From Prochlorococcus marinus XMU1406 (GTDB taxonomy: Bacteria > Cyanobacteriota > Cyanobacteriia > PCC-6307 > Cyanobiaceae): a stretch of 64,000 bases of DNA. The notes beneath the pieces were generated by a model. That model worked only from the letters and a program-made list of their open reading frames with translations, had not been told where the DNA came from and ran no database searches. Shown piece by piece: positions 1-64,000 of this stretch. A program made the translations under genes and the position numbers. The DNA lies in the NCBI RefSeq assembly GCF_017696055.1, contig NZ_JAAORG010000001.1, positions 806,001-870,000 on the forward strand. Reading direction: 5' to 3'. Positions within the stretch are counted from its first letter, which is position 1, and each line of letters starts with the position of its first letter.

Positions 1-157
1 CTGCACAACTTGTACAGCAACCATTTCTACATGAAAATGCAAGTTTGAAACCTTTCTTTTCAAATTCCTTAAGTATATAATCATCACTATTAACCTGCTC
101 TTGGTAGACCTTTCCGGTTTCCTTATTTTTAATCGTGACTGTGAAAGTCTTTTTCAA
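1..157 (-). CDS. 2Fe-2S ferredoxin, partial (C-terminus beyond window)
   Basis: A minus-strand reading frame runs off the left edge and gives about 52 residues of a plant-type [2Fe-2S] ferredoxin. It contains CRNGCCTSC, the C-x4-C-x2-C part of the iron-sulfur ligand set; the fourth cysteine would lie outside. The start is TTG at 157, chosen because GAGGA sits a few bases upstream and no ATG is in frame. Such ferredoxins carry electrons from photosystem I to soluble reductases. I infer a petF-type paralogue rather than the main photosynthetic ferredoxin, because the N-terminus (KKTFTVTIKNKETGK) is divergent. Family call is firm; exact paralogue is not. Confidence 0.8.
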   Translation of the reverse strand, partial: MKKTFTVTIKNKETGKVYQEQVNSDDYILKEFEKKGFKLAFSCRNGCCTSCA

Positions 158-206
158 ATAACTTTCCTCTAAAATGGGATGATTAAGGGTTAAAATGTTT
201 ATCTTG

Positions 207-293
207 GGAGAGGTGGCCGAGTGGTTGAAGGCGCAGCACTGGAAATGCTGTATAGGGGCAACTTTATCGAGGGTTCGAATCCCTCTCTCTCCG
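207..293 (+). tRNA. tRNA-Ser(GGA)
   Basis: An 87-nt class II tRNA folds directly from the sequence: acceptor GGAGAGG pairs with TCTCTCC (286-292) including one G-U, the anticodon stem is CAGCA/TGCTG with loop CTGGAAA (anticodon GGA at 241-243), there is a long variable arm, and the T arm is GAGGG-TTCGAAT-CCCTC. The discriminator base is G293, usual for serine. No CCA is encoded. It reads UCC and UCU codons. Confidence 0.95.
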
Positions 294-506
294 TTTTATA
301 TTAGTTTATTTTGGTTAAATACATCAACACCTTCGTCTTTAAAATATCTTTTAAAATAGATAGTAATCTCATTAACAAGTTATAAATAATCTTATTTATT
401 TAAATTAAGTTGAAAATATTTGATTTTTACTATTATATGTAAATATCTAAGATAAAAATTAATTAAATTATTAGTAAATTTTGCTTTAATTTAGCGATCT
501 AAAATC

Positions 507-2504
507 ATGGGGCAAATAGTTGGAATTGATTTAGGTACTACTAACTCTGTAGTAGGAGTAATAGAAGCTGGACGTCCAATTGTTATTGCAAATTCTGAGG
601 GTTCTAGAACTACACCTTCAATAGTTGGATTTACAAAAGACAAGGAAATAGTAATAGGAGACCAAGCGAGAAGACAACTTGTTCTAAATCCTAAGAATAC
701 CTTTTATAACCTTAAACGATTTATTGGTAGTGACTGGGATGAATTAGATGAGAATAGTATTTCTGTTCCTTATAACGTTAAGGCTAATACCAATGGAAGC
801 GTTAGGGTTCTTAGTCCAAATACAGAAAGAGAGTATGCACCAGAAGAATTAGTGAGCTCATTAATTAGAAAATTAATTAATGATGCTGAAACTTATCTTG
901 GAGATACTGTTGATTCTGCGGTTATTACTGTCCCTGCTTACTTTAATGAATCTCAAAGGCAAGCTACAAAGGATTCTGCAATATTAGCTGGTATTAAAGT
1001 AGATAGAATTCTAAATGAACCTACTGCTGCTGCTCTAGCTTATGGTTTTGAAAAAAGTTCTTCTAATAATGTTTTGGTTTTTGATTTAGGAGGAGGAACA
1101 TTTGATGTTTCATTATTAAAAATTTCTAATGGTGTATTTGATGTGAAAGCCACTTGTGGTGATACACAGCTAGGTGGAAATAATTTTGATTCAAAAATAG
1201 TTGATTGGCTAGCAGAAAAATTTCTTGCTAAAAATGATATTGACCTAAGAAGGGATAGACAAGCTTTACAGAGATTAACTGAGGCCGCTGAAAAAGCTAA
1301 ATGTGAATTGTCAGGATTACAAAAAACAAAAATATCTTTACCATTTATCACAACAAGTAAAGAAGGGCCGTTACATATTGAAGAAACCTTAGATAGAAAA
1401 ATATTTGAATCATTATCACAAGATTTACTAGATAGATTATTAGAGCCTGTGCAAATAGCCTTAGATGATTCTGGGTGGAGCGCTGAAGATATTGATGAGG
1501 TAGTTCTTGTGGGAGGCAGCACAAGAATTCCAATGGTTCAACAATTAGTGAAGACCCTTGTTCCAAATGATCCTTGTCAATCAGTTAATCCTGACGAAGT
1601 TGTAGCAGTTGGAGCTGCGATACAATCTGGAATTATTAGTGGTGATTTACAAGATTTACTACTAAATGACGTTACTCCCTTATCTTTAGGCTTAGAAACT
1701 ATTGGTGGTCTTATGAAAGTGCTCATCCCTCGTAATACGCCAATACCAGTAAGACAATCTGATGTTTTTAGTACTTCTGAAGCTAATCAATCATCAGTCG
1801 TTGTTCAAGTACGGCAAGGAGAAAGGCCTTTAGCCTCTGAAAATAAATCCCTTGGTAAATTTAGACTATCAGGAATACCTCCTGCTCCAAGAGGGATACC
1901 TCAAGTCCAGGTGGCATTTGATATTGATGCTAACGGTCTTTTAGAAGTAAGTGCTACTGATAGGACAACTGGAAGAAAGCAAACAGTTACAATCTCTGGA
2001 GGTTCTAATTTAAATGAGCAAGAAATAAATTCGATAATTGAAGAAGCTAAAGCAAAAGCTAATGAAGATAGAAAGACAAGAGCTGTTATTGATAGAAAAA
2101 ATAGTGCTTTAACTCTGATTGCGCAAGCTGAGAGAAGACTTAGAGATGCCTCATTAGAATTTGGCCCCTATGGGGCCGAAAGGCAACAACGAGCTGTTGA
2201 ATTGGCTATTCAAGATGTTGAAGATTATATAGATGACGATGATCCTCAAGAATTAGAAATATCAGTAAGTGCTCTACAAGAAGCATTATTCGGATTAAAT
2301 AGAAAATTTGCTGCTGAAAAGAAAACTGATAATAATCCCTTACAGGGTATTAAAAATACATTTGGATCATTAAAGGATGAACTCTTTTCTGATGATTATT
2401 GGGATGATGACCCTTGGGATAATCAAATGAATAGAAATTATAAAAATTCGAGGTATGGTAATTCTAGGGACGATGATCCATGGGACAATGACTACTTCCT
2501 CTAA
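507..2504 (+). CDS. dnaK: Hsp70 chaperone DnaK (DnaK1-like paralogue)
   Basis: A 665-residue Hsp70. The ATPase domain (about 1-375) carries GIDLGTTNS near residue 6 and DLGGGTFD at 193-200; the substrate-binding domain and helical lid follow. It binds unfolded polypeptides in an ATP-driven cycle with a J-protein and GrpE. It is somewhat longer than a typical 630-640 residue DnaK, and the tail is acidic with the heptad DDDPWDN twice (633-639 and 655-661), not a canonical DnaK terminus. Cyanobacteria carry several dnaK genes; the unusual tail and adjacent zinc-finger-less J-protein suggest a DnaK1-type specialist rather than the major DnaK2. It overlaps the downstream dnaJ by 17 bp, so the two are probably translationally coupled. 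Confidence 0.93.
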
Positions 2505-3414
2505 AAAAGACTATTTGTCGATTTTGGGTTTACCCCCTGATTTCGATGATAAAGAACTTAAAAAGGCCTTTCGAAGAGAAGCAAGAAAATGGCATCCAGA
2601 TTTAAATAAAAATGATATTAATGCGGAAGAAAGATTTAAATTAATTAACGAAGCATACGAATATCTAAGTGATCCTAATGTAAGAAAAAATAATGGGGAT
2701 GAAAATGTCCATGGTGCTAACGAAAATAATAATTTTAAGACTGGTTTTCCTGATTTTGAAGATTATCTTGATTCATTATTTGGATATGAATATTCACCAA
2801 AGAATTCCGATGATTATGAAAAAGAACCATATGTGGATGAATCGATAAATACAAATAATGATGAATTTAATCATTATGAATACCCTACAACCTCTCCAGA
2901 AGAGCCGCCACCAGTTAAACTCCACCAAGATATTGAAACAGTTATAGAATTAACCCCTGATGAGGCCTTAAATGGAGCTTCAATTTTAATTGAGCTTGAA
3001 GATGAAACTGTAGTTGAAGTTGATACACCTCCATTCGCTGGAGATGGATGGCGATTAAGACTTGAAAATATTGCAAGAGGAGGTAAAGATCATTATCTAC
3101 AGTTAAAAGTTCAAACGGAAAGTGGTCTAAGAATTGATGGTTTAAGAGTTCTGTATAAATTAGAGTTATTTCCTCATGATGCTCTTCTTGGTTGTGCAGT
3201 AGAGGTTCCTACCCTTGATGGAAATGTCACACTTCAAGTACCACCAAAATCATCTACAGGAAGAATGTTACGTTTGAAAGGGAGGGGCTTAACTTTCGAA
3301 GATAATGTAGGTGATCAATATGTTGAAATCCTGGTAGTGATACCTGCTGATATTAATGATGAAGAAATTGCTTTATATACAAGATTACAAGAATTATCAC
3401 TTTCTGATTCTTAA
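2488..3414 (+). CDS. dnaJ: DnaJ-type co-chaperone without zinc finger
   Basis: A 308-residue J-protein when begun at ATG 2488; the frame is open further upstream, but residues before this M do not resemble a J-domain. The N-terminal J-domain has HPD at residues 36-38, which stimulates the Hsp70 ATPase. A long acidic, Asn-rich linker follows in place of a G/F region, then a C-terminal substrate-binding module from about 150. No CxxCxGxG repeats are present, so it is a type II (CbpA/DnaJ3-like) protein. It begins inside the dnaK coding sequence, which argues that the two work as a dedicated pair. Confidence 0.9.
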   Translation: MTTSSKKDYLSILGLPPDFDDKELKKAFRREARKWHPDLNKNDINAEERFKLINEAYEYLSDPNVRKNNGDENVHGANENNNFKTGFPDFEDYLDSLFGYEYSPKNSDDYEKEPYVDESINTNNDEFNHYEYPTTSPEEPPPVKLHQDIETVIELTPDEALNGASILIELEDETVVEVDTPPFAGDGWRLRLENIARGGKDHYLQLKVQTESGLRIDGLRVLYKLELFPHDALLGCAVEVPTLDGNVTLQVPPKSSTGRMLRLKGRGLTFEDNVGDQYVEILVVIPADINDEEIALYTRLQELSLSDS

Positions 3415-3447
3415 TCAAATATTATATAAATAGTAAAATCGATACTT

Positions 3448-3831
3448 ATGAACGTATTTGTTCTTTTATATAATTCAGGAACAGATAAGGAAGGAATTCA
3501 TTCAATCGAACTTAAAGGAAGGACCATCGTTCTTATGTTTGAAGATAAGGATGATGCAACAAGATATTGTGGTCTTCTAGAAGCTCAAGATTTTCCTTTG
3601 CCAACGGTTGAGATGATTAATATAGAGGAAATAAAAGATTTCTGTATTAAATTAGATTATGAATACAAACTAGTAGAAAAAAATTTTGTACCTAAAACCG
3701 CTGAAGATAGGTTATTAATTTCACCACCCCAGAAAAACCTAGAAGTTGAAAATTGGGAGGAAGAGAAAAATAGTAATAAAGATAGCATTGATATAAACAC
3801 TATTAAGGAAAACCTTGAAAAGTTGCTTTAG
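3448..3831 (+). CDS. DUF3110 family protein
   Basis: A 127-residue soluble protein. The first 65 residues (MNVFVLLYNSGTDKEGIHSI onward, with a following MFEDKDDATRYCGLLEAQ segment) match my recollection of the cyanobacterial DUF3110 family; the remainder is a charged tail. No catalytic motif is visible and I do not assign a function. It lies 33 bp after dnaJ and 37 bp before a cyclophilin, all on the same strand, so a link to protein folding is possible by context only. Confidence 0.75.
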   Translation: MNVFVLLYNSGTDKEGIHSIELKGRTIVLMFEDKDDATRYCGLLEAQDFPLPTVEMINIEEIKDFCIKLDYEYKLVEKNFVPKTAEDRLLISPPQKNLEVENWEEEKNSNKDSIDINTIKENLEKLL

Positions 3832-3868
3832 CTATTAAAATATTTATTAATTACTAAACAAATAAAAC

Positions 3869-4306
3869 ATGACATCTGCATTATTTGAAACAGAAGTTGG
3901 GAACATTAATATTGAATTTTTCTCTGACGATGCACCTAATACAGTTAAAAATTTCACGAGCCTAATTAGTGATGGTTTTTATGATGGTCTAGCATTTCAC
4001 AGAGTTATTCCTGGATTTATGGCTCAGGGTGGATGTCCAAATACTCGTAATGGTGCATCAGGTATGCCTGGAACTGGTGGGCCTGGATATAATATAAAAT
4101 GTGAAATTAATTCTAATAAACATCTAAAAGGCTCACTTTCTATGGCTCATGCAGGAAAGGATACAGGTGGAAGTCAGTTTTTCATAGTTTATGAACCACA
4201 GCCTCATCTGGATGGAGTTCATACAGTTTTTGGTAAGACTGATGATATGGATGTAGTGCTAAAACTTACTAATGGATCAAAAATTCTGAAAGCAACCTTA
4301 AAATAG
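3869..4306 (+). CDS. cyclophilin-type peptidyl-prolyl cis-trans isomerase
   Basis: A 145-residue single-domain cyclophilin that catalyses proline cis-trans isomerisation during protein folding. The family signature [13 protein letters not shown] lies at about 43-55 with the catalytic arginine R45, followed by GGSQFFI and the [10 protein letters not shown] block. No signal peptide, so it is predicted cytoplasmic. It closes the dnaK-dnaJ-DUF3110 run. The family call is secure; natural substrates cannot be read from sequence. Confidence 0.93.
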
Positions 4307-4310
4307 TAAA

Positions 4311-6035
4311 TTAACCTTCAAAAACTATACTAAATGTCTCTTTATCTAGATTAAATTTTCTTGTAGATGAATACAAGATTTCATTATTTATTGAAAATTT
4401 AGTATTGATTAATTTGATGCTACTTTTTGGGTGTAATGCTTGTTCAATGTTTCTAGAAACAATAATTCCAATCTTTGTACTATTTTCATAATTAGATAAA
4501 AACTGAATAAATAATTCTATATTCTTTATTTCTTCATCTGTTATGTTTGAATTGGTTCTATTTTGATCATGCAAAATTCGCCAAACTAATTTTGGTCTAT
4601 TCCAAAAGGCTAATAATCTTGGAGTACTTTCTAGTTTAATATTAATGTTCTGCTCACTACAGAAATTAATAACTTTATTTTTGATAGGAACTAGATCTAT
4701 AGATTTATATTTTCCGTCAAGAAAAATTGATATAAATGGATCGATATACCTGGAATTAGGATTATCTTCATCAATCATATGGCCTAGCTTCGTTTTTTTT
4801 ACACTCAAATATTCTGCATTATTATCGTTTGGACAAATTACTAATGGAACTCTCTCAATTACTTCTATTCCATAACCACCTAATCCAGCAATCTTTCTAG
4901 GATTGTTTGTAAGTAATTTTAGTTTTTTTATTCCAAGATCGGTTAATATCTGTGCTCCAACTCCATAATTTCTGAGATCAGCTGGAAAACCTAATTTTTC
5001 ATTAGCTTCTACAGTGTCTAATCCACCATCCTGTAAGCTGTAAGCTTTTAATTTATTTATAAGACCAATACCTCTACCTTCTTGTCTCAAGTAGACAACA
5101 ACTCCCTCTTCCTCTTTTTCTATCCTTGATAAAGCAGCCTCTAATTGAGGTCTACAATCACAACGTAATGATCCAAAAGCATCGCCAGTTAAGCACTCTG
5201 AATGCATTCTTACTAGTACAGGTTCACTTAATTTTGATGATTTTTGTTTAACTAACGCAACGTGCTCTGAACCATCAAGTTCATTGACATATCCATAAGC
5301 TTTGAAATTACCAAAAATACTTGGAAGAACAGCGTCGGATTTTCTAAATACAAATCTCTCAGTTTGAAATCGATAACTTATTAAATCAGCTATGGATATT
5401 AATTTCATTCCCCACTGTTTTGCATACTCTTTAAGTTGCGGTAGTCTCGACATGGAACCGTCAGGATTTTGTATTTCACAAATCACTCCAGCTGGATAAA
5501 GACCTGACATCGCCGCAATATCTACTGCCGCTTCAGTATGACCTGCCCTCTTTAATACACCACCTTTTTTAGCTCTTAATGGAAAAATATGTCCTGGCCT
5601 CCTTAAATCATCAGGTTTTGTATTTGGTTTTATTGCAACTTGAATTGTCTTTGCCCTGTCTTCAGCGGAAATTCCAGTAGTAACACCATTTTCAGGACCA
5701 GCATCAATTGATATCGTAAAAGCTGTTTGATTTTCATCTGTATTTCTATCTACCATTAATGGTAAATCTAAAGAGTCAAGCTTTTCACCTTGCATAGCTA
5801 GGCATATAAGGCCACGTCCCTCAGTAGCCATAAAATTAATTTGCTGTGGAGTTGCAAACTGGGCTGCACATATTAAATCTCCTTCATTTTCTCTTCTTTC
5901 ATCATCTACAACAATTATGCATTCACCATTTCTTATAGCTGCCAACGCATCGCTGATAGGATCAAATTCAATTTTAAAAGATTCATTTATATCCAAAATT
6001 GTTCCATTATTTGATTTGGGACTTGTTTCTTTCAT
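4311..6035 (-). CDS. ribBA: bifunctional DHBP synthase / GTP cyclohydrolase II
   Basis: Bifunctional riboflavin enzyme, 574 residues from ATG 6035. That ATG has AGGA just upstream; the in-frame TTG at 6047 looks less likely. The N-terminal half is 3,4-dihydroxy-2-butanone-4-phosphate synthase (ribulose 5-phosphate to DHBP; motif DDERRENEGDLI). The middle is GTP cyclohydrolase II (GTP to the first pyrimidine intermediate; zinc cysteines in SECLTGDAFGSLRCDCRPQ, then LRQEGRGIGL and NNPRK). After about residue 405 comes a poorly recognisable C-terminal extension of roughly 150 residues that standard RibBA (about 400 residues) lacks. It converges on the cyclophilin gene with only 4 bp between stops. 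Confidence 0.95.
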   Translation of the reverse strand: MKETSPKSNNGTILDINESFKIEFDPISDALAAIRNGECIIVVDDERRENEGDLICAAQFATPQQINFMATEGRGLICLAMQGEKLDSLDLPLMVDRNTDENQTAFTISIDAGPENGVTTGISAEDRAKTIQVAIKPNTKPDDLRRPGHIFPLRAKKGGVLKRAGHTEAAVDIAAMSGLYPAGVICEIQNPDGSMSRLPQLKEYAKQWGMKLISIADLISYRFQTERFVFRKSDAVLPSIFGNFKAYGYVNELDGSEHVALVKQKSSKLSEPVLVRMHSECLTGDAFGSLRCDCRPQLEAALSRIEKEEEGVVVYLRQEGRGIGLINKLKAYSLQDGGLDTVEANEKLGFPADLRNYGVGAQILTDLGIKKLKLLTNNPRKIAGLGGYGIEVIERVPLVICPNDNNAEYLSVKKTKLGHMIDEDNPNSRYIDPFISIFLDGKYKSIDLVPIKNKVINFCSEQNINIKLESTPRLLAFWNRPKLVWRILHDQNRTNSNITDEEIKNIELFIQFLSNYENSTKIGIIVSRNIEQALHPKSSIKLINTKFSINNEILYSSTRKFNLDKETFSIVFEG

Positions 6036-6123
6036 TATTCCTATCAATATAGAAAAATAGTGTTTTAGTTACCTTTAATTCAACACTTTATAATCCTATC
6101 TCAAAGTCTGCCAATTCAAAGAA

Positions 6124-7179
6124 ATGAATGTTGCAATAGTTGGTGCTACTGGTTACGGAGGTATTCAAGCGGTAAATCTTTTAAAGAAGAATAAAAAATA
6201 CAAAATTTCATTTTTAGGAGGTAATAAAACCTCTGGATCAAAGTGGAATGATAATTTCCCTTTTATTTATCTAGATAATGATCCTTATATAGAAGATATT
6301 TCAGTAGATAATATTTCAAAAAATTCAGATGTTGCATTGCTTTGCTTACCAAATGGAATATCTTCAACATTGACAAGAAAATTATTAGATAGAGGAGTTA
6401 AAGTTATTGATTTATCAGCTGATTACAGATATAAGTCCTTAGACGAATGGAAAAAAGTATATTCCAAAGAAGCTGCTATTTATAAAAGGAGTGACGATGA
6501 TTTATGCAAAGAGGCAGTTTACGGTCTTCCTGAAATAAATAAAGAAGCCATTTCAAAAGGAAGATTAATTGCCTGTCCAGGATGTTATCCAACATCTGCT
6601 CTTATTCCATTAGCTCCTTATCTCTCTCAAGGAATTATTGAAAATGAAGGTATAGTAATTGATTCTAAAAGCGGAACTTCTGGTGGTGGTCGAGAACCAA
6701 ACCAAAAGCTACTTTTATCAGAATGTGGAGAAGGTCTATCAGCATATGGATTGATTAACCATAGACATACCTCAGAGATCGAACAAGTAGCATCTTTAAT
6801 ATCTGGAAATAAAATTGAACTGCTCTTTACTCCTCATTTGGTTCCGATATCAAGGGGTATGCATTCGACTATATATGGCAGATTAAGAGATCCAGGATTA
6901 ACTTCTGATGATTGTAGAATTCTTTTGGATAATTATTATAGAAATTTCAAAAATATTAAGGTCTTACCTGTAGATACATTCCCATCAACAAAATGGGTTA
7001 AAAATACAAACCAAATTTTCCTTTCTGTTAAAGTCGATATTCGAAATGGGAGGATTATTATTTTATCTGCAATTGATAATTTGTTAAAAGGTCAGACTGG
7101 GCAAGCAATTCAAAATTTAAATCTTATGAGTGGATTTTCAATGGATGAAGGTCTTGATTTAACTAATAATTTTCCATAA
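6124..7179 (+). CDS. argC: N-acetyl-gamma-glutamyl-phosphate reductase
   Basis: A 351-residue NADPH-dependent enzyme of arginine synthesis that reduces N-acetylglutamyl phosphate to the semialdehyde. The N-terminal dinucleotide-binding loop is GATGYGG (7-13), the catalytic cysteine is C154 in CPGCYPTSA, and a histidine-containing block (LINHRHTSEIEQ) follows. Length is normal for the family. It is divergent from ribBA with an 88-bp shared upstream region, and its 3' end overlaps convergent purN by 17 bp. Confidence 0.95.
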   Translation: MNVAIVGATGYGGIQAVNLLKKNKKYKISFLGGNKTSGSKWNDNFPFIYLDNDPYIEDISVDNISKNSDVALLCLPNGISSTLTRKLLDRGVKVIDLSADYRYKSLDEWKKVYSKEAAIYKRSDDDLCKEAVYGLPEINKEAISKGRLIACPGCYPTSALIPLAPYLSQGIIENEGIVIDSKSGTSGGGREPNQKLLLSECGEGLSAYGLINHRHTSEIEQVASLISGNKIELLFTPHLVPISRGMHSTIYGRLRDPGLTSDDCRILLDNYYRNFKNIKVLPVDTFPSTKWVKNTNQIFLSVKVDIRNGRIIILSAIDNLLKGQTGQAIQNLNLMSGFSMDEGLDLTNNFP

Positions 7180-7819
7180 AGTTACTTCTTATCAAAAACC
7201 CAGCTTGAGAGATTGATTGAGGTAAAATTTTATGCTCAAGCATTTGTATCCTTTTGGAAAGTGATTCAATATCATCATCATCTCTAATTGACAATGCAGC
7301 TTGCATTATCAATGATCCACTATCTACCTCCTCTTCTACAAAATGTACTGAACAACCAGTTATTTTTGAACCATTTAATATAGAATCCTTTATCGCAGAA
7401 CCACCTTTATATGCGGGAAGTAATGAAGGGTGAATATTTATTATCTTATTCTTAAATTTATTAATAAAAAAAGGAGTAACAATTTTCATCCAGCCTGCCA
7501 TAACCACAAGTTCAACATCGTAATGAATTAAAGTATTTACAATTTCTAATTCAAATGCCTCCTTTTGCAGAAAGTCTTTGCCTCTTATAATTTTGTGAGG
7601 TATTTTTTTACTTTCAGCTCTCGTTATACATCCTGCATCATCCTTGTTAGTTATTAGAACTTTTATATCTATATCTAATTCTCCTTTTTCTGAGAGATCA
7701 ATTAATTCCTGAAAGTTTGTTCCTTTCCCAGAAGCAAGAACACCTATTTTTAATTTAGGGGAAAATCTTCTAAATTCAGATATCTCAGGCGAAATTATGT
7801 AATTAAATGAACTATCCAA
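7163..7819 (-). CDS. purN: phosphoribosylglycinamide formyltransferase
   Basis: A 218-residue GAR transformylase that transfers formyl from 10-formyl-THF to GAR in purine synthesis. KIGVLASGKGTNFQELID is the substrate-binding N-terminus, NIHPSLLPAYKG holds the catalytic Asn/His, and GCSVHFVEEEVDSG contains the conserved Asp. The predicted start is TTG at 7819; a 23-residue extension precedes the conserved core, so the true start could be slightly downstream, though no better codon is evident. The 3' end overlaps argC by 17 bp in convergent orientation. Confidence 0.93.
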   Translation of the reverse strand: MDSSFNYIISPEISEFRRFSPKLKIGVLASGKGTNFQELIDLSEKGELDIDIKVLITNKDDAGCITRAESKKIPHKIIRGKDFLQKEAFELEIVNTLIHYDVELVVMAGWMKIVTPFFINKFKNKIINIHPSLLPAYKGGSAIKDSILNGSKITGCSVHFVEEEVDSGSLIMQAALSIRDDDDIESLSKRIQMLEHKILPQSISQAGFLIRSNFMENY

Positions 7820-7963
7820 TGTTTTTTATTTTATTCAATGATAAATTCATATGAAATAAAAAAAACCCTCAATTTTAATTGTTTATATTCAAAAACATAT
7901 TTATTTGAAGATAATAATTTAAACAAATTTAAATGATTCAAATCTATGTACTATTCGTATAGA

Positions 7964-7969
7964 TATAAT
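7964..7969 (+). promoter_or_regulatory. candidate -10 box of pgi
   Basis: A perfect TATAAT lies 33 bp upstream of the pgi ATG in the 182-bp divergent region between purN and pgi. The matching -35 position has no good TTGACA-like hexamer, so this is a weak prediction; AT-rich DNA gives chance matches easily. Confidence 0.35.
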
Positions 7970-8001
7970 TGAATAATAAATAAAAGAAACAAATATATAA
8001 A

Positions 8002-9585
8002 ATGAATGGAGATTTAAACGCTTGGGATAAATTTTGTAATTATCTTTGGTTTGATAAAAAATTAAATATTTGGTTAGACATAAGCAAAATTAATTTCACA
8101 AGTAAAGAGATAAAAAATTTAGAAGATAAATTTAAAGATGTTTTTTCATCAATAAAAGAATTAGAAAATGGTGCAATCTCAAATATTGATGAAAATAGAC
8201 AAGTTGGACATTATTGGCTTAGAAATCCATCAATTTCACCCTCTTCAAAAATAGGAGAAGAAATTAGAGCAGATATTAATTCAATCTCTGAATTTGGAAA
8301 ACAAATTTTAAATGGGGATATTAAGAATAAGAATAATCAGCAGTATACTGATGTTCTATGGATAGGAATTGGTGGAAGTGGATTAGGACCATTACTTATT
8401 ACAGAGTCACTTCAGAAGTGTTCTAAAGGCTTAAATTTTTCTTATATCGATAATGTTGATCCTTTTTTAATTAGCGAAAAGTTAGAAGAATTATCTGAAA
8501 AATTATCAACAACATTATTTGTAGTAGTAAGCAAATCAGGTGGTACGCCTGAACCTCGAATTGCTATGGAAATTATTAAAAGTCACTGCGAAAACAATTC
8601 TCTTGAATGGAATTCTAATGCTATAGCTATAACTATGAAAGGTAGTAAGTTATTTAAAAAAGCTACTTCTGAAAATTGGTTAAAAATATTTAATTTGCAA
8701 GATTGGGTTGGTGGAAGAACTAGTATTACAAGCTCTGTGGGATTACTTCCATTAGCTCTTATTAATGAAAATATCTCTGAATTTATCAGAGGTGCATCAT
8801 TAATGGATGAAGCCACACGTATAAGTGATTTTAAAAATAATCCAGCAGCACTATTATCATCCGCATGGTATTTAACTGGGGATGGTATTGGAAAGAGAGA
8901 TATGGTCGTATTACCTTATAGAGATAGGTTACAGGTTTTTAGTAAATATCTTCAGCAATTAGTAATGGAATCATTAGGAAAGAAATTTAATAGGAATGGT
9001 CAAGTAGTTAATCAAGGTATTTCCGTTTTTGGTAATAAAGGATCTACAGATCAGCATGCTTATGTTCAGCAACTGAGAGATGGTATTGATAATTTCTTTT
9101 GTATTTTTATTGAATTATTAGATTCTCCATCTACTAATATATTTGATGAAAAAGAGAATCCTAAAGAATATCTTTCTGGTTTTTTGCAAGGAACCAGATT
9201 AGCACTCTCTAGTGAAAACAGACAAAGTATCACTATTACGTTAGAAAAGTTAAATTGTTTTTCACTAGGTGCCTTAATCGCTTTATTTGAGAGGGCTGTG
9301 TCCTTCTACGCTGAATTGGTTAATATAAATGCATATGATCAACCTGGAGTTGAAGCTGGAAAGAAAGCAGCTGCAAATATTATTGAGTATCAACAAAAAG
9401 TAAGTAATTTATTAGATGAAGGCGGAGAATATTCTATAAATGACATAACATCATTATTTGATAATTCAGTTAGTGAACCTATATTTTTTATACTCCGTGA
9501 AATGTGTTTCGGTAATGATAATTATTTAGTTAAGGGCGATTGGTCAAATCCAAATTCATTAGTTATTCAAAAAATAAATTCTTAA
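8002..9585 (+). CDS. pgi: glucose-6-phosphate isomerase
   Basis: A 527-residue enzyme interconverting glucose 6-phosphate and fructose 6-phosphate. Visible family blocks are [12 protein letters not shown] (phosphate binding), [28 protein letters not shown] (usual signature region), a [12 protein letters not shown] block, and the C-terminal [13 protein letters not shown] containing a conserved lysine. The length matches cyanobacterial Pgi. It ends convergently with leuS, the two stop codons sharing TTAA at 9582-9585. Confidence 0.95.
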
Positions 9586-12152
9586 ACAACAATATTCATT
9601 ATTTTTCCTTTAACAATAATTATTTTTCTTATTTCCTTATCTTGAGTCCATTTTAATATGTTAGGTCTTTTAAGAGTCAATTCTTTAATTTGATCTTCAC
9701 TCATATCATTATTAATATTTACTTTGTCTCTAACTTTTCCATTCACTTGTATTACTAGTTCATATGAATCTTCCTTTAGTGCTTCGGCATTAAAGGAAGG
9801 CCAGTGTTCTAAATGTATAGATTTTTTAAATCCTATAAGATGCCATATTTCTTCTGCAATATGAGGTGCAAATGGAGCCAACAAAATACAAAATGTTTTT
9901 AAAGCATCAATTTTTAAATTATTGTTTATGTCATTAATGGAATTTGATAATGAATTATAAAACTTCATTAGTTCTGAAATCGCAGTATTAAATTGGTTAT
10001 TTAATATGTCATTTGAAATTTCTTTTATAGCAATATTCATTGACTTTATTAAACTTTTTTCTTTATCTGGATAGGAATTAGATTTACTATTTATATCTTT
10101 TGCAGAATTTATATAAAGCTTCCAAATCCTACTTAAAAATCTAAATTGTCCTTCAACATCTGTATCTCCCCATTCCAAATCTTTTTCTGGTGGTGCTTTA
10201 AATAATATAAACATTCTTGCTGTATCTGCTCCATATTTATTAATTACTGATTCAGGGTCTATTCCATTATATTTAGACTTAGACATCTTCTCGAAAAGAA
10301 CTTCGAGTTTAGAATTGTCAATTGGATCTGTAGGATTTGATAAGTCAGTAATGTCGGAAGGAGAAACATATTTACCAGTTTTATTGTTTTTATAGGCTGC
10401 GGCCTGAACCATTCCTTGCGTTAATAGTTTTTCAAAAGGTTCATCAATATCAAATAGTTCATTATCTCGCAAAGCTTTAGTGAAAAATCTTGCATATAAC
10501 AAATGCAATATTGCATGCTCTACTCCTCCAACATATTGATCTACAGGTAACCACTTATTAATTTCATTCTTTTCAAATGGCTTAGTTGAACATTTTGAAG
10601 ATGGGTACCTTAAAAAATACCAAGATGAACACATGAAAGTGTCCATAGTGTCAGTTTCTTTTCTTGCCGCTATTCCACATTTTGGACATGTTGTATTTAT
10701 CCAATTATTATTATCACCTAAAGCATTAATTTTGTTAGCGGAGATTTCTATATCTTTTGGTAATGAAACAGGCAAATCCGATTGGTTTAAAGGAACAGCT
10801 CCACATTTTTTGCAATTAACGATGGGTATCGGACATCCCCAATATCTTTGTCTAGAAATTAACCAATCTCTTAAACGATATTGAATTTTATTTTCGGCCC
10901 ATCCATTATTTACTCCCTCCTCTGCAATTTTTAATTTAGCAATAGTATTTGCTATACCATTGTATTGATTAGAATTAATTAGATATCCATTTTCTACATA
11001 AGCATTATCAAGCTCATTATTTTGTTCACTTTTATCCTTTACTATTACCTGTTTAATATCTATATTGTTTTTCTTAGCAAACTCAAAATCCCTTAAATCA
11101 TGAGCAGGTACACCCATAACAGCGCCGGTACCGTATTCATCGAGGACATAACTTGCAACCCAAATAGGTATAGGTTCCGAATTAACTGGATTTATTGCTA
11201 TTAAGCTAGTTTTTATTCCAATTTTTTCAAGTTCATTATTTTTATTATTTTTCAAATATTGTTTAAGATTTTCTATATCTTGTATGGTTTCTTGATCAGT
11301 AATTTTTTTAATTAATGAATGATTTACAGAAATTGCTAAATAAGTAACTCCAAATAAAGTATCTGGCCTTGTTGTAAATACAGTTATTTTCTTTTCTGGA
11401 TTGGTATTGATATTGAAATTAATATTTGCACCAATTGACTTTCCAATCCAATTATCTTGCATTATTTTTACTCTTTCTGGCCAGTTATCTAATTTTTCTA
11501 AATCCTTCAATAACTCATCCGCATAATTAGTAATTCTTAAAAACCATTGCTTTAATAATTTTTTTTCAACTACTGCCCCAGATCTCCAAGATTTACCCTC
11601 TGAGTCAACTTGTTCATTCGCTAGGACTGTATTATCTATAGGATCCCAATTAACTTCTGATTCCTTTTGATATACAAGACCTGACTTGTATAACTCTAAA
11701 AATAGATATTGAGTCCAAATATAATAATTTTCATCACATGTTGCAAATTCCCTATCCCAATCAACTGATAGTCCCAAAAGCTTTAATTGTGACTTCATGT
11801 GAGAAATATTTTTTTTAGTCCAGACACTTGGACTAATTCCTCTTTCAATCGCAGCATTTTCAGCAGGCAAACCAAAAGCGTCCCAACCCATTGGATGTAA
11901 GACAGTTTTACCCTTAAACCTTTGGAATCGAGCTATTAAGTCTGTAATAACATAATTCCTAACATGTCCCATATGAAGATTACCTGAAGGGTAGGGAAAC
12001 ATTGATAAGGCATAAAACTTATCGCTATTCTCAGTTAATTCATCGGTTTTGTATAAATTGTTTTCTGTCCATATTGACTGCCATTTTTTTTCTATTTCAG
12101 ATGGATTATATAAATTGGTATCAGCCTCATATTGTTTATCGGGAGAAATCAC
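9582..12152 (-). CDS. leuS: leucyl-tRNA synthetase
   Basis: An 856-residue class Ia synthetase charging tRNA-Leu. The HIGH-type motif is in [14 protein letters not shown] near the N-terminus; the editing (CP1) insertion includes the threonine-rich [12 protein letters not shown]; a zinc-type cysteine set is visible ([12 protein letters not shown] and TTCPKCG); the KMSKS loop is in [12 protein letters not shown]-terminal anticodon-binding domain completes it. The start is GTG at 12152. It is divergent from dapF with a gap of about 107 bp. Confidence 0.96.
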
Positions 12153-12259
12153 TTAATTTTTATTTATTAAATTATTATTTTAATATCCATTGTATAAAAT
12201 AGAAATAGAATGTTAAAAGGAATAATTTATAATTAAAATTTAAGATATATGAATTACAA

Positions 12260-13120
12260 ATGAAAAATATAAGTTTTGAAAAATATCAAGGTAATGGAAA
12301 TGATTTCGTAATAATAGATTCTAGAGGGAATGAATTATATAAAAATTACAAGACAAATAAAATTTTTGATATAAAAAAAATTTGCAACAGGCAATTCGGT
12401 GTTGGAGCGGATGGTGTGATTTTTATAGAAGAACCTAATGAAGATAATTATGCAAAAATGATAATTTTTAATTCTGATGGTTCTGAAGCACAAATGTGTG
12501 GAAACGGAATTAGGTGTTTAGTTGAGTATCTCCACGTAAATGATTCAATGAATAATAAAAATATAGAATATAAAATTGAGACTAAAGCAGGTTTAAAAAT
12601 TGCAAAATATATAAATGATGAAATTACAGTAAAAATGGGAGTTCCAATTTTAGAATGTCAAAATATTCCAACAACAATTGAAAAAAAAATAAATTCAATT
12701 CCTTCACACGAATTTATTGAGAAAGATTTTAATAATATGGGTTATGCCGTAGGAATGGGAAATCCTCATTTAATATTCTTTGTAAAAGACATAGAGTCAA
12801 TTGTTCTTTCCAGACTTGGTCCTATATTTGAAAAAAATGAATTATTTCCTGAAAAAACTAATGTGCATTTTTGTCAAATTTTAAATAGAGATAATATCAA
12901 AGTAAAAGTATGGGAAAGGGGTGCAGGACCAACCTTAGCTTGTGGAACAGGCGCCTGTGCTATCCATGTGGCAGCTTATAAATTAGGCCTTTGTAATTCT
13001 CAAACCGTAGTAACCTTACCAGGAGGTAATCTTAAAATTGATTGGTCAAAAGACGATTGTGAAGTAATGATGACCGGTAATGCTAAAAAGGTTTTCTCAG
13101 GATCAATGTTAGTAAATTAA
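12260..13120 (+). CDS. dapF: diaminopimelate epimerase
   Basis: A 286-residue pyridoxal-independent racemase that converts LL-DAP to meso-DAP for lysine and peptidoglycan. Both catalytic cysteines are present, in MCGNGIRC and in ACGTGACA, and the N-terminal QGNGNDFVIID block is standard. Its stop TAA overlaps the next ATG by one base (TAATG at 13120), indicating translational coupling with the cysteine desulfurase gene. Together with dacB three genes later this hints at a cell-wall link. Confidence 0.95.
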   Translation: MKNISFEKYQGNGNDFVIIDSRGNELYKNYKTNKIFDIKKICNRQFGVGADGVIFIEEPNEDNYAKMIIFNSDGSEAQMCGNGIRCLVEYLHVNDSMNNKNIEYKIETKAGLKIAKYINDEITVKMGVPILECQNIPTTIEKKINSIPSHEFIEKDFNNMGYAVGMGNPHLIFFVKDIESIVLSRLGPIFEKNELFPEKTNVHFCQILNRDNIKVKVWERGAGPTLACGTGACAIHVAAYKLGLCNSQTVVTLPGGNLKIDWSKDDCEVMMTGNAKKVFSGSMLVN

Positions 13121-14292
13121 TGGAAAATAATTTTATCTATTTAGATAATGCATCCACAACTCCATTATCTGAGAATGTTTTAAATATAATTAATTCAACT
13201 TATAGGAATTATTGGCATAACCCTTCATCTACATATGAGCTAGGGATAAAATGCTCTACATACCTTGAAAAAATTAGATCTAAAATTGCTTATATATTTG
13301 AAGCAGATCCAGAGGATATAATTTTTACATCTGGTTCTTCGGAATCGACAAATATTGTATTTAATAATATTTATGAGAAATTTAAAAATGGTAGGATTGT
13401 TATTTCAAATGTTGAACATCAAGCAACAACTATTTGTGCTAATAAACTAAGAAAACAAAATTGGGATATTTACGAATGGGCGGTAAATAATGATGGAATT
13501 TTAAATATTTCTAATATCGAAAAATTTTTAAACAATGATACTAAGCTTGTATCAATTATTTGGGGACAAAGTGAAATTGGGACAATACAACCTGTCCAAT
13601 TTATTGGTTCCAAATGTAAAGAATTAAATATAATGTTTCATTTAGATGGAACTCAAATATTAAGTAATGGAATATTCAGTTGGAAAGATCTTAAATGTGA
13701 TTTCTTAAGTTTATCCGCTCATAAATTTGGAGGTCCAAAAGGGATCGGTATTCTTTTAACAAAAGAAAAGTCTAGACAAATTTTAAAAAATAATGACATA
13801 TCACTTACTCAGGAATTTTCAATTAGACAAGGTACACAAGCTTTGCCATTAATCGCTGGAATGTATGAATCACTAAAGAATATTGAAGGAAAAATAAAAT
13901 TATATGATTACATAACTGAATTTCCCTCTAATAATATTAATAAACTTAAAAATTATTTTTTTCAAAAAATTAAAGATAATAATCATATAAAGATTACGGG
14001 AAGTATTAACCATAGACTCCCCAGTCATATTTCTTTTCTACTATTAAATAAACTATTTGAGCCTATAAGGGCCTATAAGATTGTTAATTTCATGTCAGAA
14101 AATAAAATAGCCATTAGTAGTGGAAGTGCTTGTTCAAGCTCATCTGGGAAACCTAGCTCAACACTTAAAAATATTGGTTTAAAAGATGATGAACTATATT
14201 CAAATATTCGTGTTACTTTAGGTTCAATAAACAATAAGTCAGAAATAGATAAATTTTTAGACCTTATTCAAATATGTATTGACAAATTTTAA
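13120..14292 (+). CDS. cysteine desulfurase (NifS/IscS family)
   Basis: A 390-residue PLP enzyme that removes sulfur from cysteine, typically for Fe-S clusters or thiolation. The PLP lysine is in LSAHKFGGPKG, the histidine of the cofactor site is in NVEHQATT, and the persulfide-forming cysteine is in SSGSACSSSSGKP. This is the group I (NifS/IscS) layout rather than SufS. No IscU partner lies nearby. It is joined by TAATG overlaps to both dapF upstream and the DUF1995 gene downstream. Confidence 0.9.
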   Translation: MENNFIYLDNASTTPLSENVLNIINSTYRNYWHNPSSTYELGIKCSTYLEKIRSKIAYIFEADPEDIIFTSGSSESTNIVFNNIYEKFKNGRIVISNVEHQATTICANKLRKQNWDIYEWAVNNDGILNISNIEKFLNNDTKLVSIIWGQSEIGTIQPVQFIGSKCKELNIMFHLDGTQILSNGIFSWKDLKCDFLSLSAHKFGGPKGIGILLTKEKSRQILKNNDISLTQEFSIRQGTQALPLIAGMYESLKNIEGKIKLYDYITEFPSNNINKLKNYFFQKIKDNNHIKITGSINHRLPSHISFLLLNKLFEPIRAYKIVNFMSENKIAISSGSACSSSSGKPSSTLKNIGLKDDELYSNIRVTLGSINNKSEIDKFLDLIQICIDKF

Positions 14293-14918
14293 TGGAAACC
14301 ATTTACAGACTACCTAAAGATTTAAATGAATCTCTTAAGAATATGGAGGATGCAATTATTCCAAGTTTATTAGATTCAAATAAAAGATTTACTATAGAAT
14401 TTAATTTTGAAGGATTGAAGTTTAACAGAATTGGAATAACTATCTACAAGATATTGTCTAAAAATAATAATGTATTCATAACATTTGCTGATCAAGGTGC
14501 TGTGGCTTTGGCTCAAAGAGACTATCCAGATATCAAAGATAAAATCTTTACTTTTAAATCATTTAATGAATCTAATAATATAAATAATATTGATAGTGCA
14601 ATGATATCGATACTACCTCAGCCATATGATTTCGATTCATTTGAACCAATGTCTGATAATTATCAAGGTACGCATTATTCATTAAATCCAAAATTTGAAG
14701 ATGCAAATATTGGTATAGGAAGTGTTATTAGAGAGCGCCGTAAAAACTTTGTCAAAACATGGAAAAATATTTATTTTCTGCAGCCTTTAAATAAAGCTGC
14801 TCTTATGCATATTTATCCAAATAACTGGTTGCTTTTCAAAGAAGAAAATAAAAGATATTTTTTTAAAAAAGAATTTGAAATTAAACCCGACAATGAATCT
14901 ATTTTTGTAAATTTATAG
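14292..14918 (+). CDS. DUF1995 family protein
   Basis: A 208-residue protein that I recognise as DUF1995 from its N-terminal YRLPKDLNESLKNMEDAI layout and the acidic central block with QPYDFDSFEPM. The family is found in cyanobacteria and plastids; I do not know a reaction for it. No signal peptide or membrane helix is evident. It is sandwiched between the cysteine desulfurase (1-bp TAATG overlap) and dacB (1-bp gap), so it is almost certainly cotranscribed. Confidence 0.75.
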   Translation: METIYRLPKDLNESLKNMEDAIIPSLLDSNKRFTIEFNFEGLKFNRIGITIYKILSKNNNVFITFADQGAVALAQRDYPDIKDKIFTFKSFNESNNINNIDSAMISILPQPYDFDSFEPMSDNYQGTHYSLNPKFEDANIGIGSVIRERRKNFVKTWKNIYFLQPLNKAALMHIYPNNWLLFKEENKRYFFKKEFEIKPDNESIFVNL

Positions 14919-14919
14919 A

Positions 14920-16143
14920 TTGAATGTGATAAAAAAAATATATTCATTTTTCTTTATTGTTCTTTTATTAGTAACATCTCCTTTCTTAATAAGATATTTA
15001 CTAGCAAATCAGAAAATAACTATTTTAAATAGTATTTATTTTAATTTCCCGGGAATAATTAATAAAAACAAAATATGTCCTACTTATGATGCTTTATTGA
15101 ATCAAACTCTTGATGATTCTTTTAGTGTATCAATTATTAATAATAAAGGGGAAATAATAAGTTCCTACAATGAGGATGTTCCAAGGTTGCCAGCATCTAA
15201 CCAAAAATTATTCTCATCAGCTTATGTTTTAAGTAAATATAAATTAAATAATAATTTAAAAACTTCCTTATTTAAAAGTAAAAACGATTATTATTTACTT
15301 GGTCAAGGTGATCCAGATCTTAATTATGAACATATAATCGAACTAATTTCAAATATTAAAGAAAATAAATCTATTAACTTTAATATTGTAGAAATTGACT
15401 CAAAATTAAATTGGCCTAGTGGTTGGACAAATACTGATAAACTTTACGAATATGGATCTCCAATTACATCTCTAGCTATTGAAAGTAATCACAATAAATA
15501 TGAAGATATTCATGCTTTAAGAAATTTTATTAAAAACTATTTAAAAAGTAAATTTCCTAATTCAAAAGTAAATATAGATTTTTTAGATTCAGAAAAAACA
15601 TTTTTTTTAAAAGATATTACAGAGATAAGTAAAATATATTCAACTCCAATTCTTTCATTATTAACTCTTACAAATTCTGAAAGCCATAATTTTACAGCTG
15701 AATCACTCTTTAAAAATGCCTCAAATACATGGAACGATAATGACTATATAAAATTGAAAAGATGGCTTGAAAATAAAGGCCTCCCATCAACTAATGCTTA
15801 CTTTGCAGATGCTAGTGGATTGTCTCGAAAAAATAGAATTACAACAAAGTTAGTTGTATTGTTTTTAGATAAAATGAGATATTCTAATAATTTTCAAGCT
15901 TATCAATCTACACTTTCAATTACGGGAGTAAGAGGAACGTTAGCTAAAAGATTTGTAAATAGTGAATTATCTGGAAAGTTTTTTGGGAAAACTGGGACTC
16001 TTTCAAATGTCTTTGCATTATCTGGCTTTTTATATAAAAATGAAAAACCAATAATTATAAGCATTATCCAAAATTCTAATAAAATTGATAAAGAAAAAGC
16101 ATTTAAATTATTACGTGATCTTTATTACTTGAAATCTTGTTAA
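14920..16143 (+). CDS. dacB: D-alanyl-D-alanine carboxypeptidase, S13 family
   Basis: A 407-residue penicillin-binding protein of the S13 (PBP4-like) type, trimming or cleaving peptidoglycan cross-links in the periplasm. An N-terminal hydrophobic segment (about 9-29) acts as signal or anchor. The active-site serine is in PASNQKLFSS (SxxK), the second motif is in DASGLSRKN, and the KTG box is GKTGTLSN near the C-terminus. The start is TTG at 14920, one base after the previous stop; GTG 14926 is an alternative. It ends the dapF operon. Confidence 0.9.
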   Translation: MNVIKKIYSFFFIVLLLVTSPFLIRYLLANQKITILNSIYFNFPGIINKNKICPTYDALLNQTLDDSFSVSIINNKGEIISSYNEDVPRLPASNQKLFSSAYVLSKYKLNNNLKTSLFKSKNDYYLLGQGDPDLNYEHIIELISNIKENKSINFNIVEIDSKLNWPSGWTNTDKLYEYGSPITSLAIESNHNKYEDIHALRNFIKNYLKSKFPNSKVNIDFLDSEKTFFLKDITEISKIYSTPILSLLTLTNSESHNFTAESLFKNASNTWNDNDYIKLKRWLENKGLPSTNAYFADASGLSRKNRITTKLVVLFLDKMRYSNNFQAYQSTLSITGVRGTLAKRFVNSELSGKFFGKTGTLSNVFALSGFLYKNEKPIIISIIQNSNKIDKEKAFKLLRDLYYLKSC

Positions 16144-16151
16144 TAAAAATA

Positions 16152-16625
16152 TTATTTAAAATATTCTTTTAAATCGCTCTCAACAAAGGGAGGTACCATG
16201 TGATTAATTTCACCACCAAATTTTGCAACTTCTTTTACTAAAGAACTACTAAGAAAACTATAATTTGTATTTGTGGATAAAAATATAGTTTCAATATCAT
16301 TATTAAGAGATTTATTTGTATGAGCAATCTGAAGTTCATACTCAAAATCACTCATTGCTCTTAAGCCTCTAAGAATAAGATTAGCTTTTAGATCATTTGC
16401 ACAATCCACAGTGAGTCCTGAATAAGAAATAACTTCAATATTAGGTAAATGAGAAAGAGAATTTTTTATTTGTATTATTCTTCTTTCAAGATTAAATGTT
16501 GGTGTTTTAGAAGTATTTTCTAAAACAGCAACTACTAGATTGCCAAATATTTTTTCAGCCCTTTCTATTAAATCAAGATGCCCGTTTGTTAAAGGATCAA
16601 AAGTACCTGGATAAAGAATTTTCAT
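16152..16625 (-). CDS. coaD: phosphopantetheine adenylyltransferase
   Basis: A 157-residue nucleotidyltransferase making dephospho-CoA from 4'-phosphopantetheine and ATP. The N-terminal [16 protein letters not shown] includes the (T/H)xGH motif, [13 protein letters not shown] is the substrate loop, and the ISSS/T-type motif appears as [11 protein letters not shown]. The length is normal. It is convergent with dacB and separated from it by 8 bp. Confidence 0.95.
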
Positions 16626-16684
16626 GAATTTATTATGATCGAATAAGAAATTTAGTTAAAATAAGATTATTAGATAAATCAATT

Positions 16685-17173
16685 ATGACATTAAATCTAG
16701 AAGCAAAAAAAATCTTATTAAGAAAAATACCTCATGGATTATTTATTTGTGGTGTTAGAGACGAGGATAAAAATGAAGTGAATGGATTTACCGCAAGTTG
16801 GGTGACTCAAGGTTCCTTCACCCCACCATTAGTTGTAATGGCTGTTAGAGCAGAGGGTTCTAGTCATGAAATAATAAAGTCCACCAATAAGTTCTCATTA
16901 AATGTGCTCAAAAGTGATCAAAAGGATCTAGCTGCTGTTTTCTTTAAACCTCAAAAAGCATTAGGAGGTAGATTTGAATCTGTTGAATTTAATTTAGGTG
17001 AGCTTGGATTGCCTATTTTAGTTGATAGTGTTGGTGGAGTTGAATGTAATGTTGTTGGAAGTGTTATGCATGGAGACCATACCGTATTTGTGGGAGAGGT
17101 TGAAACTGCTTATCTGAATAATGATGTTGACTCACTAAATTTATCTTCAACTGGCTGGAATTATGGAGGGTAA
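16685..17173 (+). CDS. flavin reductase-like FMN-binding protein
   Basis: A 162-residue protein of the flavin reductase/FMN-binding split-barrel family. The pattern NGFTASWVTQGSFTPPLVVMA followed by the KFSLNVL segment and the late HTVFVGEVE block is typical. The same domain forms the C-terminal flavin reductase module of cyanobacterial flavodiiron proteins, so this may be a stand-alone relative; the exact electron donor and partner cannot be told. It lies 9 bp upstream of uvrC. Confidence 0.8.
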   Translation: MTLNLEAKKILLRKIPHGLFICGVRDEDKNEVNGFTASWVTQGSFTPPLVVMAVRAEGSSHEIIKSTNKFSLNVLKSDQKDLAAVFFKPQKALGGRFESVEFNLGELGLPILVDSVGGVECNVVGSVMHGDHTVFVGEVETAYLNNDVDSLNLSSTGWNYGG

Positions 17174-17182
17174 TTATTATAA

Positions 17183-19141
17183 ATGAGTAATTCCTCTATC
17201 GAAAAAATAGATAACAAATATAATTTTAAAATTGAATATAAATTAATTAATAATAAGGAGTTATTAAAATCAAGATTATCCGAAATCCCAAAGTCATCTG
17301 GTTGTTATCTTTTTAAAGATATTGATAGTAACTTACTTTATATCGGTAAATCTAAAAAACTACGTAGTAGAGTAAGTAGTTATTTCAATAATTATTCAGA
17401 TTTAACGCCCAGATTAAGTTTGATGGTTCGTCAAATAACTGAAATAGAAATAATAGTCACAGATAGCGAATATGAAGCATTAAATTTAGAGTCAAATTTA
17501 ATTAAAACAAACAAACCATACTTTAATATTCTTTTAAAGGATGATAAGAAATATCCATATCTATGTATAACTTGGAGTGAAAAATATCCTCGAATATTTA
17601 TTACAAGAAGAAGAAGAAATAGAAATAATTTAGATAGATATTATGGACCTTATGTTGATGTCGGATTATTAAGGAGAACATTATTTACGATAAAAAAAAT
17701 ATTTCCACTTAGACAAAGACCAAGGCCAGTCTATAAAGATAGAACTTGTTTGAATTATTCAATAGGAAGATGTCCAGGTGTTTGCCAAGAAGTTATATCA
17801 TCTGACGATTATAAAAAAATAATGAAACAAGTATCTATGATATTTCAGGGAAGAAATGATGACTTAGAAATATTTTTACAAAAAAAAATGCTGCAGTTTT
17901 CAAATGATTTAGATTATGAGAATGCAGCAAAAATAAGAGACCAAATTTCAGGTTTAAAATTATTAACTGAATCACAAAAAATATCAATACCAGATTCTTC
18001 AATTAATAGAGATATCTTTGGAATAGTTTCAGAAAAAAATGTAGCTAGTATACAAATTTTCCAAATGAGATCTGGTAAGCTCATTGGGAGAATTGGTTAT
18101 AGTCAAAAATTAAATAATGAAGATGAAAATCTCATTCTACAAAAGATATTAGAAGAGCATTATATGAATGTTGAAGCTGTAGAAATACCATCAGAAATTC
18201 TTATTCAATATAACCTTCCAAAACAAGCAACCATAGAGGATTGGTTAACGGATCTAAAAAAAAACAAAGTAAAAATCTTAATCCCAAAAAGAAATAAAAA
18301 ACATGAAACTGTAGAAATGGTTTTAAAAAATGCGAAATTGGAATTAGATAGAATAATAAATGGGATACAAGATAATGAATCATCAATTGAGGATCTTGCC
18401 CAAATACTTGAATTAAGCGAACAACCTAAAAGAATTGAAGGTTATGATATAAGCCATATTCAAGGTAGTGACCCTGTAGCATCACAAGTCGTTTTTATTG
18501 ATGGGATTCCTTCTAAACAGCATTATAGGAAATATAAAATTAAAGATCCAAACGTTGTTGTAGGACATAGTGATGATTTTGCTTCGATATATGAAGTAAT
18601 ACATAGAAGGTTTAAAAAATGGTCAAGATTTAAAGAAAACGGAGGGGATTTTTCAATATTAAATGATAAAACGAATAGTAAATTAGACAATGAACTTCTA
18701 TCAGATTGGCCTGATTTAATAATGATTGATGGAGGAAAAGGACAGTTAAATGCAGCTATTAAAGCATTAAAAAAATTAAATCTTGAGGAAGAAGTAACTA
18801 TATGTTCATTAGCAAAAAAACATGAAGAAATATTTATTCCAGGCTTTACTAAGTCTCTTGATACTGACGAAAATCAAAAAGGAGTTCTTCTATTAAGAAG
18901 GGTAAGAGATGAAGCACATAGATTTGCATTATCTTTTCATAGAGACAAAAGATCTAAGAGAATGAATAGATCTCAATTGTCCCAAATCAGTGGATTAGGA
19001 CCATCAAGAATAAGAGAATTGCTTGAGCATTTTAAATCAATAGAGGCGATAAGAATAGCTAGTAAAGAGGATTTATCAAAAGTTAAAGGACTTGGAAAAA
19101 ATTCAGTAAATGATATATATGAATATTTTAACGAGTTATAA
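17183..19141 (+). CDS. uvrC: excinuclease ABC subunit C
   Basis: A 652-residue dual-incision nuclease of nucleotide-excision repair. The GIY-YIG nuclease is N-terminal (SGCYLFKDIDSNLLYIGKSK), a UVR motif lies in the middle (ENAAKIRDQISGL), the RNase H-like 5' nuclease has YDISHIQG and MIDGGKGQLNAA, and C-terminal helix-hairpin-helix motifs follow (GLGPSRIRELL and KGLGKNSVNDIY). It is complete. With mfd at the right end of the window it belongs to the same repair pathway, though the two are far apart. Confidence 0.96.
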   Translation: MSNSSIEKIDNKYNFKIEYKLINNKELLKSRLSEIPKSSGCYLFKDIDSNLLYIGKSKKLRSRVSSYFNNYSDLTPRLSLMVRQITEIEIIVTDSEYEALNLESNLIKTNKPYFNILLKDDKKYPYLCITWSEKYPRIFITRRRRNRNNLDRYYGPYVDVGLLRRTLFTIKKIFPLRQRPRPVYKDRTCLNYSIGRCPGVCQEVISSDDYKKIMKQVSMIFQGRNDDLEIFLQKKMLQFSNDLDYENAAKIRDQISGLKLLTESQKISIPDSSINRDIFGIVSEKNVASIQIFQMRSGKLIGRIGYSQKLNNEDENLILQKILEEHYMNVEAVEIPSEILIQYNLPKQATIEDWLTDLKKNKVKILIPKRNKKHETVEMVLKNAKLELDRIINGIQDNESSIEDLAQILELSEQPKRIEGYDISHIQGSDPVASQVVFIDGIPSKQHYRKYKIKDPNVVVGHSDDFASIYEVIHRRFKKWSRFKENGGDFSILNDKTNSKLDNELLSDWPDLIMIDGGKGQLNAAIKALKKLNLEEEVTICSLAKKHEEIFIPGFTKSLDTDENQKGVLLLRRVRDEAHRFALSFHRDKRSKRMNRSQLSQISGLGPSRIRELLEHFKSIEAIRIASKEDLSKVKGLGKNSVNDIYEYFNEL

Positions 19142-19229
19142 ATATTAATTAATTTTTGAAAAATAGATTTCTTGATATTGTTAAATATAACTATATTAAA
19201 AATATATATTTTTAAATTAATCTAGTAAT

Positions 19230-19796
19230 TTGGCAGCTGAAGCATATCTCTGGTTTAAATCACTTCACATTATTGGTGTAATCGTTTGGTTTGCGGGCCT
19301 TTTTTATTTAGTAAGACTTTTTATATATCATGAAGAATCTAAAAATATGGATAATGAATTAAAAATTGCCTTTAATAAACAATACACCTTGATGGAAAAA
19401 AGGCTGGCGAATATAATCACAACACCTGGGATGATATTAGCTTTAAGTATGGCTATATGCATGGTAATTATGCAACCAAGTTGGTTAAGTGAGAAGTGGT
19501 TACAAATTAAAATTTCTTTTGTTTTAGGATTAGTAATTTATCATTCTTACTGTTACAAAATAATGTATTCATTACAAAATGGTACTTCAACCATTTCAGC
19601 AAAAAACCTTAGATTATTAAATGAATTGCCTACTTTATTATTATTTATAATTGTACTTTTAGTTATTTTTAAAAATAATTTTCCAACTAGTGTTGCTACA
19701 TGGAGCGTAGTTGGACTTATTATTTTCATGTTGGCTTCAATACAATTATATGCAAAGATTAGAAAGAAAAATGAGAATTCATTAAGTAATGAATAG
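19230..19796 (+). CDS. hemJ: HemJ-like membrane protein (UPF0093/CopD-like), probable protoporphyrinogen oxidase
   Basis: A 188-residue membrane protein with about four helices. The opening WFKSLHIIGVIVWFAGLFYL with a conserved His (H13) is characteristic of UPF0093/HemJ, the protoporphyrinogen IX oxidase of many cyanobacteria, which feeds both haem and chlorophyll synthesis. The start is TTG at 19230, with no ATG in frame nearby. It overlaps the PHP-domain gene by 8 bp. Another CopD-superfamily role cannot be excluded from sequence alone, but family length and the lack of other oxidase genes here favour HemJ. Confidence 0.8.
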   Translation: MAAEAYLWFKSLHIIGVIVWFAGLFYLVRLFIYHEESKNMDNELKIAFNKQYTLMEKRLANIITTPGMILALSMAICMVIMQPSWLSEKWLQIKISFVLGLVIYHSYCYKIMYSLQNGTSTISAKNLRLLNELPTLLLFIIVLLVIFKNNFPTSVATWSVVGLIIFMLASIQLYAKIRKKNENSLSNE

Positions 19797-20436
19797 GGAA
19801 GACTTAGTAAAATTAACCTCCAATATTAATAAAAATAGTTGTCCTAAAAATATTAATTTTCACTGTCATACAAAATTTAGTGATGGAAGTCTAGAACCAT
19901 ATGAACTTTTAGAACAAGCTTATAAAAATAACTTGAAATTTTTATCAATAACCGATCATCATACAATTAAAGCGCATGAATATATAAAAAAAAATAATAT
20001 ACTTAAAAATTATCCTAAAGATTCTTTTACATTAATTTCGGGAATAGAAATTAATTGTTTGATTCTGGGATGTTTAGTACATGTAATTGGATTGGGAATA
20101 GATATAAAAAGTAAATACATAAATCCCTACATCCTTGGAGAGTCTCCAATAGGTAATGATTTAAATATTAAATCAGTTATTAAAGCAATAAATTTAGCTG
20201 GTGGTTTATCATTTCTTGCACACCCAGCGAGATACAGGATTCCCTTTTATAAATTAATTCCAGAGGCCAAAATACAAGGTATTGATGGAATAGAGGTTTG
20301 GTACGATTATGAACTTAATGAAGTATGGAATCCTAGTTTATTTGTTTGTTCAGAAATAGATAAATTAGCAGATAAATATTCAATGCTAAAAACATGCGGA
20401 ACAGATAGTCATGGACTTTCGCTATTAGGTAGATAA
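19789..20436 (+). CDS. PHP-domain metal-dependent phosphoesterase
   Basis: A 215-residue PHP-domain protein. Metal-binding residues are recognisable: HCHTKFSDGS near residue 26, ITDHHTI, a conserved glutamate in SGIEINC, LAHPARYR and the late GTDSHG. Related proteins are YciV/RNase AM-type 3'-5' nucleotidases and similar phosphoesterases; the substrate here is unknown. Its start overlaps the hemJ-like gene by 8 bp, implying coupling without obvious functional logic. The stop lies 1 bp from convergent cobN. Confidence 0.85.
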   Translation: MNREDLVKLTSNINKNSCPKNINFHCHTKFSDGSLEPYELLEQAYKNNLKFLSITDHHTIKAHEYIKKNNILKNYPKDSFTLISGIEINCLILGCLVHVIGLGIDIKSKYINPYILGESPIGNDLNIKSVIKAINLAGGLSFLAHPARYRIPFYKLIPEAKIQGIDGIEVWYDYELNEVWNPSLFVCSEIDKLADKYSMLKTCGTDSHGLSLLGR

Positions 20437-20437
20437 T

Positions 20438-23400
20438 TTAGAATTCGTTTTTTTCAATTATTGAATCAGTATTAATAATTATGTTCTTTAAATTTTCAAT
20501 GACATCTGATGAACAATTATTCCACATTTTTCTATTGACAATTTCAAGTAATCTTTGTGCAATATCTCTTAAAGCCCATGGATTATTCTCTAGAAAGAAA
20601 TTCCTAAGATCTAGATCACATAACCATGATTTATAAACTTCCTCATAACACCAATCTGAGACTACTTCAGTAGAAGCATCAAAAGCATATAAGTAATCTA
20701 GTGTAGCTGAAAATTCAAACGCTCCTTTATAACCATTATCCTTCATTCCATTTATCCATTTAGGGTTAAGTATTCTTGATATAACAACTTTATTAATTTC
20801 ATCTTGTAATTTTGAAATTTTAGATAATCCAAATTTTGATAAATCACCATGATACATTTCAGGTAATTTACCGCTCAATTTTTTTACTGCTGAAGATAAT
20901 CCACCCTGAAACTGATAATAATCATCAGAATCTAAAATATCATGTTCCTTATTATCTTGGTTATGAACAACTAACTGCACATTTTTAAGAGCATTTTCTA
21001 ATGATTTTTTATCCTCTATAGGTTCAAGATTATCACTGTAAATCCACTTACTCCAATTAAGAAAAGATTCTCCAAAATCATCAATATTTTCCCAATTAGA
21101 ATTTGAAATTAGTTCTTGCAGACCAGCTCCATATGAACCTGGCGCTGACCCAAATATACGATTAATTGAATCACCATCCCTTGATGCCCCAGCAAGAGGG
21201 TTAAATTTATCATCCTCATTAAGATTAGAAACAAGATTTATTGCTTTAGAAGTTAATTTAACTAACTGTGGAAATGCATCTCTAAACATTCCCGAAATCC
21301 TTAAAGTAACATCAACCCTTGGTCTTTCGAGAACAGATAAAGGAATGATTTCTAGATCTACTACTCTTCTTGAAGGCCCATCCCAAATAGGCTGTACTCC
21401 TAATAAATATAGTATTTGACAAATGTCTTCACCACCATTTCTCATTGTGGATGTTGCCCATACAGATATTGCTATATTTTTTAAATCTTCTCCATTATCT
21501 TGTTTGTATAAATTAAGTATTTGTGAAGCGGATTGACAACCAACACTCCATGCTGATTCTGTTGGCAGTCCTCTCGAATCAACTGAAAAGAAATTTTTAC
21601 CAGTGGGTAAAGCTTCAGTTTTACCTCTCGTAGGGGCTCCAGATGGACCACTTTTTACATATTGTCCATTTAATGAATTAATAAATGATAATTTCTCATT
21701 ATATGAAGAATTAATGATTGGATATAGAATCTCTTTTTTTAATAACAAAAAATACTTATTATGTTTTTTTTCATTAAAGAAATAGTCTATTATTTTCTGA
21801 TTTTTATATTTTTCTAGATTTTTTATATTGGTATTCTTTTTGTAAAAAAACAAATATATTAAATACTTTGCTTGTTGTTCCAAAAAATCAATAGCCATTC
21901 TAAACTTTAAAATGTTTTTGTTGGAAAAAGTCAATAATATTTTTTTATCCTTTTCACTTAACTTTTGATCATATTTATTTGTCCAAGGATCCAAATCGAG
22001 TTTTAAATGTTTTGCTATATATTGAACAATCCCAATTCGATTAGCATTTGGCACTCTAGCGATACACAAGAATAAATTTATTTCATTAATTTCATTCTGC
22101 CTATTACCAAAAATATGCAATCCTGTCCTAATTTGAGATTCTTTAATTTTGCAAAGAAAAGAATCAATCTCTTCAATTTGATTATTTTTATTTTTTAAAG
22201 TGATTTCGTTAAAATCTTTTTTAATTAATTCAAAAATGGATTTTTCTATAATTTCAATCCTATTAGAATCTAATAATTTTGCTTCAAAATATTCGTCTAA
22301 ATAATTTTCTAATATTGAATATTTTCCATATAATTCTGACCTATCCAAAGGAGGGGTTAAATGATCAATAATTGTTGCAGCAGTTCTTCTTTTAGCTTGG
22401 GATCCTTCTCCTGGATCATTTACGATAAAAGGATATATGTTTGGTATTGCTGGACAAATAATATTTGGAAAACATTTATTACTTAGACCTATAGATTTGC
22501 CAGGTAACCATTCAACAGTCCCATGTTTACCAATATGGCAAATAGCATTTGCGTTAAAAACTTTTTCAATCCAAAAATATTGTGCTAAATATCTATGGGG
22601 AGGTGGAAGATCGGGAGAATGAATATCTCTATCAGTGAAAGCGTCATAACCTCGTTGAGGTTGAATCAATAAAGTTATTTTTCCAAATCTAATACCATTT
22701 ATTGAGAAGCCTTCATTATCAAGATCGATCGCTTCTGATGGTTTGCCCCAACGGTTAACAATAATATTTTTTGGTTCAAGTTCTAAATAATTCCAATATT
22801 TTAAATATTCACTAAGTGGTAAGTAATCTAAAGGTTTATTATTTTGAGATTCAAGATCATTAGTTCTAGTTTTTATAAGTATTGACATTAATTCCGAAGA
22901 ATCTTGAGGATAATTAAAAGATCCAAGATCATAACCTTCTTCTTTTAACCAGTTAAGAATATTTATTATCGAAGATGGTGTATTAAGACCAACACCATTA
23001 CCGATTCTTCCATTCTTTACTGGATAATTACTTATTATTAAACAAATTTTTTTATCAAAATTATTAAGTTTTTGAAGTTTCACATAATTCGTTGCGAATT
23101 TTGAAATCCATTTAATACCTACTTGATCAGCTTTGTAACTGGTTATTTCACTGTAGAGTGTATTTTTTTCAGAAATTATTTCTTTAAATGCTGAAGGACA
23201 GGTAGTAATCCTTCCATCAAATTCAGGAATAATTATTTGCATTAATAAATCAGATGAATTCATTCCAATGGATGAATTTAACCAATTTTTTCTTGATCTA
23301 TTAGAAGAAAGAAGTTGTAAAATTGGAATTTTAAGAGAAGTAAAAATATTTGTAGAATTTTCAATTAATTCGTTATTTTTGATTTGAGATGAAGAAAATG

Positions 23401-24175
23401 AAGTTGTGGTAATTATTAATTTAATATCTTCCTTTTTAAAAATATCTATTAATTTCTTTTGAATAATATGATCTTTTAGTGTGGAAATAAATAACGTTTT
23501 AGGCGATAGTCCGCATCTTCGTAACTGCAAGTTAAGTTTTTCGTTTACTTCAATTTCATTAGCCAAAAAAAGTGATTTATAAGATATTATTCCTATCTTT
23601 TCGCCTTTTTCAATTTTCCAATCATATAAATAAGGATCTGCATAAAAACTAATATTCAAAAACTCATCAGGAATTAATGTTTCATTTACCTTTAGATAAT
23701 TTAAACAATTAAGAAATTTTCTATAATTGTCCATTCCTCCCGATCTTAGTAATCTAGAAATATTTAATGCAATATTTTTATCTATACTGCTTATTTCACT
23801 TAAGGAAACTTCCTGATCAACAGTACCTGATAGGATTAGTAACTTCCTTTTTTTATTGACTGCTTGCCAATTTAAAAGTTGTTCAATTCCATAGTTCCAT
23901 GTACCTTTATCTCCAAAAATTCTTAGTATGACAACTTTTGCATAATTAATTGTTTTTAATAAATAATTATCTATTTGAGCTGAGGAATTTAAATTAGAAA
24001 TTTCTAAAGCTCTTATATTATTTTTTAATGAAGCAAATTCCTTTTCTAACAATAAGTTTGATATGAGATTTAAATCAGCTTTGACACTTGTTATAAAAAT
24101 AAAATCTGCCGTTGGTTGCTCAATTAAATCATCCTTATTCTTTTCATTTCCTGCTATATTTAATATCCTGTGCAT
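20438..24175 (-). CDS. cobN: cobaltochelatase subunit CobN
   Basis: A 1245-residue large chelatase subunit of the CobN/ChlH superfamily, which holds the corrin (CobN) or porphyrin (ChlH) during ATP-driven metal insertion. I call CobN from features such as RGYDAFTDRDIHSPDLPPPH, HIGKHGTVEWLPGK, VNDPGEGSQAKRR, GPSGAPTRGKTEALPTGKNF and WATSTMRNGGEDI. The N-terminal 250 residues are more diverged. Role: cobalt insertion in cobamide synthesis. The presence of cobU and metH in the same window fits a cobamide-making, B12-using cell. A ChlH assignment is less likely but a family tree would settle it. Confidence 0.88.
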   Translation of the reverse strand: MHRILNIAGNEKNKDDLIEQPTADFIFITSVKADLNLISNLLLEKEFASLKNNIRALEISNLNSSAQIDNYLLKTINYAKVVILRIFGDKGTWNYGIEQLLNWQAVNKKRKLLILSGTVDQEVSLSEISSIDKNIALNISRLLRSGGMDNYRKFLNCLNYLKVNETLIPDEFLNISFYADPYLYDWKIEKGEKIGIISYKSLFLANEIEVNEKLNLQLRRCGLSPKTLFISTLKDHIIQKKLIDIFKKEDIKLIITTTSFSSSQIKNNELIENSTNIFTSLKIPILQLLSSNRSRKNWLNSSIGMNSSDLLMQIIIPEFDGRITTCPSAFKEIISEKNTLYSEITSYKADQVGIKWISKFATNYVKLQKLNNFDKKICLIISNYPVKNGRIGNGVGLNTPSSIINILNWLKEEGYDLGSFNYPQDSSELMSILIKTRTNDLESQNNKPLDYLPLSEYLKYWNYLELEPKNIIVNRWGKPSEAIDLDNEGFSINGIRFGKITLLIQPQRGYDAFTDRDIHSPDLPPPHRYLAQYFWIEKVFNANAICHIGKHGTVEWLPGKSIGLSNKCFPNIICPAIPNIYPFIVNDPGEGSQAKRRTAATIIDHLTPPLDRSELYGKYSILENYLDEYFEAKLLDSNRIEIIEKSIFELIKKDFNEITLKNKNNQIEEIDSFLCKIKESQIRTGLHIFGNRQNEINEINLFLCIARVPNANRIGIVQYIAKHLKLDLDPWTNKYDQKLSEKDKKILLTFSNKNILKFRMAIDFLEQQAKYLIYLFFYKKNTNIKNLEKYKNQKIIDYFFNEKKHNKYFLLLKKEILYPIINSSYNEKLSFINSLNGQYVKSGPSGAPTRGKTEALPTGKNFFSVDSRGLPTESAWSVGCQSASQILNLYKQDNGEDLKNIAISVWATSTMRNGGEDICQILYLLGVQPIWDGPSRRVVDLEIIPLSVLERPRVDVTLRISGMFRDAFPQLVKLTSKAINLVSNLNEDDKFNPLAGASRDGDSINRIFGSAPGSYGAGLQELISNSNWENIDDFGESFLNWSKWIYSDNLEPIEDKKSLENALKNVQLVVHNQDNKEHDILDSDDYYQFQGGLSSAVKKLSGKLPEMYHGDLSKFGLSKISKLQDEINKVVISRILNPKWINGMKDNGYKGAFEFSATLDYLYAFDASTEVVSDWCYEEVYKSWLCDLDLRNFFLENNPWALRDIAQRLLEIVNRKMWNNCSSDVIENLKNIIINTDSIIEKNEF

Positions 24176-24247
24176 TTTTATATATGTATAAGGTTTAGAA
24201 TACGTAAGTAGGATAAAACAAGTTTACCTTAATTAAATAAATTGAAT

Positions 24248-25162
24248 ATGCATGAATTTCTTCCATACGCCTGGTTCGAAGGTAAATGTATTCCATTTAA
24301 AGAAGCAAAAATATCAATAGCTACTCATGCACTACATTATGGTACTGCTGCATTTGGAGGAATGCGAGCGATACCTAACCCTACAAATAAAGATGAATTC
24401 CTTTTATTTAGAACTGATAAACACATAAAAAGATTATCTCAAAGTGCAAAATTACTCTTAACTGATATTTCTGAAGAATATATTTTTAAAGCCTTAGAGG
24501 AAGTTATTAAAAGAAATAAGCCAGAAAAACCTATTTATATTAGACCATTCGTATATACAAGCGATTTAGGTATAGCTCCAAGGTTACACAATATTGAAAC
24601 AGATTTCTTTATGTATTGTATTGAACTAGGAGATTATCTATCCCCAGATGGAGTTTCTTGTAGAATGAGTAGTTGGACTAGACAAGAAGATAGATCTCTC
24701 CCATTAAGAGGAAAAATAAGTGGGGCTTATATAACTAGTTCTTTAGCTAAAACAGAAGCTAGTTTATCGGGTTTTGATGAAGCCTTGTTATTAAATTCAA
24801 GTGGTAAGGTAAGCGAAGCTAGTGGTATGAATTTATTTATTGTAAGAAATGGAGACTTAATCACTCCTGGTGTTGATCAAGATATCCTTGAGGGGATTAC
24901 TAGAGCTAGTGTAATTGAATTAGCAAAATCTTTTGGAATAAATGTAATTGAAAGGCCTGTGGATAAAACAGAATTATTAATAGCAGATGAAGTTTTTCTA
25001 ACTGGTACAGCAGCAAAAATTACACCAGTTAAAAAAATTGAATCAAGCGAATTAAATGGTGAAAGACCAATAATGAATAAATTAAAAAGTAAGCTTATAG
25101 AAATAACAGAAGGTCGTTCTCAAGACTATGATAATTGGGTAACAAGAATTTCACTAAAATAA
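24248..25162 (+). CDS. ilvE: branched-chain amino acid aminotransferase
   Basis: A 304-residue fold type IV PLP aminotransferase acting in the last step of Leu, Ile and Val synthesis. ATG 24248 gives the family-typical N-terminus MHEFLPYAWFEGK; a TTG two codons upstream is also possible. The PLP lysine is in LRGKISGAYITSS, the conserved glutamate is in GKVSEASGMNLF, and the phosphate-binding TGTAAKITPV occurs near the end. It lies 18 bp before metH on the same strand. D-amino acid aminotransferase is a related alternative but the N-terminus favours IlvE. Confidence 0.93.
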   Translation: MHEFLPYAWFEGKCIPFKEAKISIATHALHYGTAAFGGMRAIPNPTNKDEFLLFRTDKHIKRLSQSAKLLLTDISEEYIFKALEEVIKRNKPEKPIYIRPFVYTSDLGIAPRLHNIETDFFMYCIELGDYLSPDGVSCRMSSWTRQEDRSLPLRGKISGAYITSSLAKTEASLSGFDEALLLNSSGKVSEASGMNLFIVRNGDLITPGVDQDILEGITRASVIELAKSFGINVIERPVDKTELLIADEVFLTGTAAKITPVKKIESSELNGERPIMNKLKSKLIEITEGRSQDYDNWVTRISLK

Positions 25163-25180
25163 ATTAATTTTTACCTAAAA

Positions 25181-28100
25181 ATGGAATCTTTCAGAAACTA
25201 TCTAAATAGAGATGAAAAACCATTAATTATTTTTGACGGAGGTACTGGAACATCTTTTCAGAACTTAAATCTTAAAGCAGATGACTTTGGAGGAAAAGAA
25301 TTAGAGGGATGTAATGAGAACCTTGTTTTATCATCGCCAGAGGTAGTTGAGAAGGTTCATAATTCATTTTTAGAAGCAGGTTGTCATGTTATAGAAACTA
25401 ATACATTTGGAGCCTCATCAATAGTTCTTGATGAATATGATATTGCGGATAAGGCTTATGAGATAAATAAAAATGCGGCATTTATAGCCAAAAAAGCTGC
25501 TGCCAAATACTCATCAGTTGATAAACCAAGGTTTGTAGCAGGTTCAATTGGGCCAACAACTAAATTACCCACCTTAGGACATATAGATTTTGATGAATTA
25601 AAGCAAACATATAAAGAACAAATTTATGGTCTTATAGATGGAGGAGTTGATCTTCTTTTGATTGAAACTTGTCAGGATGTTTTACAAATTAAATCTGCCT
25701 TATTAGCATCAAAAGAAATTCTTGAAAGTAAAAATATAGATATCCCTTTAATGGTATCTATAACAATGGAAACAACAGGTACTATGCTTGTTGGATCTGA
25801 TATTGCATCTGCATTAACAATATTAGAACCATTTAATATAGATATCCTTGGACTTAATTGTGCAACTGGTCCAGAGCAAATGAAGGAACATATTAAATAT
25901 TTGTCTGAAAATTCTCCCTTCGCTATAAGTTGTATTCCCAATGCAGGGCTTCCTGAAAATATTGGTGGTGTAGCTCACTATAGATTGAAGCCAATAGAAT
26001 TAAAGATGCAGTTAATGAATTTTATATATGACTTTAATGTTCAATTAATAGGTGGATGTTGTGGGACAACACCTGAACATATAAAATACCTGTCTTCAAT
26101 AATCGATGAAATTATTGATACTGAAAGGACTAACAACAATGGTAAGAAAAATTCAAGCGGTTTTATTCCATCTGCCTCATCAATATATAACTCTGTGCCA
26201 TACAAACAAGACAATTCAATTTTGATAGTAGGAGAAAGATTAAATGCAAGTGGATCGAAAAAGGTAAGGGAGTTATTAAATAACGACGATTGGGATGGCC
26301 TAGTTGCAATTGCCAAGCAACAACAAAAAGAAAATGCTCACGTTCTTGATGTAAATGTCGATTATGTAGGAAGAGACGGGGTGAAAGATATGAATGAAAT
26401 AACTTCAAGATTAGTTACCAATATAAATTTACCATTAATGATTGACTCTACAGATGCTGACAAAATGGAAAGTGGATTAAAGTCAGCTGGTGGTAAATGT
26501 ATTATAAATTCAACCAATTACGAAGACGGCAATGAAAGGTTTGATCAAGTACTAAATTTAGCTTTAGGGTATGGTTCAGGTCTTGTTGTCGGAACAATTG
26601 ATGAAGATGGAATGGCAAGGAATGCAGAAAAAAAATATAAGATTGTCAAGCGAGCGATTAATAGAACTAGAGAATGTGGTTTGTCAGATTATGAGCTATT
26701 TTTTGATCCATTAGCTCTGCCAATATCTACAGGGATAGAAGAAGATAGATTAAACGCTAAAGAAACTATTAGTGCTATATTAAAAATTCGTGAAAATTTC
26801 CCAGATATTCATATCATACTTGGGATATCAAACATTAGTTTTGGTCTTTCACCATTATCAAGAATTAATCTAAATTCAATATTTTTAGATGAATGCATTA
26901 AAGCAGGATTAGATTCTGCTATCATCGCACCAAACAAAATTTTGCCATTATCAAAAATTTCTGAAGAAACTAAAAAGCTTTGCTTAGATTTGATTTATGA
27001 TAAAAGAGAATTTGAAGATGATATTTGTATTTATGATCCATTAGTAGAATTAACAAAGGCTTTTCAAGATTTATCTATTCAAGATTTCAAAAAAGCTTCT
27101 TCAGAAAATAAAAACCTAACTCTTGAAGAAAGTCTGAAAAATCATATTATTGATGGAGAAAAAATAGGATTAGAGGATCAATTAAATAAAGCGTTAAAAA
27201 AATATAAACCTCTTGAAATAATTAATACCTTTTTACTAGATGGGATGAAAGTTGTAGGAGATTTATTTGGCTCAGGTCAAATGCAATTGCCATTTGTACT
27301 CCAATCCGCTGAAACAATGAAATTTGCTGTTTCAATTTTAGAACCATATATGGAAACTGTAGATGAAAAAATATCAAATGGAAAACTCTTAATTGCAACT
27401 GTCAAAGGCGATGTTCATGATATTGGAAAAAATTTGGTAGATATAATACTTACAAATAATGGTTTTGACGTAATAAATCTTGGAATAAAGCAAGATGTTT
27501 CAGCAATTATAGATGCACAAAAAAAGCACAATGCAGATTGCATCGCTATGAGCGGATTACTTGTTAAATCAACTGCTTTTATGAAAGATAATTTAGAGGC
27601 TTTTAATAATGAAAATATTAGTGTACCAGTAATATTAGGAGGTGCTGCCTTAACCCCAAAATTTGTAAATGAGGACTGCAGCAAAATATATAAAGGGAAA
27701 ATATTGTACGGAAAAGATGCGTTCACTGATCTTAAATTCATGAATGAATATATGGATAATAAGAAAAAGGGTAATTGGTCAAATACAGAGGGTTTCATTA
27801 ACAATGAGGGTATAAATATTAATTTAGCTTCATCAAAAGCCAACTCTCAAGCTGTTAAAAAATCAATATCCATAAATACCGAGACTTCCAAATTAAATTT
27901 AAAAGAAAAGTTTATAAGATCTAAATTTATAAATGAAGAAGATCCAATTCAAGCCCCTTTCTTGGGAACGAAAGTCTTGAACGATGTTGATATAGATTTA
28001 AATAAGTTAATATTTTATTTAGATACAAAAGCTCTATTTAGCGGGCAATGGCAAATAAAAAAAGGAAAAAACCAAAGCGTAGATGAATACAATAACTATT

Positions 28101-28747
28101 TGGATTCATATGCTAAACCATTGTTAGATAAATGGTTAGAGATAATTATTGAGAAAAAACTTATATCACCCAAAGCAGTTTATGGATATTTCAGATGCGG
28201 GAGAAAAGATAATAGTATTTTCTTATTTGATGAGAAATCGTTAAATAAAAGTTCCCAATTTAATTTTCCACGACAAAAATCTGGGAATAATTTATGTATA
28301 GCTGATTTTTATTGTGATTTGAATAATGATAAACCGATAGATATATTTCCTATGCAGGCAGTAACTATGGGCGATATTGCTAGTGAATATTCTCAAAAAT
28401 TATTTAAAGAAGATAAATATAGCGATTATTTGTTATTCCATGGACTTACAGTGCAATTAGCAGAAGCTCTAGCTGAGTATGTCCATGCATTAATTCGTAT
28501 TGAATGTGGTTTTAGGTCTGAAGAACCAGACAAAAATAGAGAAATACTAGCTCAAAAATATAGAGGAGCTAGATATTCTTTTGGTTATCCTGCATGTCCA
28601 AAAGTATCTGATTCAAACATACAATTATCATTGTTGGATGCAAAAAGAATAAACTTGACCATGGATGAATCTGAACAACTTCATCCAGAACAAAGTACTA
28701 CAGCTATCATTGCACTACACTCAAAAGCTAAATATTTCAGCGCTTAA
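25181..28747 (+). CDS. metH: B12-dependent methionine synthase
   Basis: A full-length 1188-residue MetH that transfers methyl from methyl-THF to homocysteine through a cobamide. In order: homocysteine-binding domain with zinc cysteines (LGLNCATGP and GGCCGTTPEHI), pterin-binding domain, B12 cap and Rossmann domain with GDVHDIGKN (the cobalt-ligating histidine), and a C-terminal reactivation domain with RGARYSFGYPACPK. No metE appears in the window. No cobalamin riboswitch is evident in the short gap after ilvE. It indicates a cobamide requirement, consistent with cobN and cobU. Confidence 0.96.
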   Translation: MESFRNYLNRDEKPLIIFDGGTGTSFQNLNLKADDFGGKELEGCNENLVLSSPEVVEKVHNSFLEAGCHVIETNTFGASSIVLDEYDIADKAYEINKNAAFIAKKAAAKYSSVDKPRFVAGSIGPTTKLPTLGHIDFDELKQTYKEQIYGLIDGGVDLLLIETCQDVLQIKSALLASKEILESKNIDIPLMVSITMETTGTMLVGSDIASALTILEPFNIDILGLNCATGPEQMKEHIKYLSENSPFAISCIPNAGLPENIGGVAHYRLKPIELKMQLMNFIYDFNVQLIGGCCGTTPEHIKYLSSIIDEIIDTERTNNNGKKNSSGFIPSASSIYNSVPYKQDNSILIVGERLNASGSKKVRELLNNDDWDGLVAIAKQQQKENAHVLDVNVDYVGRDGVKDMNEITSRLVTNINLPLMIDSTDADKMESGLKSAGGKCIINSTNYEDGNERFDQVLNLALGYGSGLVVGTIDEDGMARNAEKKYKIVKRAINRTRECGLSDYELFFDPLALPISTGIEEDRLNAKETISAILKIRENFPDIHIILGISNISFGLSPLSRINLNSIFLDECIKAGLDSAIIAPNKILPLSKISEETKKLCLDLIYDKREFEDDICIYDPLVELTKAFQDLSIQDFKKASSENKNLTLEESLKNHIIDGEKIGLEDQLNKALKKYKPLEIINTFLLDGMKVVGDLFGSGQMQLPFVLQSAETMKFAVSILEPYMETVDEKISNGKLLIATVKGDVHDIGKNLVDIILTNNGFDVINLGIKQDVSAIIDAQKKHNADCIAMSGLLVKSTAFMKDNLEAFNNENISVPVILGGAALTPKFVNEDCSKIYKGKILYGKDAFTDLKFMNEYMDNKKKGNWSNTEGFINNEGININLASSKANSQAVKKSISINTETSKLNLKEKFIRSKFINEEDPIQAPFLGTKVLNDVDIDLNKLIFYLDTKALFSGQWQIKKGKNQSVDEYNNYLDSYAKPLLDKWLEIIIEKKLISPKAVYGYFRCGRKDNSIFLFDEKSLNKSSQFNFPRQKSGNNLCIADFYCDLNNDKPIDIFPMQAVTMGDIASEYSQKLFKEDKYSDYLLFHGLTVQLAEALAEYVHALIRIECGFRSEEPDKNREILAQKYRGARYSFGYPACPKVSDSNIQLSLLDAKRINLTMDESEQLHPEQSTTAIIALHSKAKYFSA

Positions 28748-28756
28748 GCTAGATTT

Positions 28757-28975
28757 TTAGTTGTTTTCTAAATATTCAATAATTTCTTCCTGTAGTTCTT
28801 CCATCGTTTCATTATCACCCAGATCAAGTCCCTCACCTGCGGCATCCTGTGTTAACTCAAGATAATATGAAGCACCATCACTAGATAAAAATTCTAATGC
28901 GGAAGTTTCACCACTATCTTTAAAAGCTTCATAAAGAGCTTTAAATGCTATGTTTTCAGTAAAGTCCCAATCCAT
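28757..28975 (-). CDS. small acidic protein of unknown function
   Basis: A 72-residue, strongly acidic soluble protein (many Asp/Glu, ending EEIIEYLENN). The start ATG 28975 has a GGAGG-like purine run about 30 bases upstream that is too far to be an ordinary ribosome site. The frame's amino-acid composition and position 9 bp from the convergent metH stop support a real gene. I do not recognise the family and assign no function. Confidence 0.7.
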   Translation of the reverse strand: MDWDFTENIAFKALYEAFKDSGETSALEFLSSDGASYYLELTQDAAGEGLDLGDNETMEELQEEIIEYLENN

Positions 28976-29075
28976 AATGAAAAAAACCTTATTAGAATTA
29001 TTACCTCCTTACCCCCCATACTCGTCAACCTTTTTTAAAGAAATGTTGGTGTTTTATTATTATTAAAAAAAATCT

Positions 29076-29459
29076 ATGACCATAAATAATCAAAATCAGT
29101 TAAATGTCCTTGGAGAAAAAATTGAGATTTGTAGTTGCGCACCCATGACAGGGTGGTTCAGGGATGGATTTTGCAACTATGACAAAAATGATGGAGGGAA
29201 TCATTCAATATGTTGTGTAATGGATGATAATTTCCTGAAATATAGTCAATCACAAGGTAATGATTTAATAACTCCCATGCCTATTTATTCGTTCCCAGGA
29301 CTAAAGGATGGTGATCATTGGTGTATTTGTCTTGATAGGTGGAAGCAAGCATTATTAGACGGTCTTGCACCAAAAGTCATATTAGAATCAACGAATATTG
29401 TAGTCTTAGAATCAGTACCTCTGGAAAAATTGAAAGAATATCAATTTAATAAAAAGTAA
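29076..29459 (+). CDS. DUF2237 family protein
   Basis: A 127-residue protein with a Cys-rich N-terminal half that I recognise as DUF2237: NVLGEKIEICSCAPMTGWFR, an FCNYDKNDGGNHSICC block, FLKYSQSQGNDL and GDHWCICLDRW. The conserved cysteines suggest metal binding or redox, but no function is established to my knowledge. No signal peptide. It precedes the ATP adenylyltransferase-like gene by 48 bp. Confidence 0.8.
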   Translation: MTINNQNQLNVLGEKIEICSCAPMTGWFRDGFCNYDKNDGGNHSICCVMDDNFLKYSQSQGNDLITPMPIYSFPGLKDGDHWCICLDRWKQALLDGLAPKVILESTNIVVLESVPLEKLKEYQFNKK

Positions 29460-29507
29460 TTACAAGTTTATTTTTTTTTTTAAAATGAATATGATAAATT
29501 TTTTAAA

Positions 29508-30338
29508 ATGAGTTTAGAAATATATTGGAAAAAAGCACTAGAACAAACTCGATTATCAATTGATGATGAATCATTATATCCTCTCAAAACTGATATTATT
29601 ACAAGAGATTTATATGAAAAAGACGACTTCATAATAAGGAAACTCGATACTTCAAAATTTAATAAAAAAAAAATTTATGGTCCTAAGCAAAATCCGTTTT
29701 GTCCTTGGGAAAAGATACTAGAAATTGATAAAATTGGTGATAATCATCAACTAATATTAAATAAGTACCCTGTACAAAAAGGTCATATTTTACTTATTAC
29801 AAATGAATGGAAACCTCAAAATGGATGGTTAGATATTAATGATTGGAGAGCGATCCAACAAGTTAATAAAGATACTAGTGGATTATGGTTTTTCAATAGT
29901 TCTCCAATTGCGGGAGCAAGTCAACCTCACAGGCATTTTCAACTTCTGCGTAGATCTAAAAGTGAGATATCATGCCCTAGAGAAGAGTGGTTTTTAGAGA
30001 TGAACTCATATCAAGATCTAGATAGTAAGCTTAAAAAAAATATTATTGTATCCAAATTTAATTTTTTAGAAAATCCATCATGTCTTTTAGAATTTTACTT
30101 AGAATTATGCAAGAAATTAGGAATTGGGGACCCTATTAGTGATAAGAAACCGATATATCCTTACAATATTTTAATAACTAATAAATGGATCGCTATTATA
30201 AAAAGAAAAAATGATCATATTCATGGTTTCAGTATTAACGGTTTAGGATTTGCAGGATATCTATTAGTAACTGAAAATTCAAATATTAATTATTTAAAGA
30301 AATTTGGCCCTGAAAAACTTCTAGAAAGTTTTGTTTGA
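29508..30338 (+). CDS. ATP adenylyltransferase / Ap4A phosphorylase family protein
   Basis: A 276-residue HIT-superfamily protein. The histidine triad-like motif is QPHRHFQLLR near residue 140, preceded by LNKYPVQKGHILLIT, a typical HIT beta-strand, and followed by a C-terminal adenylyltransferase-type domain (YPYNILITNKWIAIIKR). Such enzymes cleave Ap4A by phosphorolysis or adenylylate nucleotides. The exact substrate is an inference from family. It is followed after 3 bp by a convergent small gene. Confidence 0.82.
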   Translation: MSLEIYWKKALEQTRLSIDDESLYPLKTDIITRDLYEKDDFIIRKLDTSKFNKKKIYGPKQNPFCPWEKILEIDKIGDNHQLILNKYPVQKGHILLITNEWKPQNGWLDINDWRAIQQVNKDTSGLWFFNSSPIAGASQPHRHFQLLRRSKSEISCPREEWFLEMNSYQDLDSKLKKNIIVSKFNFLENPSCLLEFYLELCKKLGIGDPISDKKPIYPYNILITNKWIAIIKRKNDHIHGFSINGLGFAGYLLVTENSNINYLKKFGPEKLLESFV

Positions 30339-30341
30339 ATA

Positions 30342-30521
30342 CTAGTTAGTTACTTCTACTTCCTTATCCCTGCTTATTTGGCTTTCTAGAACTTCTATAG
30401 ATGCTGTTACGGAGGCAATTTTACGTTCAAGTGAATCCTTAATATAATTGAGCATTTCTAACTTCTTATGTTGATAAAAACTCTTTTTTTCTTTAGATGA
30501 CTTGAAATTACAATTAAACAT
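30342..30521 (-). CDS. small hypothetical protein (59 aa)
   Basis: A 59-residue frame from ATG 30521 to TAG 30342 (begins MFNCNFKSSKEKKSFYQHKK). It is amphipathic and mostly helical-looking, with a heptad-like LEMLNYIKDSLERKIA and IEVLESQI stretch suggesting a short coiled coil. Its stop is 3 bp from the convergent adenylyltransferase stop, the compact spacing seen throughout this chromosome. I do not recognise a family. Confidence 0.6.
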   Translation of the reverse strand: MFNCNFKSSKEKKSFYQHKKLEMLNYIKDSLERKIASVTASIEVLESQISRDKEVEVTN

Positions 30522-30666
30522 TTTTTTGTTTTATTATAAAAAGATACTTAATTGACTTGTGACATAAAAATAAATTGGTTTTAATTTAAAAACAATATTC
30601 TGTATGGACTTTCAATTTTTTTTTGAATAAAATTAAGTAAATTCCATACTATTCAAGAAAATATTA

Positions 30667-31677
30667 TTGAATATTCCTGAAAATTCAAATACAAAAAGAA
30701 TTTCAATTGATTTACCTGAGGAACTAATTTCCAGGTTTGATCAATTACGAAAAGAGTGGGGATTTAGAGCAAGAGGACCTGTAATAGAAAAAATACTTAA
30801 AGAAATTCTTCAAGAAGATGATTTACTACCTAAGAACCAACAGCAAGAAATAGACTTTAACGAGAAGAAGAATAATGGAAATTTAAATATTGATGAAGAT
30901 ACAGCATTGGTATTAATTAAATCAGACGTTAAAAAAGAAGTTAATGAGATATCTTTAAATAAAAAAGTTATAAATAGAGATCAATATAGAGAAAAAGCCA
31001 ACTTAAACATAAGCCTTCCCAATTTTGTTGAAAAAAAAGTAAAGGATCTAAGAAGAAGTATTAATAGTGAAAAATTAAAAGAGAATATCAATGATATTCA
31101 AATTAACACAATTAAAGAAACTGAATTAATAAAATGTCGAATAGCGTTAATTAGTCATTGGAAAACCTTATATGGAACAGTTCCTAATGATCATGTAGTA
31201 GAAGCTGCGATGGATTGGTTTGGAAGGGACATATGGCCAAATCTTGATGGAACAGAAAATCTACCCTTTACGTGGAGTGCAGCCAATAAATTTATGTCTG
31301 AATTATGCCCATTTTGGATAAAGAAAAATCCATCCCTTGAAATTGTTTTATTAATGATTGGCGTTTTAGAAGACCCTTTTGCTACATCAGATTTAATTAA
31401 TAGAATACCAACATTAATGAGGAGGTTTGTAAGTAGATTTAAGCGATATAACCGATCAAACTCATTTGAAACTTTGGACTCAACAATGACTGTACATGGA
31501 GCACTTAAATTATTGAATTTATCAACATCTGCAGGATCAGCTCATACATTACGAAAAATTAGAGATGCCTATAAATCAAAAGCCTTAGAGACGCATCCAG
31601 ATGCTGGAGGATCAACAGATCAAATGAGAAAATTAAACGAAGCGTATCAATTGCTAAAAAATCTATATAAAAATTAG
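30667..31677 (+). CDS. ribbon-helix-helix / J-domain fusion protein
   Basis: A 336-residue protein starting at TTG 30667. Residues 10-48 (KRISIDLPEELISRFDQLRK then a helix) have the strand-helix-helix pattern of CopG/Arc-type DNA-binding domains. A Lys/Asn-rich linker follows, then a hydrophobic middle region (about 160-270) that I do not recognise. The C-terminal 48 residues form the helix II/HPD/helix III part of a J-domain, with HPD at 310-312 (LETHPDAGGS) and NEAYQLLKNL. It may tether an Hsp70 to DNA or a partner; that is inference. The palindrome cluster begins 19 bp after its stop. Confidence 0.75.
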   Translation: MNIPENSNTKRISIDLPEELISRFDQLRKEWGFRARGPVIEKILKEILQEDDLLPKNQQQEIDFNEKKNNGNLNIDEDTALVLIKSDVKKEVNEISLNKKVINRDQYREKANLNISLPNFVEKKVKDLRRSINSEKLKENINDIQINTIKETELIKCRIALISHWKTLYGTVPNDHVVEAAMDWFGRDIWPNLDGTENLPFTWSAANKFMSELCPFWIKKNPSLEIVLLMIGVLEDPFATSDLINRIPTLMRRFVSRFKRYNRSNSFETLDSTMTVHGALKLLNLSTSAGSAHTLRKIRDAYKSKALETHPDAGGSTDQMRKLNEAYQLLKNLYKN

Positions 31678-31696
31678 TATATTTATTCTTATATGA

Positions 31697-31710
31697 GACT
31701 TATATAAGTC
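31697..31710. repeat. palindrome GACTTATATAAGTC
   Basis: A perfect 14-bp palindrome, 19 bp downstream of the RHH/J-domain gene. Its core TTATATAA is shared with the copies at 31721 and 32429. Confidence 0.7.
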
Positions 31711-31720
31711 TATTTAATAG

Positions 31721-31732
31721 TCTTATATAAGA
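31721..31732. repeat. palindrome TCTTATATAAGA
   Basis: A perfect 12-bp palindrome with its left flank AG completing AGTCTTATATAAGA; centre-to-centre distance from the first copy is about 23 bp. Confidence 0.7.
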
Positions 31733-31876
31733 TAACTGAGAGTTGCAAGATTTCTTATCATCAATAATTAATTATTAGTCAATATTTATAGATACAATTA
31801 TTTTGAATAAATAGAAATTAACATAAAATTTACCTTGTAATTATAAGAATTTTGTTTGTATAGCATTTCTTATTTG

Positions 31877-31915
31877 AGTCTTACTTATAGTCTAATATAT
31901 AGTCTTATAATAGAT
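31877..31915. repeat. degenerate cluster of AGTCTTA / TATAGTCT words
   Basis: Three imperfect repeats of AGTCTTA-like words occur close together (AGTCTTACTTATAGTCT, then ATATAGTCTTATAATAG). They look like decayed or half-site relatives of the perfect palindromes nearby. Confidence 0.5.
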
Positions 31916-32100
31916 TAGCTAGATATAATATTTTTATAAATTTTAATAAAATATTCCCAAACGGTTAATGCTCAACAAAATTATACAAATTGACAAAAAT
32001 AAATAATTTATGTCCTTACGTTGTCCAATAAAATAATAATATAATAAAAGTATTGGCATTAAAGGCGTTTATATTTACTCACGCTGCCTTATAGACAGTA

Positions 32101-32349
32101 CTACTCACTTTGAAGCTTTTGTATAGCAGTTTGTTTATCCATGCTAGGAACATCACTTAAGCCGTTTGCGTCAAACCAAGGCGCACTTGCCCAATCAAAC
32201 CCTTCACCAAAAGTATTATCAGGTGCAGTTATGTACCAATGACAAGAAGTGTCAGGAACATCAACAGCACATTTTGACCAATCATTTGACCACTGAGGGA
32301 CTTGTACCCACAGCACTGAAGATAGCAATAGAGATAGCAGATTGATCAT
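32101..32349 (-). CDS. small secreted protein of unknown function (82 aa)
   Basis: An 82-residue protein with an N-terminal hydrophobic stretch (LLSLLLSSVLWVQV) that could be a signal peptide, followed by a Trp-rich, two-cysteine mature part (KCAVDVPDTSCHWYITAP), which could form a disulfide in the periplasm. ATG 32349 is the only sensible start. The gene is isolated, with palindromes of the same family on both sides. I do not recognise the family. Confidence 0.6.
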   Translation of the reverse strand: MINLLSLLLSSVLWVQVPQWSNDWSKCAVDVPDTSCHWYITAPDNTFGEGFDWASAPWFDANGLSDVPSMDKQTAIQKLQSE

Positions 32350-32428
32350 GATACTAATAATACAACATTAAATAGTTTTATAGGATTATTGCTTGTCTTA
32401 TATAAGAATTATGTATAGACTACTTTAT

Positions 32429-32444
32429 AGTCTTATATAAGACT
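32429..32444. repeat. palindrome AGTCTTATATAAGACT
   Basis: A perfect 16-bp palindrome, the longest copy of the family, 11 bp beyond the pheT stop and upstream of the small secreted-protein gene. A weaker related copy (GTCTT...TATAAGA) lies about 30 bp to the left near 32396-32407. It could act as an operator or, since it lies between genes, contribute to termination; no T-run follows it directly. Confidence 0.7.
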
Positions 32445-32454
32445 TATAATACAA

Positions 32455-34899
32455 TTAATTTCTCAATTTAGTGTTAAAACATTTTTCAACATTAGAAATA
32501 ATATTTGAATGTATAGATGTAATGTCCGAGTCTAGTAATGTTTTATCTTTATCTCTATAAGATAATCTAAATGTATAACTTATATGATCATCTCCAAATT
32601 TAGTATCTTCAAAAACATCAATTAAATTTACATCCTCTAAGAGATTTTTTCCTGTTTTTCGTATCTGTGATGTTATTTCGCTAATTAAAAATTTCTTACT
32701 GAAAACAAAATTTATATCCCTTTCCATTTTCGGAACAATTGGATATTGCTTATATATTGGAATCCATTTATTTTTTCTAGTACTTGCTCCCAAAAGGTTA
32801 GAGACACTTATGCTAAATAAATAAACTTTTTTTAATGACTTCTTTTCTAATATTAGTTTAGGATGAATTTCACCAAAATAACCTGTATCTTTACCTTCAA
32901 TAACTAATTTCGCTGTTCTTCCTGGATGTAGAAAATTAAATGCATCAGAAGGTTTATCTTCGATTTTTATATTCAAAGATGATAAAGCCTCCTTTAACTT
33001 TCCTCTAGCCTGGTAATAATTAAGGTCATTATCCTTATCCGAATTTATCCATTTTCCAAATTTTCTATTTCCATAAATCGCACCATTCAGCACTTCTTCT
33101 TGAATGAACTCATTTTTCTTTTGAAAAACATTTCCAATTTCAAATATATAACAACCTGTTTGTCCAGCTTTTATATTACGGTTTACTATCTCCAAATGTT
33201 CTTTCCAGATATTATCCCTTAGGCAACTTGTTTCTAATAACAAAGGATTAGAAATCTTTATAAGTTTTTCATTATCTTCTGGAACAAGAGAGTAGCTTAG
33301 TACCTCATTAAAACCATTTTCTGTGAAGCCATTTTTTACTTTTCTCAATGCTAACTGTTCTGATGACAATTTTCCAGGCTTTATTGGATTAGGAAGGTTT
33401 AAGTCGAATCTGTCATACCCTATTAATCTCGCAATTTCTTCAATTAAATCTATTTCTCTTATTAAATCATGTGATCTATTGGGAATTACTGCTACATCCC
33501 AGCCATATTCTTTATTCTTTAAAGTACAACCTATGAGAATTAATTTATCAACTATTTCATTATCAGATAAATTTCTTTTTTCAAATTTATCGTTAATTAT
33601 TAATGGACCAAGAATTTTATGTATTCGATTTCTCCGTAGTTTTATAAATATATCCTCACTTTTTTTTAAATTCGATGTATTGATAATTGGTGAATTAATA
33701 GAAAAAAATTCTTCTAAAAGATTAATGGCCCTTGTTACTGCACTTATTGTATTTTTTGATGTAATCCCTTTTTCATACCTACTGCTAGATTCTGTTCTTA
33801 TGCCAACCGCCTTTGAAGATTTTCTTATAATGACTGGATTAAAAACGGCGCCTTCAAGGTAAATAGAAGACGTAGTATTGCTTACAGAAGTCTCTAAACC
33901 ACCTATCACCCCAGCAATAGCAACAGGTTTATCGCAGCATGTAACTACTGTAATATTTTCATTTAATTCATATTTTTTACCATCTAAACAAACAAGGCTT
34001 TCGTTATCCTTGGCTTTTCGTACAGAAAAGTCTTCTGGAGAAACTTCCTTTCCAATTAAATTAGATAGTTTTTCTTTATCAAACGCATGCAAGGGTTGCC
34101 CTTGTTCTAAAAGAATATAGTTTGTCAAATCAACTAGAAGATTAATGGACTTTATACCTGATTTTTCTATACGGTCTCTAAGCCATTTTGGAGATAATTT
34201 ATCTCCATTTACTCCATCAATGCAGCTTATTGTATATATGCAATTAGAGTCTATAGCCTCTGGACAAAGTTTCATTCCCTTAAGTAAATGAATTTTATAT
34301 TTATGGTTTAATTCTGGAAAATTTAATGTGGATTCTAAAAGGGCAGAAATTTCACGGGCTATTCCTATAACAGACATGCCGTCAGGTCTATTAGCTGTAA
34401 TAGCTAAATCATATATAAAATCATTTAATTGAAGCAAGTCAGACCCTGGAGTGCCCAATTCATGTTTTAAGGCTAAATCATCATCAATGATCTCTATACC
34501 TTCGCTAGAGTCTTCTAATCCAAGCTCCTGTAAAGAGCATATCATTCCTTCACTAATGACACCTCTAATTTCACTTCTTTTAATAGTTAAATCAACTGCA
34601 TTTAATTTCGCGCCGACAGTAGCAACATAAACGTAAATATTTGGTTTAATATTGCTTGCACCACAGATAATTTGTAAATTCTTTGCAGTACCAATATCAA
34701 CTTGGCAAATTGAAAGTTTATCAGATCCTTCGTGTTTTAAAACAGATAATACCTTACCTAAAACAACACCATTTACATTTTCTGAACAATCTTCTAATGA
34801 TTCAACCTCAAATCCACCAATAGACAATTTCTCAGAGAGATCTTCAGGAGTAGCAGTAATTTCTACTAATTTTTTCAACCAATTTTGAGAAACTTTCAT
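32455..34899 (-). CDS. pheT: phenylalanyl-tRNA synthetase beta subunit
   Basis: An 814-residue beta chain of the alpha2-beta2 PheRS. The N-terminal tRNA-binding domain has CQVDIGTAKNLQIICGASN; B3/B4 editing, B5 and the catalytic-like core follow, and the C-terminus is the RRM-like FDX anticodon-binding domain (YPIVPKMERDINFVF onward). The length is normal. The partner pheS is not in the window. Confidence 0.95.
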   Translation of the reverse strand: MKVSQNWLKKLVEITATPEDLSEKLSIGGFEVESLEDCSENVNGVVLGKVLSVLKHEGSDKLSICQVDIGTAKNLQIICGASNIKPNIYVYVATVGAKLNAVDLTIKRSEIRGVISEGMICSLQELGLEDSSEGIEIIDDDLALKHELGTPGSDLLQLNDFIYDLAITANRPDGMSVIGIAREISALLESTLNFPELNHKYKIHLLKGMKLCPEAIDSNCIYTISCIDGVNGDKLSPKWLRDRIEKSGIKSINLLVDLTNYILLEQGQPLHAFDKEKLSNLIGKEVSPEDFSVRKAKDNESLVCLDGKKYELNENITVVTCCDKPVAIAGVIGGLETSVSNTTSSIYLEGAVFNPVIIRKSSKAVGIRTESSSRYEKGITSKNTISAVTRAINLLEEFFSINSPIINTSNLKKSEDIFIKLRRNRIHKILGPLIINDKFEKRNLSDNEIVDKLILIGCTLKNKEYGWDVAVIPNRSHDLIREIDLIEEIARLIGYDRFDLNLPNPIKPGKLSSEQLALRKVKNGFTENGFNEVLSYSLVPEDNEKLIKISNPLLLETSCLRDNIWKEHLEIVNRNIKAGQTGCYIFEIGNVFQKKNEFIQEEVLNGAIYGNRKFGKWINSDKDNDLNYYQARGKLKEALSSLNIKIEDKPSDAFNFLHPGRTAKLVIEGKDTGYFGEIHPKLILEKKSLKKVYLFSISVSNLLGASTRKNKWIPIYKQYPIVPKMERDINFVFSKKFLISEITSQIRKTGKNLLEDVNLIDVFEDTKFGDDHISYTFRLSYRDKDKTLLDSDITSIHSNIISNVEKCFNTKLRN

Positions 34900-34953
34900 A
34901 TATATTTTTTAATCAATGATGATAAAAGAAATGAGTTTATCTTCAAAAAAGTT

Positions 34954-34985
34954 TGTTGAAGATGTACAATAGAAAATTATACAAT
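34954..34985 (+). promoter_or_regulatory. candidate promoter of rpmG-rpsR
   Basis: TTGTTG (34954-34959) and TATACA (34978-34983) are separated by 18 bp, with the rpmG ATG at 35001. An overlapping alternative is TTGAAG/TACAAT with 17 bp spacing. It lies in the divergent pheT/rpmG gap. Sigma70-like, based on sequence only. Confidence 0.4.
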
Positions 34986-35000
34986 AAAGTATTAATTAAA

Positions 35001-35195
35001 ATGGCCAAAAAAGGGACAAGAGTTGTAGTGACCCTGGAATGTACTGAAGCTAGGACAAGCACAGATCCTAAGAGATCAAATGGTGTCTCAAGATATACTA
35101 CTGAAAAGAATCGTAGAAATACAACTGAAAGATTAGAACTAAAAAAGTTTAATCCTCATTTAAACAGAATGACAATTCATAAAGAAATAAAGTAA
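35001..35195 (+). CDS. rpmG: 50S ribosomal protein L33
   Basis: A 64-residue L33. The true start is ATG 35001 ([20 protein letters not shown]); an upstream in-frame ATG at 34953 would add 16 non-homologous residues and overlaps the candidate promoter. Cyanobacterial L33 has just this N-terminus. It is followed 17 bp later by rpsR, a common pairing in cyanobacteria and plastids. Confidence 0.95.
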
Positions 35196-35212
35196 TCAAA
35201 TCAAATTTAATC

Positions 35213-35434
35213 ATGCCTAATTCAATTTTTAAAAAACAATTATCACCTATCAAACCTGGAGATCCTATTGACTATAAGGATGTAGAACTACTAAAAAAAT
35301 TCATAACTGAGAGAGGTAAAATCCTACCAAGAAGGATGACAGGTTTAACCTCTAAGCAACAAAGAGATCTTACATTAGCTGTTAAAAGAGCCAGAATTGT
35401 AGCTCTTTTACCCTTCGTAAATCCTGAAGGATAA
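35213..35434 (+). CDS. rpsR: 30S ribosomal protein S18
   Basis: A 73-residue S18 that binds S6 in the small-subunit platform. [20 protein letters not shown] followed by [18 protein letters not shown] is the family signature. It is encoded between rpmG and the RNB ribonuclease gene. Confidence 0.95.
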
Positions 35435-35480
35435 TTTCATATTGAATATAGTTGGCACTATAATTTAGTATCTCAAATAT

Positions 35481-36665
35481 TTGAAAGATTTAACTAATTT
35501 AAAAACATATATTATTGACTCTGACGATCCACATGAAGTTGATGACGCTATTTCATTAGAAATAAAAGAAGGAAATAAAAAAAATTTATGGATACATATT
35601 AGTAATCCATGCAAACTCTTTTTGCATGACTCTAATGTTGATTTAGATGCAAGAAAGAGAAATAGCAGTTTATATTTAATTGATCAATATATCCCAATGC
35701 TACCTAAAGATATTGTTGAAAAGGCAAATCTAGCTCAAAACAAAATTTCTGAAACTATTAGTGCAGCAATAGAATTCAACGACGATGGATCAATAAATAA
35801 TTATGAAATAACTGAAGCAATAATAAAACCGAAATATCAATTAACATATGAAGATGCAAATGAAATATTAGAATTAGAACCTAAAGAAGAAACAGAATTA
35901 ATTGAGATTAAAAATTTATTAGAAAAAAGTATTACATTTAGAAAGAAACAAGGAGCAATTATTTTTGAAAGTCCTAATAGTAAAATTAAATTAGATAAGG
36001 ATAAGATTGTACTAAATAAATTAGAGAAAACAATATCACAAATTATAGTTGCAGAATCAATGATATTAATGGGTTATGTAACAAGTTTATTTGTAGAAAA
36101 ATATAATCTAGCGGCCGCGTTTAGGATTCAGAAACTAAATTGTAATCCATCTGAAATACTTAATAAATACAATGATAGTGATATTAAATATATAATATTA
36201 AAACAATATATGGGTAAAAGTTACATAACCACTAAGCCAGGAATCCATGAATCACTAGGTCTTAAAATGTATGTACAATGTACTTCACCATTAAGAAGAT
36301 ATCTAGATTTAATTATACAAAGGCAAGTATATAATAAAATAAATAATTACAAGCTTCTAAGTAAAGATTCAATCTCAAAAATTATTGATTATTCTAAGAA
36401 TAGACAATCAGAGAATAATAATATTTTTAAAAATGATAAATTTAAGTATTTAACATTATTTTTTAAGACTAAAAATAACCCTTTTTATAGAATAATATTC
36501 GTTAAGTGGATTAATTATAAAAAAAATATTGCTTTGGTTTATTTTCCAGATTATTCACTAGAAATACTTATTACTCTTTTTGTATCAATAGAAATATATA
36601 GTAATAAAATATATAAAGTTAAATATATTATAAATGATAATAATCTTTTAGAGTTTATTTATTAA
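35481..36665 (+). CDS. compact RNase II/R-family exoribonuclease (RNB domain only)
   Basis: A 394-residue RNB protein starting at TTG 35481, 46 bp after rpsR. It begins almost directly at the active site: D13, E19, D21 and D22 in IIDSDDPHEVDDAISLE align with the catalytic Asp cluster of RNase II (D201, D207, D209, D210; the second is Glu here). Later RNB blocks are also intact (LPKDIVEKANLAQ, FRKKQGAIIFES, CTSPLRRYLDLIIQRQV). Typical RNase II/R is 640-800 residues with two cold-shock domains and an S1 domain; this one lacks the N-terminal RNA-binding domains, and its C-terminus is at most a degenerate S1-like remnant. Predicted 3'-5' exonuclease. Confidence 0.88.
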   Translation: MKDLTNLKTYIIDSDDPHEVDDAISLEIKEGNKKNLWIHISNPCKLFLHDSNVDLDARKRNSSLYLIDQYIPMLPKDIVEKANLAQNKISETISAAIEFNDDGSINNYEITEAIIKPKYQLTYEDANEILELEPKEETELIEIKNLLEKSITFRKKQGAIIFESPNSKIKLDKDKIVLNKLEKTISQIIVAESMILMGYVTSLFVEKYNLAAAFRIQKLNCNPSEILNKYNDSDIKYIILKQYMGKSYITTKPGIHESLGLKMYVQCTSPLRRYLDLIIQRQVYNKINNYKLLSKDSISKIIDYSKNRQSENNNIFKNDKFKYLTLFFKTKNNPFYRIIFVKWINYKKNIALVYFPDYSLEILITLFVSIEIYSNKIYKVKYIINDNNLLEFIY

Positions 36666-36733
36666 TAAGGTAATAAATATAATAGGTTGATATTAGTTTA
36701 AAAAATATCTGTTAGTATTAATAAAAAAGCTTT

Positions 36734-38278
36734 ATGACTTTTGTCATTACTACCCCTTTATACTATGTTAATGATAAACCTCATTTAGGAAGTGTATATA
36801 CAACAATAATTTGTGACTCAATAGCTAGATATAAAAGGCTTGCAGGTGAAGATGTTATTTTCATCACTGGTGTTGATGAACATGGTTTGAAAATACAAAG
36901 AACAGCTAATGAAAAGGGTATTGAACCAAAATCACATTGTGATGAAATCTCAGAAGTATTTAATAATAATTGGAAAAATTGGAATATATCCTTTGATAAA
37001 TTTATAAGAACAAGCTCAAAAAATCATGAAATTATTGTTAATGAATTCTATGAAAGAGTAAAAGCATCAGATGATATCTATATGGGAGTTCAAAAAGGTT
37101 GGTATTGTGTCGGTTGTGAAGAATTTAAAGATAATCCAGAAAACTCATCAACATACAAGTGTCCCATACATCAAAAAAATCTAGAATGGAAAAATGAAGA
37201 GAATCTCTTTTTTAGACTTTCAAAATATCAAAAAGAAATTGAGAAAATAATCAACGAACCTTCATTTATAGAGCCAATAGAAAGAAAGAATGAAATTATA
37301 AATTTTGTATCTAGGGGTTTAAAGGATTTTTCAATTTCAAGAACAAATGTCACATGGGGAATTACTGTCCCTGGTTACGATAACCATACCTTTTATGTAT
37401 GGTTTGATGCTTTACTTGGATATGTAAGCGCCATTAGTTCTGATGCGATAGAAAAATTATTAGAAAAATCAATTAATGAAGGATGGCCAGCTGATGTTCA
37501 TTTTATTGGTAAAGATATACTGAGATTCCATGCTGTATATTGGCCCGCAATGCTCATTTCTGCCAATATGAAAGTTCCTAAAAAGATTTTTGGGCATGGG
37601 TTTCTTACAAGAGAGGGGCAAAAAATGGGTAAAAGCTTGGGAAATGTACTCGACCCTGATTTATTGCTTACAAAATATGGAAATGATCCTGTAAGGTGGT
37701 ACCTCATTAAAGACATATCACTAGGAAATGATGGGGATTTTCAAGATAAAAGATTTGTTGACATTATCAATAATGACTTAGCTAATACAATTGGCAATTT
37801 ATTAAATAGAACATCATCTATGTCTAGAAAATGGTTTGATAATAAAGTGCCAAATAATGAAAATTTTTTAAGTGAAAATAAATTAGAGAATTCTGCCAAA
37901 ATTGCAGTTGAAAACTATATTTATAACTTTGATAACTACAAATTAGATCTAGCAGCTAATGAGGTACTCAGCCTAGCAATTAATACAAATTTGTATTTAA
38001 ATGATAATCAGCCATGGCTGTTAATAAAAGAGAAAGATAATCTACCTCTAGTTAAACAAATTATTTATAACGTTTTAGAAAGTACCCGAATAATAGGATT
38101 GTTATTACTACCTTTATTGCCCGAATTATCTACAAAAATTAATGAACAACTTGGATCTATATATAGTGAAGAAATTCCTTGGAAACAACAATTAAGTTGG
38201 GGATTACTAGTAAGTAACTCAAGTCTTCCTAAACCCACTCCAATCATAAATAAACTGGAGTATGAACAAAATTTATAG
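36734..38278 (+). CDS. metG: methionyl-tRNA synthetase
   Basis: A 514-residue class Ia synthetase. The HIGH-equivalent is HLGS in YYVNDKPHLGSVYTT, the zinc region has YCVGCEEF and YKCPIHQK, and the KMSKS loop reads KMGKS. The C-terminal dimerisation domain of larger MetRS is absent, as in many bacteria. Its end overlaps the LptC-like gene by 17 bp. Confidence 0.95.
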   Translation: MTFVITTPLYYVNDKPHLGSVYTTIICDSIARYKRLAGEDVIFITGVDEHGLKIQRTANEKGIEPKSHCDEISEVFNNNWKNWNISFDKFIRTSSKNHEIIVNEFYERVKASDDIYMGVQKGWYCVGCEEFKDNPENSSTYKCPIHQKNLEWKNEENLFFRLSKYQKEIEKIINEPSFIEPIERKNEIINFVSRGLKDFSISRTNVTWGITVPGYDNHTFYVWFDALLGYVSAISSDAIEKLLEKSINEGWPADVHFIGKDILRFHAVYWPAMLISANMKVPKKIFGHGFLTREGQKMGKSLGNVLDPDLLLTKYGNDPVRWYLIKDISLGNDGDFQDKRFVDIINNDLANTIGNLLNRTSSMSRKWFDNKVPNNENFLSENKLENSAKIAVENYIYNFDNYKLDLAANEVLSLAINTNLYLNDNQPWLLIKEKDNLPLVKQIIYNVLESTRIIGLLLLPLLPELSTKINEQLGSIYSEEIPWKQQLSWGLLVSNSSLPKPTPIINKLEYEQNL

Positions 38279-38885
38279 ATTAATAATTTTCCTTCCATTA
38301 TTTATGCTTGGTTGCACCCCAAATGTAATTGATGAAAATAAAGTTAAACAAACAATAGATAGTTTAGATATGACTATTTTCTCTAAAAGTGGAGATAAAA
38401 TATATTCAATTACCAGTCCAAATTCAAGTTATGACAATATTGAATTAAAATTCGAATTAAAAAAACCTATCATTAATATTCTCAATGGGGAAGAAACTAA
38501 ATATATTATTAGTTCAGAAGAATCTTCATTATCAGACAACAATAATTTCCTGGAATTAAAAGGGAATGTTAAATTAAGAACTCTTAAAAAAGATGGGGAT
38601 ATTTTATATGCTGATTATTTTACTTGGAATATAGAAAATACTAACTATATATTAGAGGGTAATATAAGATTTGAAAATCAAAATATCATCTTAAATTCAG
38701 GAAAAGCCATATTGGATTCAGATAACATAATTGAATTTTTTAATCCCGTAAAATATATAATAAAAGATGAAAATAACGAAAATAAATATGAAATAAATTC
38801 AGAAAATGCTTACTATAATTTAAATACTGAATCAGTAAGTTTTAAAGCAAAAGATAAAAGAGTTAAATCAATAATTTATTTTTAA
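38262..38885 (+). CDS. lptC: LptC-like lipoprotein (LPS transport)
   Basis: A 207-residue protein with an N-terminal lipobox: hydrophobic RLIIFLPLFMLGC with Cys18 as the likely lipidated residue. The rest is all beta-like, with features of LptC/DUF1239 (FSKSGDKIYSITSPNSSY, then an LKGNVKLRTLKKDGDILYAD repeat of LptA/LptC-type strands). It would pass LPS from the inner membrane to LptA. No other lpt gene lies nearby, so the call rests on fold-like pattern and is moderate. Confidence 0.62.
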   Translation: MNKIYRLIIFLPLFMLGCTPNVIDENKVKQTIDSLDMTIFSKSGDKIYSITSPNSSYDNIELKFELKKPIINILNGEETKYIISSEESSLSDNNNFLELKGNVKLRTLKKDGDILYADYFTWNIENTNYILEGNIRFENQNIILNSGKAILDSDNIIEFFNPVKYIIKDENNENKYEINSENAYYNLNTESVSFKAKDKRVKSIIYF

Positions 38886-39508
38886 AATTTATTTTTTGTA
38901 AAAATATTTTTAATTTTTTTGGACCAGTTATTAATCCATTTTTCATCAGACTTCGTAAAACACTTTGCACTCCAGCCTCCTATCAATATAAAAGCTTTAT
39001 TATTTATAGGTACAACTAAGATTGATGGAATGTCGGCACAAAAATTAAAAAATTCATCTCTACCAGGATAAAATTTAGTATTTGCTAATGATATTAATTT
39101 CATATCTTTTATAGATCTCAGACAAGTTTCCCCGGGTTTAAAATCATTACTTGAAGTCATTCCCCTCCTCAATATATTAACGCCATCATTGTGTATTAAT
39201 ATTGCTGCTGCTGCTGTAGAAGTTAATATCGCTTCAGAACCCCATGCAAGTTCATCAATAACTTCATCAGGCATGTTTCTATCGAAGATAAACTTATTTT
39301 CTCCTTTTAAAGCAGCTTTCTCACCAGCTAATGGTTCGAATTGTTTAAATAAAAAACCTATCAAAATAATAATTATTGAAGCTATTGAAGCTAACACTTG
39401 TGCTCTTTCAAGCTCAGGAGTGATTGTTTCTATTGAAATGAAATTTGCTATCTGAAAAATAAAGAGTATGGCACCAATTAATATTAATGATTTCCCATTG
39501 AATCCCAT
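38882..39508 (-). CDS. cofactor assembly of complex C subunit (CCB2/CCB4-like)
   Basis: A 208-residue protein with two N-terminal transmembrane helices (about 8-25 and 38-54) followed by a soluble domain. The layout and the motif FEPLAGEKAALKGENKF resemble CCB2/CCB4, which help attach haem ci to cytochrome b6 in cyanobacteria and chloroplasts. It is convergent with the LptC-like gene, the stops sharing TTAA at 38882-38885. Confidence 0.75.
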   Translation of the reverse strand: MGFNGKSLILIGAILFIFQIANFISIETITPELERAQVLASIASIIIILIGFLFKQFEPLAGEKAALKGENKFIFDRNMPDEVIDELAWGSEAILTSTAAAAILIHNDGVNILRRGMTSSNDFKPGETCLRSIKDMKLISLANTKFYPGRDEFFNFCADIPSILVVPINNKAFILIGGWSAKCFTKSDEKWINNWSKKIKNIFTKNKF

Positions 39509-39619
39509 ATTTTAAATATGTTATATCTAATTAAATTATGCAAATATTATATTGTTTATTACATTTAAAATTACTCAATCATATGGTTTTTAATATATAA
39601 TTAATCAAAACCTTTTAAA

Positions 39620-39931
39620 ATGAACCTAAACATCAATAAATATATATTTTCTGTAATCTTTACTGGCTTAATTTTTATTCTTATCCCCTCGACTACATAC
39701 GCAAATGAAATTCCGAGTATAAATAAATATTTTGGTATTGCTCAACAGAAGACTATTATAAGTTACGAAAAAAGTCAGCCTTCATCTATTGACAACCCTG
39801 TAGTGGATCCAAATTTTAACACTATGAGATCAAAAGATACTGAGAGTTCAACTGCTACTTATATAGTTATAGGTTTGTTAATTGCGGCCACAATTATTCC
39901 TTTAGCAACATGGTGGTATTTCTCTAAATAA
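39620..39931 (+). CDS. small membrane protein of unknown function (103 aa)
   Basis: A 103-residue protein with an N-terminal hydrophobic segment and Ala-rich cleavage-like site (PSTTYANE, near residue 29), a short hydrophilic middle, and one C-terminal transmembrane helix (about 80-101, YIVIGLLIAATIIPLATWWY). Predicted topology is a periplasmic/lumenal loop anchored C-terminally. No family recognised. It lies 10 bp before cobU. Confidence 0.6.
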   Translation: MNLNINKYIFSVIFTGLIFILIPSTTYANEIPSINKYFGIAQQKTIISYEKSQPSSIDNPVVDPNFNTMRSKDTESSTATYIVIGLLIAATIIPLATWWYFSK

Positions 39932-39941
39932 TAGAGAATTT

Positions 39942-40502
39942 ATGAATGCCAAGGATTTAAGTAATAGTGAATATTCATCTTATATAGTTTTTATTACAGG
40001 GGGGACAAAGAGTGGCAAAAGTGAATTTGCTGAGCATCTTGCAAAGGAGGTAAAAAAATTATCATATGTTGCCTTATCAGAAAACAATTTGGATGATAAA
40101 GAATGGCAATATAAAATTAATTTACATCGAAAGAGAAGGCCAAAAGATTGGAAATTAATAGAAACGACAGATCTAATAAAAACATTAAGTAAAGAAGAAG
40201 GTCCATTATTAATAGATTCTATTGGCGGATTCGTTATGAAAAGTATTGGCAAGGAACAAAATGAATGGTCAACAAAAATGAATTCACTTATAAGGCTCTT
40301 AATGAAAAGAAAAAGCATAACAATTATTGTTGGAGAACAAGTAGGTTGGAGTCTGGTCTCTGAATATAAAATTGGTAATACTTATATTGAAAGAATCGGC
40401 GAACTACAAAAGAGAATAACCAAAATATCAAAAGATAATTGGCTAGCAATAAACGGTAGAGCAATCAAAATAGATGAAATAAGTATTGAAATACCTACTT
40501 AA
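39942..40502 (+). CDS. cobU: adenosylcobinamide kinase / guanylyltransferase
   Basis: A 186-residue CobU/CobP enzyme that phosphorylates and then guanylylates adenosylcobinamide in nucleotide-loop assembly of cobamides. The P-loop is GGTKSGKS (20-27), with HRKRRPKDWKLIET and the VGEQVGWSLV block later. The length is normal. It is followed by trmL after 2 bp, suggesting a shared transcript but no shared pathway. Confidence 0.92.
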   Translation: MNAKDLSNSEYSSYIVFITGGTKSGKSEFAEHLAKEVKKLSYVALSENNLDDKEWQYKINLHRKRRPKDWKLIETTDLIKTLSKEEGPLLIDSIGGFVMKSIGKEQNEWSTKMNSLIRLLMKRKSITIIVGEQVGWSLVSEYKIGNTYIERIGELQKRITKISKDNWLAINGRAIKIDEISIEIPT

Positions 40503-40504
40503 AA

Positions 40505-40987
40505 TTGGAAGTCGCTCTTTTTGAACCTAGAATCCCACAAAATACTGGTAATATTGCCAGATCATGTGCTGCGTTTAATATAACTTTAAATCTTATAGAG
40601 CCCTTGGGTTTTAAACTAGAAGATAAATATTTAAAAAGAGCAGGATTAGACTATTGGCCTCTCGTTACTGTTAATAAGTATGAGAATTTTGAAAAATTTT
40701 TGGCATCAAAAACAAGAAAAAGAATAATTTCTTTTAGTAAAAAAAATGGATCATATTTGAAGGATTTTAAATTTAAGAAAGATGATATTTTACTTTTTGG
40801 GAGAGAAGATTCAGGATTACCAGATTCCATTATTGATAAAAGCGACTTTTTAATATCAATATTTATGCCAAATTTAGATACTGGAAAAAATGATCAAAAA
40901 GGTGTTAGGAGTCTAAACCTTTCTGTAGCATGCGGAATTGCTATATATGAGGCCCATAAACAAATAAATGTTCAAAATGGTTATTAA
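40505..40987 (+). CDS. trmL: tRNA (cytidine/uridine-34-2'-O)-methyltransferase
   Basis: A 160-residue SPOUT methyltransferase of the TrmL (YibK) type that methylates the ribose at wobble position 34 of certain tRNAs. Visible are EPRIPQNTGNIARSCAA near the N-terminus, FGREDSGLP and the knotted SLNLSVACGIAIYEA C-terminus. The start is TTG at 40505. It sits directly upstream of a tRNA gene. Confidence 0.92.
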   Translation: MEVALFEPRIPQNTGNIARSCAAFNITLNLIEPLGFKLEDKYLKRAGLDYWPLVTVNKYENFEKFLASKTRKRIISFSKKNGSYLKDFKFKKDDILLFGREDSGLPDSIIDKSDFLISIFMPNLDTGKNDQKGVRSLNLSVACGIAIYEAHKQINVQNGY

Positions 40988-41016
40988 GTACGACCAATGC
41001 CTTACAATATTTCCAT

Positions 41017-41090
<74 letters not shown>

Positions 41091-41156
41091 TTTTCAATAC
41101 TTTTTAATTTAAGAATTTAGGTGAAAATTTATTGACTTAATCTATTAAAGACAATA

Positions 41157-41444
41157 ATGATTAATTCACTAGGTACAGTCTTAGATCCAAAGCAATCTAA
41201 AGCAAAATATCCAGAAGCAAGGGTAATAGTTCTTGATGATAGTTTTAATACTTTTCAACATGTCGCAAATTGTCTTCTAACAATAATCCCAAACATGAGT
41301 GAAAAAAGGGCATGGGATCTAACTATTAAAGTTGACAAGACAGGATCGGCGGAGGTATGGAGAGGTAATCTTGAACAGGCAGAGCTATATCATGAGCAAC
41401 TCTTCAGCAAAGGATTAACAATGGCTCCAATTGAGAAAACATAA
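41157..41444 (+). CDS. clpS: ATP-dependent Clp protease adaptor ClpS
   Basis: A 95-residue ClpS, an N-degron recognition adaptor that delivers substrates to the ClpC/ClpA unfoldase. VIVLDDSFNTFQHVANCLL carries the conserved D-D-x-x-N-T and H, and the MSEKRAWDLTIKVDKTG helix follows. It is followed by the DUF1651 gene after 11 bp. Confidence 0.93.
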   Translation: MINSLGTVLDPKQSKAKYPEARVIVLDDSFNTFQHVANCLLTIIPNMSEKRAWDLTIKVDKTGSAEVWRGNLEQAELYHEQLFSKGLTMAPIEKT

Positions 41445-41455
41445 AATAAGTAAGA

Positions 41456-41707
41456 TTGAAAGAAGATTTCTGGCTTATAAATTCTAATCGTTCAAGGGTT
41501 AAAAGGTTTTCAAAGAATAATCAAAATAAAGATAAATTTTTTGAATATATGTTTATTGACTCTGGAAGAATTCTTGGTGTTTTAGGAAAAGAACCACCTC
41601 TAATGACTACCAGAGAAGAACTTAAAGTTAATAAAGCTAGAGATGAATGGAAAAAGTTAATCTCTCAAGGTTGGAGGAGAACTAAACCCGTTTGGGAAGA
41701 ATCTTAA
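41456..41707 (+). CDS. DUF1651 family protein
   Basis: An 83-residue basic protein starting at TTG 41456. FWLINSNRSRVKRFSK plus the late WKKLISQGWRRTKPVWEE are characteristic of DUF1651, which I know from marine picocyanobacteria, often in multiple copies. Function unknown. It converges with a 43-residue frame, sharing TTAA stops at 41704-41707. It marks the left side of the small-gene patch. Confidence 0.78.
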   Translation: MKEDFWLINSNRSRVKRFSKNNQNKDKFFEYMFIDSGRILGVLGKEPPLMTTREELKVNKARDEWKKLISQGWRRTKPVWEES

Positions 41708-41835
41708 TAACCAATATTGTTGTTAGGGTTAGTTATATAAATTATGAGATTAAGGACGTAGTTAGCGGGTAAATTTAATGGCTTCAAAAGTAACAAAGCC
41801 ATTCCTTGAGTAACATTAAATTCTTTTTCTTTCAT
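41704..41835 (-). CDS. small hypothetical protein (43 aa)
   Basis: A 43-residue frame (starts MKEKEFNVTQGMALLLLKPL) with a hydrophobic helix in the second half. Its stop overlaps that of DUF1651 in the TTAA arrangement used by four other convergent pairs here, which is weak support for a real gene. No family recognised; may be spurious. Confidence 0.4.
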   Translation of the reverse strand: MKEKEFNVTQGMALLLLKPLNLPANYVLNLIIYITNPNNNIGY

Positions 41836-42059
41836 AAAAAAAATAGTCTCATTTAAATTATAAAAAGAGTGTCAAATACAGACTTAAAATGCTAAAGACA
41901 ATATAAGAATTTAGTGGTTAAAGGTTTTCAAGATATCTTATATTTAAAAATCATTTTTAAAAAAATTATAGATTTCGGGTTTCTTGTAGTTTTTATCTTA
42001 AAAAGAAATTCCACGTAATAATCTCATAATCCCTATTATTAAAGAACTATAAATACTTA

Positions 42060-42209
42060 ATGAAATATCTCTTCTCAAGCAAAAGATCCAGAGCTTTATT
42101 TGGTATTGGACTAGTTGCAATCAGTATTGGATTAATATCAAAAAAAGTAATTAATTATCCAGCTGGAGGTTGTGTGAAAGGTACGCAGGAATTAACCTTT
42201 AATATCTAA
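42060..42209 (+). CDS. small membrane protein (49 aa)
   Basis: A 49-residue frame, too short for most gene finders: basic N-terminus (MKYLFSSKRSRA), one predicted transmembrane helix (LFGIGLVAISIGLI, about 13-26) and a short tail with one cysteine (GGCVKG). The frame is preceded by a 224-bp AT-rich stretch in which I see nothing else. Unknown function. Confidence 0.5.
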   Translation: MKYLFSSKRSRALFGIGLVAISIGLISKKVINYPAGGCVKGTQELTFNI

Positions 42210-42232
42210 CCATTAATCTTCTTACTTGGTCC

Positions 42233-42622
42233 TTAATTCTTAAATCCAGTCAACTTCGATAACTCTTTTAGTGAAAGTACGCCTAAAATTAGTTTTCCAT
42301 TTATTTCCCATGTCGGAAAGCCTCTGATTTTTTTTTCAATACATAATTGAGTTTGACTATTTATGCCATCTCTTGCACATTCAACTACATTAAGTTCCTT
42401 ATAAGCCTGCTTACCAAATAGTTCACTTTGATTAAGGCAATTAGGACACCAATATGCTGAATATTTAACTACACCATTATCATTAAGGTATTTTGCTAAC
42501 TCGATAGATTCCTTAGTGCTTTCTGAGGTAACTATAAGCTCTTTCTGATTATACAAATGGGAGCTATGAACAACATTTGGTAAAGTAAGAAAAGCTAATA
42601 GAGAAATTAATAATCGTTTCAT
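42233..42622 (-). CDS. secreted thioredoxin-like protein (VKOR-partner type)
   Basis: A 129-residue protein with a signal peptide (MKRLLISLLAFLTLPNVVHS) and a thioredoxin-like domain. YSAYWCPNCLNQSELFG holds the redox pair CPNC; two further cysteines (VVECARDG and TQLCIEKK) and the cis-proline block GFPTWEINGK follow. This matches the thioredoxin domain fused to cyanobacterial VKOR disulfide-forming enzymes, here encoded alone. Predicted periplasmic/lumenal oxidoreductase. Its ATG overlaps the upstream 50-residue gene's stop (ATGA), so they are coupled. Confidence 0.78.
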   Translation of the reverse strand: MKRLLISLLAFLTLPNVVHSSHLYNQKELIVTSESTKESIELAKYLNDNGVVKYSAYWCPNCLNQSELFGKQAYKELNVVECARDGINSQTQLCIEKKIRGFPTWEINGKLILGVLSLKELSKLTGFKN

Positions 42623-42771
42623 TTATTTACTACTTTTCCTCCATATTTTCTAACTATCTTATCAAGCAAAATTCGTATATCTTTATTTTTAAGTTTCTCT
42701 ATTTGCTGAAGATTTTCGAGAAGATCGCATATTTGATCCTGCGTGTCTTCATTTAATTCAGTTACTGCCAT
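42619..42771 (-). CDS. small hypothetical protein (50 aa)
   Basis: A 50-residue helical, charged frame (MAVTELNEDTQDQICDLLEN at the start), with no membrane segment. Its TGA overlaps the ATG of the thioredoxin-like gene by 4 bp, which strongly suggests translational coupling and supports it being real. Unknown function; might regulate or partner the secreted redox protein. Confidence 0.55.
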   Translation of the reverse strand: MAVTELNEDTQDQICDLLENLQQIEKLKNKDIRILLDKIVRKYGGKVVNK

Positions 42772-42859
42772 TTATGTTTAGTTTTTATATTCCAATTTTA
42801 AGTCAAAAATAAATTTACATACTTATTGTATTTATATTTTTTTATTGCTATTTTTTTAA

Positions 42860-42900
42860 AGCGGGCTAAGGTTCATATCTCCACGAGGATTTAGTCCGCT
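42860..42900. repeat. strong hairpin element (AGCGGGCTAA ... TTAGTCCGCT)
   Basis: A 10-bp stem (860-869 with 891-900, one G-U) enclosing a 21-base loop containing TCC-ACGA-GGA. It is markedly more GC-rich than the surroundings and sits in a 266-bp gap. Neither side is followed by a clean T-run, so it is not a classical terminator. It could be a repeated genomic element of the PRE1 kind described in high-light Prochlorococcus islands, as I recall them; I cannot check the match. Confidence 0.55.
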
Positions 42901-43024
42901 GAATTTTTAAAGATTCAATTTGTTTTGGATCCATCTTTAATAAGTTTATTTGAAATAGTCAAAAATATTTATTATTGCTTAATTTCTAAATTCCTTTTAG
43001 AAGTAACCTCATATAAACATTAGA

Positions 43025-43035
43025 AGTGTGACACT
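43025..43035. promoter_or_regulatory. AGTG-N3-CACT palindrome (3' side of RHH gene)
   Basis: AGTGTGACACT, just beyond the stop of the ribbon-helix-helix gene. It is the same word as the two copies upstream of that gene, on the far side. Confidence 0.5.
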
Positions 43036-43037
43036 AT

Positions 43038-43403
43038 TTATTCAAAAATATTGTTATTTCGCTTCATAACTTTCTTAAAATATTTAAACTCAATAAATTC
43101 ATGCATCATTTTGATATCATCAGATAATACTTTTTTATTAACTGAATATTCGTCCACATTACCTGGAGATTTACTATTTTCAGAGAATGTATCTGGATCA
43201 AAAGAATAATTGATTAAATCCACTTTACCAACAACACTTTGACCAATAGATTCATTTAATACACCACGAGACCTCAACGCTTCTTCGACCAATAAACCTG
43301 TGACTTTGGACTGGCTGAATTCATTAGCTGTGCACAATTTTTCAATAATTTCATGAACTTCTTCACTTGGCAAAAAACCAATTCTTTTCCTCGGAGAGGG
43401 CAT
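43038..43403 (-). CDS. ribbon-helix-helix (CopG-like) regulator candidate
   Basis: A 121-residue protein from ATG 43403; an in-frame ATG at 43424 would add MTLIFLI and overlap a palindrome, so the shorter form is preferred. MPSPRKRIGFLPSEEVHEII, then NEFSQSKVTGLLVEEALRSR, has the strand-helix-helix plan of CopG/RHH DNA-binding domains. The remaining 80 residues are acidic and unrecognised. The divergent upstream region has two AGTG-N3-CACT sites spaced by two helical turns, as expected for an autoregulated dimeric RHH repressor. No toxin gene is obvious next to it. Confidence 0.55.
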   Translation of the reverse strand: MPSPRKRIGFLPSEEVHEIIEKLCTANEFSQSKVTGLLVEEALRSRGVLNESIGQSVVGKVDLINYSFDPDTFSENSKSPGNVDEYSVNKKVLSDDIKMMHEFIEFKYFKKVMKRNNNIFE

Positions 43404-43416
43404 AATTAAAAAAATT

Positions 43417-43427
43417 AGTGTCACACT
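43417..43427. promoter_or_regulatory. AGTG-N3-CACT palindrome (operator candidate 1)
   Basis: AGTGTCACACT lies 13 bp upstream of ATG 43403 of the RHH gene. Its centre is 22 bp, about two helical turns, from the centre of the second site. Confidence 0.5.
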
Positions 43428-43438
43428 TGCACATTACA

Positions 43439-43449
43439 AGTGTTGCACT
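43439..43449. promoter_or_regulatory. AGTG-N3-CACT palindrome (operator candidate 2)
   Basis: AGTGTTGCACT lies in the shared divergent region, 29 bp before the ATG of the plus-strand 50-residue gene. An inner ACTTG...CAAGT inverted repeat links it to the first site. Confidence 0.5.
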
Positions 43450-43478
43450 ATATTTGAATTAAGTCAACTAATTTTGTT

Positions 43479-43631
43479 ATGCATATTTTAATATTTCCTG
43501 CCGGATTTATTCTTTGGTATCTAGCTTATGAAGCAAAACCTATCATTAATGATGAAGTAAAACTTCATTGGGAAGAGAAAACTACAAATAAAAGAAATAA
43601 ACTTTTAAATATAATCAACGAAAGCTTTTAA
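43479..43631 (+). CDS. small hypothetical protein (50 aa)
   Basis: A 50-residue frame with a hydrophobic N-terminus (ILIFPAGFILWYLAYEA, possible membrane anchor) and a charged C-terminal half. It is divergent from the RHH gene across the palindrome region, so it may be under the same control. It converges with the next small gene, the stops sharing TTAA at 43628-43631. No family recognised. Confidence 0.5.
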   Translation: MHILIFPAGFILWYLAYEAKPIINDEVKLHWEEKTTNKRNKLLNIINESF

Positions 43632-43807
43632 AATTCACTTTCAATAGATTTTGACCATTCCTTGTGCTTATAATCTAGATCTGAGATTAACCGTTTTTGA
43701 TAAGTAAGTTTGAGTTGATTTTCGTTAAGTAAATTTTTTGTGATAATCATCTCTTTAGAGAAAAAATCAGGAGTGTAAGAACTACGAATTTTTTTTTTGA
43801 CTTCCAT
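43628..43807 (-). CDS. small hypothetical protein (59 aa)
   Basis: A 59-residue basic, helical frame (MEVKKKIRSSYTPDFFSKEM at the start; LTYQKRLISDLDYKHKEW later). No membrane segment or known motif. Its stop shares TTAA with the convergent 50-residue gene. Early in the frame is a run of ten A on the coding strand, a potential slippage site. Confidence 0.5.
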   Translation of the reverse strand: MEVKKKIRSSYTPDFFSKEMIITKNLLNENQLKLTYQKRLISDLDYKHKEWSKSIESEF

Positions 43808-43969
43808 ATAAGTAATTAATCTATTTTTTTTATATGACTCAAAAGCTAATAGTCTTAATATTTTTATATTCTTTTTATATTTACTTAATATTTATTTTGA
43901 GCACGTTTGTTAAAAATATTAGTTTATCAAATAAAAAAGGCTATATTTAAACAAAATATATGTTTTATT

Positions 43970-44143
43970 ATGAATCTTAAGGAGAGAGGTATTACTATTG
44001 GAGACTTACTAATAATAATAATAATAATAATCACTTCTACAATACTAATTAAATCAATTAGCAAGGATAAGAAAACAACATTTATTTATAGTAATCAAGA
44101 ACAAGTTTCTTATATGAAAAATTATTTTCAAAAATTTATTTGA
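43970..44143 (+). CDS. small single-helix membrane protein (57 aa)
   Basis: A 57-residue frame from ATG 43970, with AAGGAGA just inside rather than ahead. An in-frame start further upstream at 43907 exists but gives a less plausible, Ile/Lys-rich extension. LLIIIIIIITSTILI forms one extremely Ile-rich membrane helix, encoded by an ATA/ATT repeat run, followed by a basic tail. The MNLKERGITIGDLLI start is slightly pilin-like, but there is no clear prepilin G-F-T-L-x-E site. Confidence 0.5.
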   Translation: MNLKERGITIGDLLIIIIIIITSTILIKSISKDKKTTFIYSNQEQVSYMKNYFQKFI

Positions 44144-44262
44144 ATAGCTTATATAAATTATTATTAAAACTTTTAATTAATTCATTTAACTATTATTTAT
44201 CTTTTATGTAAATTTCAAGAATTCATAATAATCAAACAATGAGGTTATGTATTTTAAATATT

Positions 44263-44430
44263 TTAATTAAATGATTTAGAACTTTCCCATTTCAAATTAT
44301 CCTTTAAATCATTGAAATCATTTGATATTGAAACTAAATTCACCATTTGAAGAATTTGAGTTTTATTTAGCCTTTTAATAGCAATAAGTTTATTAAGCAT
44401 ATCTAAAACAGATTTATCATTAATATTCAT
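44263..44430 (-). CDS. small hypothetical protein (55 aa)
   Basis: A 55-residue helical frame from ATG 44430; an in-frame TTG 30 bases upstream has AGGA too close to be a good start. The regular pattern SVLDMLNKLIAIKRLNKTQILQ looks like folded protein rather than noise. Family unknown; 119 bp of featureless AT-rich DNA separates it from the previous gene. Confidence 0.45.
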   Translation of the reverse strand: MNINDKSVLDMLNKLIAIKRLNKTQILQMVNLVSISNDFNDLKDNLKWESSKSFN

Positions 44431-44626
44431 TATCTGTATAAATAAACTATGATTCTTCAATTCCTATACCTTAACTTAAAATTTTAAAATTTACTTTTAG
44501 AATTTCATAATATATTTATTGATTAATATAAAAATATTTAAAAATCCTCAAAAAAAACTCTTACTGATAAGTAAAAATCTTTAGCTCACTTTCTTATAAA
44601 TTCGTTTATTGTAAAAAGAAAAAAAA

Positions 44627-44794
44627 ATGAAAAACTCCAAGAAAGAATACCTTAATAGAGATGAAGTTAATGAAATGATTGAATCAGCTTTAAGGCGACA
44701 TAATAGAAGATCTACAATAATATCAAGTGTACTTGGATGGATTCTAATAGGAGGTTATTCGTTTGGACTTTTTCAAGCAGTTCAAAATGTCTAA
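44627..44794 (+). CDS. small membrane protein (55 aa)
   Basis: A 55-residue frame from ATG 44627 with a basic helical N-terminal half (DEVNEMIESALRRHNRRS) and one transmembrane helix (TIISSVLGWILIGGYSFGLF). It superficially recalls high-light-inducible proteins but lacks the ELNGRxAMxGF chlorophyll-binding signature, so I do not call it Hli. The purine-rich leader AAAAAGAAAAAAA offers no clear ribosome site. Confidence 0.55.
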   Translation: MKNSKKEYLNRDEVNEMIESALRRHNRRSTIISSVLGWILIGGYSFGLFQAVQNV

Positions 44795-44857
44795 CTAATC
44801 TTTTCTTTAAAGCAGAACTTGCTAAATGATAAATTAGTATAAGAAACAGTTTTAATT

Positions 44858-45079
44858 ATGAGGGAATATATTGAGGCAAATCTTTCAGTGATAAGAAAAT
44901 ATTTAAAAAAACGAAAAAAATATACATCAAAATTAAATAATGTTTCGATAATGGAAGAATTCAAAGAATGGACTAAGGATCCATTACCTGAGACAGAATC
45001 AATTTGGACTTTACCTGACTTAACGAGAAATGAACGGCTTGAAAATTTTTGTCGCTCAATTAAAAAGGAAATAAGATAG
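44858..45079 (+). CDS. small hypothetical protein (73 aa)
   Basis: A 73-residue basic soluble frame (MREYIEANLSVIRKYLKKRK at the start, PLPETESIWTLPDLTRNERL later). The composition, with Trp, Pro and Cys, supports a real protein. It lies 63 bp after the 55-residue membrane protein on the same strand. Unknown family. Confidence 0.55.
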   Translation: MREYIEANLSVIRKYLKKRKKYTSKLNNVSIMEEFKEWTKDPLPETESIWTLPDLTRNERLENFCRSIKKEIR

Positions 45080-45083
45080 GTTA

Positions 45084-45242
45084 TTAACTACCTAGTTGTA
45101 TATGATTTATCTTTAAGTAAAAATATCCTGCAAATCCTACTATATTTAATATTACAACGAAAATCCAAGCTCCAATTGGCTGATTTGAATCAAATTTTTT
45201 TATTTTAATTTTATCTTTTAGTCTTTCAATATATTTAGCCAT
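45084..45242 (-). CDS. small membrane protein (52 aa)
   Basis: A 52-residue frame from ATG 45242: basic N-terminus (MAKYIERLKDKIKIKKFDSN) and one transmembrane helix (PIGAWIFVVILNIVGFAGYF). Its stop is 4 bp from that of the convergent 73-residue gene. The layout, with a basic cytoplasmic start and a single helix, recurs in this patch. No family recognised. Confidence 0.55.
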   Translation of the reverse strand: MAKYIERLKDKIKIKKFDSNQPIGAWIFVVILNIVGFAGYFYLKINHIQLGS

Positions 45243-45320
45243 AATTAAAAATATTAAAAAGATTATTTATAATTATAGGGAATTTAATTTAAAGGAATCT
45301 TAAATAAAATAAAATTTCTT

Positions 45321-45446
45321 TTAATTCGAATTTTTATTGTCAAGCCTGTTAATGGGATATTTAATTAACTCCTTTTTGAGATTTTTTAAAAGTTTATTAT
45401 GATTTAAAATTGTAAATTTTCTAGTAAAGAAATAATGCCATTTCAT
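45321..45446 (-). CDS. small basic hypothetical protein (41 aa)
   Basis: A 41-residue very basic frame (starts MKWHYFFTRKFTILNHNKLL). No membrane segment. It occupies most of the gap before the peroxiredoxin promoter. Support is only an open frame with plausible composition, so it may be spurious. Confidence 0.35.
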   Translation of the reverse strand: MKWHYFFTRKFTILNHNKLLKNLKKELIKYPINRLDNKNSN

Positions 45447-45462
45447 TGAATTAAAAAAAAAC

Positions 45463-45492
45463 TTGCTAATTCATTATTAATAAAATTATAAT
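45463..45492 (+). promoter_or_regulatory. candidate promoter of the peroxiredoxin gene
   Basis: TTGCTA (45463-45468) and a perfect TATAAT (45487-45492) are separated by 18 bp, giving a leader of about 45 nt before ATG 45546. The leader holds a small hairpin, GGTC-ATTCA-GACC at 45502-45514, and an AAGGA purine stretch nearer the start. Sigma70-like prediction. Confidence 0.5.
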
Positions 45493-45545
45493 ACTTATTA
45501 CGGTCATTCAGACCATACATAATTTAATTAAGGACAAATTTTTTC

Positions 45546-46130
45546 ATGAGCTTAAAAGTTGGCCAAGAAGCACCAGACTTTAGTGCTACAGCAGTATATG
45601 ATCAAGAGTTTAAGGAAATTACACTTTCAGGTCTAAGAGGTAAATGGGTTGTTTTATTTTTTTACCCACTAGATTTTACATTTGTATGTCCTACTGAAAT
45701 CACTGCATTTAGTGATAGATACCAAGATTTCTCAGCACTTAATACGGAAATACTTGGGGTATCCGTTGATAGCAAACACTGTCATTTGGCTTGGATACAA
45801 ACACCAAGAAATGAAGGTGGAATAGGTGATATTAACTATCCTTTAGTTTCTGACTTAAAAAGAGAAATTTGCCAAGCGTACAATGTCCTTAATGATGATG
45901 GAGAGGCCGATAGAGGTTTATTTCTTATCAACCCCGAAGGAGTAGTTATGCATACAACTGTTAACAAGGCTCCTGTAGGTAGAAATGTGGATGAAACACT
46001 AAGGATTCTTCAAGGTTATCAATACGTTGCAGCGAACCCAGATGAAGTATGTCCAGCAAACTGGACCCCAGGGGAGAAAACAATGTTAGAGGACCCCAAA
46101 GGTAGTAAGGAATATTTTTCTGCGCTATAG
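45546..46130 (+). CDS. 2-Cys peroxiredoxin
   Basis: A 194-residue typical 2-Cys peroxiredoxin that reduces hydrogen peroxide and organic peroxides using thioredoxin. The peroxidatic cysteine is C48 in [19 protein letters not shown] and the resolving cysteine is C169 in DEVCPANW. The C-terminus ends with a short YF-containing tail (KEYFSAL), as in plastid-type enzymes sensitive to over-oxidation. It has its own candidate promoter. Confidence 0.95.
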
Positions 46131-46145
46131 AAGGATAAGAAACAT

Positions 46146-46898
46146 TTAAGTAAGTATTGAGTAGTAAATAATTATAAAAAAATAAAAAATAAACATATTC
46201 AAAATGGGGATGACATCCACTTTATGAGGATTTGGCACGATCCAATCGCTTAAATTAGTTTTATATGATAAAAAGGACCACGTATAAAAAGAAATTTCTA
46301 TGGAGACCAATATAAAAAGATTAATTAAATTTAAGTCATTTAAACCAAAATATCTATAAATATGAAACTGATCATCAACACTAATATTGTTAATTTGAAG
46401 ATGCCAAAGATAGAGAGAAATCAAAATAAAATTTACCAATATTATTTTTTTTAAAAGAAACCTAGATTTCTTAAAAATTAATAGGATAGAAATTAAAAAT
46501 ATGAAAAAACATAACTGTGGAATATCCGGTTTTGGGACATTAATTCCTTCAAGAAATAAATTAATTATAAGATCAAAATTTATATATATATAATCAGCTA
46601 TTAAGAAAGAGAGAAATATTAAATTTATTGCTACTAGGAATAATAATCTTTTTCCTTTAATTATTTTTTTACTATGGATTTTATCCTTAGTAAAACTATA
46701 ATCTGTATAGTTTTTTAAAGAGTTTATATACACCAAAGATGGACATATTGCTCCGCTCAAATAGTAAAGGATTAAATAAAAGGAAATATCATTAATATTG
46801 AGTGAATATAAATTGAACCATTGTTTTTGTACAAATGGAAGAATAAGTAAAAATGAAAGTGTAACTAATAACTTCGTTGTATTGTTTTTAATTATCAA
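46146..46898 (-). CDS. multi-pass membrane protein of unknown function (250 aa)
   Basis: A 250-residue protein of about six or seven membrane helices with short loops, starting at TTG 46898. Residues such as YLSGAICPSLVYINSLKNYT and a late WSFLSYKTNLSDWIVPNPH look conserved but do not match a family I know. It lies 32 bp downstream of the FtsH-like gene on the same strand and could be cotranscribed with it, raising the possibility that it is a partner; that is context only. Confidence 0.65.
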   Translation of the reverse strand: MIIKNNTTKLLVTLSFLLILPFVQKQWFNLYSLNINDISFYLILYYLSGAICPSLVYINSLKNYTDYSFTKDKIHSKKIIKGKRLLFLVAINLIFLSFLIADYIYINFDLIINLFLEGINVPKPDIPQLCFFIFLISILLIFKKSRFLLKKIILVNFILISLYLWHLQINNISVDDQFHIYRYFGLNDLNLINLFILVSIEISFYTWSFLSYKTNLSDWIVPNPHKVDVIPILNMFIFYFFIIIYYSILT

Positions 46899-46930
46899 GA
46901 AAATATTTTTTTTAATTTAAAGCAATTAAA

Positions 46931-48685
46931 TCAAACTTTCAACAATTTAGAAGTTATTAATTTAAAAACTTTTTTATCTATAGTTTCTTGATTTAAAAGT
47001 ATATCAACTAATTTATCTAGTAAGACTCTATTTTTTTTCAATATTTTTATTGAATTATTTAATGAAATTTTAGAAATATTTATGATTTCATTATCTATTC
47101 TAGAACTGGTATTTTCAGCTATGAGAGGCTTTCTTCTAAATAATCCATCTCCTAAATACATTTCATTATTATCAGAATCCATTGAAATTGGACCAATAAT
47201 TGAAAATCCATATTTTGTAACCATTTCCCTTACGATATTTGTCGCATAAGAGATATCATTTATGGAGCATTGTGTAATTTCACGTTCACCAAAAACTATC
47301 GTTTCTGCTGCTCTTCCAGCTAGAGCAATTTCAATTTTTGAAAATAATAATTTTTTTGAAATCAATCCACTAGAAATTACATCTTCGTCAGGGCATATTT
47401 TTGTATATCCTCCTATAGATCCAGATCTAGGTAAAATTGTAATTTTATCAACTGATTCAATTCCATTTCTCACAGCAGATACAATTGCTCTACCTACTTC
47501 GTTATAAGCAATAATTTTTTTCATATTAGGAGAAGTTATTAATGAGCTTCTAAGGCCAATGGTAATTTTATCAAGAGCATTTTCTATATGAAGATCATTG
47601 ATTAATTTAGATTCGTCTCTTGCACAGTGAATAGCACTCTCGTTCATCAAGTTTGCAAGATCTGCTCCAGAAAATCCGACTGTTCTAGAAGCCCAATATC
47701 CAAAGTCAACCTCGCTTGAAAGTGGTTTGGAAAGTGAGTGAACTGAAAGAATTTTTTTTCTTCCATCTAAATCTGGAAGCATTACTTCAATTTTCCTATC
47801 AAATCTACCTGGTCTTAATAATGCTGCATCCAAAATATCTGGTCTATTTGTTGCTGCTAAAACAATAATCCCAGAATTATCAGCAAAACCATCTAATTCA
47901 GTCAGAAGCTGATTAAGGGTTTGTTCTCTTTCATCATTTCCACCTCCGATCCCAGACCCTCTTTGCCTACCAATGGAATCAATTTCATCAATAAAAATTA
48001 TACAAGGAGATTTTTCCTTAGCCTTAGAGAACAGATCACGAACTCGACTTGCTCCAACACCAACAAAAAGTTCTATAAACTCCGAAGCCGATATTGAGAG
48101 AAAAGGTACTCCTGATTCACCCGCAATTGCTTTAGCTAATAATGTTTTTCCTGTCCCTGGTGGGCCTATTAGAAGAACTCCCTTAGGAACTTTCGCTCCA
48201 AGATTTTCAAATTTCTTTGGTTCTTTCAAAAATGTTATTACCTCTTTTAATTCCTCTGCGGCTTCAGGGACACCAGCTACATCATCGAATCTCGTTTCTA
48301 CATCATCAATAGTTACAAATTTAGATTGATTTTTGGTGAAACCAAAAGCTCTGGAGGCCAATTTTGATGTACTCCTCAAGATTAAGACTATAGCTAATAT
48401 GAAAATTAGGAAAAGACTTATTGAAGCGAATGAATTAGCAGCTGAGGCTTCTTTTCTACTATTGTTAATAGTTAGATCTACCTTATTTTCAGTAGCCTTT
48501 TCAAGGATTAATTGATCGTTGTAAAGGATAGGTATTTTAAATTTATCTCCATTTTTATACAGAACATCAATTTCTCTCTGCCTTGGATAGAAAAATATTG
48601 ATTCTATTTTCCCCGTCTCTATATCTTCTAGAAGATCCGAATAACTTGATTTAGAATCTGAATATGAGAATTTTGATCTAAACAC
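46931..48685 (-). CDS. FtsH-family AAA protein lacking the zinc-protease motif
   Basis: A 584-residue FtsH homologue starting at GTG 48685 (a stop lies three codons upstream). The AAA module is intact: Walker A GPPGTGKT (174-181), Walker B IIFIDEID (229-236), and the second region of homology [18 protein letters not shown] (278-295). Where FtsH has HExxH, this has NEVGR (395-399), so both zinc-binding histidines are gone; the third-ligand region [15 protein letters not shown] is kept. It also begins directly with the periplasmic-type domain ([19 protein letters not shown]) and keeps only one helix (about 88-104). Predicted ATP-driven unfoldase/chaperone or regulatory subunit, comparable to plant FtsHi proteins. 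Confidence 0.88.
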
Positions 48686-48816
48686 TAATCTTTATAAGTG
48701 ATTAATAAAGCATATATGCTTATTTAAAAAATTGACGTATATAAACAAAATATACTCAAAAGTTTTGGAGATAACCAGTTAAAGGTTATATTATTATATG
48801 GAAATAAAGAAACAGA

Positions 48817-48987
48817 ATGGCTGTACCAAAGAAGAAAAAATCAAAGAGCAAAAGGAACCAAAGGCACGCTGTTTGGAAAGGAAAAGCAGCAATAGCAGCT
48901 CAAAAAGCTATATCTTTAGGTAAATCAGTTTTAACTGGGAAAGCTCAAGGATTTGTTTATCCTATTGAGGAAGAAGAAGAAGAGTAG
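48817..48987 (+). CDS. rpmF: 50S ribosomal protein L32
   Basis: A 56-residue L32: [20 protein letters not shown] is the family N-terminus, followed by a basic body and an acidic EEEEEE tail. It lacks the zinc-binding CxxC pair of some bacterial L32, as is usual in cyanobacteria. It is divergent from the FtsH-like gene; a small ATAACC-N7-GGTTAT hairpin lies upstream, of unknown use. Confidence 0.93.
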
Positions 48988-48990
48988 CTT

Positions 48991-49317
48991 TTAAGATCCT
49001 AATTTAAATGCTTCAAGTATAACGGCATAAATTGCACCAATTCTTAATTTATCAACTACGGTCCATAGATAATAAAACTTTGAACTTGCGGCAGGTTTAA
49101 TTCTTATAATGATTTCAATAAAAATAATGATTATTGGGACCATTATTAACTCATTTTTACCTTCAGATATAAATTTTGTAATAAAATTTGCGAACAAAAA
49201 ATAACCTGTCAAAACAGAAATTAGGCCAATAGATTTTGTTCTCCAAGTATCACTTAGAAAACCAAAAAATAAATTATTTAACTGGTAGGTAATTCTTGAA
49301 AAATTAGTTTTTTGCAT
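48991..49317 (-). CDS. DUF565 / Ycf20 family membrane protein
   Basis: A 108-residue protein with two to three helices. The pattern RTKSIGLISVLTGYFLF plus a late YYLWTVVDKLRIGAIYAVIL matches Ycf20/DUF565, conserved in cyanobacteria and plastids and linked in plants to non-photochemical quenching. Its ATG lies inside the 3' end of the HAD gene (14-bp overlap), so it is probably coupled to it. Confidence 0.8.
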   Translation of the reverse strand: MQKTNFSRITYQLNNLFFGFLSDTWRTKSIGLISVLTGYFLFANFITKFISEGKNELIMVPIIIIFIEIIIRIKPAASSKFYYLWTVVDKLRIGAIYAVILEAFKLGS

Positions 49318-50068
49318 TCCTAAAAGACACTAAATAATCACTTAGAAAGTTATAGTCAATGTATGATTTTTTTAGTTTAGGGCCTTTGATTACATTTGCC
49401 ACATTATTCTGATCACCAAGACTGTCTAAAATACAATCTAATTTAATATTTTCCTCAAGAACAATTGGGATATTTGAAGGAACAAAAATTGTTGGCAAGT
49501 TAGCTGCCAAAGAAGATTTCAATCCTGGATTGGAGTCTTCAAAAACAATTGAGTTGTTTTTGTTTATACCACTTAATTGGACAGCCTTTAAATATGGTAA
49601 TGGATTTGGTTTCTTTAATTCAACGTCTTCGCTTGAAATAATGAACTCAAAAGGGTTCATGCCATTAAAAAGATAATCAACAAGAAGATTGGCTTGAATT
49701 CTTGAACTTGAAGTAACAATAAATTGTCTTACTTTTTTTCTATGTAATTCATTTATTAATCTAAAAACACCAGTTTTCAAACTAACGCAATTTTTTTTTA
49801 TAATTTCTAAATAATGAAACTGCTTTGTTTCATGAATTTTGAGAATTAAATCTTCTGAGAAATTATCATTATTATATTTAGCGTAATATGCAATCCTATT
49901 ATTGCCCCCATTTATCTTCAGAAGTTTTATGTATGTATTAGTATCCCAATTCCAATCAATGCTAAGGTCATTAAAAGCATTATTAAAAGCAGGTAAATGG
50001 GCCTCTAATTCTGTATTTGCGATGGTACCATCTAAATCCCAATAAACACCCTCCAGATAAGTCACCAA
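49304..50068 (-). CDS. HAD-superfamily hydrolase (CbbY/phosphoglycolate phosphatase-like)
   Basis: A 254-residue HAD phosphatase with start TTG 50068 or the adjacent GTG. Motif I is YWDLDGTIANTE (nucleophile Asp in D-x-D), motif II FIVTSSSR, motif III lysine in KKPNPLPYLKA, and motif IV FEDSNPGLKSS. A helical cap domain follows motif I, as in the CbbY/PGP group. The substrate (phosphoglycolate, a sugar phosphate, or a xylulose bisphosphate) is not resolved. Confidence 0.85.
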   Translation of the reverse strand: MVTYLEGVYWDLDGTIANTELEAHLPAFNNAFNDLSIDWNWDTNTYIKLLKINGGNNRIAYYAKYNNDNFSEDLILKIHETKQFHYLEIIKKNCVSLKTGVFRLINELHRKKVRQFIVTSSSRIQANLLVDYLFNGMNPFEFIISSEDVELKKPNPLPYLKAVQLSGINKNNSIVFEDSNPGLKSSLAANLPTIFVPSNIPIVLEENIKLDCILDSLGDQNNVANVIKGPKLKKSYIDYNFLSDYLVSFRNAKN

Positions 50069-50080
50069 AAAGAAATTCTT

Positions 50081-50158
50081 TTATTTACGGTAAAAAACAA
50101 GAGCAATTATTGCTGGTCCTGCTAACGCAACTACAGCCAAAGGAATAAGTGTTGCCAT
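50081..50158 (-). CDS. tiny single-helix protein, possibly Psb30/Ycf12-like
   Basis: A 25-residue frame, MATLIPLAVVALAGPAIIAL plus five residues, that is one complete membrane helix. The LAGPAII segment is reminiscent of Psb30/Ycf12, a small photosystem II subunit, where an LAGPVVI-type stretch occurs. The peptide is shorter than usual (about 30-45 residues), so the identification is tentative. Its intact start and stop and position in a 170-bp gap support a real gene. Confidence 0.5.
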   Translation of the reverse strand: MATLIPLAVVALAGPAIIALVFYRK

Positions 50159-50240
50159 GATTAATGAATATGTTTTGTGATACTATTTTTACAAATAAAT
50201 GATGAAACTGTACTGATACGTTACAAGATTGAATTAAATT

Positions 50241-50588
50241 ATGAAATCATGGACATGTATAGAAAATTGTGGAGCTTGTTGTAAATTCGACTTGAAAGAA
50301 AGAAGCGATTTGGCTAACAAACTTAACAAAGAAGATATAGCTTTGATAAATTCGATGACGGCTAAAGACGGTTGGTGTAAAAATCTGGACAGAGAAAATA
50401 AAAAATGCTTAATTTATGAAACCAGACCACATTTTTGCCGTGTAAGTGAATTTTCAACTTCATTTAAAGGATATTTGAAATCTGGTGATAAATTTTTGAT
50501 AGATTGCTGCAAGCAACATATTTCATCAAATTATGGATACCAAAGTAAAGAGATGAAATCTTTTAGAATTGCTGTTTCTGGAAAATGA
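50241..50588 (+). CDS. YkgJ-type cysteine-cluster protein
   Basis: A 115-residue protein with many cysteines: C-x3-C-x2-CC in WTCIENCGACCKFD, then GWCKNLDRENKKCLIY, FCRVSEF and DCCKQH. This is the CxxxCxxC(C) family (UPF0153/YkgJ), thought to bind zinc or an iron-sulfur cluster. Its last codons overlap the first GDT1-half gene by 4 bp (ATGA), placing it in one operon with the predicted cation transporters; a metal role is plausible. Confidence 0.82.
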   Translation: MKSWTCIENCGACCKFDLKERSDLANKLNKEDIALINSMTAKDGWCKNLDRENKKCLIYETRPHFCRVSEFSTSFKGYLKSGDKFLIDCCKQHISSNYGYQSKEMKSFRIAVSGK

Positions 50589-50911
50589 ATAGTAAATTAG
50601 AAAAAAAAGAAAACAATTTAGAAAAAAGTTTTTTTTCAATATTTATAACGACTTTTACAACAATTTTTATTGCTGAACTTGGCGATAAAACTCAGATAGC
50701 AACATTAATGCTTTCTGCCGAATCGGGCAGGCCAATAGTTGTTTTTCTTGGAAGTTCTCTAGCATTAATAAGCTCTAGCATAGTAGGAGTTCTTATTGGT
50801 AAATGGGTATCAAAAAAAATATCTCCTAGCAAATTTGCTTTATCTACTGGTACTTTAATGATATTGATAAGTATATTTTTAGCTTATGAAACATTCAAAA
50901 ATTATTTATAA
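50585..50911 (+). CDS. UPF0016/GDT1 family transporter, first half
   Basis: A 108-residue protein with three predicted helices. FIAELGDKTQIATLML contains the ExGDKT motif that defines the UPF0016/TMEM165 family of Mn2+/Ca2+ exchangers (in cyanobacteria the manganese exporter Mnx). Full-length members have two such repeats in about 200 residues; here this is one repeat. It ends in TAAATG, so the next gene starts at the adjacent base. Confidence 0.88.
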   Translation: MNSKLEKKENNLEKSFFSIFITTFTTIFIAELGDKTQIATLMLSAESGRPIVVFLGSSLALISSSIVGVLIGKWVSKKISPSKFALSTGTLMILISIFLAYETFKNYL

Positions 50912-51223
50912 ATGGTTTTAAGTTTATTACTATCAACATTTCTAACCGTTTTCATAGCTGAATTAGGTGACAAAACTCAACTAGCTACTTTAACTATAAG
51001 TGGCACTTCAAATAAACCATTAGCAGTTTTTTTAGGATCTTCTTCAGCACTTGTTTTTGCAAGTTTACTAGGAGCTTTAACAGGTGGTTCTATTTCAAGT
51101 TTTTTACCCGAAGTAGTTCTTAAGTCAATAGCGTCCATTACATTTTTCATCATTGGTATAAGGCTTTTTATCAACTCTTTCACCATCGAAAAAGAAGAAA
51201 AAGAAGAGAAAGAAAATAATTAG
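50912..51223 (+). CDS. UPF0016/GDT1 family transporter, second half
   Basis: A 103-residue partner of the previous gene with the same ExGDKT motif (FIAELGDKTQLATLTI), about three helices and an acidic EEKEEKE tail. The two likely form a heterodimer equivalent to the fused two-repeat transporter. They are separate genes with a complete stop and start between them. Confidence 0.88.
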   Translation: MVLSLLLSTFLTVFIAELGDKTQLATLTISGTSNKPLAVFLGSSSALVFASLLGALTGGSISSFLPEVVLKSIASITFFIIGIRLFINSFTIEKEEKEEKENN

Positions 51224-51295
51224 TTTTAAGCTTGGATAATAAGGTGTAATAATGAAGTGTATACCCCTAAATTAATTGATAATTTCATTTAGATC

Positions 51296-53518
51296 ATGTT
51301 CACATCATCTTCAATAATTGATAATCTTAATCAGTCAGAAGGATTAGAATATAAAAAATTATGCAGATTATTAAAAATTACAAAGAAATCTGATAAGGAT
51401 AAATTAGATATTGCTTTAACAGCTCTAGAAAAACTTGAAATAATTAATAAAAATGAAAATGATGAATATACTTGCATAAAGGATAATGATCATCTTGTCG
51501 CTAAAATAAGATGTAGTAGCAAAGGCTATTGCTTTGCTGTAAGGGGAAAAGACAAAGAAGATATCTATATTAAAGAAAATCTACTTAACTATGCATGGAA
51601 TGGAGATAAAGTTTTAGTAAGGATAATAAAAGAGGGTTATAGAAGAAGATCACCTGAGGGAATAGTTGATTGTATTCTTGAAAGATCAAATCAAATACTT
51701 CTTTCTAAAGTTGAAATAATAAACAATGATGTATACGCAATCCCAATAGACGATAGAATCCTTTCTAAAATTAAACTTCCAAAAGAGAATCAAAAATACA
51801 CTTTCAAACCAGAAAATAAGAATATAGTAAAAGTTGAGATTGATAGATTTCCCATAGGTCAAGAAGAAGGAGTAGGTCATGTGATAGAAGAACTAAAACT
51901 AAACAATAATGAGGAATATGATACAGACTTTGTTTTATCTAAAAGCAATATCGTTAGATCGCATAATTTAAATCATATTGAATCTAAAAAAATAGAAAAA
52001 AGGGAGAGGATAGACCTTACAGATAAAAACTCTTATTTATTCAAAAAATGGAATTCTAAGAATTCTCCAATGCTCCCAATGATTCAAATAGAACAGCTAA
52101 AAAATAAAAGTACTAAATTATGGATTCATACAAATAATCTTGCAGAAAGAGTAGATCTAAATAGTAAAAAATCTCTAGAAATATTATTTAAAGGCTTAGA
52201 ATCATTACCTTTATTAAATGATTGGCAAAACTACATTAGTGAAGCCATAAAAAATGATTCTGAATTTAAATTTGGTGAAAAGAATGAAGCAATAAGCCTC
52301 TGCCTGAATTTAAATAGTGATAATGAAATAATTGATTGGTCATTTCATCTTACTTTAGTAAAATGCTCTCTTATTGTTGGAAGTGATCATACTGATGCAC
52401 TTTTATCTAGAAAAAGTAAATCAAGAATAACCTCTCGGGTATTAAAACCTATAAAGGAATATATTGACGATTTAGATAAAATACTTGAAATTTCATGTTC
52501 ATTCAGACAAAAACATCTTTTGGAGGGTAAGGTTGAAATTCCTGCCCCACTTAATAAAATTGAAGCACTAGAAGAATTTTTTGTTCACAATCCAGCTGAA
52601 TATTCAAAAGGATACTTTGAATCATTAAATAAAGAAGATTGCCAAACTTACCTTTCACCAATACTATATGAAGCTAATTTAATATGGTTCAAACATTCAA
52701 ATCAATATGGCTTAAAAAGTGCAGGATACATCTCAAATGGAATAGATTACGTTAATGCTAATGAAATCATCAAATTTTCAGAATTTATTGATAATGATAT
52801 AGAGCTTAATGAAGATGGCAACTTGACATTTAGTCAAGTAATTAAATTATGCGGCGATGATAATAAAAAAAGAATCTTACATAAACTTCTAATTAATGAA
52901 TTTAAGGACAATGAAATAAGGTTGATATCAAAAAATCCTGATAATGATGAAACAGAAAAATTATTTATTTCTCCATGGACAATTCCTGGATTTGACTTCA
53001 CAAATCTTATAAACCAGTACTGTATTTTTAATATGATAATTAATGGTAAGAAATCAAAGAAAAATAATATAAATGCAATTAATATATCTGAAAGTAATTC
53101 ATTAGACTTAGTTAATTGGGATATATTTAATTCATCAATTTCAAAAAATTTAGAAATATTATTTAATAAGTTTGTGATAGATAAACTAAATGAATTCAAG
53201 TACAAAGTTAACCACTATAAATCTAATATGATAAATATAAAAAAAGTAAGAAAAGCAGAAAAATTACTAGGTAATATTTATAGTGGGTTTATATTATCAG
53301 TACAAACATATGGTTTCTTTGTTGATATATCAGAACTAAATGTAGAGGGTTTAGTACACGTAAGCACTCTTAATAATGATTGGTATGAATATAGGTCAAG
53401 GCAAAATCTATTGATTGGAAGAAAATCTAAAAAATCATATAAAGTTGGAGATGCAATAGAAGTAAAAATCATAAAAGTCGACATCCTTAAATATCAAATT
53501 GATTTAGAATTAACATAA
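51296..53518 (+). CDS. RNase II/R-like protein with degenerate RNB active site
   Basis: A 740-residue protein of RNase R architecture: N-terminal winged-helix-like segment (about 5-60), cold-shock-type RNA-binding region (about 65-200), RNB region (about 235-585), and S1 domain (about 655-740, GFILSVQTYGFFVDISELNV). The RNB entry RIDLTD (238-243) is recognisable, but the catalytic aspartate motif that should follow is absent (residues 250-270 contain no D), and the late SPLRRYxDL motif is replaced by SPWTIPGFDFTN. I infer a non-catalytic RNA-binding protein, or a divergent enzyme with a relocated site. Confidence 0.78.
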   Translation: MFTSSSIIDNLNQSEGLEYKKLCRLLKITKKSDKDKLDIALTALEKLEIINKNENDEYTCIKDNDHLVAKIRCSSKGYCFAVRGKDKEDIYIKENLLNYAWNGDKVLVRIIKEGYRRRSPEGIVDCILERSNQILLSKVEIINNDVYAIPIDDRILSKIKLPKENQKYTFKPENKNIVKVEIDRFPIGQEEGVGHVIEELKLNNNEEYDTDFVLSKSNIVRSHNLNHIESKKIEKRERIDLTDKNSYLFKKWNSKNSPMLPMIQIEQLKNKSTKLWIHTNNLAERVDLNSKKSLEILFKGLESLPLLNDWQNYISEAIKNDSEFKFGEKNEAISLCLNLNSDNEIIDWSFHLTLVKCSLIVGSDHTDALLSRKSKSRITSRVLKPIKEYIDDLDKILEISCSFRQKHLLEGKVEIPAPLNKIEALEEFFVHNPAEYSKGYFESLNKEDCQTYLSPILYEANLIWFKHSNQYGLKSAGYISNGIDYVNANEIIKFSEFIDNDIELNEDGNLTFSQVIKLCGDDNKKRILHKLLINEFKDNEIRLISKNPDNDETEKLFISPWTIPGFDFTNLINQYCIFNMIINGKKSKKNNINAINISESNSLDLVNWDIFNSSISKNLEILFNKFVIDKLNEFKYKVNHYKSNMINIKKVRKAEKLLGNIYSGFILSVQTYGFFVDISELNVEGLVHVSTLNNDWYEYRSRQNLLIGRKSKKSYKVGDAIEVKIIKVDILKYQIDLELT

Positions 53519-53582
53519 ATAAATTTTCACAAAATATTATGAGAAAATTAATCAAAAAAATTTAAGATAACTTTTTAGAATT

Positions 53583-54026
53583 ATGTTTAAGAAAAAATAT
53601 TTATTATTAACTCTTTTTTTAATAATAATTTTTCAAATTTCATTATATACAAATAATAATCAGAAGACCTCACTTAGATACTTTAAATGGACTCTCCAAG
53701 AAGTAAGTATAGGTAAGTTAATAAGTATTTCGTTTTTTTCTGGTTTATTTGTAAGCACTTTATTAAATACAACAATTACTAGTACTAGTTTCAGAAAAAA
53801 AACTTTTGAAAATGTGGAAAATAATTTTGTATCACATGATAATGAGGATGATATGGAACCAAACGTTGAGATGCCTCCTCAAAGGGATATTAGAGAATCT
53901 CAACCAACAATTTCTGTTAATTACAGAGTAGTCAAAAATATGAATGATGATAATTTTAAAAAAGATCTAAATTATTCAAATCCAGATAATAAGGATGACT
54001 GGGATAATTCTGATAATGATTGGTAG
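53583..54026 (+). CDS. two-helix membrane protein of unknown function (147 aa)
   Basis: A 147-residue protein with two helices (about 5-23 and 43-66; a LapA-like layout) and an acidic, Asp/Asn-rich C-terminal tail ending DDWDNSDNDW. The tail is reminiscent of the acidic end of the DnaK in this window but shares no obvious homology. No function assigned. The following gene is 59 bp downstream. Confidence 0.65.
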   Translation: MFKKKYLLLTLFLIIIFQISLYTNNNQKTSLRYFKWTLQEVSIGKLISISFFSGLFVSTLLNTTITSTSFRKKTFENVENNFVSHDNEDDMEPNVEMPPQRDIRESQPTISVNYRVVKNMNDDNFKKDLNYSNPDNKDDWDNSDNDW

Positions 54027-54085
54027 AAAAATAAATAAATTAAAAAATGTTTTTTTAATTTATAATGAAATAAATTGTTTTTTTT

Positions 54086-54664
54086 ATGGAAGAAAATTTA
54101 GACAAAAATATTGAAGTTAATATAGAAGTATCTAACAACACGAGTAAATCAAACTCTGAGGAAATAAAAGTACCTAAATCAGAAAAAGTTATCAATATGG
54201 ATACAAATAATGGCAATTCTGAAATTAATTCTGCATCTAAAATTGTTATGAAAAATGAAATTGATACTCCCGACAAACCTATAACAAAACCAAAAAAAGA
54301 ACTCCCAGTAGAGAAAAAGCCTTTCCAAGAATTTATTAACATGCACCTAATTCCTTCACTTACTGAGGAAATTAATCAAAGAGGATTAGAAATAAACAAT
54401 ATTAGCCTCACTAACACAAATAGACCTATTGCTGGAGATAAATGTTGGGTAATAAATTGTGAAATTAAAGATATATGTAACTTTTGGTTATCCTTTGAGA
54501 AGGATGACATTAGTTCATTAAAAAGTATTTCTTTATCAAAACCTAATCAACAACCCAGTATTATTGAATCCTTTCTTATTGACGAAAAAAGAATTACCCT
54601 AAAATTAATAATTTCAAGAGTACTTCAAAGATTGAATGGGCAAAAGTTAATAGGAGTTAATTAG
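54086..54664 (+). CDS. DUF2996 family protein
   Basis: A 192-residue protein: a low-complexity acidic N-terminal half of about 85 residues rich in Asn, Ser and Glu (poorly conserved-looking), then a conserved C-terminal domain (PFQEFINMHLIPSLTEEINQ; LSFEKDDISSLKSISLS; late LQRLNGQ) that I recognise as DUF2996 of cyanobacteria. Function unknown. It precedes acsF by 80 bp. Confidence 0.75.
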   Translation: MEENLDKNIEVNIEVSNNTSKSNSEEIKVPKSEKVINMDTNNGNSEINSASKIVMKNEIDTPDKPITKPKKELPVEKKPFQEFINMHLIPSLTEEINQRGLEINNISLTNTNRPIAGDKCWVINCEIKDICNFWLSFEKDDISSLKSISLSKPNQQPSIIESFLIDEKRITLKLIISRVLQRLNGQKLIGVN

Positions 54665-54744
54665 AAAAACAATAACACCAAGTTAACTTTTCCCTCGAAA
54701 TTACAAATCATAGTAAATAATAGTATTAATAAACCGAATAAAAA

Positions 54745-55917
54745 ATGGCTCAATCAACTGTTGAATCAAAAAATAAAAAAGATATTAATAATGGAAAAAT
54801 TCCAGCAAAAGAAACAATTTTGTCCCCAAGATTCTATACAACGGACTTTGAGGCTATGGAAAATATGGATTTATCAATAAACGAGGAGGAATTGGAAGCT
54901 ATTTGTGAGGAATTTAGGAAAGATTACAATAGACATCATTTTGTAAGAAATAGTGAATTTGAAGGCGCTGCAGAAAAATTAGATCCTGAGACAAGAGAGC
55001 TTTTTGTTGATTTTCTCGAGGGAAGTTGTACATCAGAATTTTCAGGTTTTTTACTTTACAAGGAACTTAGTAAGAGAATTAAAGTCAAAAACCCTCTACT
55101 TGCTGAATGTTTTGCTCATATGGCCAGAGATGAAGCAAGACATGCAGGTTTTTTAAATAAATCAATGAGTGACTTTGGACTTCAGTTAGATTTAGGTTTT
55201 TTAACAGCCAATAAAGATTACACTTATTTCCCTCCAAGAAGTATTTTTTATGCTACTTATTTATCCGAAAAAATAGGTTATTGGAGATACATAGCAATTT
55301 ATAGGCATCTCGAAAAGAACCCTGATAGCAAAATTTTTCCACTATTTAATTACTTTGAAAATTGGTGTCAAGATGAAAATAGACATGGGGATTTCTTTGA
55401 CGCATTAATGAAAGCACAGCCACGTACTGTTAAATCTTTAAGCCAAAAAATTACCATTGGCGGCTCTACTTTTACACACCCATTATTCGACTACTTCCAT
55501 AGGTTTAGATATTTTTTGAATAATCTTCCATTAACATCCAAGTTATGGTCTAGGTTCTTTCTATTAGCTGTATTTGCAACTATGTATGCAAGGGATTTGG
55601 GAATTAAAAAAGATTTCTACAGTTCTTTAGGTTTAGATGCCAGAGATTACGACCAGTTTGTTATTAATAAAACAAATGAAACTTCTGCTAGAGTTTTTCC
55701 TGTGGTACTAGACGTTTATGATAAATCTTTTTATGGAAGATTAGATAAAATAGTAGACAATAATAAGGTTCTTTCCGATATTGCAAACAGTGATGTAAAT
55801 AAAGTATCTAAAACTTTTAAAAAATTACCTAAATATTTATCAAACGGTTACCAGTTATTAAGACTATACTTATTAAAACCTCTTGATAGCAAAGATTTCC
55901 AACCTTCGATTAGATAA
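54745..55917 (+). CDS. acsF: aerobic Mg-protoporphyrin IX monomethyl ester cyclase
   Basis: A 390-residue di-iron oxygenase (AcsF/CycI/ChlE) forming the isocyclic ring E of chlorophyll with O2. Iron-ligand motifs include [13 protein letters not shown] (ExxH) and [13 protein letters not shown] (ExxH), plus an earlier [13 protein letters not shown] block. The length is normal. It lies at the membrane with a Ycf54-type partner, not encoded nearby. The hemJ-like gene serves an earlier step of the same pathway. Confidence 0.96.
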
Positions 55918-55948
55918 TCTTTAATACAGAGAAGATTTATAGACTCAT

Positions 55949-57370
55949 ATGCTTTCGTCACAAATCAAATCAAATGAAATCATTTTTGGTAGTTGCAATA
56001 AAGATTTATTAGAAGAAATCATTTTCTACGGAATTGGACTCGGTGCTGATTTTGTAGAAATATTTATAGAGAATACTGACAACTCAAGCGTTTTAGCAGA
56101 AGAAGAATTTATTACAAGTGTAAGTCCATCATTTGGAAGGGGTGCTGGCATTAGAATCTTCAAGGGTAAAAAAGATGGATTTGTAAGTACAAATGATTTA
56201 ACAAAGCATGGGTTGATGAGATCGGTATCTCAGGCTATTGAGATGTTAGACATAACAGACAACAAAAGAGAAGTATTTAACGGTTTAAATAAACATAGGG
56301 ACTATAGTTTATCCAAGAAAAAATGGATTAATGAAGTTCCATCTATTCATGAGATAAGTGAAAAACTACTAGTTAGCACAAAGTCTTTAAAAAAAAATAA
56401 TAAAATAATAACTAGAAAAGGAAGTTACTCAAGAAATCTTCAGGAAGTAATTATAGCCTCCAGTGACGGAACCTATGTCTCAGATATTAGATTGCATCAA
56501 ACAGTTGGTCTCAACGTTATTGCAAGTGATGCCCAATATAGATCTAGTGGAAGTAGAAGATTTGGATCGTCAGGAATGCCTAATGAATTTAGATTATGGG
56601 ATCACGAAAAAGCTGCTAATGATGTTTTTGAAAGTTCAATGAACATGTTGTACGCAGATTATGTTGATGCAGGACAAATGCCTGTTGTATTAGCTAATAA
56701 ATTTGGTGGAGTTATATTCCATGAAGCCTGTGGTCATTTACTTGAAACTACTCAAATAGAGAGAGGAACAACACCATTTGAGAATAAATTGAATGAAAAA
56801 ATTGCACATGAATCTGTAACAGCAATAGATGAAGGGATATCAGAAGGATCCTTCGGTTCATTATCAGTAGATGATGAAGGTATGGAACCAGAAAAATCAG
56901 TTCTTATAAAAGATGGAATTTTAAAGAAATTCATATCCGATAGAGCAGGTGAATTAAGAACTGGCCATAAAAGAACAGGAAGTGGAAGAAGACAAAATTA
57001 TTCTTTTGCTGCAGCTTCACGAATGAGAAATACTTATATAGCTAAAGGTGAGCACTCGAAAGAGGATTTAATCAATAGTATTAGTGATGGTCTTTACTGC
57101 AAATCAATGGGTGGTGGGAGTGTAGGTGCTACAGGACAATTTAATTTTGCAGTAGAAGAAGGATATCTTATTAAAAATGGAAAATTAACTAATCCAGTAA
57201 AGGGAGCAACTTTGATTGGTGAGGCTAAAGAAGTTATGCCAAAAATATCAATGTGCGGAAATGACCTCGAATTAGCTCCTGGATTTTGTGGATCTATCAG
57301 TGGAAGTGTCAATGTAACTGTTGGCCAACCTCATATTAAGGTTGATTCAATCACTGTTGGCGGAAGATAG
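55949..57370 (+). CDS. tldD: TldD family metallopeptidase
   Basis: A 473-residue TldD. The zinc site is HEACGH in GGVIFHEACGHLLE, with a downstream GSGRRQNYSFAAASRMRNTY block typical of the family. TldD and TldE form a heterodimer that degrades unfolded peptides inside a chamber. The next gene, 3 bp downstream, encodes the predicted TldE partner. Confidence 0.93.
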   Translation: MLSSQIKSNEIIFGSCNKDLLEEIIFYGIGLGADFVEIFIENTDNSSVLAEEEFITSVSPSFGRGAGIRIFKGKKDGFVSTNDLTKHGLMRSVSQAIEMLDITDNKREVFNGLNKHRDYSLSKKKWINEVPSIHEISEKLLVSTKSLKKNNKIITRKGSYSRNLQEVIIASSDGTYVSDIRLHQTVGLNVIASDAQYRSSGSRRFGSSGMPNEFRLWDHEKAANDVFESSMNMLYADYVDAGQMPVVLANKFGGVIFHEACGHLLETTQIERGTTPFENKLNEKIAHESVTAIDEGISEGSFGSLSVDDEGMEPEKSVLIKDGILKKFISDRAGELRTGHKRTGSGRRQNYSFAAASRMRNTYIAKGEHSKEDLINSISDGLYCKSMGGGSVGATGQFNFAVEEGYLIKNGKLTNPVKGATLIGEAKEVMPKISMCGNDLELAPGFCGSISGSVNVTVGQPHIKVDSITVGGR

Positions 57371-57373
57371 GAC

Positions 57374-58726
57374 ATGAATTCAAAAGAAATAACTATTCAA
57401 ATCTCTGAAGCTGCAGATTCTCTAAATCTTAAAAAATGGGATTATGGTGCAAGCTTTTCTAATGATTATTCTGTGCAAGTAGATAAAGGTGAGGCTAAAC
57501 AACTTAAGGCATCACAAAAGCAAATTTTAACTATAAGAGTTTGGAACGATTCTAATTTAGTTGGTATTACAACAACTAGTGATATTAGTGAATCTGGCAT
57601 AAAAAAAGCCCTAAATCAAGCAAATATTGCATCAGATTTTGGCAATAAGAATGAAAGAACAGAATTCTCACCACTAGCCAAGAATCCTATTGAAGTTAAG
57701 GACTCAAAAAAAAGAAATCCTGTTGGAATAAAAAAATTACTTACTCTTTTAAGAGAAGCGGAAGTAAAACTATTAGAAAGCCACGAATCCATAAAATCTG
57801 TTCCGTATAATGGTCTATCTGAGAGTTTTTATGAGAGAGTTTATGCAAATAGTGATGGTGCCTTTCGGAGTTATACCAAAAGTCAAGCTGCACTTTATTT
57901 ATATGCAAGAGCAGAAGAGAAAAATAAGAAACCTCGTAGTTCAGGTTCCGTAAAACTTGGATATGGAGTTGATGATATAGATATAGAGTCGTGTATTAAA
58001 GACGCTTCTAATAAAACAATTTCTCATTTAAATTATTCATCTATCAAAACTGATAAATATTTAATATGTTTTTCCCCAGAGTCTTTTTTAACAATCATAA
58101 ATGCATTTAGTTCAATGTTTAATGCTAGAAGCATTTTAGATGGAGTCAGCTTATCTAATAAAAATTCTATTGGAGAGAAGCTATCTACAGAAGCACTTAA
58201 TATTTATGATGATGGTCTTCACGAAAAGAATATTTCTTCATCACCATTTGATGGAGAGGGAACTCCTACCAAAAGACTATGCTTAATTAACAAAGGAAGA
58301 ATTGAAAATTTTATACATTCTGAATCAACTGCAAGAATATTTAAAACAGTCCCCACAGGCCACGCTGGACTAGGATCAAAAGTCTCAGTATCTCCTGATT
58401 GGATCGTAGTTGAGAGATCAGAGGGAAACTCTGATCTAAAAACATCATTAGTTCACTCTACTTATGAGGGGGAATTCGTTTATATTGAAGAATTAAATGC
58501 AATCCATGCAGGTGTCAGAGCAAGTCAAGGTTCATTCTCTCTTCCATTTGATGGATGGCTCTATAAAAACGGTAAAAAAACCTCAATAGAATCTGCCACT
58601 GTAGCAGGGGATATCAAATATCTTTTGAAAAATATAGTAAATATCGAATCAAGCCAGGAGGTAACAACAAGTGGAATTTCTCCACATATATGGGTAGATG
58701 AATTATCAATAACTGGTGACGCGTGA
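57374..58726 (+). CDS. TldE/PmbA-like protein
   Basis: A 450-residue non-catalytic partner of TldD. The N-terminal domain with VQVDKGEAKQLKASQKQI and the C-terminal DGEGTPTKRLCLINKGRIEN and GIRASQGSFSL-type (here GVRASQGSFSL) blocks are family features. No HExxxH is present, as expected for TldE. It overlaps fmt by 4 bp (GTGA), so all three genes are coupled. Confidence 0.88.
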   Translation: MNSKEITIQISEAADSLNLKKWDYGASFSNDYSVQVDKGEAKQLKASQKQILTIRVWNDSNLVGITTTSDISESGIKKALNQANIASDFGNKNERTEFSPLAKNPIEVKDSKKRNPVGIKKLLTLLREAEVKLLESHESIKSVPYNGLSESFYERVYANSDGAFRSYTKSQAALYLYARAEEKNKKPRSSGSVKLGYGVDDIDIESCIKDASNKTISHLNYSSIKTDKYLICFSPESFLTIINAFSSMFNARSILDGVSLSNKNSIGEKLSTEALNIYDDGLHEKNISSSPFDGEGTPTKRLCLINKGRIENFIHSESTARIFKTVPTGHAGLGSKVSVSPDWIVVERSEGNSDLKTSLVHSTYEGEFVYIEELNAIHAGVRASQGSFSLPFDGWLYKNGKKTSIESATVAGDIKYLLKNIVNIESSQEVTTSGISPHIWVDELSITGDA

Positions 58727-59709
58727 GAATTATATTCTGGGGAACACCTGAATATTCAATTGCAAGCCTTGATATTTTTATTAAATCTAAGCACGAAGTA
58801 ATTGCAGTAGTAAGCCAACCAGATAAGAAAAGATCTAGGGGAAATAAATTAATCTCCTCACCTGTAAAAAGTTTTGCCGAGCAAGAATCTATAAAAATTT
58901 ATACTCCAGCAAAAATCAGGGGCAATATAGATTTTATAAATGAACTTAAATCACTTTCTTGTGATTTATTTATTGTTATAGCTTACGGAAAAATTTTACC
59001 AAAAGAGATATTGGAAATCCCAAAATTTGGTTGTTGGAACGCTCATGCTTCATTACTTCCAAGATGGCGCGGTGCTGCCCCAATCCAATGGTCCCTAATA
59101 AAAGGTGATGAATTTACGGGTGTAGGAATTATGAAAATGAATGAGGGACTAGATACTGGCGACATATTGTTGGAAGAAAAAATTAAAATCGATAATAACG
59201 ATAATTTAAATACACTATCTGAAAAACTTAGTATTTTATCTGCAAATTTATTTTTAAATGCTACATCTTTAATCGAAGAAAATATTAATAAAATTAGTAA
59301 TTTTCAATTAACAAAACAAAATACCCTTGGAAGAGAAATTACTTACGCAAGAATGATTGAAAAATCAGATTATAAAGTGGTTTGGAGTAATGAGGCATTT
59401 AAAATCTCAAAAAAAATAAAAGCATTATACCCACGAGCAAATACGACTTTTAGAGGTAAGAACCTAAAAATAATTAAAATCAAAGTTTTGAGTAGTGATG
59501 AAATTAAAAATGAAAAATACCTTTTAATTAACAATTATTCAAAACCAGGAATTATTCTTGCTGTCATAGAAAATGAAGGAATTATAATTTCAACTAAAAC
59601 TGATCCGATTATTTTGTTAGAAGCAAAACTTGAAGGCAAAAATATATCTAGCAAAAATCAATTGATACAACAGTTAAAACCAACGGTAGGTGATTATTTC
59701 TCAGATTAA
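58723..59709 (+). CDS. fmt: methionyl-tRNA formyltransferase
   Basis: A 328-residue enzyme that formylates initiator Met-tRNA. The catalytic and folate-binding region reads NAHASLLPRWRGAAPIQWSL, with a following GVGIMKMNEGLDTGDIL block and a C-terminal OB-like domain. The start is GTG at 58723 within GTGA. It converges with the terC gene, with stop codons sharing TTAA at 59706-59709. It is paralogous to purN in the catalytic domain. Confidence 0.95.
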   Translation: MRIIFWGTPEYSIASLDIFIKSKHEVIAVVSQPDKKRSRGNKLISSPVKSFAEQESIKIYTPAKIRGNIDFINELKSLSCDLFIVIAYGKILPKEILEIPKFGCWNAHASLLPRWRGAAPIQWSLIKGDEFTGVGIMKMNEGLDTGDILLEEKIKIDNNDNLNTLSEKLSILSANLFLNATSLIEENINKISNFQLTKQNTLGREITYARMIEKSDYKVVWSNEAFKISKKIKALYPRANTTFRGKNLKIIKIKVLSSDEIKNEKYLLINNYSKPGIILAVIENEGIIISTKTDPIILLEAKLEGKNISSKNQLIQQLKPTVGDYFSD

Positions 59710-60419
59710 GTTTTAGATTCTTTTTTAGAGAATCCCCAAATGAAAGCAAAAAGAATCAAAATATAAAAATAATAGTCAGGAAGAATAGACTCTTTAATTA
59801 ACGTATTTAGTAAAAGTTTAATCCCAACAATTAAAATTGCTACGTAACCGGCTGTTTCTAATCTAGAAAATATATCCAGAAGTTTTAGAAAAATCCCCGA
59901 TGTAAATCTTAATGCTAATACACCAATTACTGCTCCAAATATAATTAATATGTATTGATCGCTGATAGCTACTGCAGTAGTAATACTGTCTATAGAAAAT
60001 GCAAAATCAGTAATTGAAAGAAGTGCTACAACTCTTAAGAACCTAAAATTATTTTTTTTATTATCTGTACCATTTTCAGCGTTTTCTATATCTGAATTTA
60101 AAAAAATATTAGAGAAGAATAAGTATATTAAATAAAAACCAGCAAAAACCCTAATAAAAATAAACTTGAGAAGAATATTAGATAATATGATGAGTATAAT
60201 TCTAAATAATAAAGATATTGTTATACCTATATTTAAGGCTCTTGATCTTAATTCTGAACTGTCGAGGAATTTAGTAAGAGAAGCCAGTGCGACAGCATTA
60301 TCTGCCGACAATAATAATTCTAGAACAATTAATATGGGTAAAAGTGTCAAAATTTCGTACCAACTGTCTACTTGATCTAGTGTGGGTATAAAAGAATTTA
60401 TTGCGGCTGAATCCATCAA
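59706..60419 (-). CDS. TerC family integral membrane protein
   Basis: A 237-residue protein with about seven helices. The family signature is visible as LELLLSADNAVALASLTKFL and as LLSITDFAFSIDSITTAVAI, the latter with D-F-x-x-S-x-D-S. TerC proteins are linked to tellurite resistance, metal export and, in plants, thylakoid assembly; here a Mn or metal role is plausible but unproved. Confidence 0.88.
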   Translation of the reverse strand: MMDSAAINSFIPTLDQVDSWYEILTLLPILIVLELLLSADNAVALASLTKFLDSSELRSRALNIGITISLLFRIILIILSNILLKFIFIRVFAGFYLIYLFFSNIFLNSDIENAENGTDNKKNNFRFLRVVALLSITDFAFSIDSITTAVAISDQYILIIFGAVIGVLALRFTSGIFLKLLDIFSRLETAGYVAILIVGIKLLLNTLIKESILPDYYFYILILFAFIWGFSKKESKT

Positions 60420-60490
60420 ATATTATTCACAATCACTATAAAATCTAATATAATATATCGGATATTTGTAATCAAGATTGATAACTATAA

Positions 60491-63400
60491 ATGAGTTTAA
60501 ATACTTTAGTTGATTATATTTCTAACTCACAAATTACTTCTGAATTAATAAAAAGAATTTCAAAAAATAATGAATTAAATATTATTGGTTCAAGTAGATA
60601 TGCGAAATCGATAATCTTAGATAGCATCGCAAAAAAAGAAGAAAAAAATATATTATTAATTTGTCCTAATGTAGAAATTGCCTACAAATGGATTGGTTAT
60701 TTTGAAAGTATAAATGATAAAGCAGTTTTATATTATCCTCCAACAGAACATCTACCATACTCATCAATTAATAAATCCAAAGAGATTGAATTTAGTCAGC
60801 TTACTGTTTTATCCAAATTAATAAAAAAAGAGAAAAATGAACTTAATATTGTTATATCAACTGAGAGATCACTACAACCTCATCTAATAAATAAAAACTT
60901 ATTAATTGAAAAAAAGTTAGATTTGCAAAAAGGGGTTCAAATAGAGATTCAAGAATTAGCAAATAAACTTACCTTGCTGGGTTATGCGAAGGACAATGTT
61001 ACTTCAACAGAAGGATTCTGGAGTAGGAGAGGGGAAATAATAGATATTTATCCTGTCAATAATGAATTTCCTATAAGATTAGAATTTTTTGATAATGTAA
61101 TTGAGAAAATAAGAGAATATGATCCCTATACACAGAAAACATTAGAAAGTATAAATAATATTGAAATAATACAGGCTGGATTTGATTTGCTATTAAAAGA
61201 TAAGTTAAATAATTTATCTAAGAACAGTATTTTTAATTCAGAAGATATAAATAAAAATAATCTTGATCGTTATTTAGGAATAATTGAAAATGAACCCTCA
61301 AATTTAATAGATTTTATAGATAGGGAAACAATTCTTGTAATTGATGAACTAGAAGATTGTAAGAAATTTGCAAATAATTGGTATCTAGATTCAGAAAGTA
61401 ATTTTGATAATTGTGCGTATGAATTAAATGAAAACCTTAAAAGTAATGACATTAATTTAGAGGCCAAACCTAATTTGCATTTAAAGTTTGACGAAATATT
61501 AAATTCATTAGAAAATTTTAATTTAATAAAATTTTATGAATTTGAATCTAAAGTCAATATTGATAATAGGTTTTTGTTAAACGATAAAAGATTAAATTCA
61601 TATTCTAAAAATATAGGAAAATTATCCAATGATATAAATAAAAATATAAAAAATAATGAAAAAGTATGGATACTATCAGCTCAGCCATTGAGAACTAGGA
61701 CTTTACTTTTTGAGCACGAATGTAATGCAAACTTCTTAAACAATCCTAATGATATTGATGCAGCATTTAAGTCAATTAACAATTCAACTCCTTTAATTTT
61801 AAAAAATAAAAACAATTATGAAATCGAGGGCTTTTATCTTCCGATATGGAAGGTTGTCCTGATAACAGATAAAGAATTATTTTCACAACAATCTCTTTTT
61901 AATAATGTATTCATAAGAAGAAAAAAAAGAAGTGTAAATTCAAATATAAATGTAAATAAGATTAGTCCGGGTGATTTTATAGTTCATAAAAATCATGGAA
62001 TTGGAAAATTTTTAAAAATAGAAAAAATAAATATAACTGGAGATTCAAGAGACTATTTAGTCATTCAGTATCAGGACGGGAAGATAAGTGTTGCCGCTGA
62101 TCAACTTGGTAGTGTTAACAGGTATAGATCAAGCGGAAAAATAAATCCAAAAATAAATAAATTAGGAGGAACAGAATGGGAAAGAATAAAAGAGAAAAAT
62201 AAGAAACAAATAAAAAAAGTTGCTGTCGATATTTTAAAACTTTATGCAAAGAGAGAAAAATTAAAGGGATACATTTACCCAGAAGATGGTCCTTGGCAAA
62301 ATGAATTAGAGGAATCATTCCCTTATCAACCAACACCTGATCAAATTACTGCTGTAGAAGAAATAAAATCTGATATGGAAAGCGATAAGCCAATGGACAG
62401 ACTAGTTTGTGGAGATGTAGGATTTGGCAAAACAGAAGTAGCTGTTCGGGCTATTTTTAAGGCTATTACATCAGGCAAACAGGTAATATTACTAGCACCC
62501 ACAACAATCCTAGCTCAGCAACATTGGAGAACGATAAATAATAGATTTTCACCTTACCCTATAAAAGTATCATTACTCAATAGATTTAAAACTGTTAATG
62601 AAAGAAAGGAAATCTATGCAGGTTTGAAAAATAACAAAATTGATTTAGTTGTAGCAACGCACCAAATTTTAGGAAAAGAAATAGAAATTAAAAACTTAGG
62701 ACTACTTGTTATCGATGAAGAACAAAGATTTGGAGTAAGACAAAAGGAAAAAATTAAAAAAATCAAAACCAACATAGACGTTTTAACTCTTTCGGCAACT
62801 CCAATTCCAAGAACTCTTTATATGAGCTTATCTGGACTAAGACAAATGAGCTTATTAAATACTCCTCCTCCATCAAGAAGATCAATAAAAACATATTTAT
62901 CTGAAATAGATATGGATGTTATAAGAACTGCAATTAATCAAGAACTTGATAGAGGTGGTCAAATTTTTTATGTTCTTCCAAGAATTTCTGATATTGATCA
63001 AGCTATAAACAAATTAAAAAATATGTTCCCCAGCTTAAAATTTATTGTTGCTCATGGGCAAATGAACGAAACAGAGCTTGAAAATGCAATGATTGCTTTT
63101 AATAATGGAGAAGTTGATCTAATGATATGTACAACGATAATTGAAAGTGGATTGGACATCCCTAAAGTAAATACAATAATTATTGAAGATTCTCACAAAT
63201 TTGGCCTTTCACAACTTTATCAACTTAGAGGAAGAGTTGGCAGAAGCGGTATACAAGCACATGCTTGGTTATTTTATCCAAATATAAATAAGATTAATGA
63301 CGCTGCAAAACAAAGATTGAAAGCTATAAAAGATTTTTCTGAACTAGGAAGTGGATACCAACTTGCAATGAAAGATATGGAAATAAGAGGTGTTGGTAGT

Positions 63401-64000
63401 TTATTAGGAGAAGAACAAAGTGGAAAGGTTAATGCGATTGGATATGATTTATATATAGAAATGCTACATGAGGCTATTTCAGAAATAAGTGGGCAAGAAA
63501 TACCTGAAGTTAACGACACACAAATTGATCTACCAATAAATGCATTTATACCTGCAACATGGATATTAAACAGGGAAGAGAAGCTTGAGGCTTATAAATC
63601 TGCTACTGAATGTTCAAAAAATGATGAATTAACTGAATTAGCAACAGACTGGGTGAATAGATATGGAAACTTACCCAAACCTGTTGAGTCCCTAATTATG
63701 ATAATGAGACTAAAATTACTAGCTAAAAAATGTGGTTTTAATAAGATAAAGCTCAAAAAGCCAAACATCCTGATAGAAACAAAATTAAAAAATTCTACTT
63801 TTAAAATTCTTAAAAATTCTTTAGCAAGTAGTGTTCAAAATAAATTTCATTTTAATGAAGGCGAACAATTATCAATAATCACTATAAGGGGTTTAGGTGC
63901 AACTGAAATTCAAAATCAAATTGATCAACTTATGTTGTGGTTGGGATCTTTTGAAAGAGAAATAAAGAATTTCGATAAAGAACTTTTTATGAAAAAAGAA
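60491..64000 (+). CDS. mfd: transcription-repair coupling factor Mfd (3' end open)
   Basis: A continuous frame of 1170 codons from ATG 60491 that runs off the right edge with no stop, which is about the full length of cyanobacterial Mfd, so only a few C-terminal residues are probably missing. In order: UvrB-like N-terminal domains, an RNA polymerase-interacting region near 494-560 (GDFIVHKNHGIGKF), and the helicase motor with Walker A GDVGFGKT (641-648) and DEEQ (742-745), then the SATPIPRTL and RGRVGRSG motifs. Mfd removes RNA polymerase stalled at DNA damage and recruits UvrA for repair. Confidence 0.95.
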   Translation, partial: MSLNTLVDYISNSQITSELIKRISKNNELNIIGSSRYAKSIILDSIAKKEEKNILLICPNVEIAYKWIGYFESINDKAVLYYPPTEHLPYSSINKSKEIEFSQLTVLSKLIKKEKNELNIVISTERSLQPHLINKNLLIEKKLDLQKGVQIEIQELANKLTLLGYAKDNVTSTEGFWSRRGEIIDIYPVNNEFPIRLEFFDNVIEKIREYDPYTQKTLESINNIEIIQAGFDLLLKDKLNNLSKNSIFNSEDINKNNLDRYLGIIENEPSNLIDFIDRETILVIDELEDCKKFANNWYLDSESNFDNCAYELNENLKSNDINLEAKPNLHLKFDEILNSLENFNLIKFYEFESKVNIDNRFLLNDKRLNSYSKNIGKLSNDINKNIKNNEKVWILSAQPLRTRTLLFEHECNANFLNNPNDIDAAFKSINNSTPLILKNKNNYEIEGFYLPIWKVVLITDKELFSQQSLFNNVFIRRKKRSVNSNINVNKISPGDFIVHKNHGIGKFLKIEKINITGDSRDYLVIQYQDGKISVAADQLGSVNRYRSSGKINPKINKLGGTEWERIKEKNKKQIKKVAVDILKLYAKREKLKGYIYPEDGPWQNELEESFPYQPTPDQITAVEEIKSDMESDKPMDRLVCGDVGFGKTEVAVRAIFKAITSGKQVILLAPTTILAQQHWRTINNRFSPYPIKVSLLNRFKTVNERKEIYAGLKNNKIDLVVATHQILGKEIEIKNLGLLVIDEEQRFGVRQKEKIKKIKTNIDVLTLSATPIPRTLYMSLSGLRQMSLLNTPPPSRRSIKTYLSEIDMDVIRTAINQELDRGGQIFYVLPRISDIDQAINKLKNMFPSLKFIVAHGQMNETELENAMIAFNNGEVDLMICTTIIESGLDIPKVNTIIIEDSHKFGLSQLYQLRGRVGRSGIQAHAWLFYPNINKINDAAKQRLKAIKDFSELGSGYQLAMKDMEIRGVGSLLGEEQSGKVNAIGYDLYIEMLHEAISEISGQEIPEVNDTQIDLPINAFIPATWILNREEKLEAYKSATECSKNDELTELATDWVNRYGNLPKPVESLIMIMRLKLLAKKCGFNKIKLKKPNILIETKLKNSTFKILKNSLASSVQNKFHFNEGEQLSIITIRGLGATEIQNQIDQLMLWLGSFEREIKNFDKELFMKKE

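Follow-up and report, generated by a model that had tools for sequence, protein, structure and literature searches.

A Zam orthologue of Prochlorococcus marinus that lacks RNB catalytic residues and is kept by selection

What is a protein that is laid out like the exonuclease RNase R and has none of the residues of the RNB active site, and why is its gene kept? The question arises at positions 51,296 to 53,518 on the forward strand of the window, by which we mean the whole 64,000-nucleotide stretch of the Prochlorococcus marinus XMU1406 genome that was analysed. The open reading frame starts with ATG and encodes 740 residues; from the frame, Pfam matches, alignments and a phylogenetic tree, we identify it as an orthologue of zam, encoding an RNase R-like protein of the RNB family without catalytic residues. 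The original prediction held that the winged-helix, cold-shock and S1 parts are retained, and each of them can be located, all on the same strand. The N-terminal region (residues ~1-62; 51,296-51,481) shows helices at residues 4-12, 19-25 and 31-46 followed by two strands in the predicted model and aligns with the N-terminus of RNase R, and so reads as winged-helix-like, with no match of its own in a Pfam scan of the protein. The first cold-shock domain, CSD1 (OB_RNB; residues 70-124; 51,503-51,667), is matched by Pfam with an E-value of 1.9e-15. The limits of the second cold-shock domain (residues ~126-215; 51,671-51,940) were set from the alignment and from strands in the predicted model, the best stretch for the Pfam CSD2 model being residues 87-132, which overlaps CSD1. 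There follow a degenerate RNB domain (residues 238-539; 52,007-52,912), weakly matched by Pfam at 50 bits (E-value 3.5e-13), and an S1 domain (residues 659-737; 53,270-53,506; E-value 4.2e-12). Two cold-shock domains, an RNB domain and an S1 domain in a cyanobacterial protein are the architecture of Zam. RNase R chains are the best sequence relatives of the protein among solved structures; its score against the NCBIfam RNase R model (TIGR02063) is 159.7 bits, below the cut-off of 597.85, and across its RNB part (residues 236-600) it is 10.7% identical to E. coli RNase R.

In a MAFFT alignment with the E. coli sequences, the residues opposite D201, D207, D209 and D210 of E. coli RNase II are K250, P258, L260 and P261 (residues 250-261; 52,043-52,078), and the protein reads K, P, L, P where an RNase R has four metal-coordinating acids. 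An Asp cluster had been predicted to be missing from an RNase R layout at about 52,043-52,105, and these coordinates are right: no four acids align at the metal site of RNase II or RNase R. The predicted loss of a late arginine-rich motif was confirmed as well, the place of TSPIRK/TSPIRR in the E. coli proteins being occupied by TIPGFD (residues 562-567; 52,979-52,996), with the catalytic Arg motif gone. A separate profile-profile alignment of 79 sequences from the window's family against E. coli sequences and sequences of Rnb, the cyanobacterial RNase II, pairs the same stretches, and we therefore reject a misalignment that hides the acidic cluster. All 31 same-genus sequences are without any acidic residue at the four metal-site positions, and all 31 have lost the equivalents of Tyr253 and Tyr313, both of which are kept in 40 of 40 Rnb sequences. 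E. coli Glu390 was considered as an extra lost residue and dropped, since Glu stands there in just one of the 40 Rnb sequences. Judged by sequence, the acidic site of the RNB domain is degenerate or absent, as expected of a Zam, and we are highly confident that the 740-residue protein is Zam and not a metal-dependent exonuclease.

Zam was described in 2022 as a cyanobacterial clade of the RNB family whose active site is degenerate and whose conservation is concentrated in the OB folds, and its authors came upon it in each of the cyanobacterial genomes that they searched (PMC9145284); PMC7125299 names zam as sll1910. According to the former paper, purified Zam of PCC 7002 has no nuclease activity (data not displayed there), deletion of zam gives acetazolamide, pigment and PSI:PSII phenotypes, and Zam genes, often annotated as exonucleases, are not to be counted as such, a caution that the window protein supports. 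The main text of that paper does not mention Prochlorococcus, and in the open-licence literature we found no paper whose title concerns an RNase R, RNB or Zam protein of Prochlorococcus; among open-licence papers, we found no bacterial pseudonuclease of the RNase II/R family other than Zam. The window protein is the local Zam orthologue, and its reading as a pseudo-nuclease with RNA-binding domains, put forward in the original prediction, is supported by sequence, selection and comparison and was already in print for the family (PMC9145284); the partnership with a compact RNB protein, which it also raised, does not explain the loss.

Visualizing relatedness as a quick maximum-likelihood tree of 78 rows, rooted at the midpoint and built without Zam of PCC 7002 or 6803, we observed that the Zam sequences of the family (40 rows) and Rnb (14 rows) each have a support of 100. 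All 62 Zam rows lie together on one side of a split with an SH-aLRT value of 97, and the non-family Zam have a support of only 74. According to PMC9145284, Zam belongs with RNase R of E. coli and not with its RNase II. In our tree, which was flagged for the length of the E. coli branches and for uneven composition, both E. coli rows sit on the Rnb side, each on a long branch, and RNase R does not fall with Zam. By BLAST, one Zam sequence (L027) scores 291 bits against E. coli RNase R and 109 bits against RNase II. On the evidence of this tree, Zam is a clade of its own, distinct from Rnb.

The loss was followed through 167 Zam sequences, each with a frame of 600 codons or more. Of these, 79 come from the window's family (31 from the same genus and 48 from 33 other genera, making 34 genera, mostly with one sequence each) and 88 from other cyanobacteria, 80 of these from named records. 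Out of 567 relatives in bacterial and archaeal genomes, the best 80 were retained, and these 80 bear cyanobacterial record titles. A further set of rows combined 73 of the 80 named loci with the window protein, L101 and six rows without a matched start being omitted. Two duplicate pairs are included (L021/L155 and L027/L065), L002 is the same gene as L003, and two shorter frames, L023 (residues 1-472) and L024 (residues 61-267), both running to a contig end, were excluded. None of the 167 sequences has all four acids, and so part of the acid loss is much older than the window's genus. Within the family, Asp at the four positions is found in 0 of 79 sequences, 71 being without any acid and eight having one, and Arg at the R500 position is likewise found in none. 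Of the other 88, 26 have three acids, 33 two and 29 one, with the Arg kept in 63. In all 40 Rnb sequences, each from the window's family, the Arg is kept and the four positions are acidic, reading D, D or E, D, D. The predicted loss is thus common to the window's genus, in which the protein is a very worn Zam with no catalytic residue left, and the simplest reading of the alignments is that decay set in earlier than the origin of the window's family, whose common ancestor already had the full loss or nearly the full loss.

Could a residual or non-canonical nuclease activity persist in Zam without the four acids? Anabaena Alr1240, which PMC9145284 takes to be a Zam, reportedly breaks down unstructured RNA in the manner of RNase II (PMC10989914), though in 11 of 11 Nostoc Zam sequences the four positions are occupied by E/A, V, E, N; in addition, three Asp are kept in 24 of the 88 non-family sequences. 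The window protein, however, is missing not only the four acids but also the Arg motif and both tyrosines that Rnb retains without exception, and we regard such an activity as very improbable. The exonuclease report for Alr1240 nevertheless sits badly with a dead Zam family, and we count it against our best explanation as a whole.

A gene that has lost its catalytic residues may be on its way out of the genome, and some observations could be taken in this sense: the RNB domain diverges fast, with a mean identity of 15.7% to other cyanobacterial Zam; the stem leading to the window's genus in the tree is long (1.18); and the same-genus fragment L024 matches from residue 61 only, nothing upstream of it matching residues 1-60. 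Against this, all 31 same-genus frames, selected with a minimum of 600 codons, are 738-741 residues long, and the median pairwise dN/dS over the whole of Zam is 0.157, with no part above 0.256. From these frame lengths and ratios we conclude that zam is not decaying, and the idea of a decaying pseudogene is essentially refuted. Constraint is uneven along the protein: dN/dS is 0.059 in both CSD1 (residues 66-125) and S1 (residues 655-740), 0.098 in CSD2 and 0.19-0.21 in the two RNB halves, for pairs limited to dS of 0.1-1.5 (287 to 447 of 465 pairs, depending on the domain). Mean identity within the genus is 92.3% for CSD1 and 90.6% for S1; between the genus and other genera of the family it is 63.1% for CSD1, 58.5% for S1 and 24.0% for RNB. 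Selection keeps zam, and CSD1 and S1 most strongly.

A Zam match was found in 150 of 151 family genomes, the exception being G085, a draft of 30 contigs that is 94% complete and in which a short Rnb was found, and in 36 of 40 relatives. Three of the four misses (G011, G016, G018) are 65-83% complete; the fourth, the class-level relative G026, is a draft of 1150 contigs, 97% complete, with an Rnb and no Zam match. G026 and G085 are possible natural losses of zam, or draft gaps. When viral contigs were scanned once for the window protein, no virus-borne relative turned up.

The genome (1.65 Mb) contains two RNB-family matches, Zam and a compact Rnb, a separate RNase II orthologue at 35,481-36,665 (+) that lies ~14.6 kb from zam, begins with TTG, keeps D, E, D, D and SPLRR, and in Pfam consists of the RNB domain alone, with no OB or S1 match. 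Two short open reading frames just before it are presumably rpmG and rpsR. We take the compact Rnb to be the catalytic counterpart of Zam in this genome. The original prediction had raised the possibility that Zam is its RNA-recognition partner, in effect a split RNase R in which Zam would supply cold-shock and S1 domains in trans to the RNB-only enzyme. The intact site of an enzyme reduced to its RNB domain, the ~14.6 kb between the genes, and the presence of Zam in at least one genome of each of the 12 short-Rnb genera (among the matches listed) would fit this proposal. Among the matches listed, the Rnb frame is short (398-502 codons) in 12 of the 34 family genera and long (675-737 codons) in 21, g40 being judged by a partial match; no Rnb was seen for g25. 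The catalytic residues are gone from Zam in all 34 genera, however, including the 21 with a long Rnb, so that partnership does not explain the loss, and we reject a tie between the inactivation of Zam and the shortening of Rnb. The one long Rnb that was scanned (L035) has no OB or S1 match in Pfam either, and G085 combines a short Rnb with no Zam match. Taken together, we find a split RNase R improbable.

Because Zam is dead in 34 of 34 genera and Rnb short in 12 among the matches listed, the inactivation of Zam preceded the shortening of Rnb. The short-Rnb genera, among the matches listed, are a Prochlorococcus-like clade and g20, and g20 pairs with the long-Rnb genus g42 among the Zam as well as among the Rnb sequences of the tree; on these trees, Rnb would have been shortened at least twice, once in each. 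Each shortening occurred in a lineage already holding a dead Zam, and a dead Zam may therefore have permitted it. A partnership of Zam and Rnb may also have arisen after the loss. Carried to its end, this line of thought gives a two-piece machine of streamlined picocyanobacteria, a minimal catalytic-barrel RNase II steered in trans by a dead, redox-gated Zam shell, which we offer as a speculation with little chance of being right.

If catalysis is not what is being kept, the cysteines of CSD1 may indicate what is. PMC9145284 describes two invariant, redox-active cysteines in Zam CSD1, C73 and C79, each needed in vivo, mutation of either giving the deletion phenotype. The window protein carries cysteines at these very positions (RCSSKGYCF; 51,512-51,532), matching the PCC 7002 numbering. 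C73 is found in 77 of 79 family sequences and C79 in all 79, and the corresponding counts in other cyanobacteria are 88 and 87 of 88. The two family exceptions, L176 (g20) and L182 (g27), have Ser at position 73 and keep Cys79; the cysteine switch is therefore not universal, and these two proteins are natural tests of the disulfide-switch model. Other CSD1 features named for Zam are also present (R72, K76 in loop L12, the loop residue W101 and the Arg repeat R116-R118), while one of the two L12 Phe of the described Zam is Tyr78 here.

From these observations, we hypothesize that Zam would bind RNA, the catalytic region of RNase E, or both, through CSD1 and S1, and would adjust how fast RNA is turned over. 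C73 and C79, in the RNA-contact loop of CSD1, would serve as a redox switch coupled to the state of photosynthesis. Alr1240 is reported to bind RNase E and to enhance its cleavage (PMC10989914, PMC9145284), and the genome has one RNase E/G-family match. In the authors' assays PCC 7002 Zam did not bind RNA, with aggregation noted (PMC9145284), which counts against an RNA-binding mechanism. There is a single match to the phycobilisome family (PF00502) in the genome, and the retention of zam and its cysteine pair alongside it argues that the core role of zam is not phycobilisome-specific; the ancestral task was probably general control of RNA turnover rather than phycobilisome synthesis. Picocyanobacterial Zam is in this respect a useful extreme, having no catalytic residue and a single phycobilisome-family match in the genome, and the parts on which selection still acts most strongly (S1, and CSD1 with the two cysteines) indicate where the core function lies and speak against catalysis or phycobilisome synthesis as that core. 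We put the chances of the redox-gated RNA/RNase E mechanism at about even, and lean, with some reserve, towards the explanation as a whole: a Zam orthologue that has lost catalysis and is kept by selection as a redox-gated regulator acting on RNA, RNase E or both.

The predicted structure agrees with the domain plan. An AlphaFold2 model built with 74 sequences has a mean pLDDT of 74 and a pTM of 0.63, and Foldseek ranks RNase R chains highest among its matches (8cdu, 5xgu, 7dic and others). By Z score (26 to 28), these chains stand level with some of Dis3/Dis3L2. The model supports an intact scaffold that is RNase R-like over most of its length, and the fold is silent on function. The top Foldseek match, 8cdu, is RNase R on a 30S degradation intermediate, and yeast Ssd1 (7am1), whose cold-shock domains contact RNA through their conserved outer face (PMC8934651), was also matched (Z 24.2). 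These matches, together with CSD1 being the best conserved part here too, would suit an Ssd1-like regulator, in which Zam binds particular mRNAs or ribosomes through its outer cold-shock surface and controls translation independently of RNase E. Ssd1 ranked below many active enzymes, however, fold similarity shows no function, and RNase E is the only physical partner that we found reported for a Zam protein (PMC9145284, PMC10989914); we consider an Ssd1-like role possible but rather unlikely, and retain the redox-gated regulator of RNA turnover as the preferred reading.

Directly upstream of zam lie two tandem half-size genes for GDT1-type divalent cation antiporters (PF01169; 50,585-51,223, +). 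A CxxCxxCC protein and the two antiporter halves precede zam in all 33 same-genus loci and in all 17 loci of three other genera (g21, g35 and g43; 1.5 kb flanks); no match to the trio was found in the 80 named loci of other cyanobacteria, within flanks of at most 6 kb, some cut by contig ends, where a miss may also stem from divergence. About 2.6 kb from zam, an FtsH-type protease paralogue (46,931-48,685, -) has NEVGR at the zinc-binding HExxH site, as do two other same-genus loci, with its AAA Walker motifs present. The best-match loci of other genera (41 genomes searched, 30 loci fetched) read HE[IV]GH in 26 of 27 cases and HEAGR in one, and the paralogue is likely to be a pseudoprotease.

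With E. coli RNase R (rnr; PDB 8cdu, 5xgu, 7dic) the window protein shares domain order and predicted fold, but it is without the metal-site acids and the Arg motif and misses the equivalog cut-off. The cyanobacterial Rnb/RNase II (Sll1290; 35,481-36,665 in the window) has the RNB domain in common with Zam and differs in keeping the acidic site and SPxRR and in forming a separate group in the tree. The fungal RNase II-family pseudonucleases Ssd1 and Sts5 have, like Zam, lost catalysis on the same scaffold with their cold-shock domains conserved, whereas they are eukaryotic, stand near Dis3L2 and have elements that block the RNA channel (PMC8934651, PMC8097288); we infer that Zam and Ssd1/Sts5 are independent in origin. 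The closest counterpart is Zam as described from PCC 7002 (A1543) and Synechocystis (sll1910), with which the window protein shares architecture, a degenerate RNB site, the C73/C79 pair, conservation in the OB folds and coexistence with one intact-site Rnb (PMC9145284); relative to that description, it has lost every acid and the Arg of SPxRR, is encoded in a genome with one phycobilisome-family match, and has a far more diverged RNB domain.
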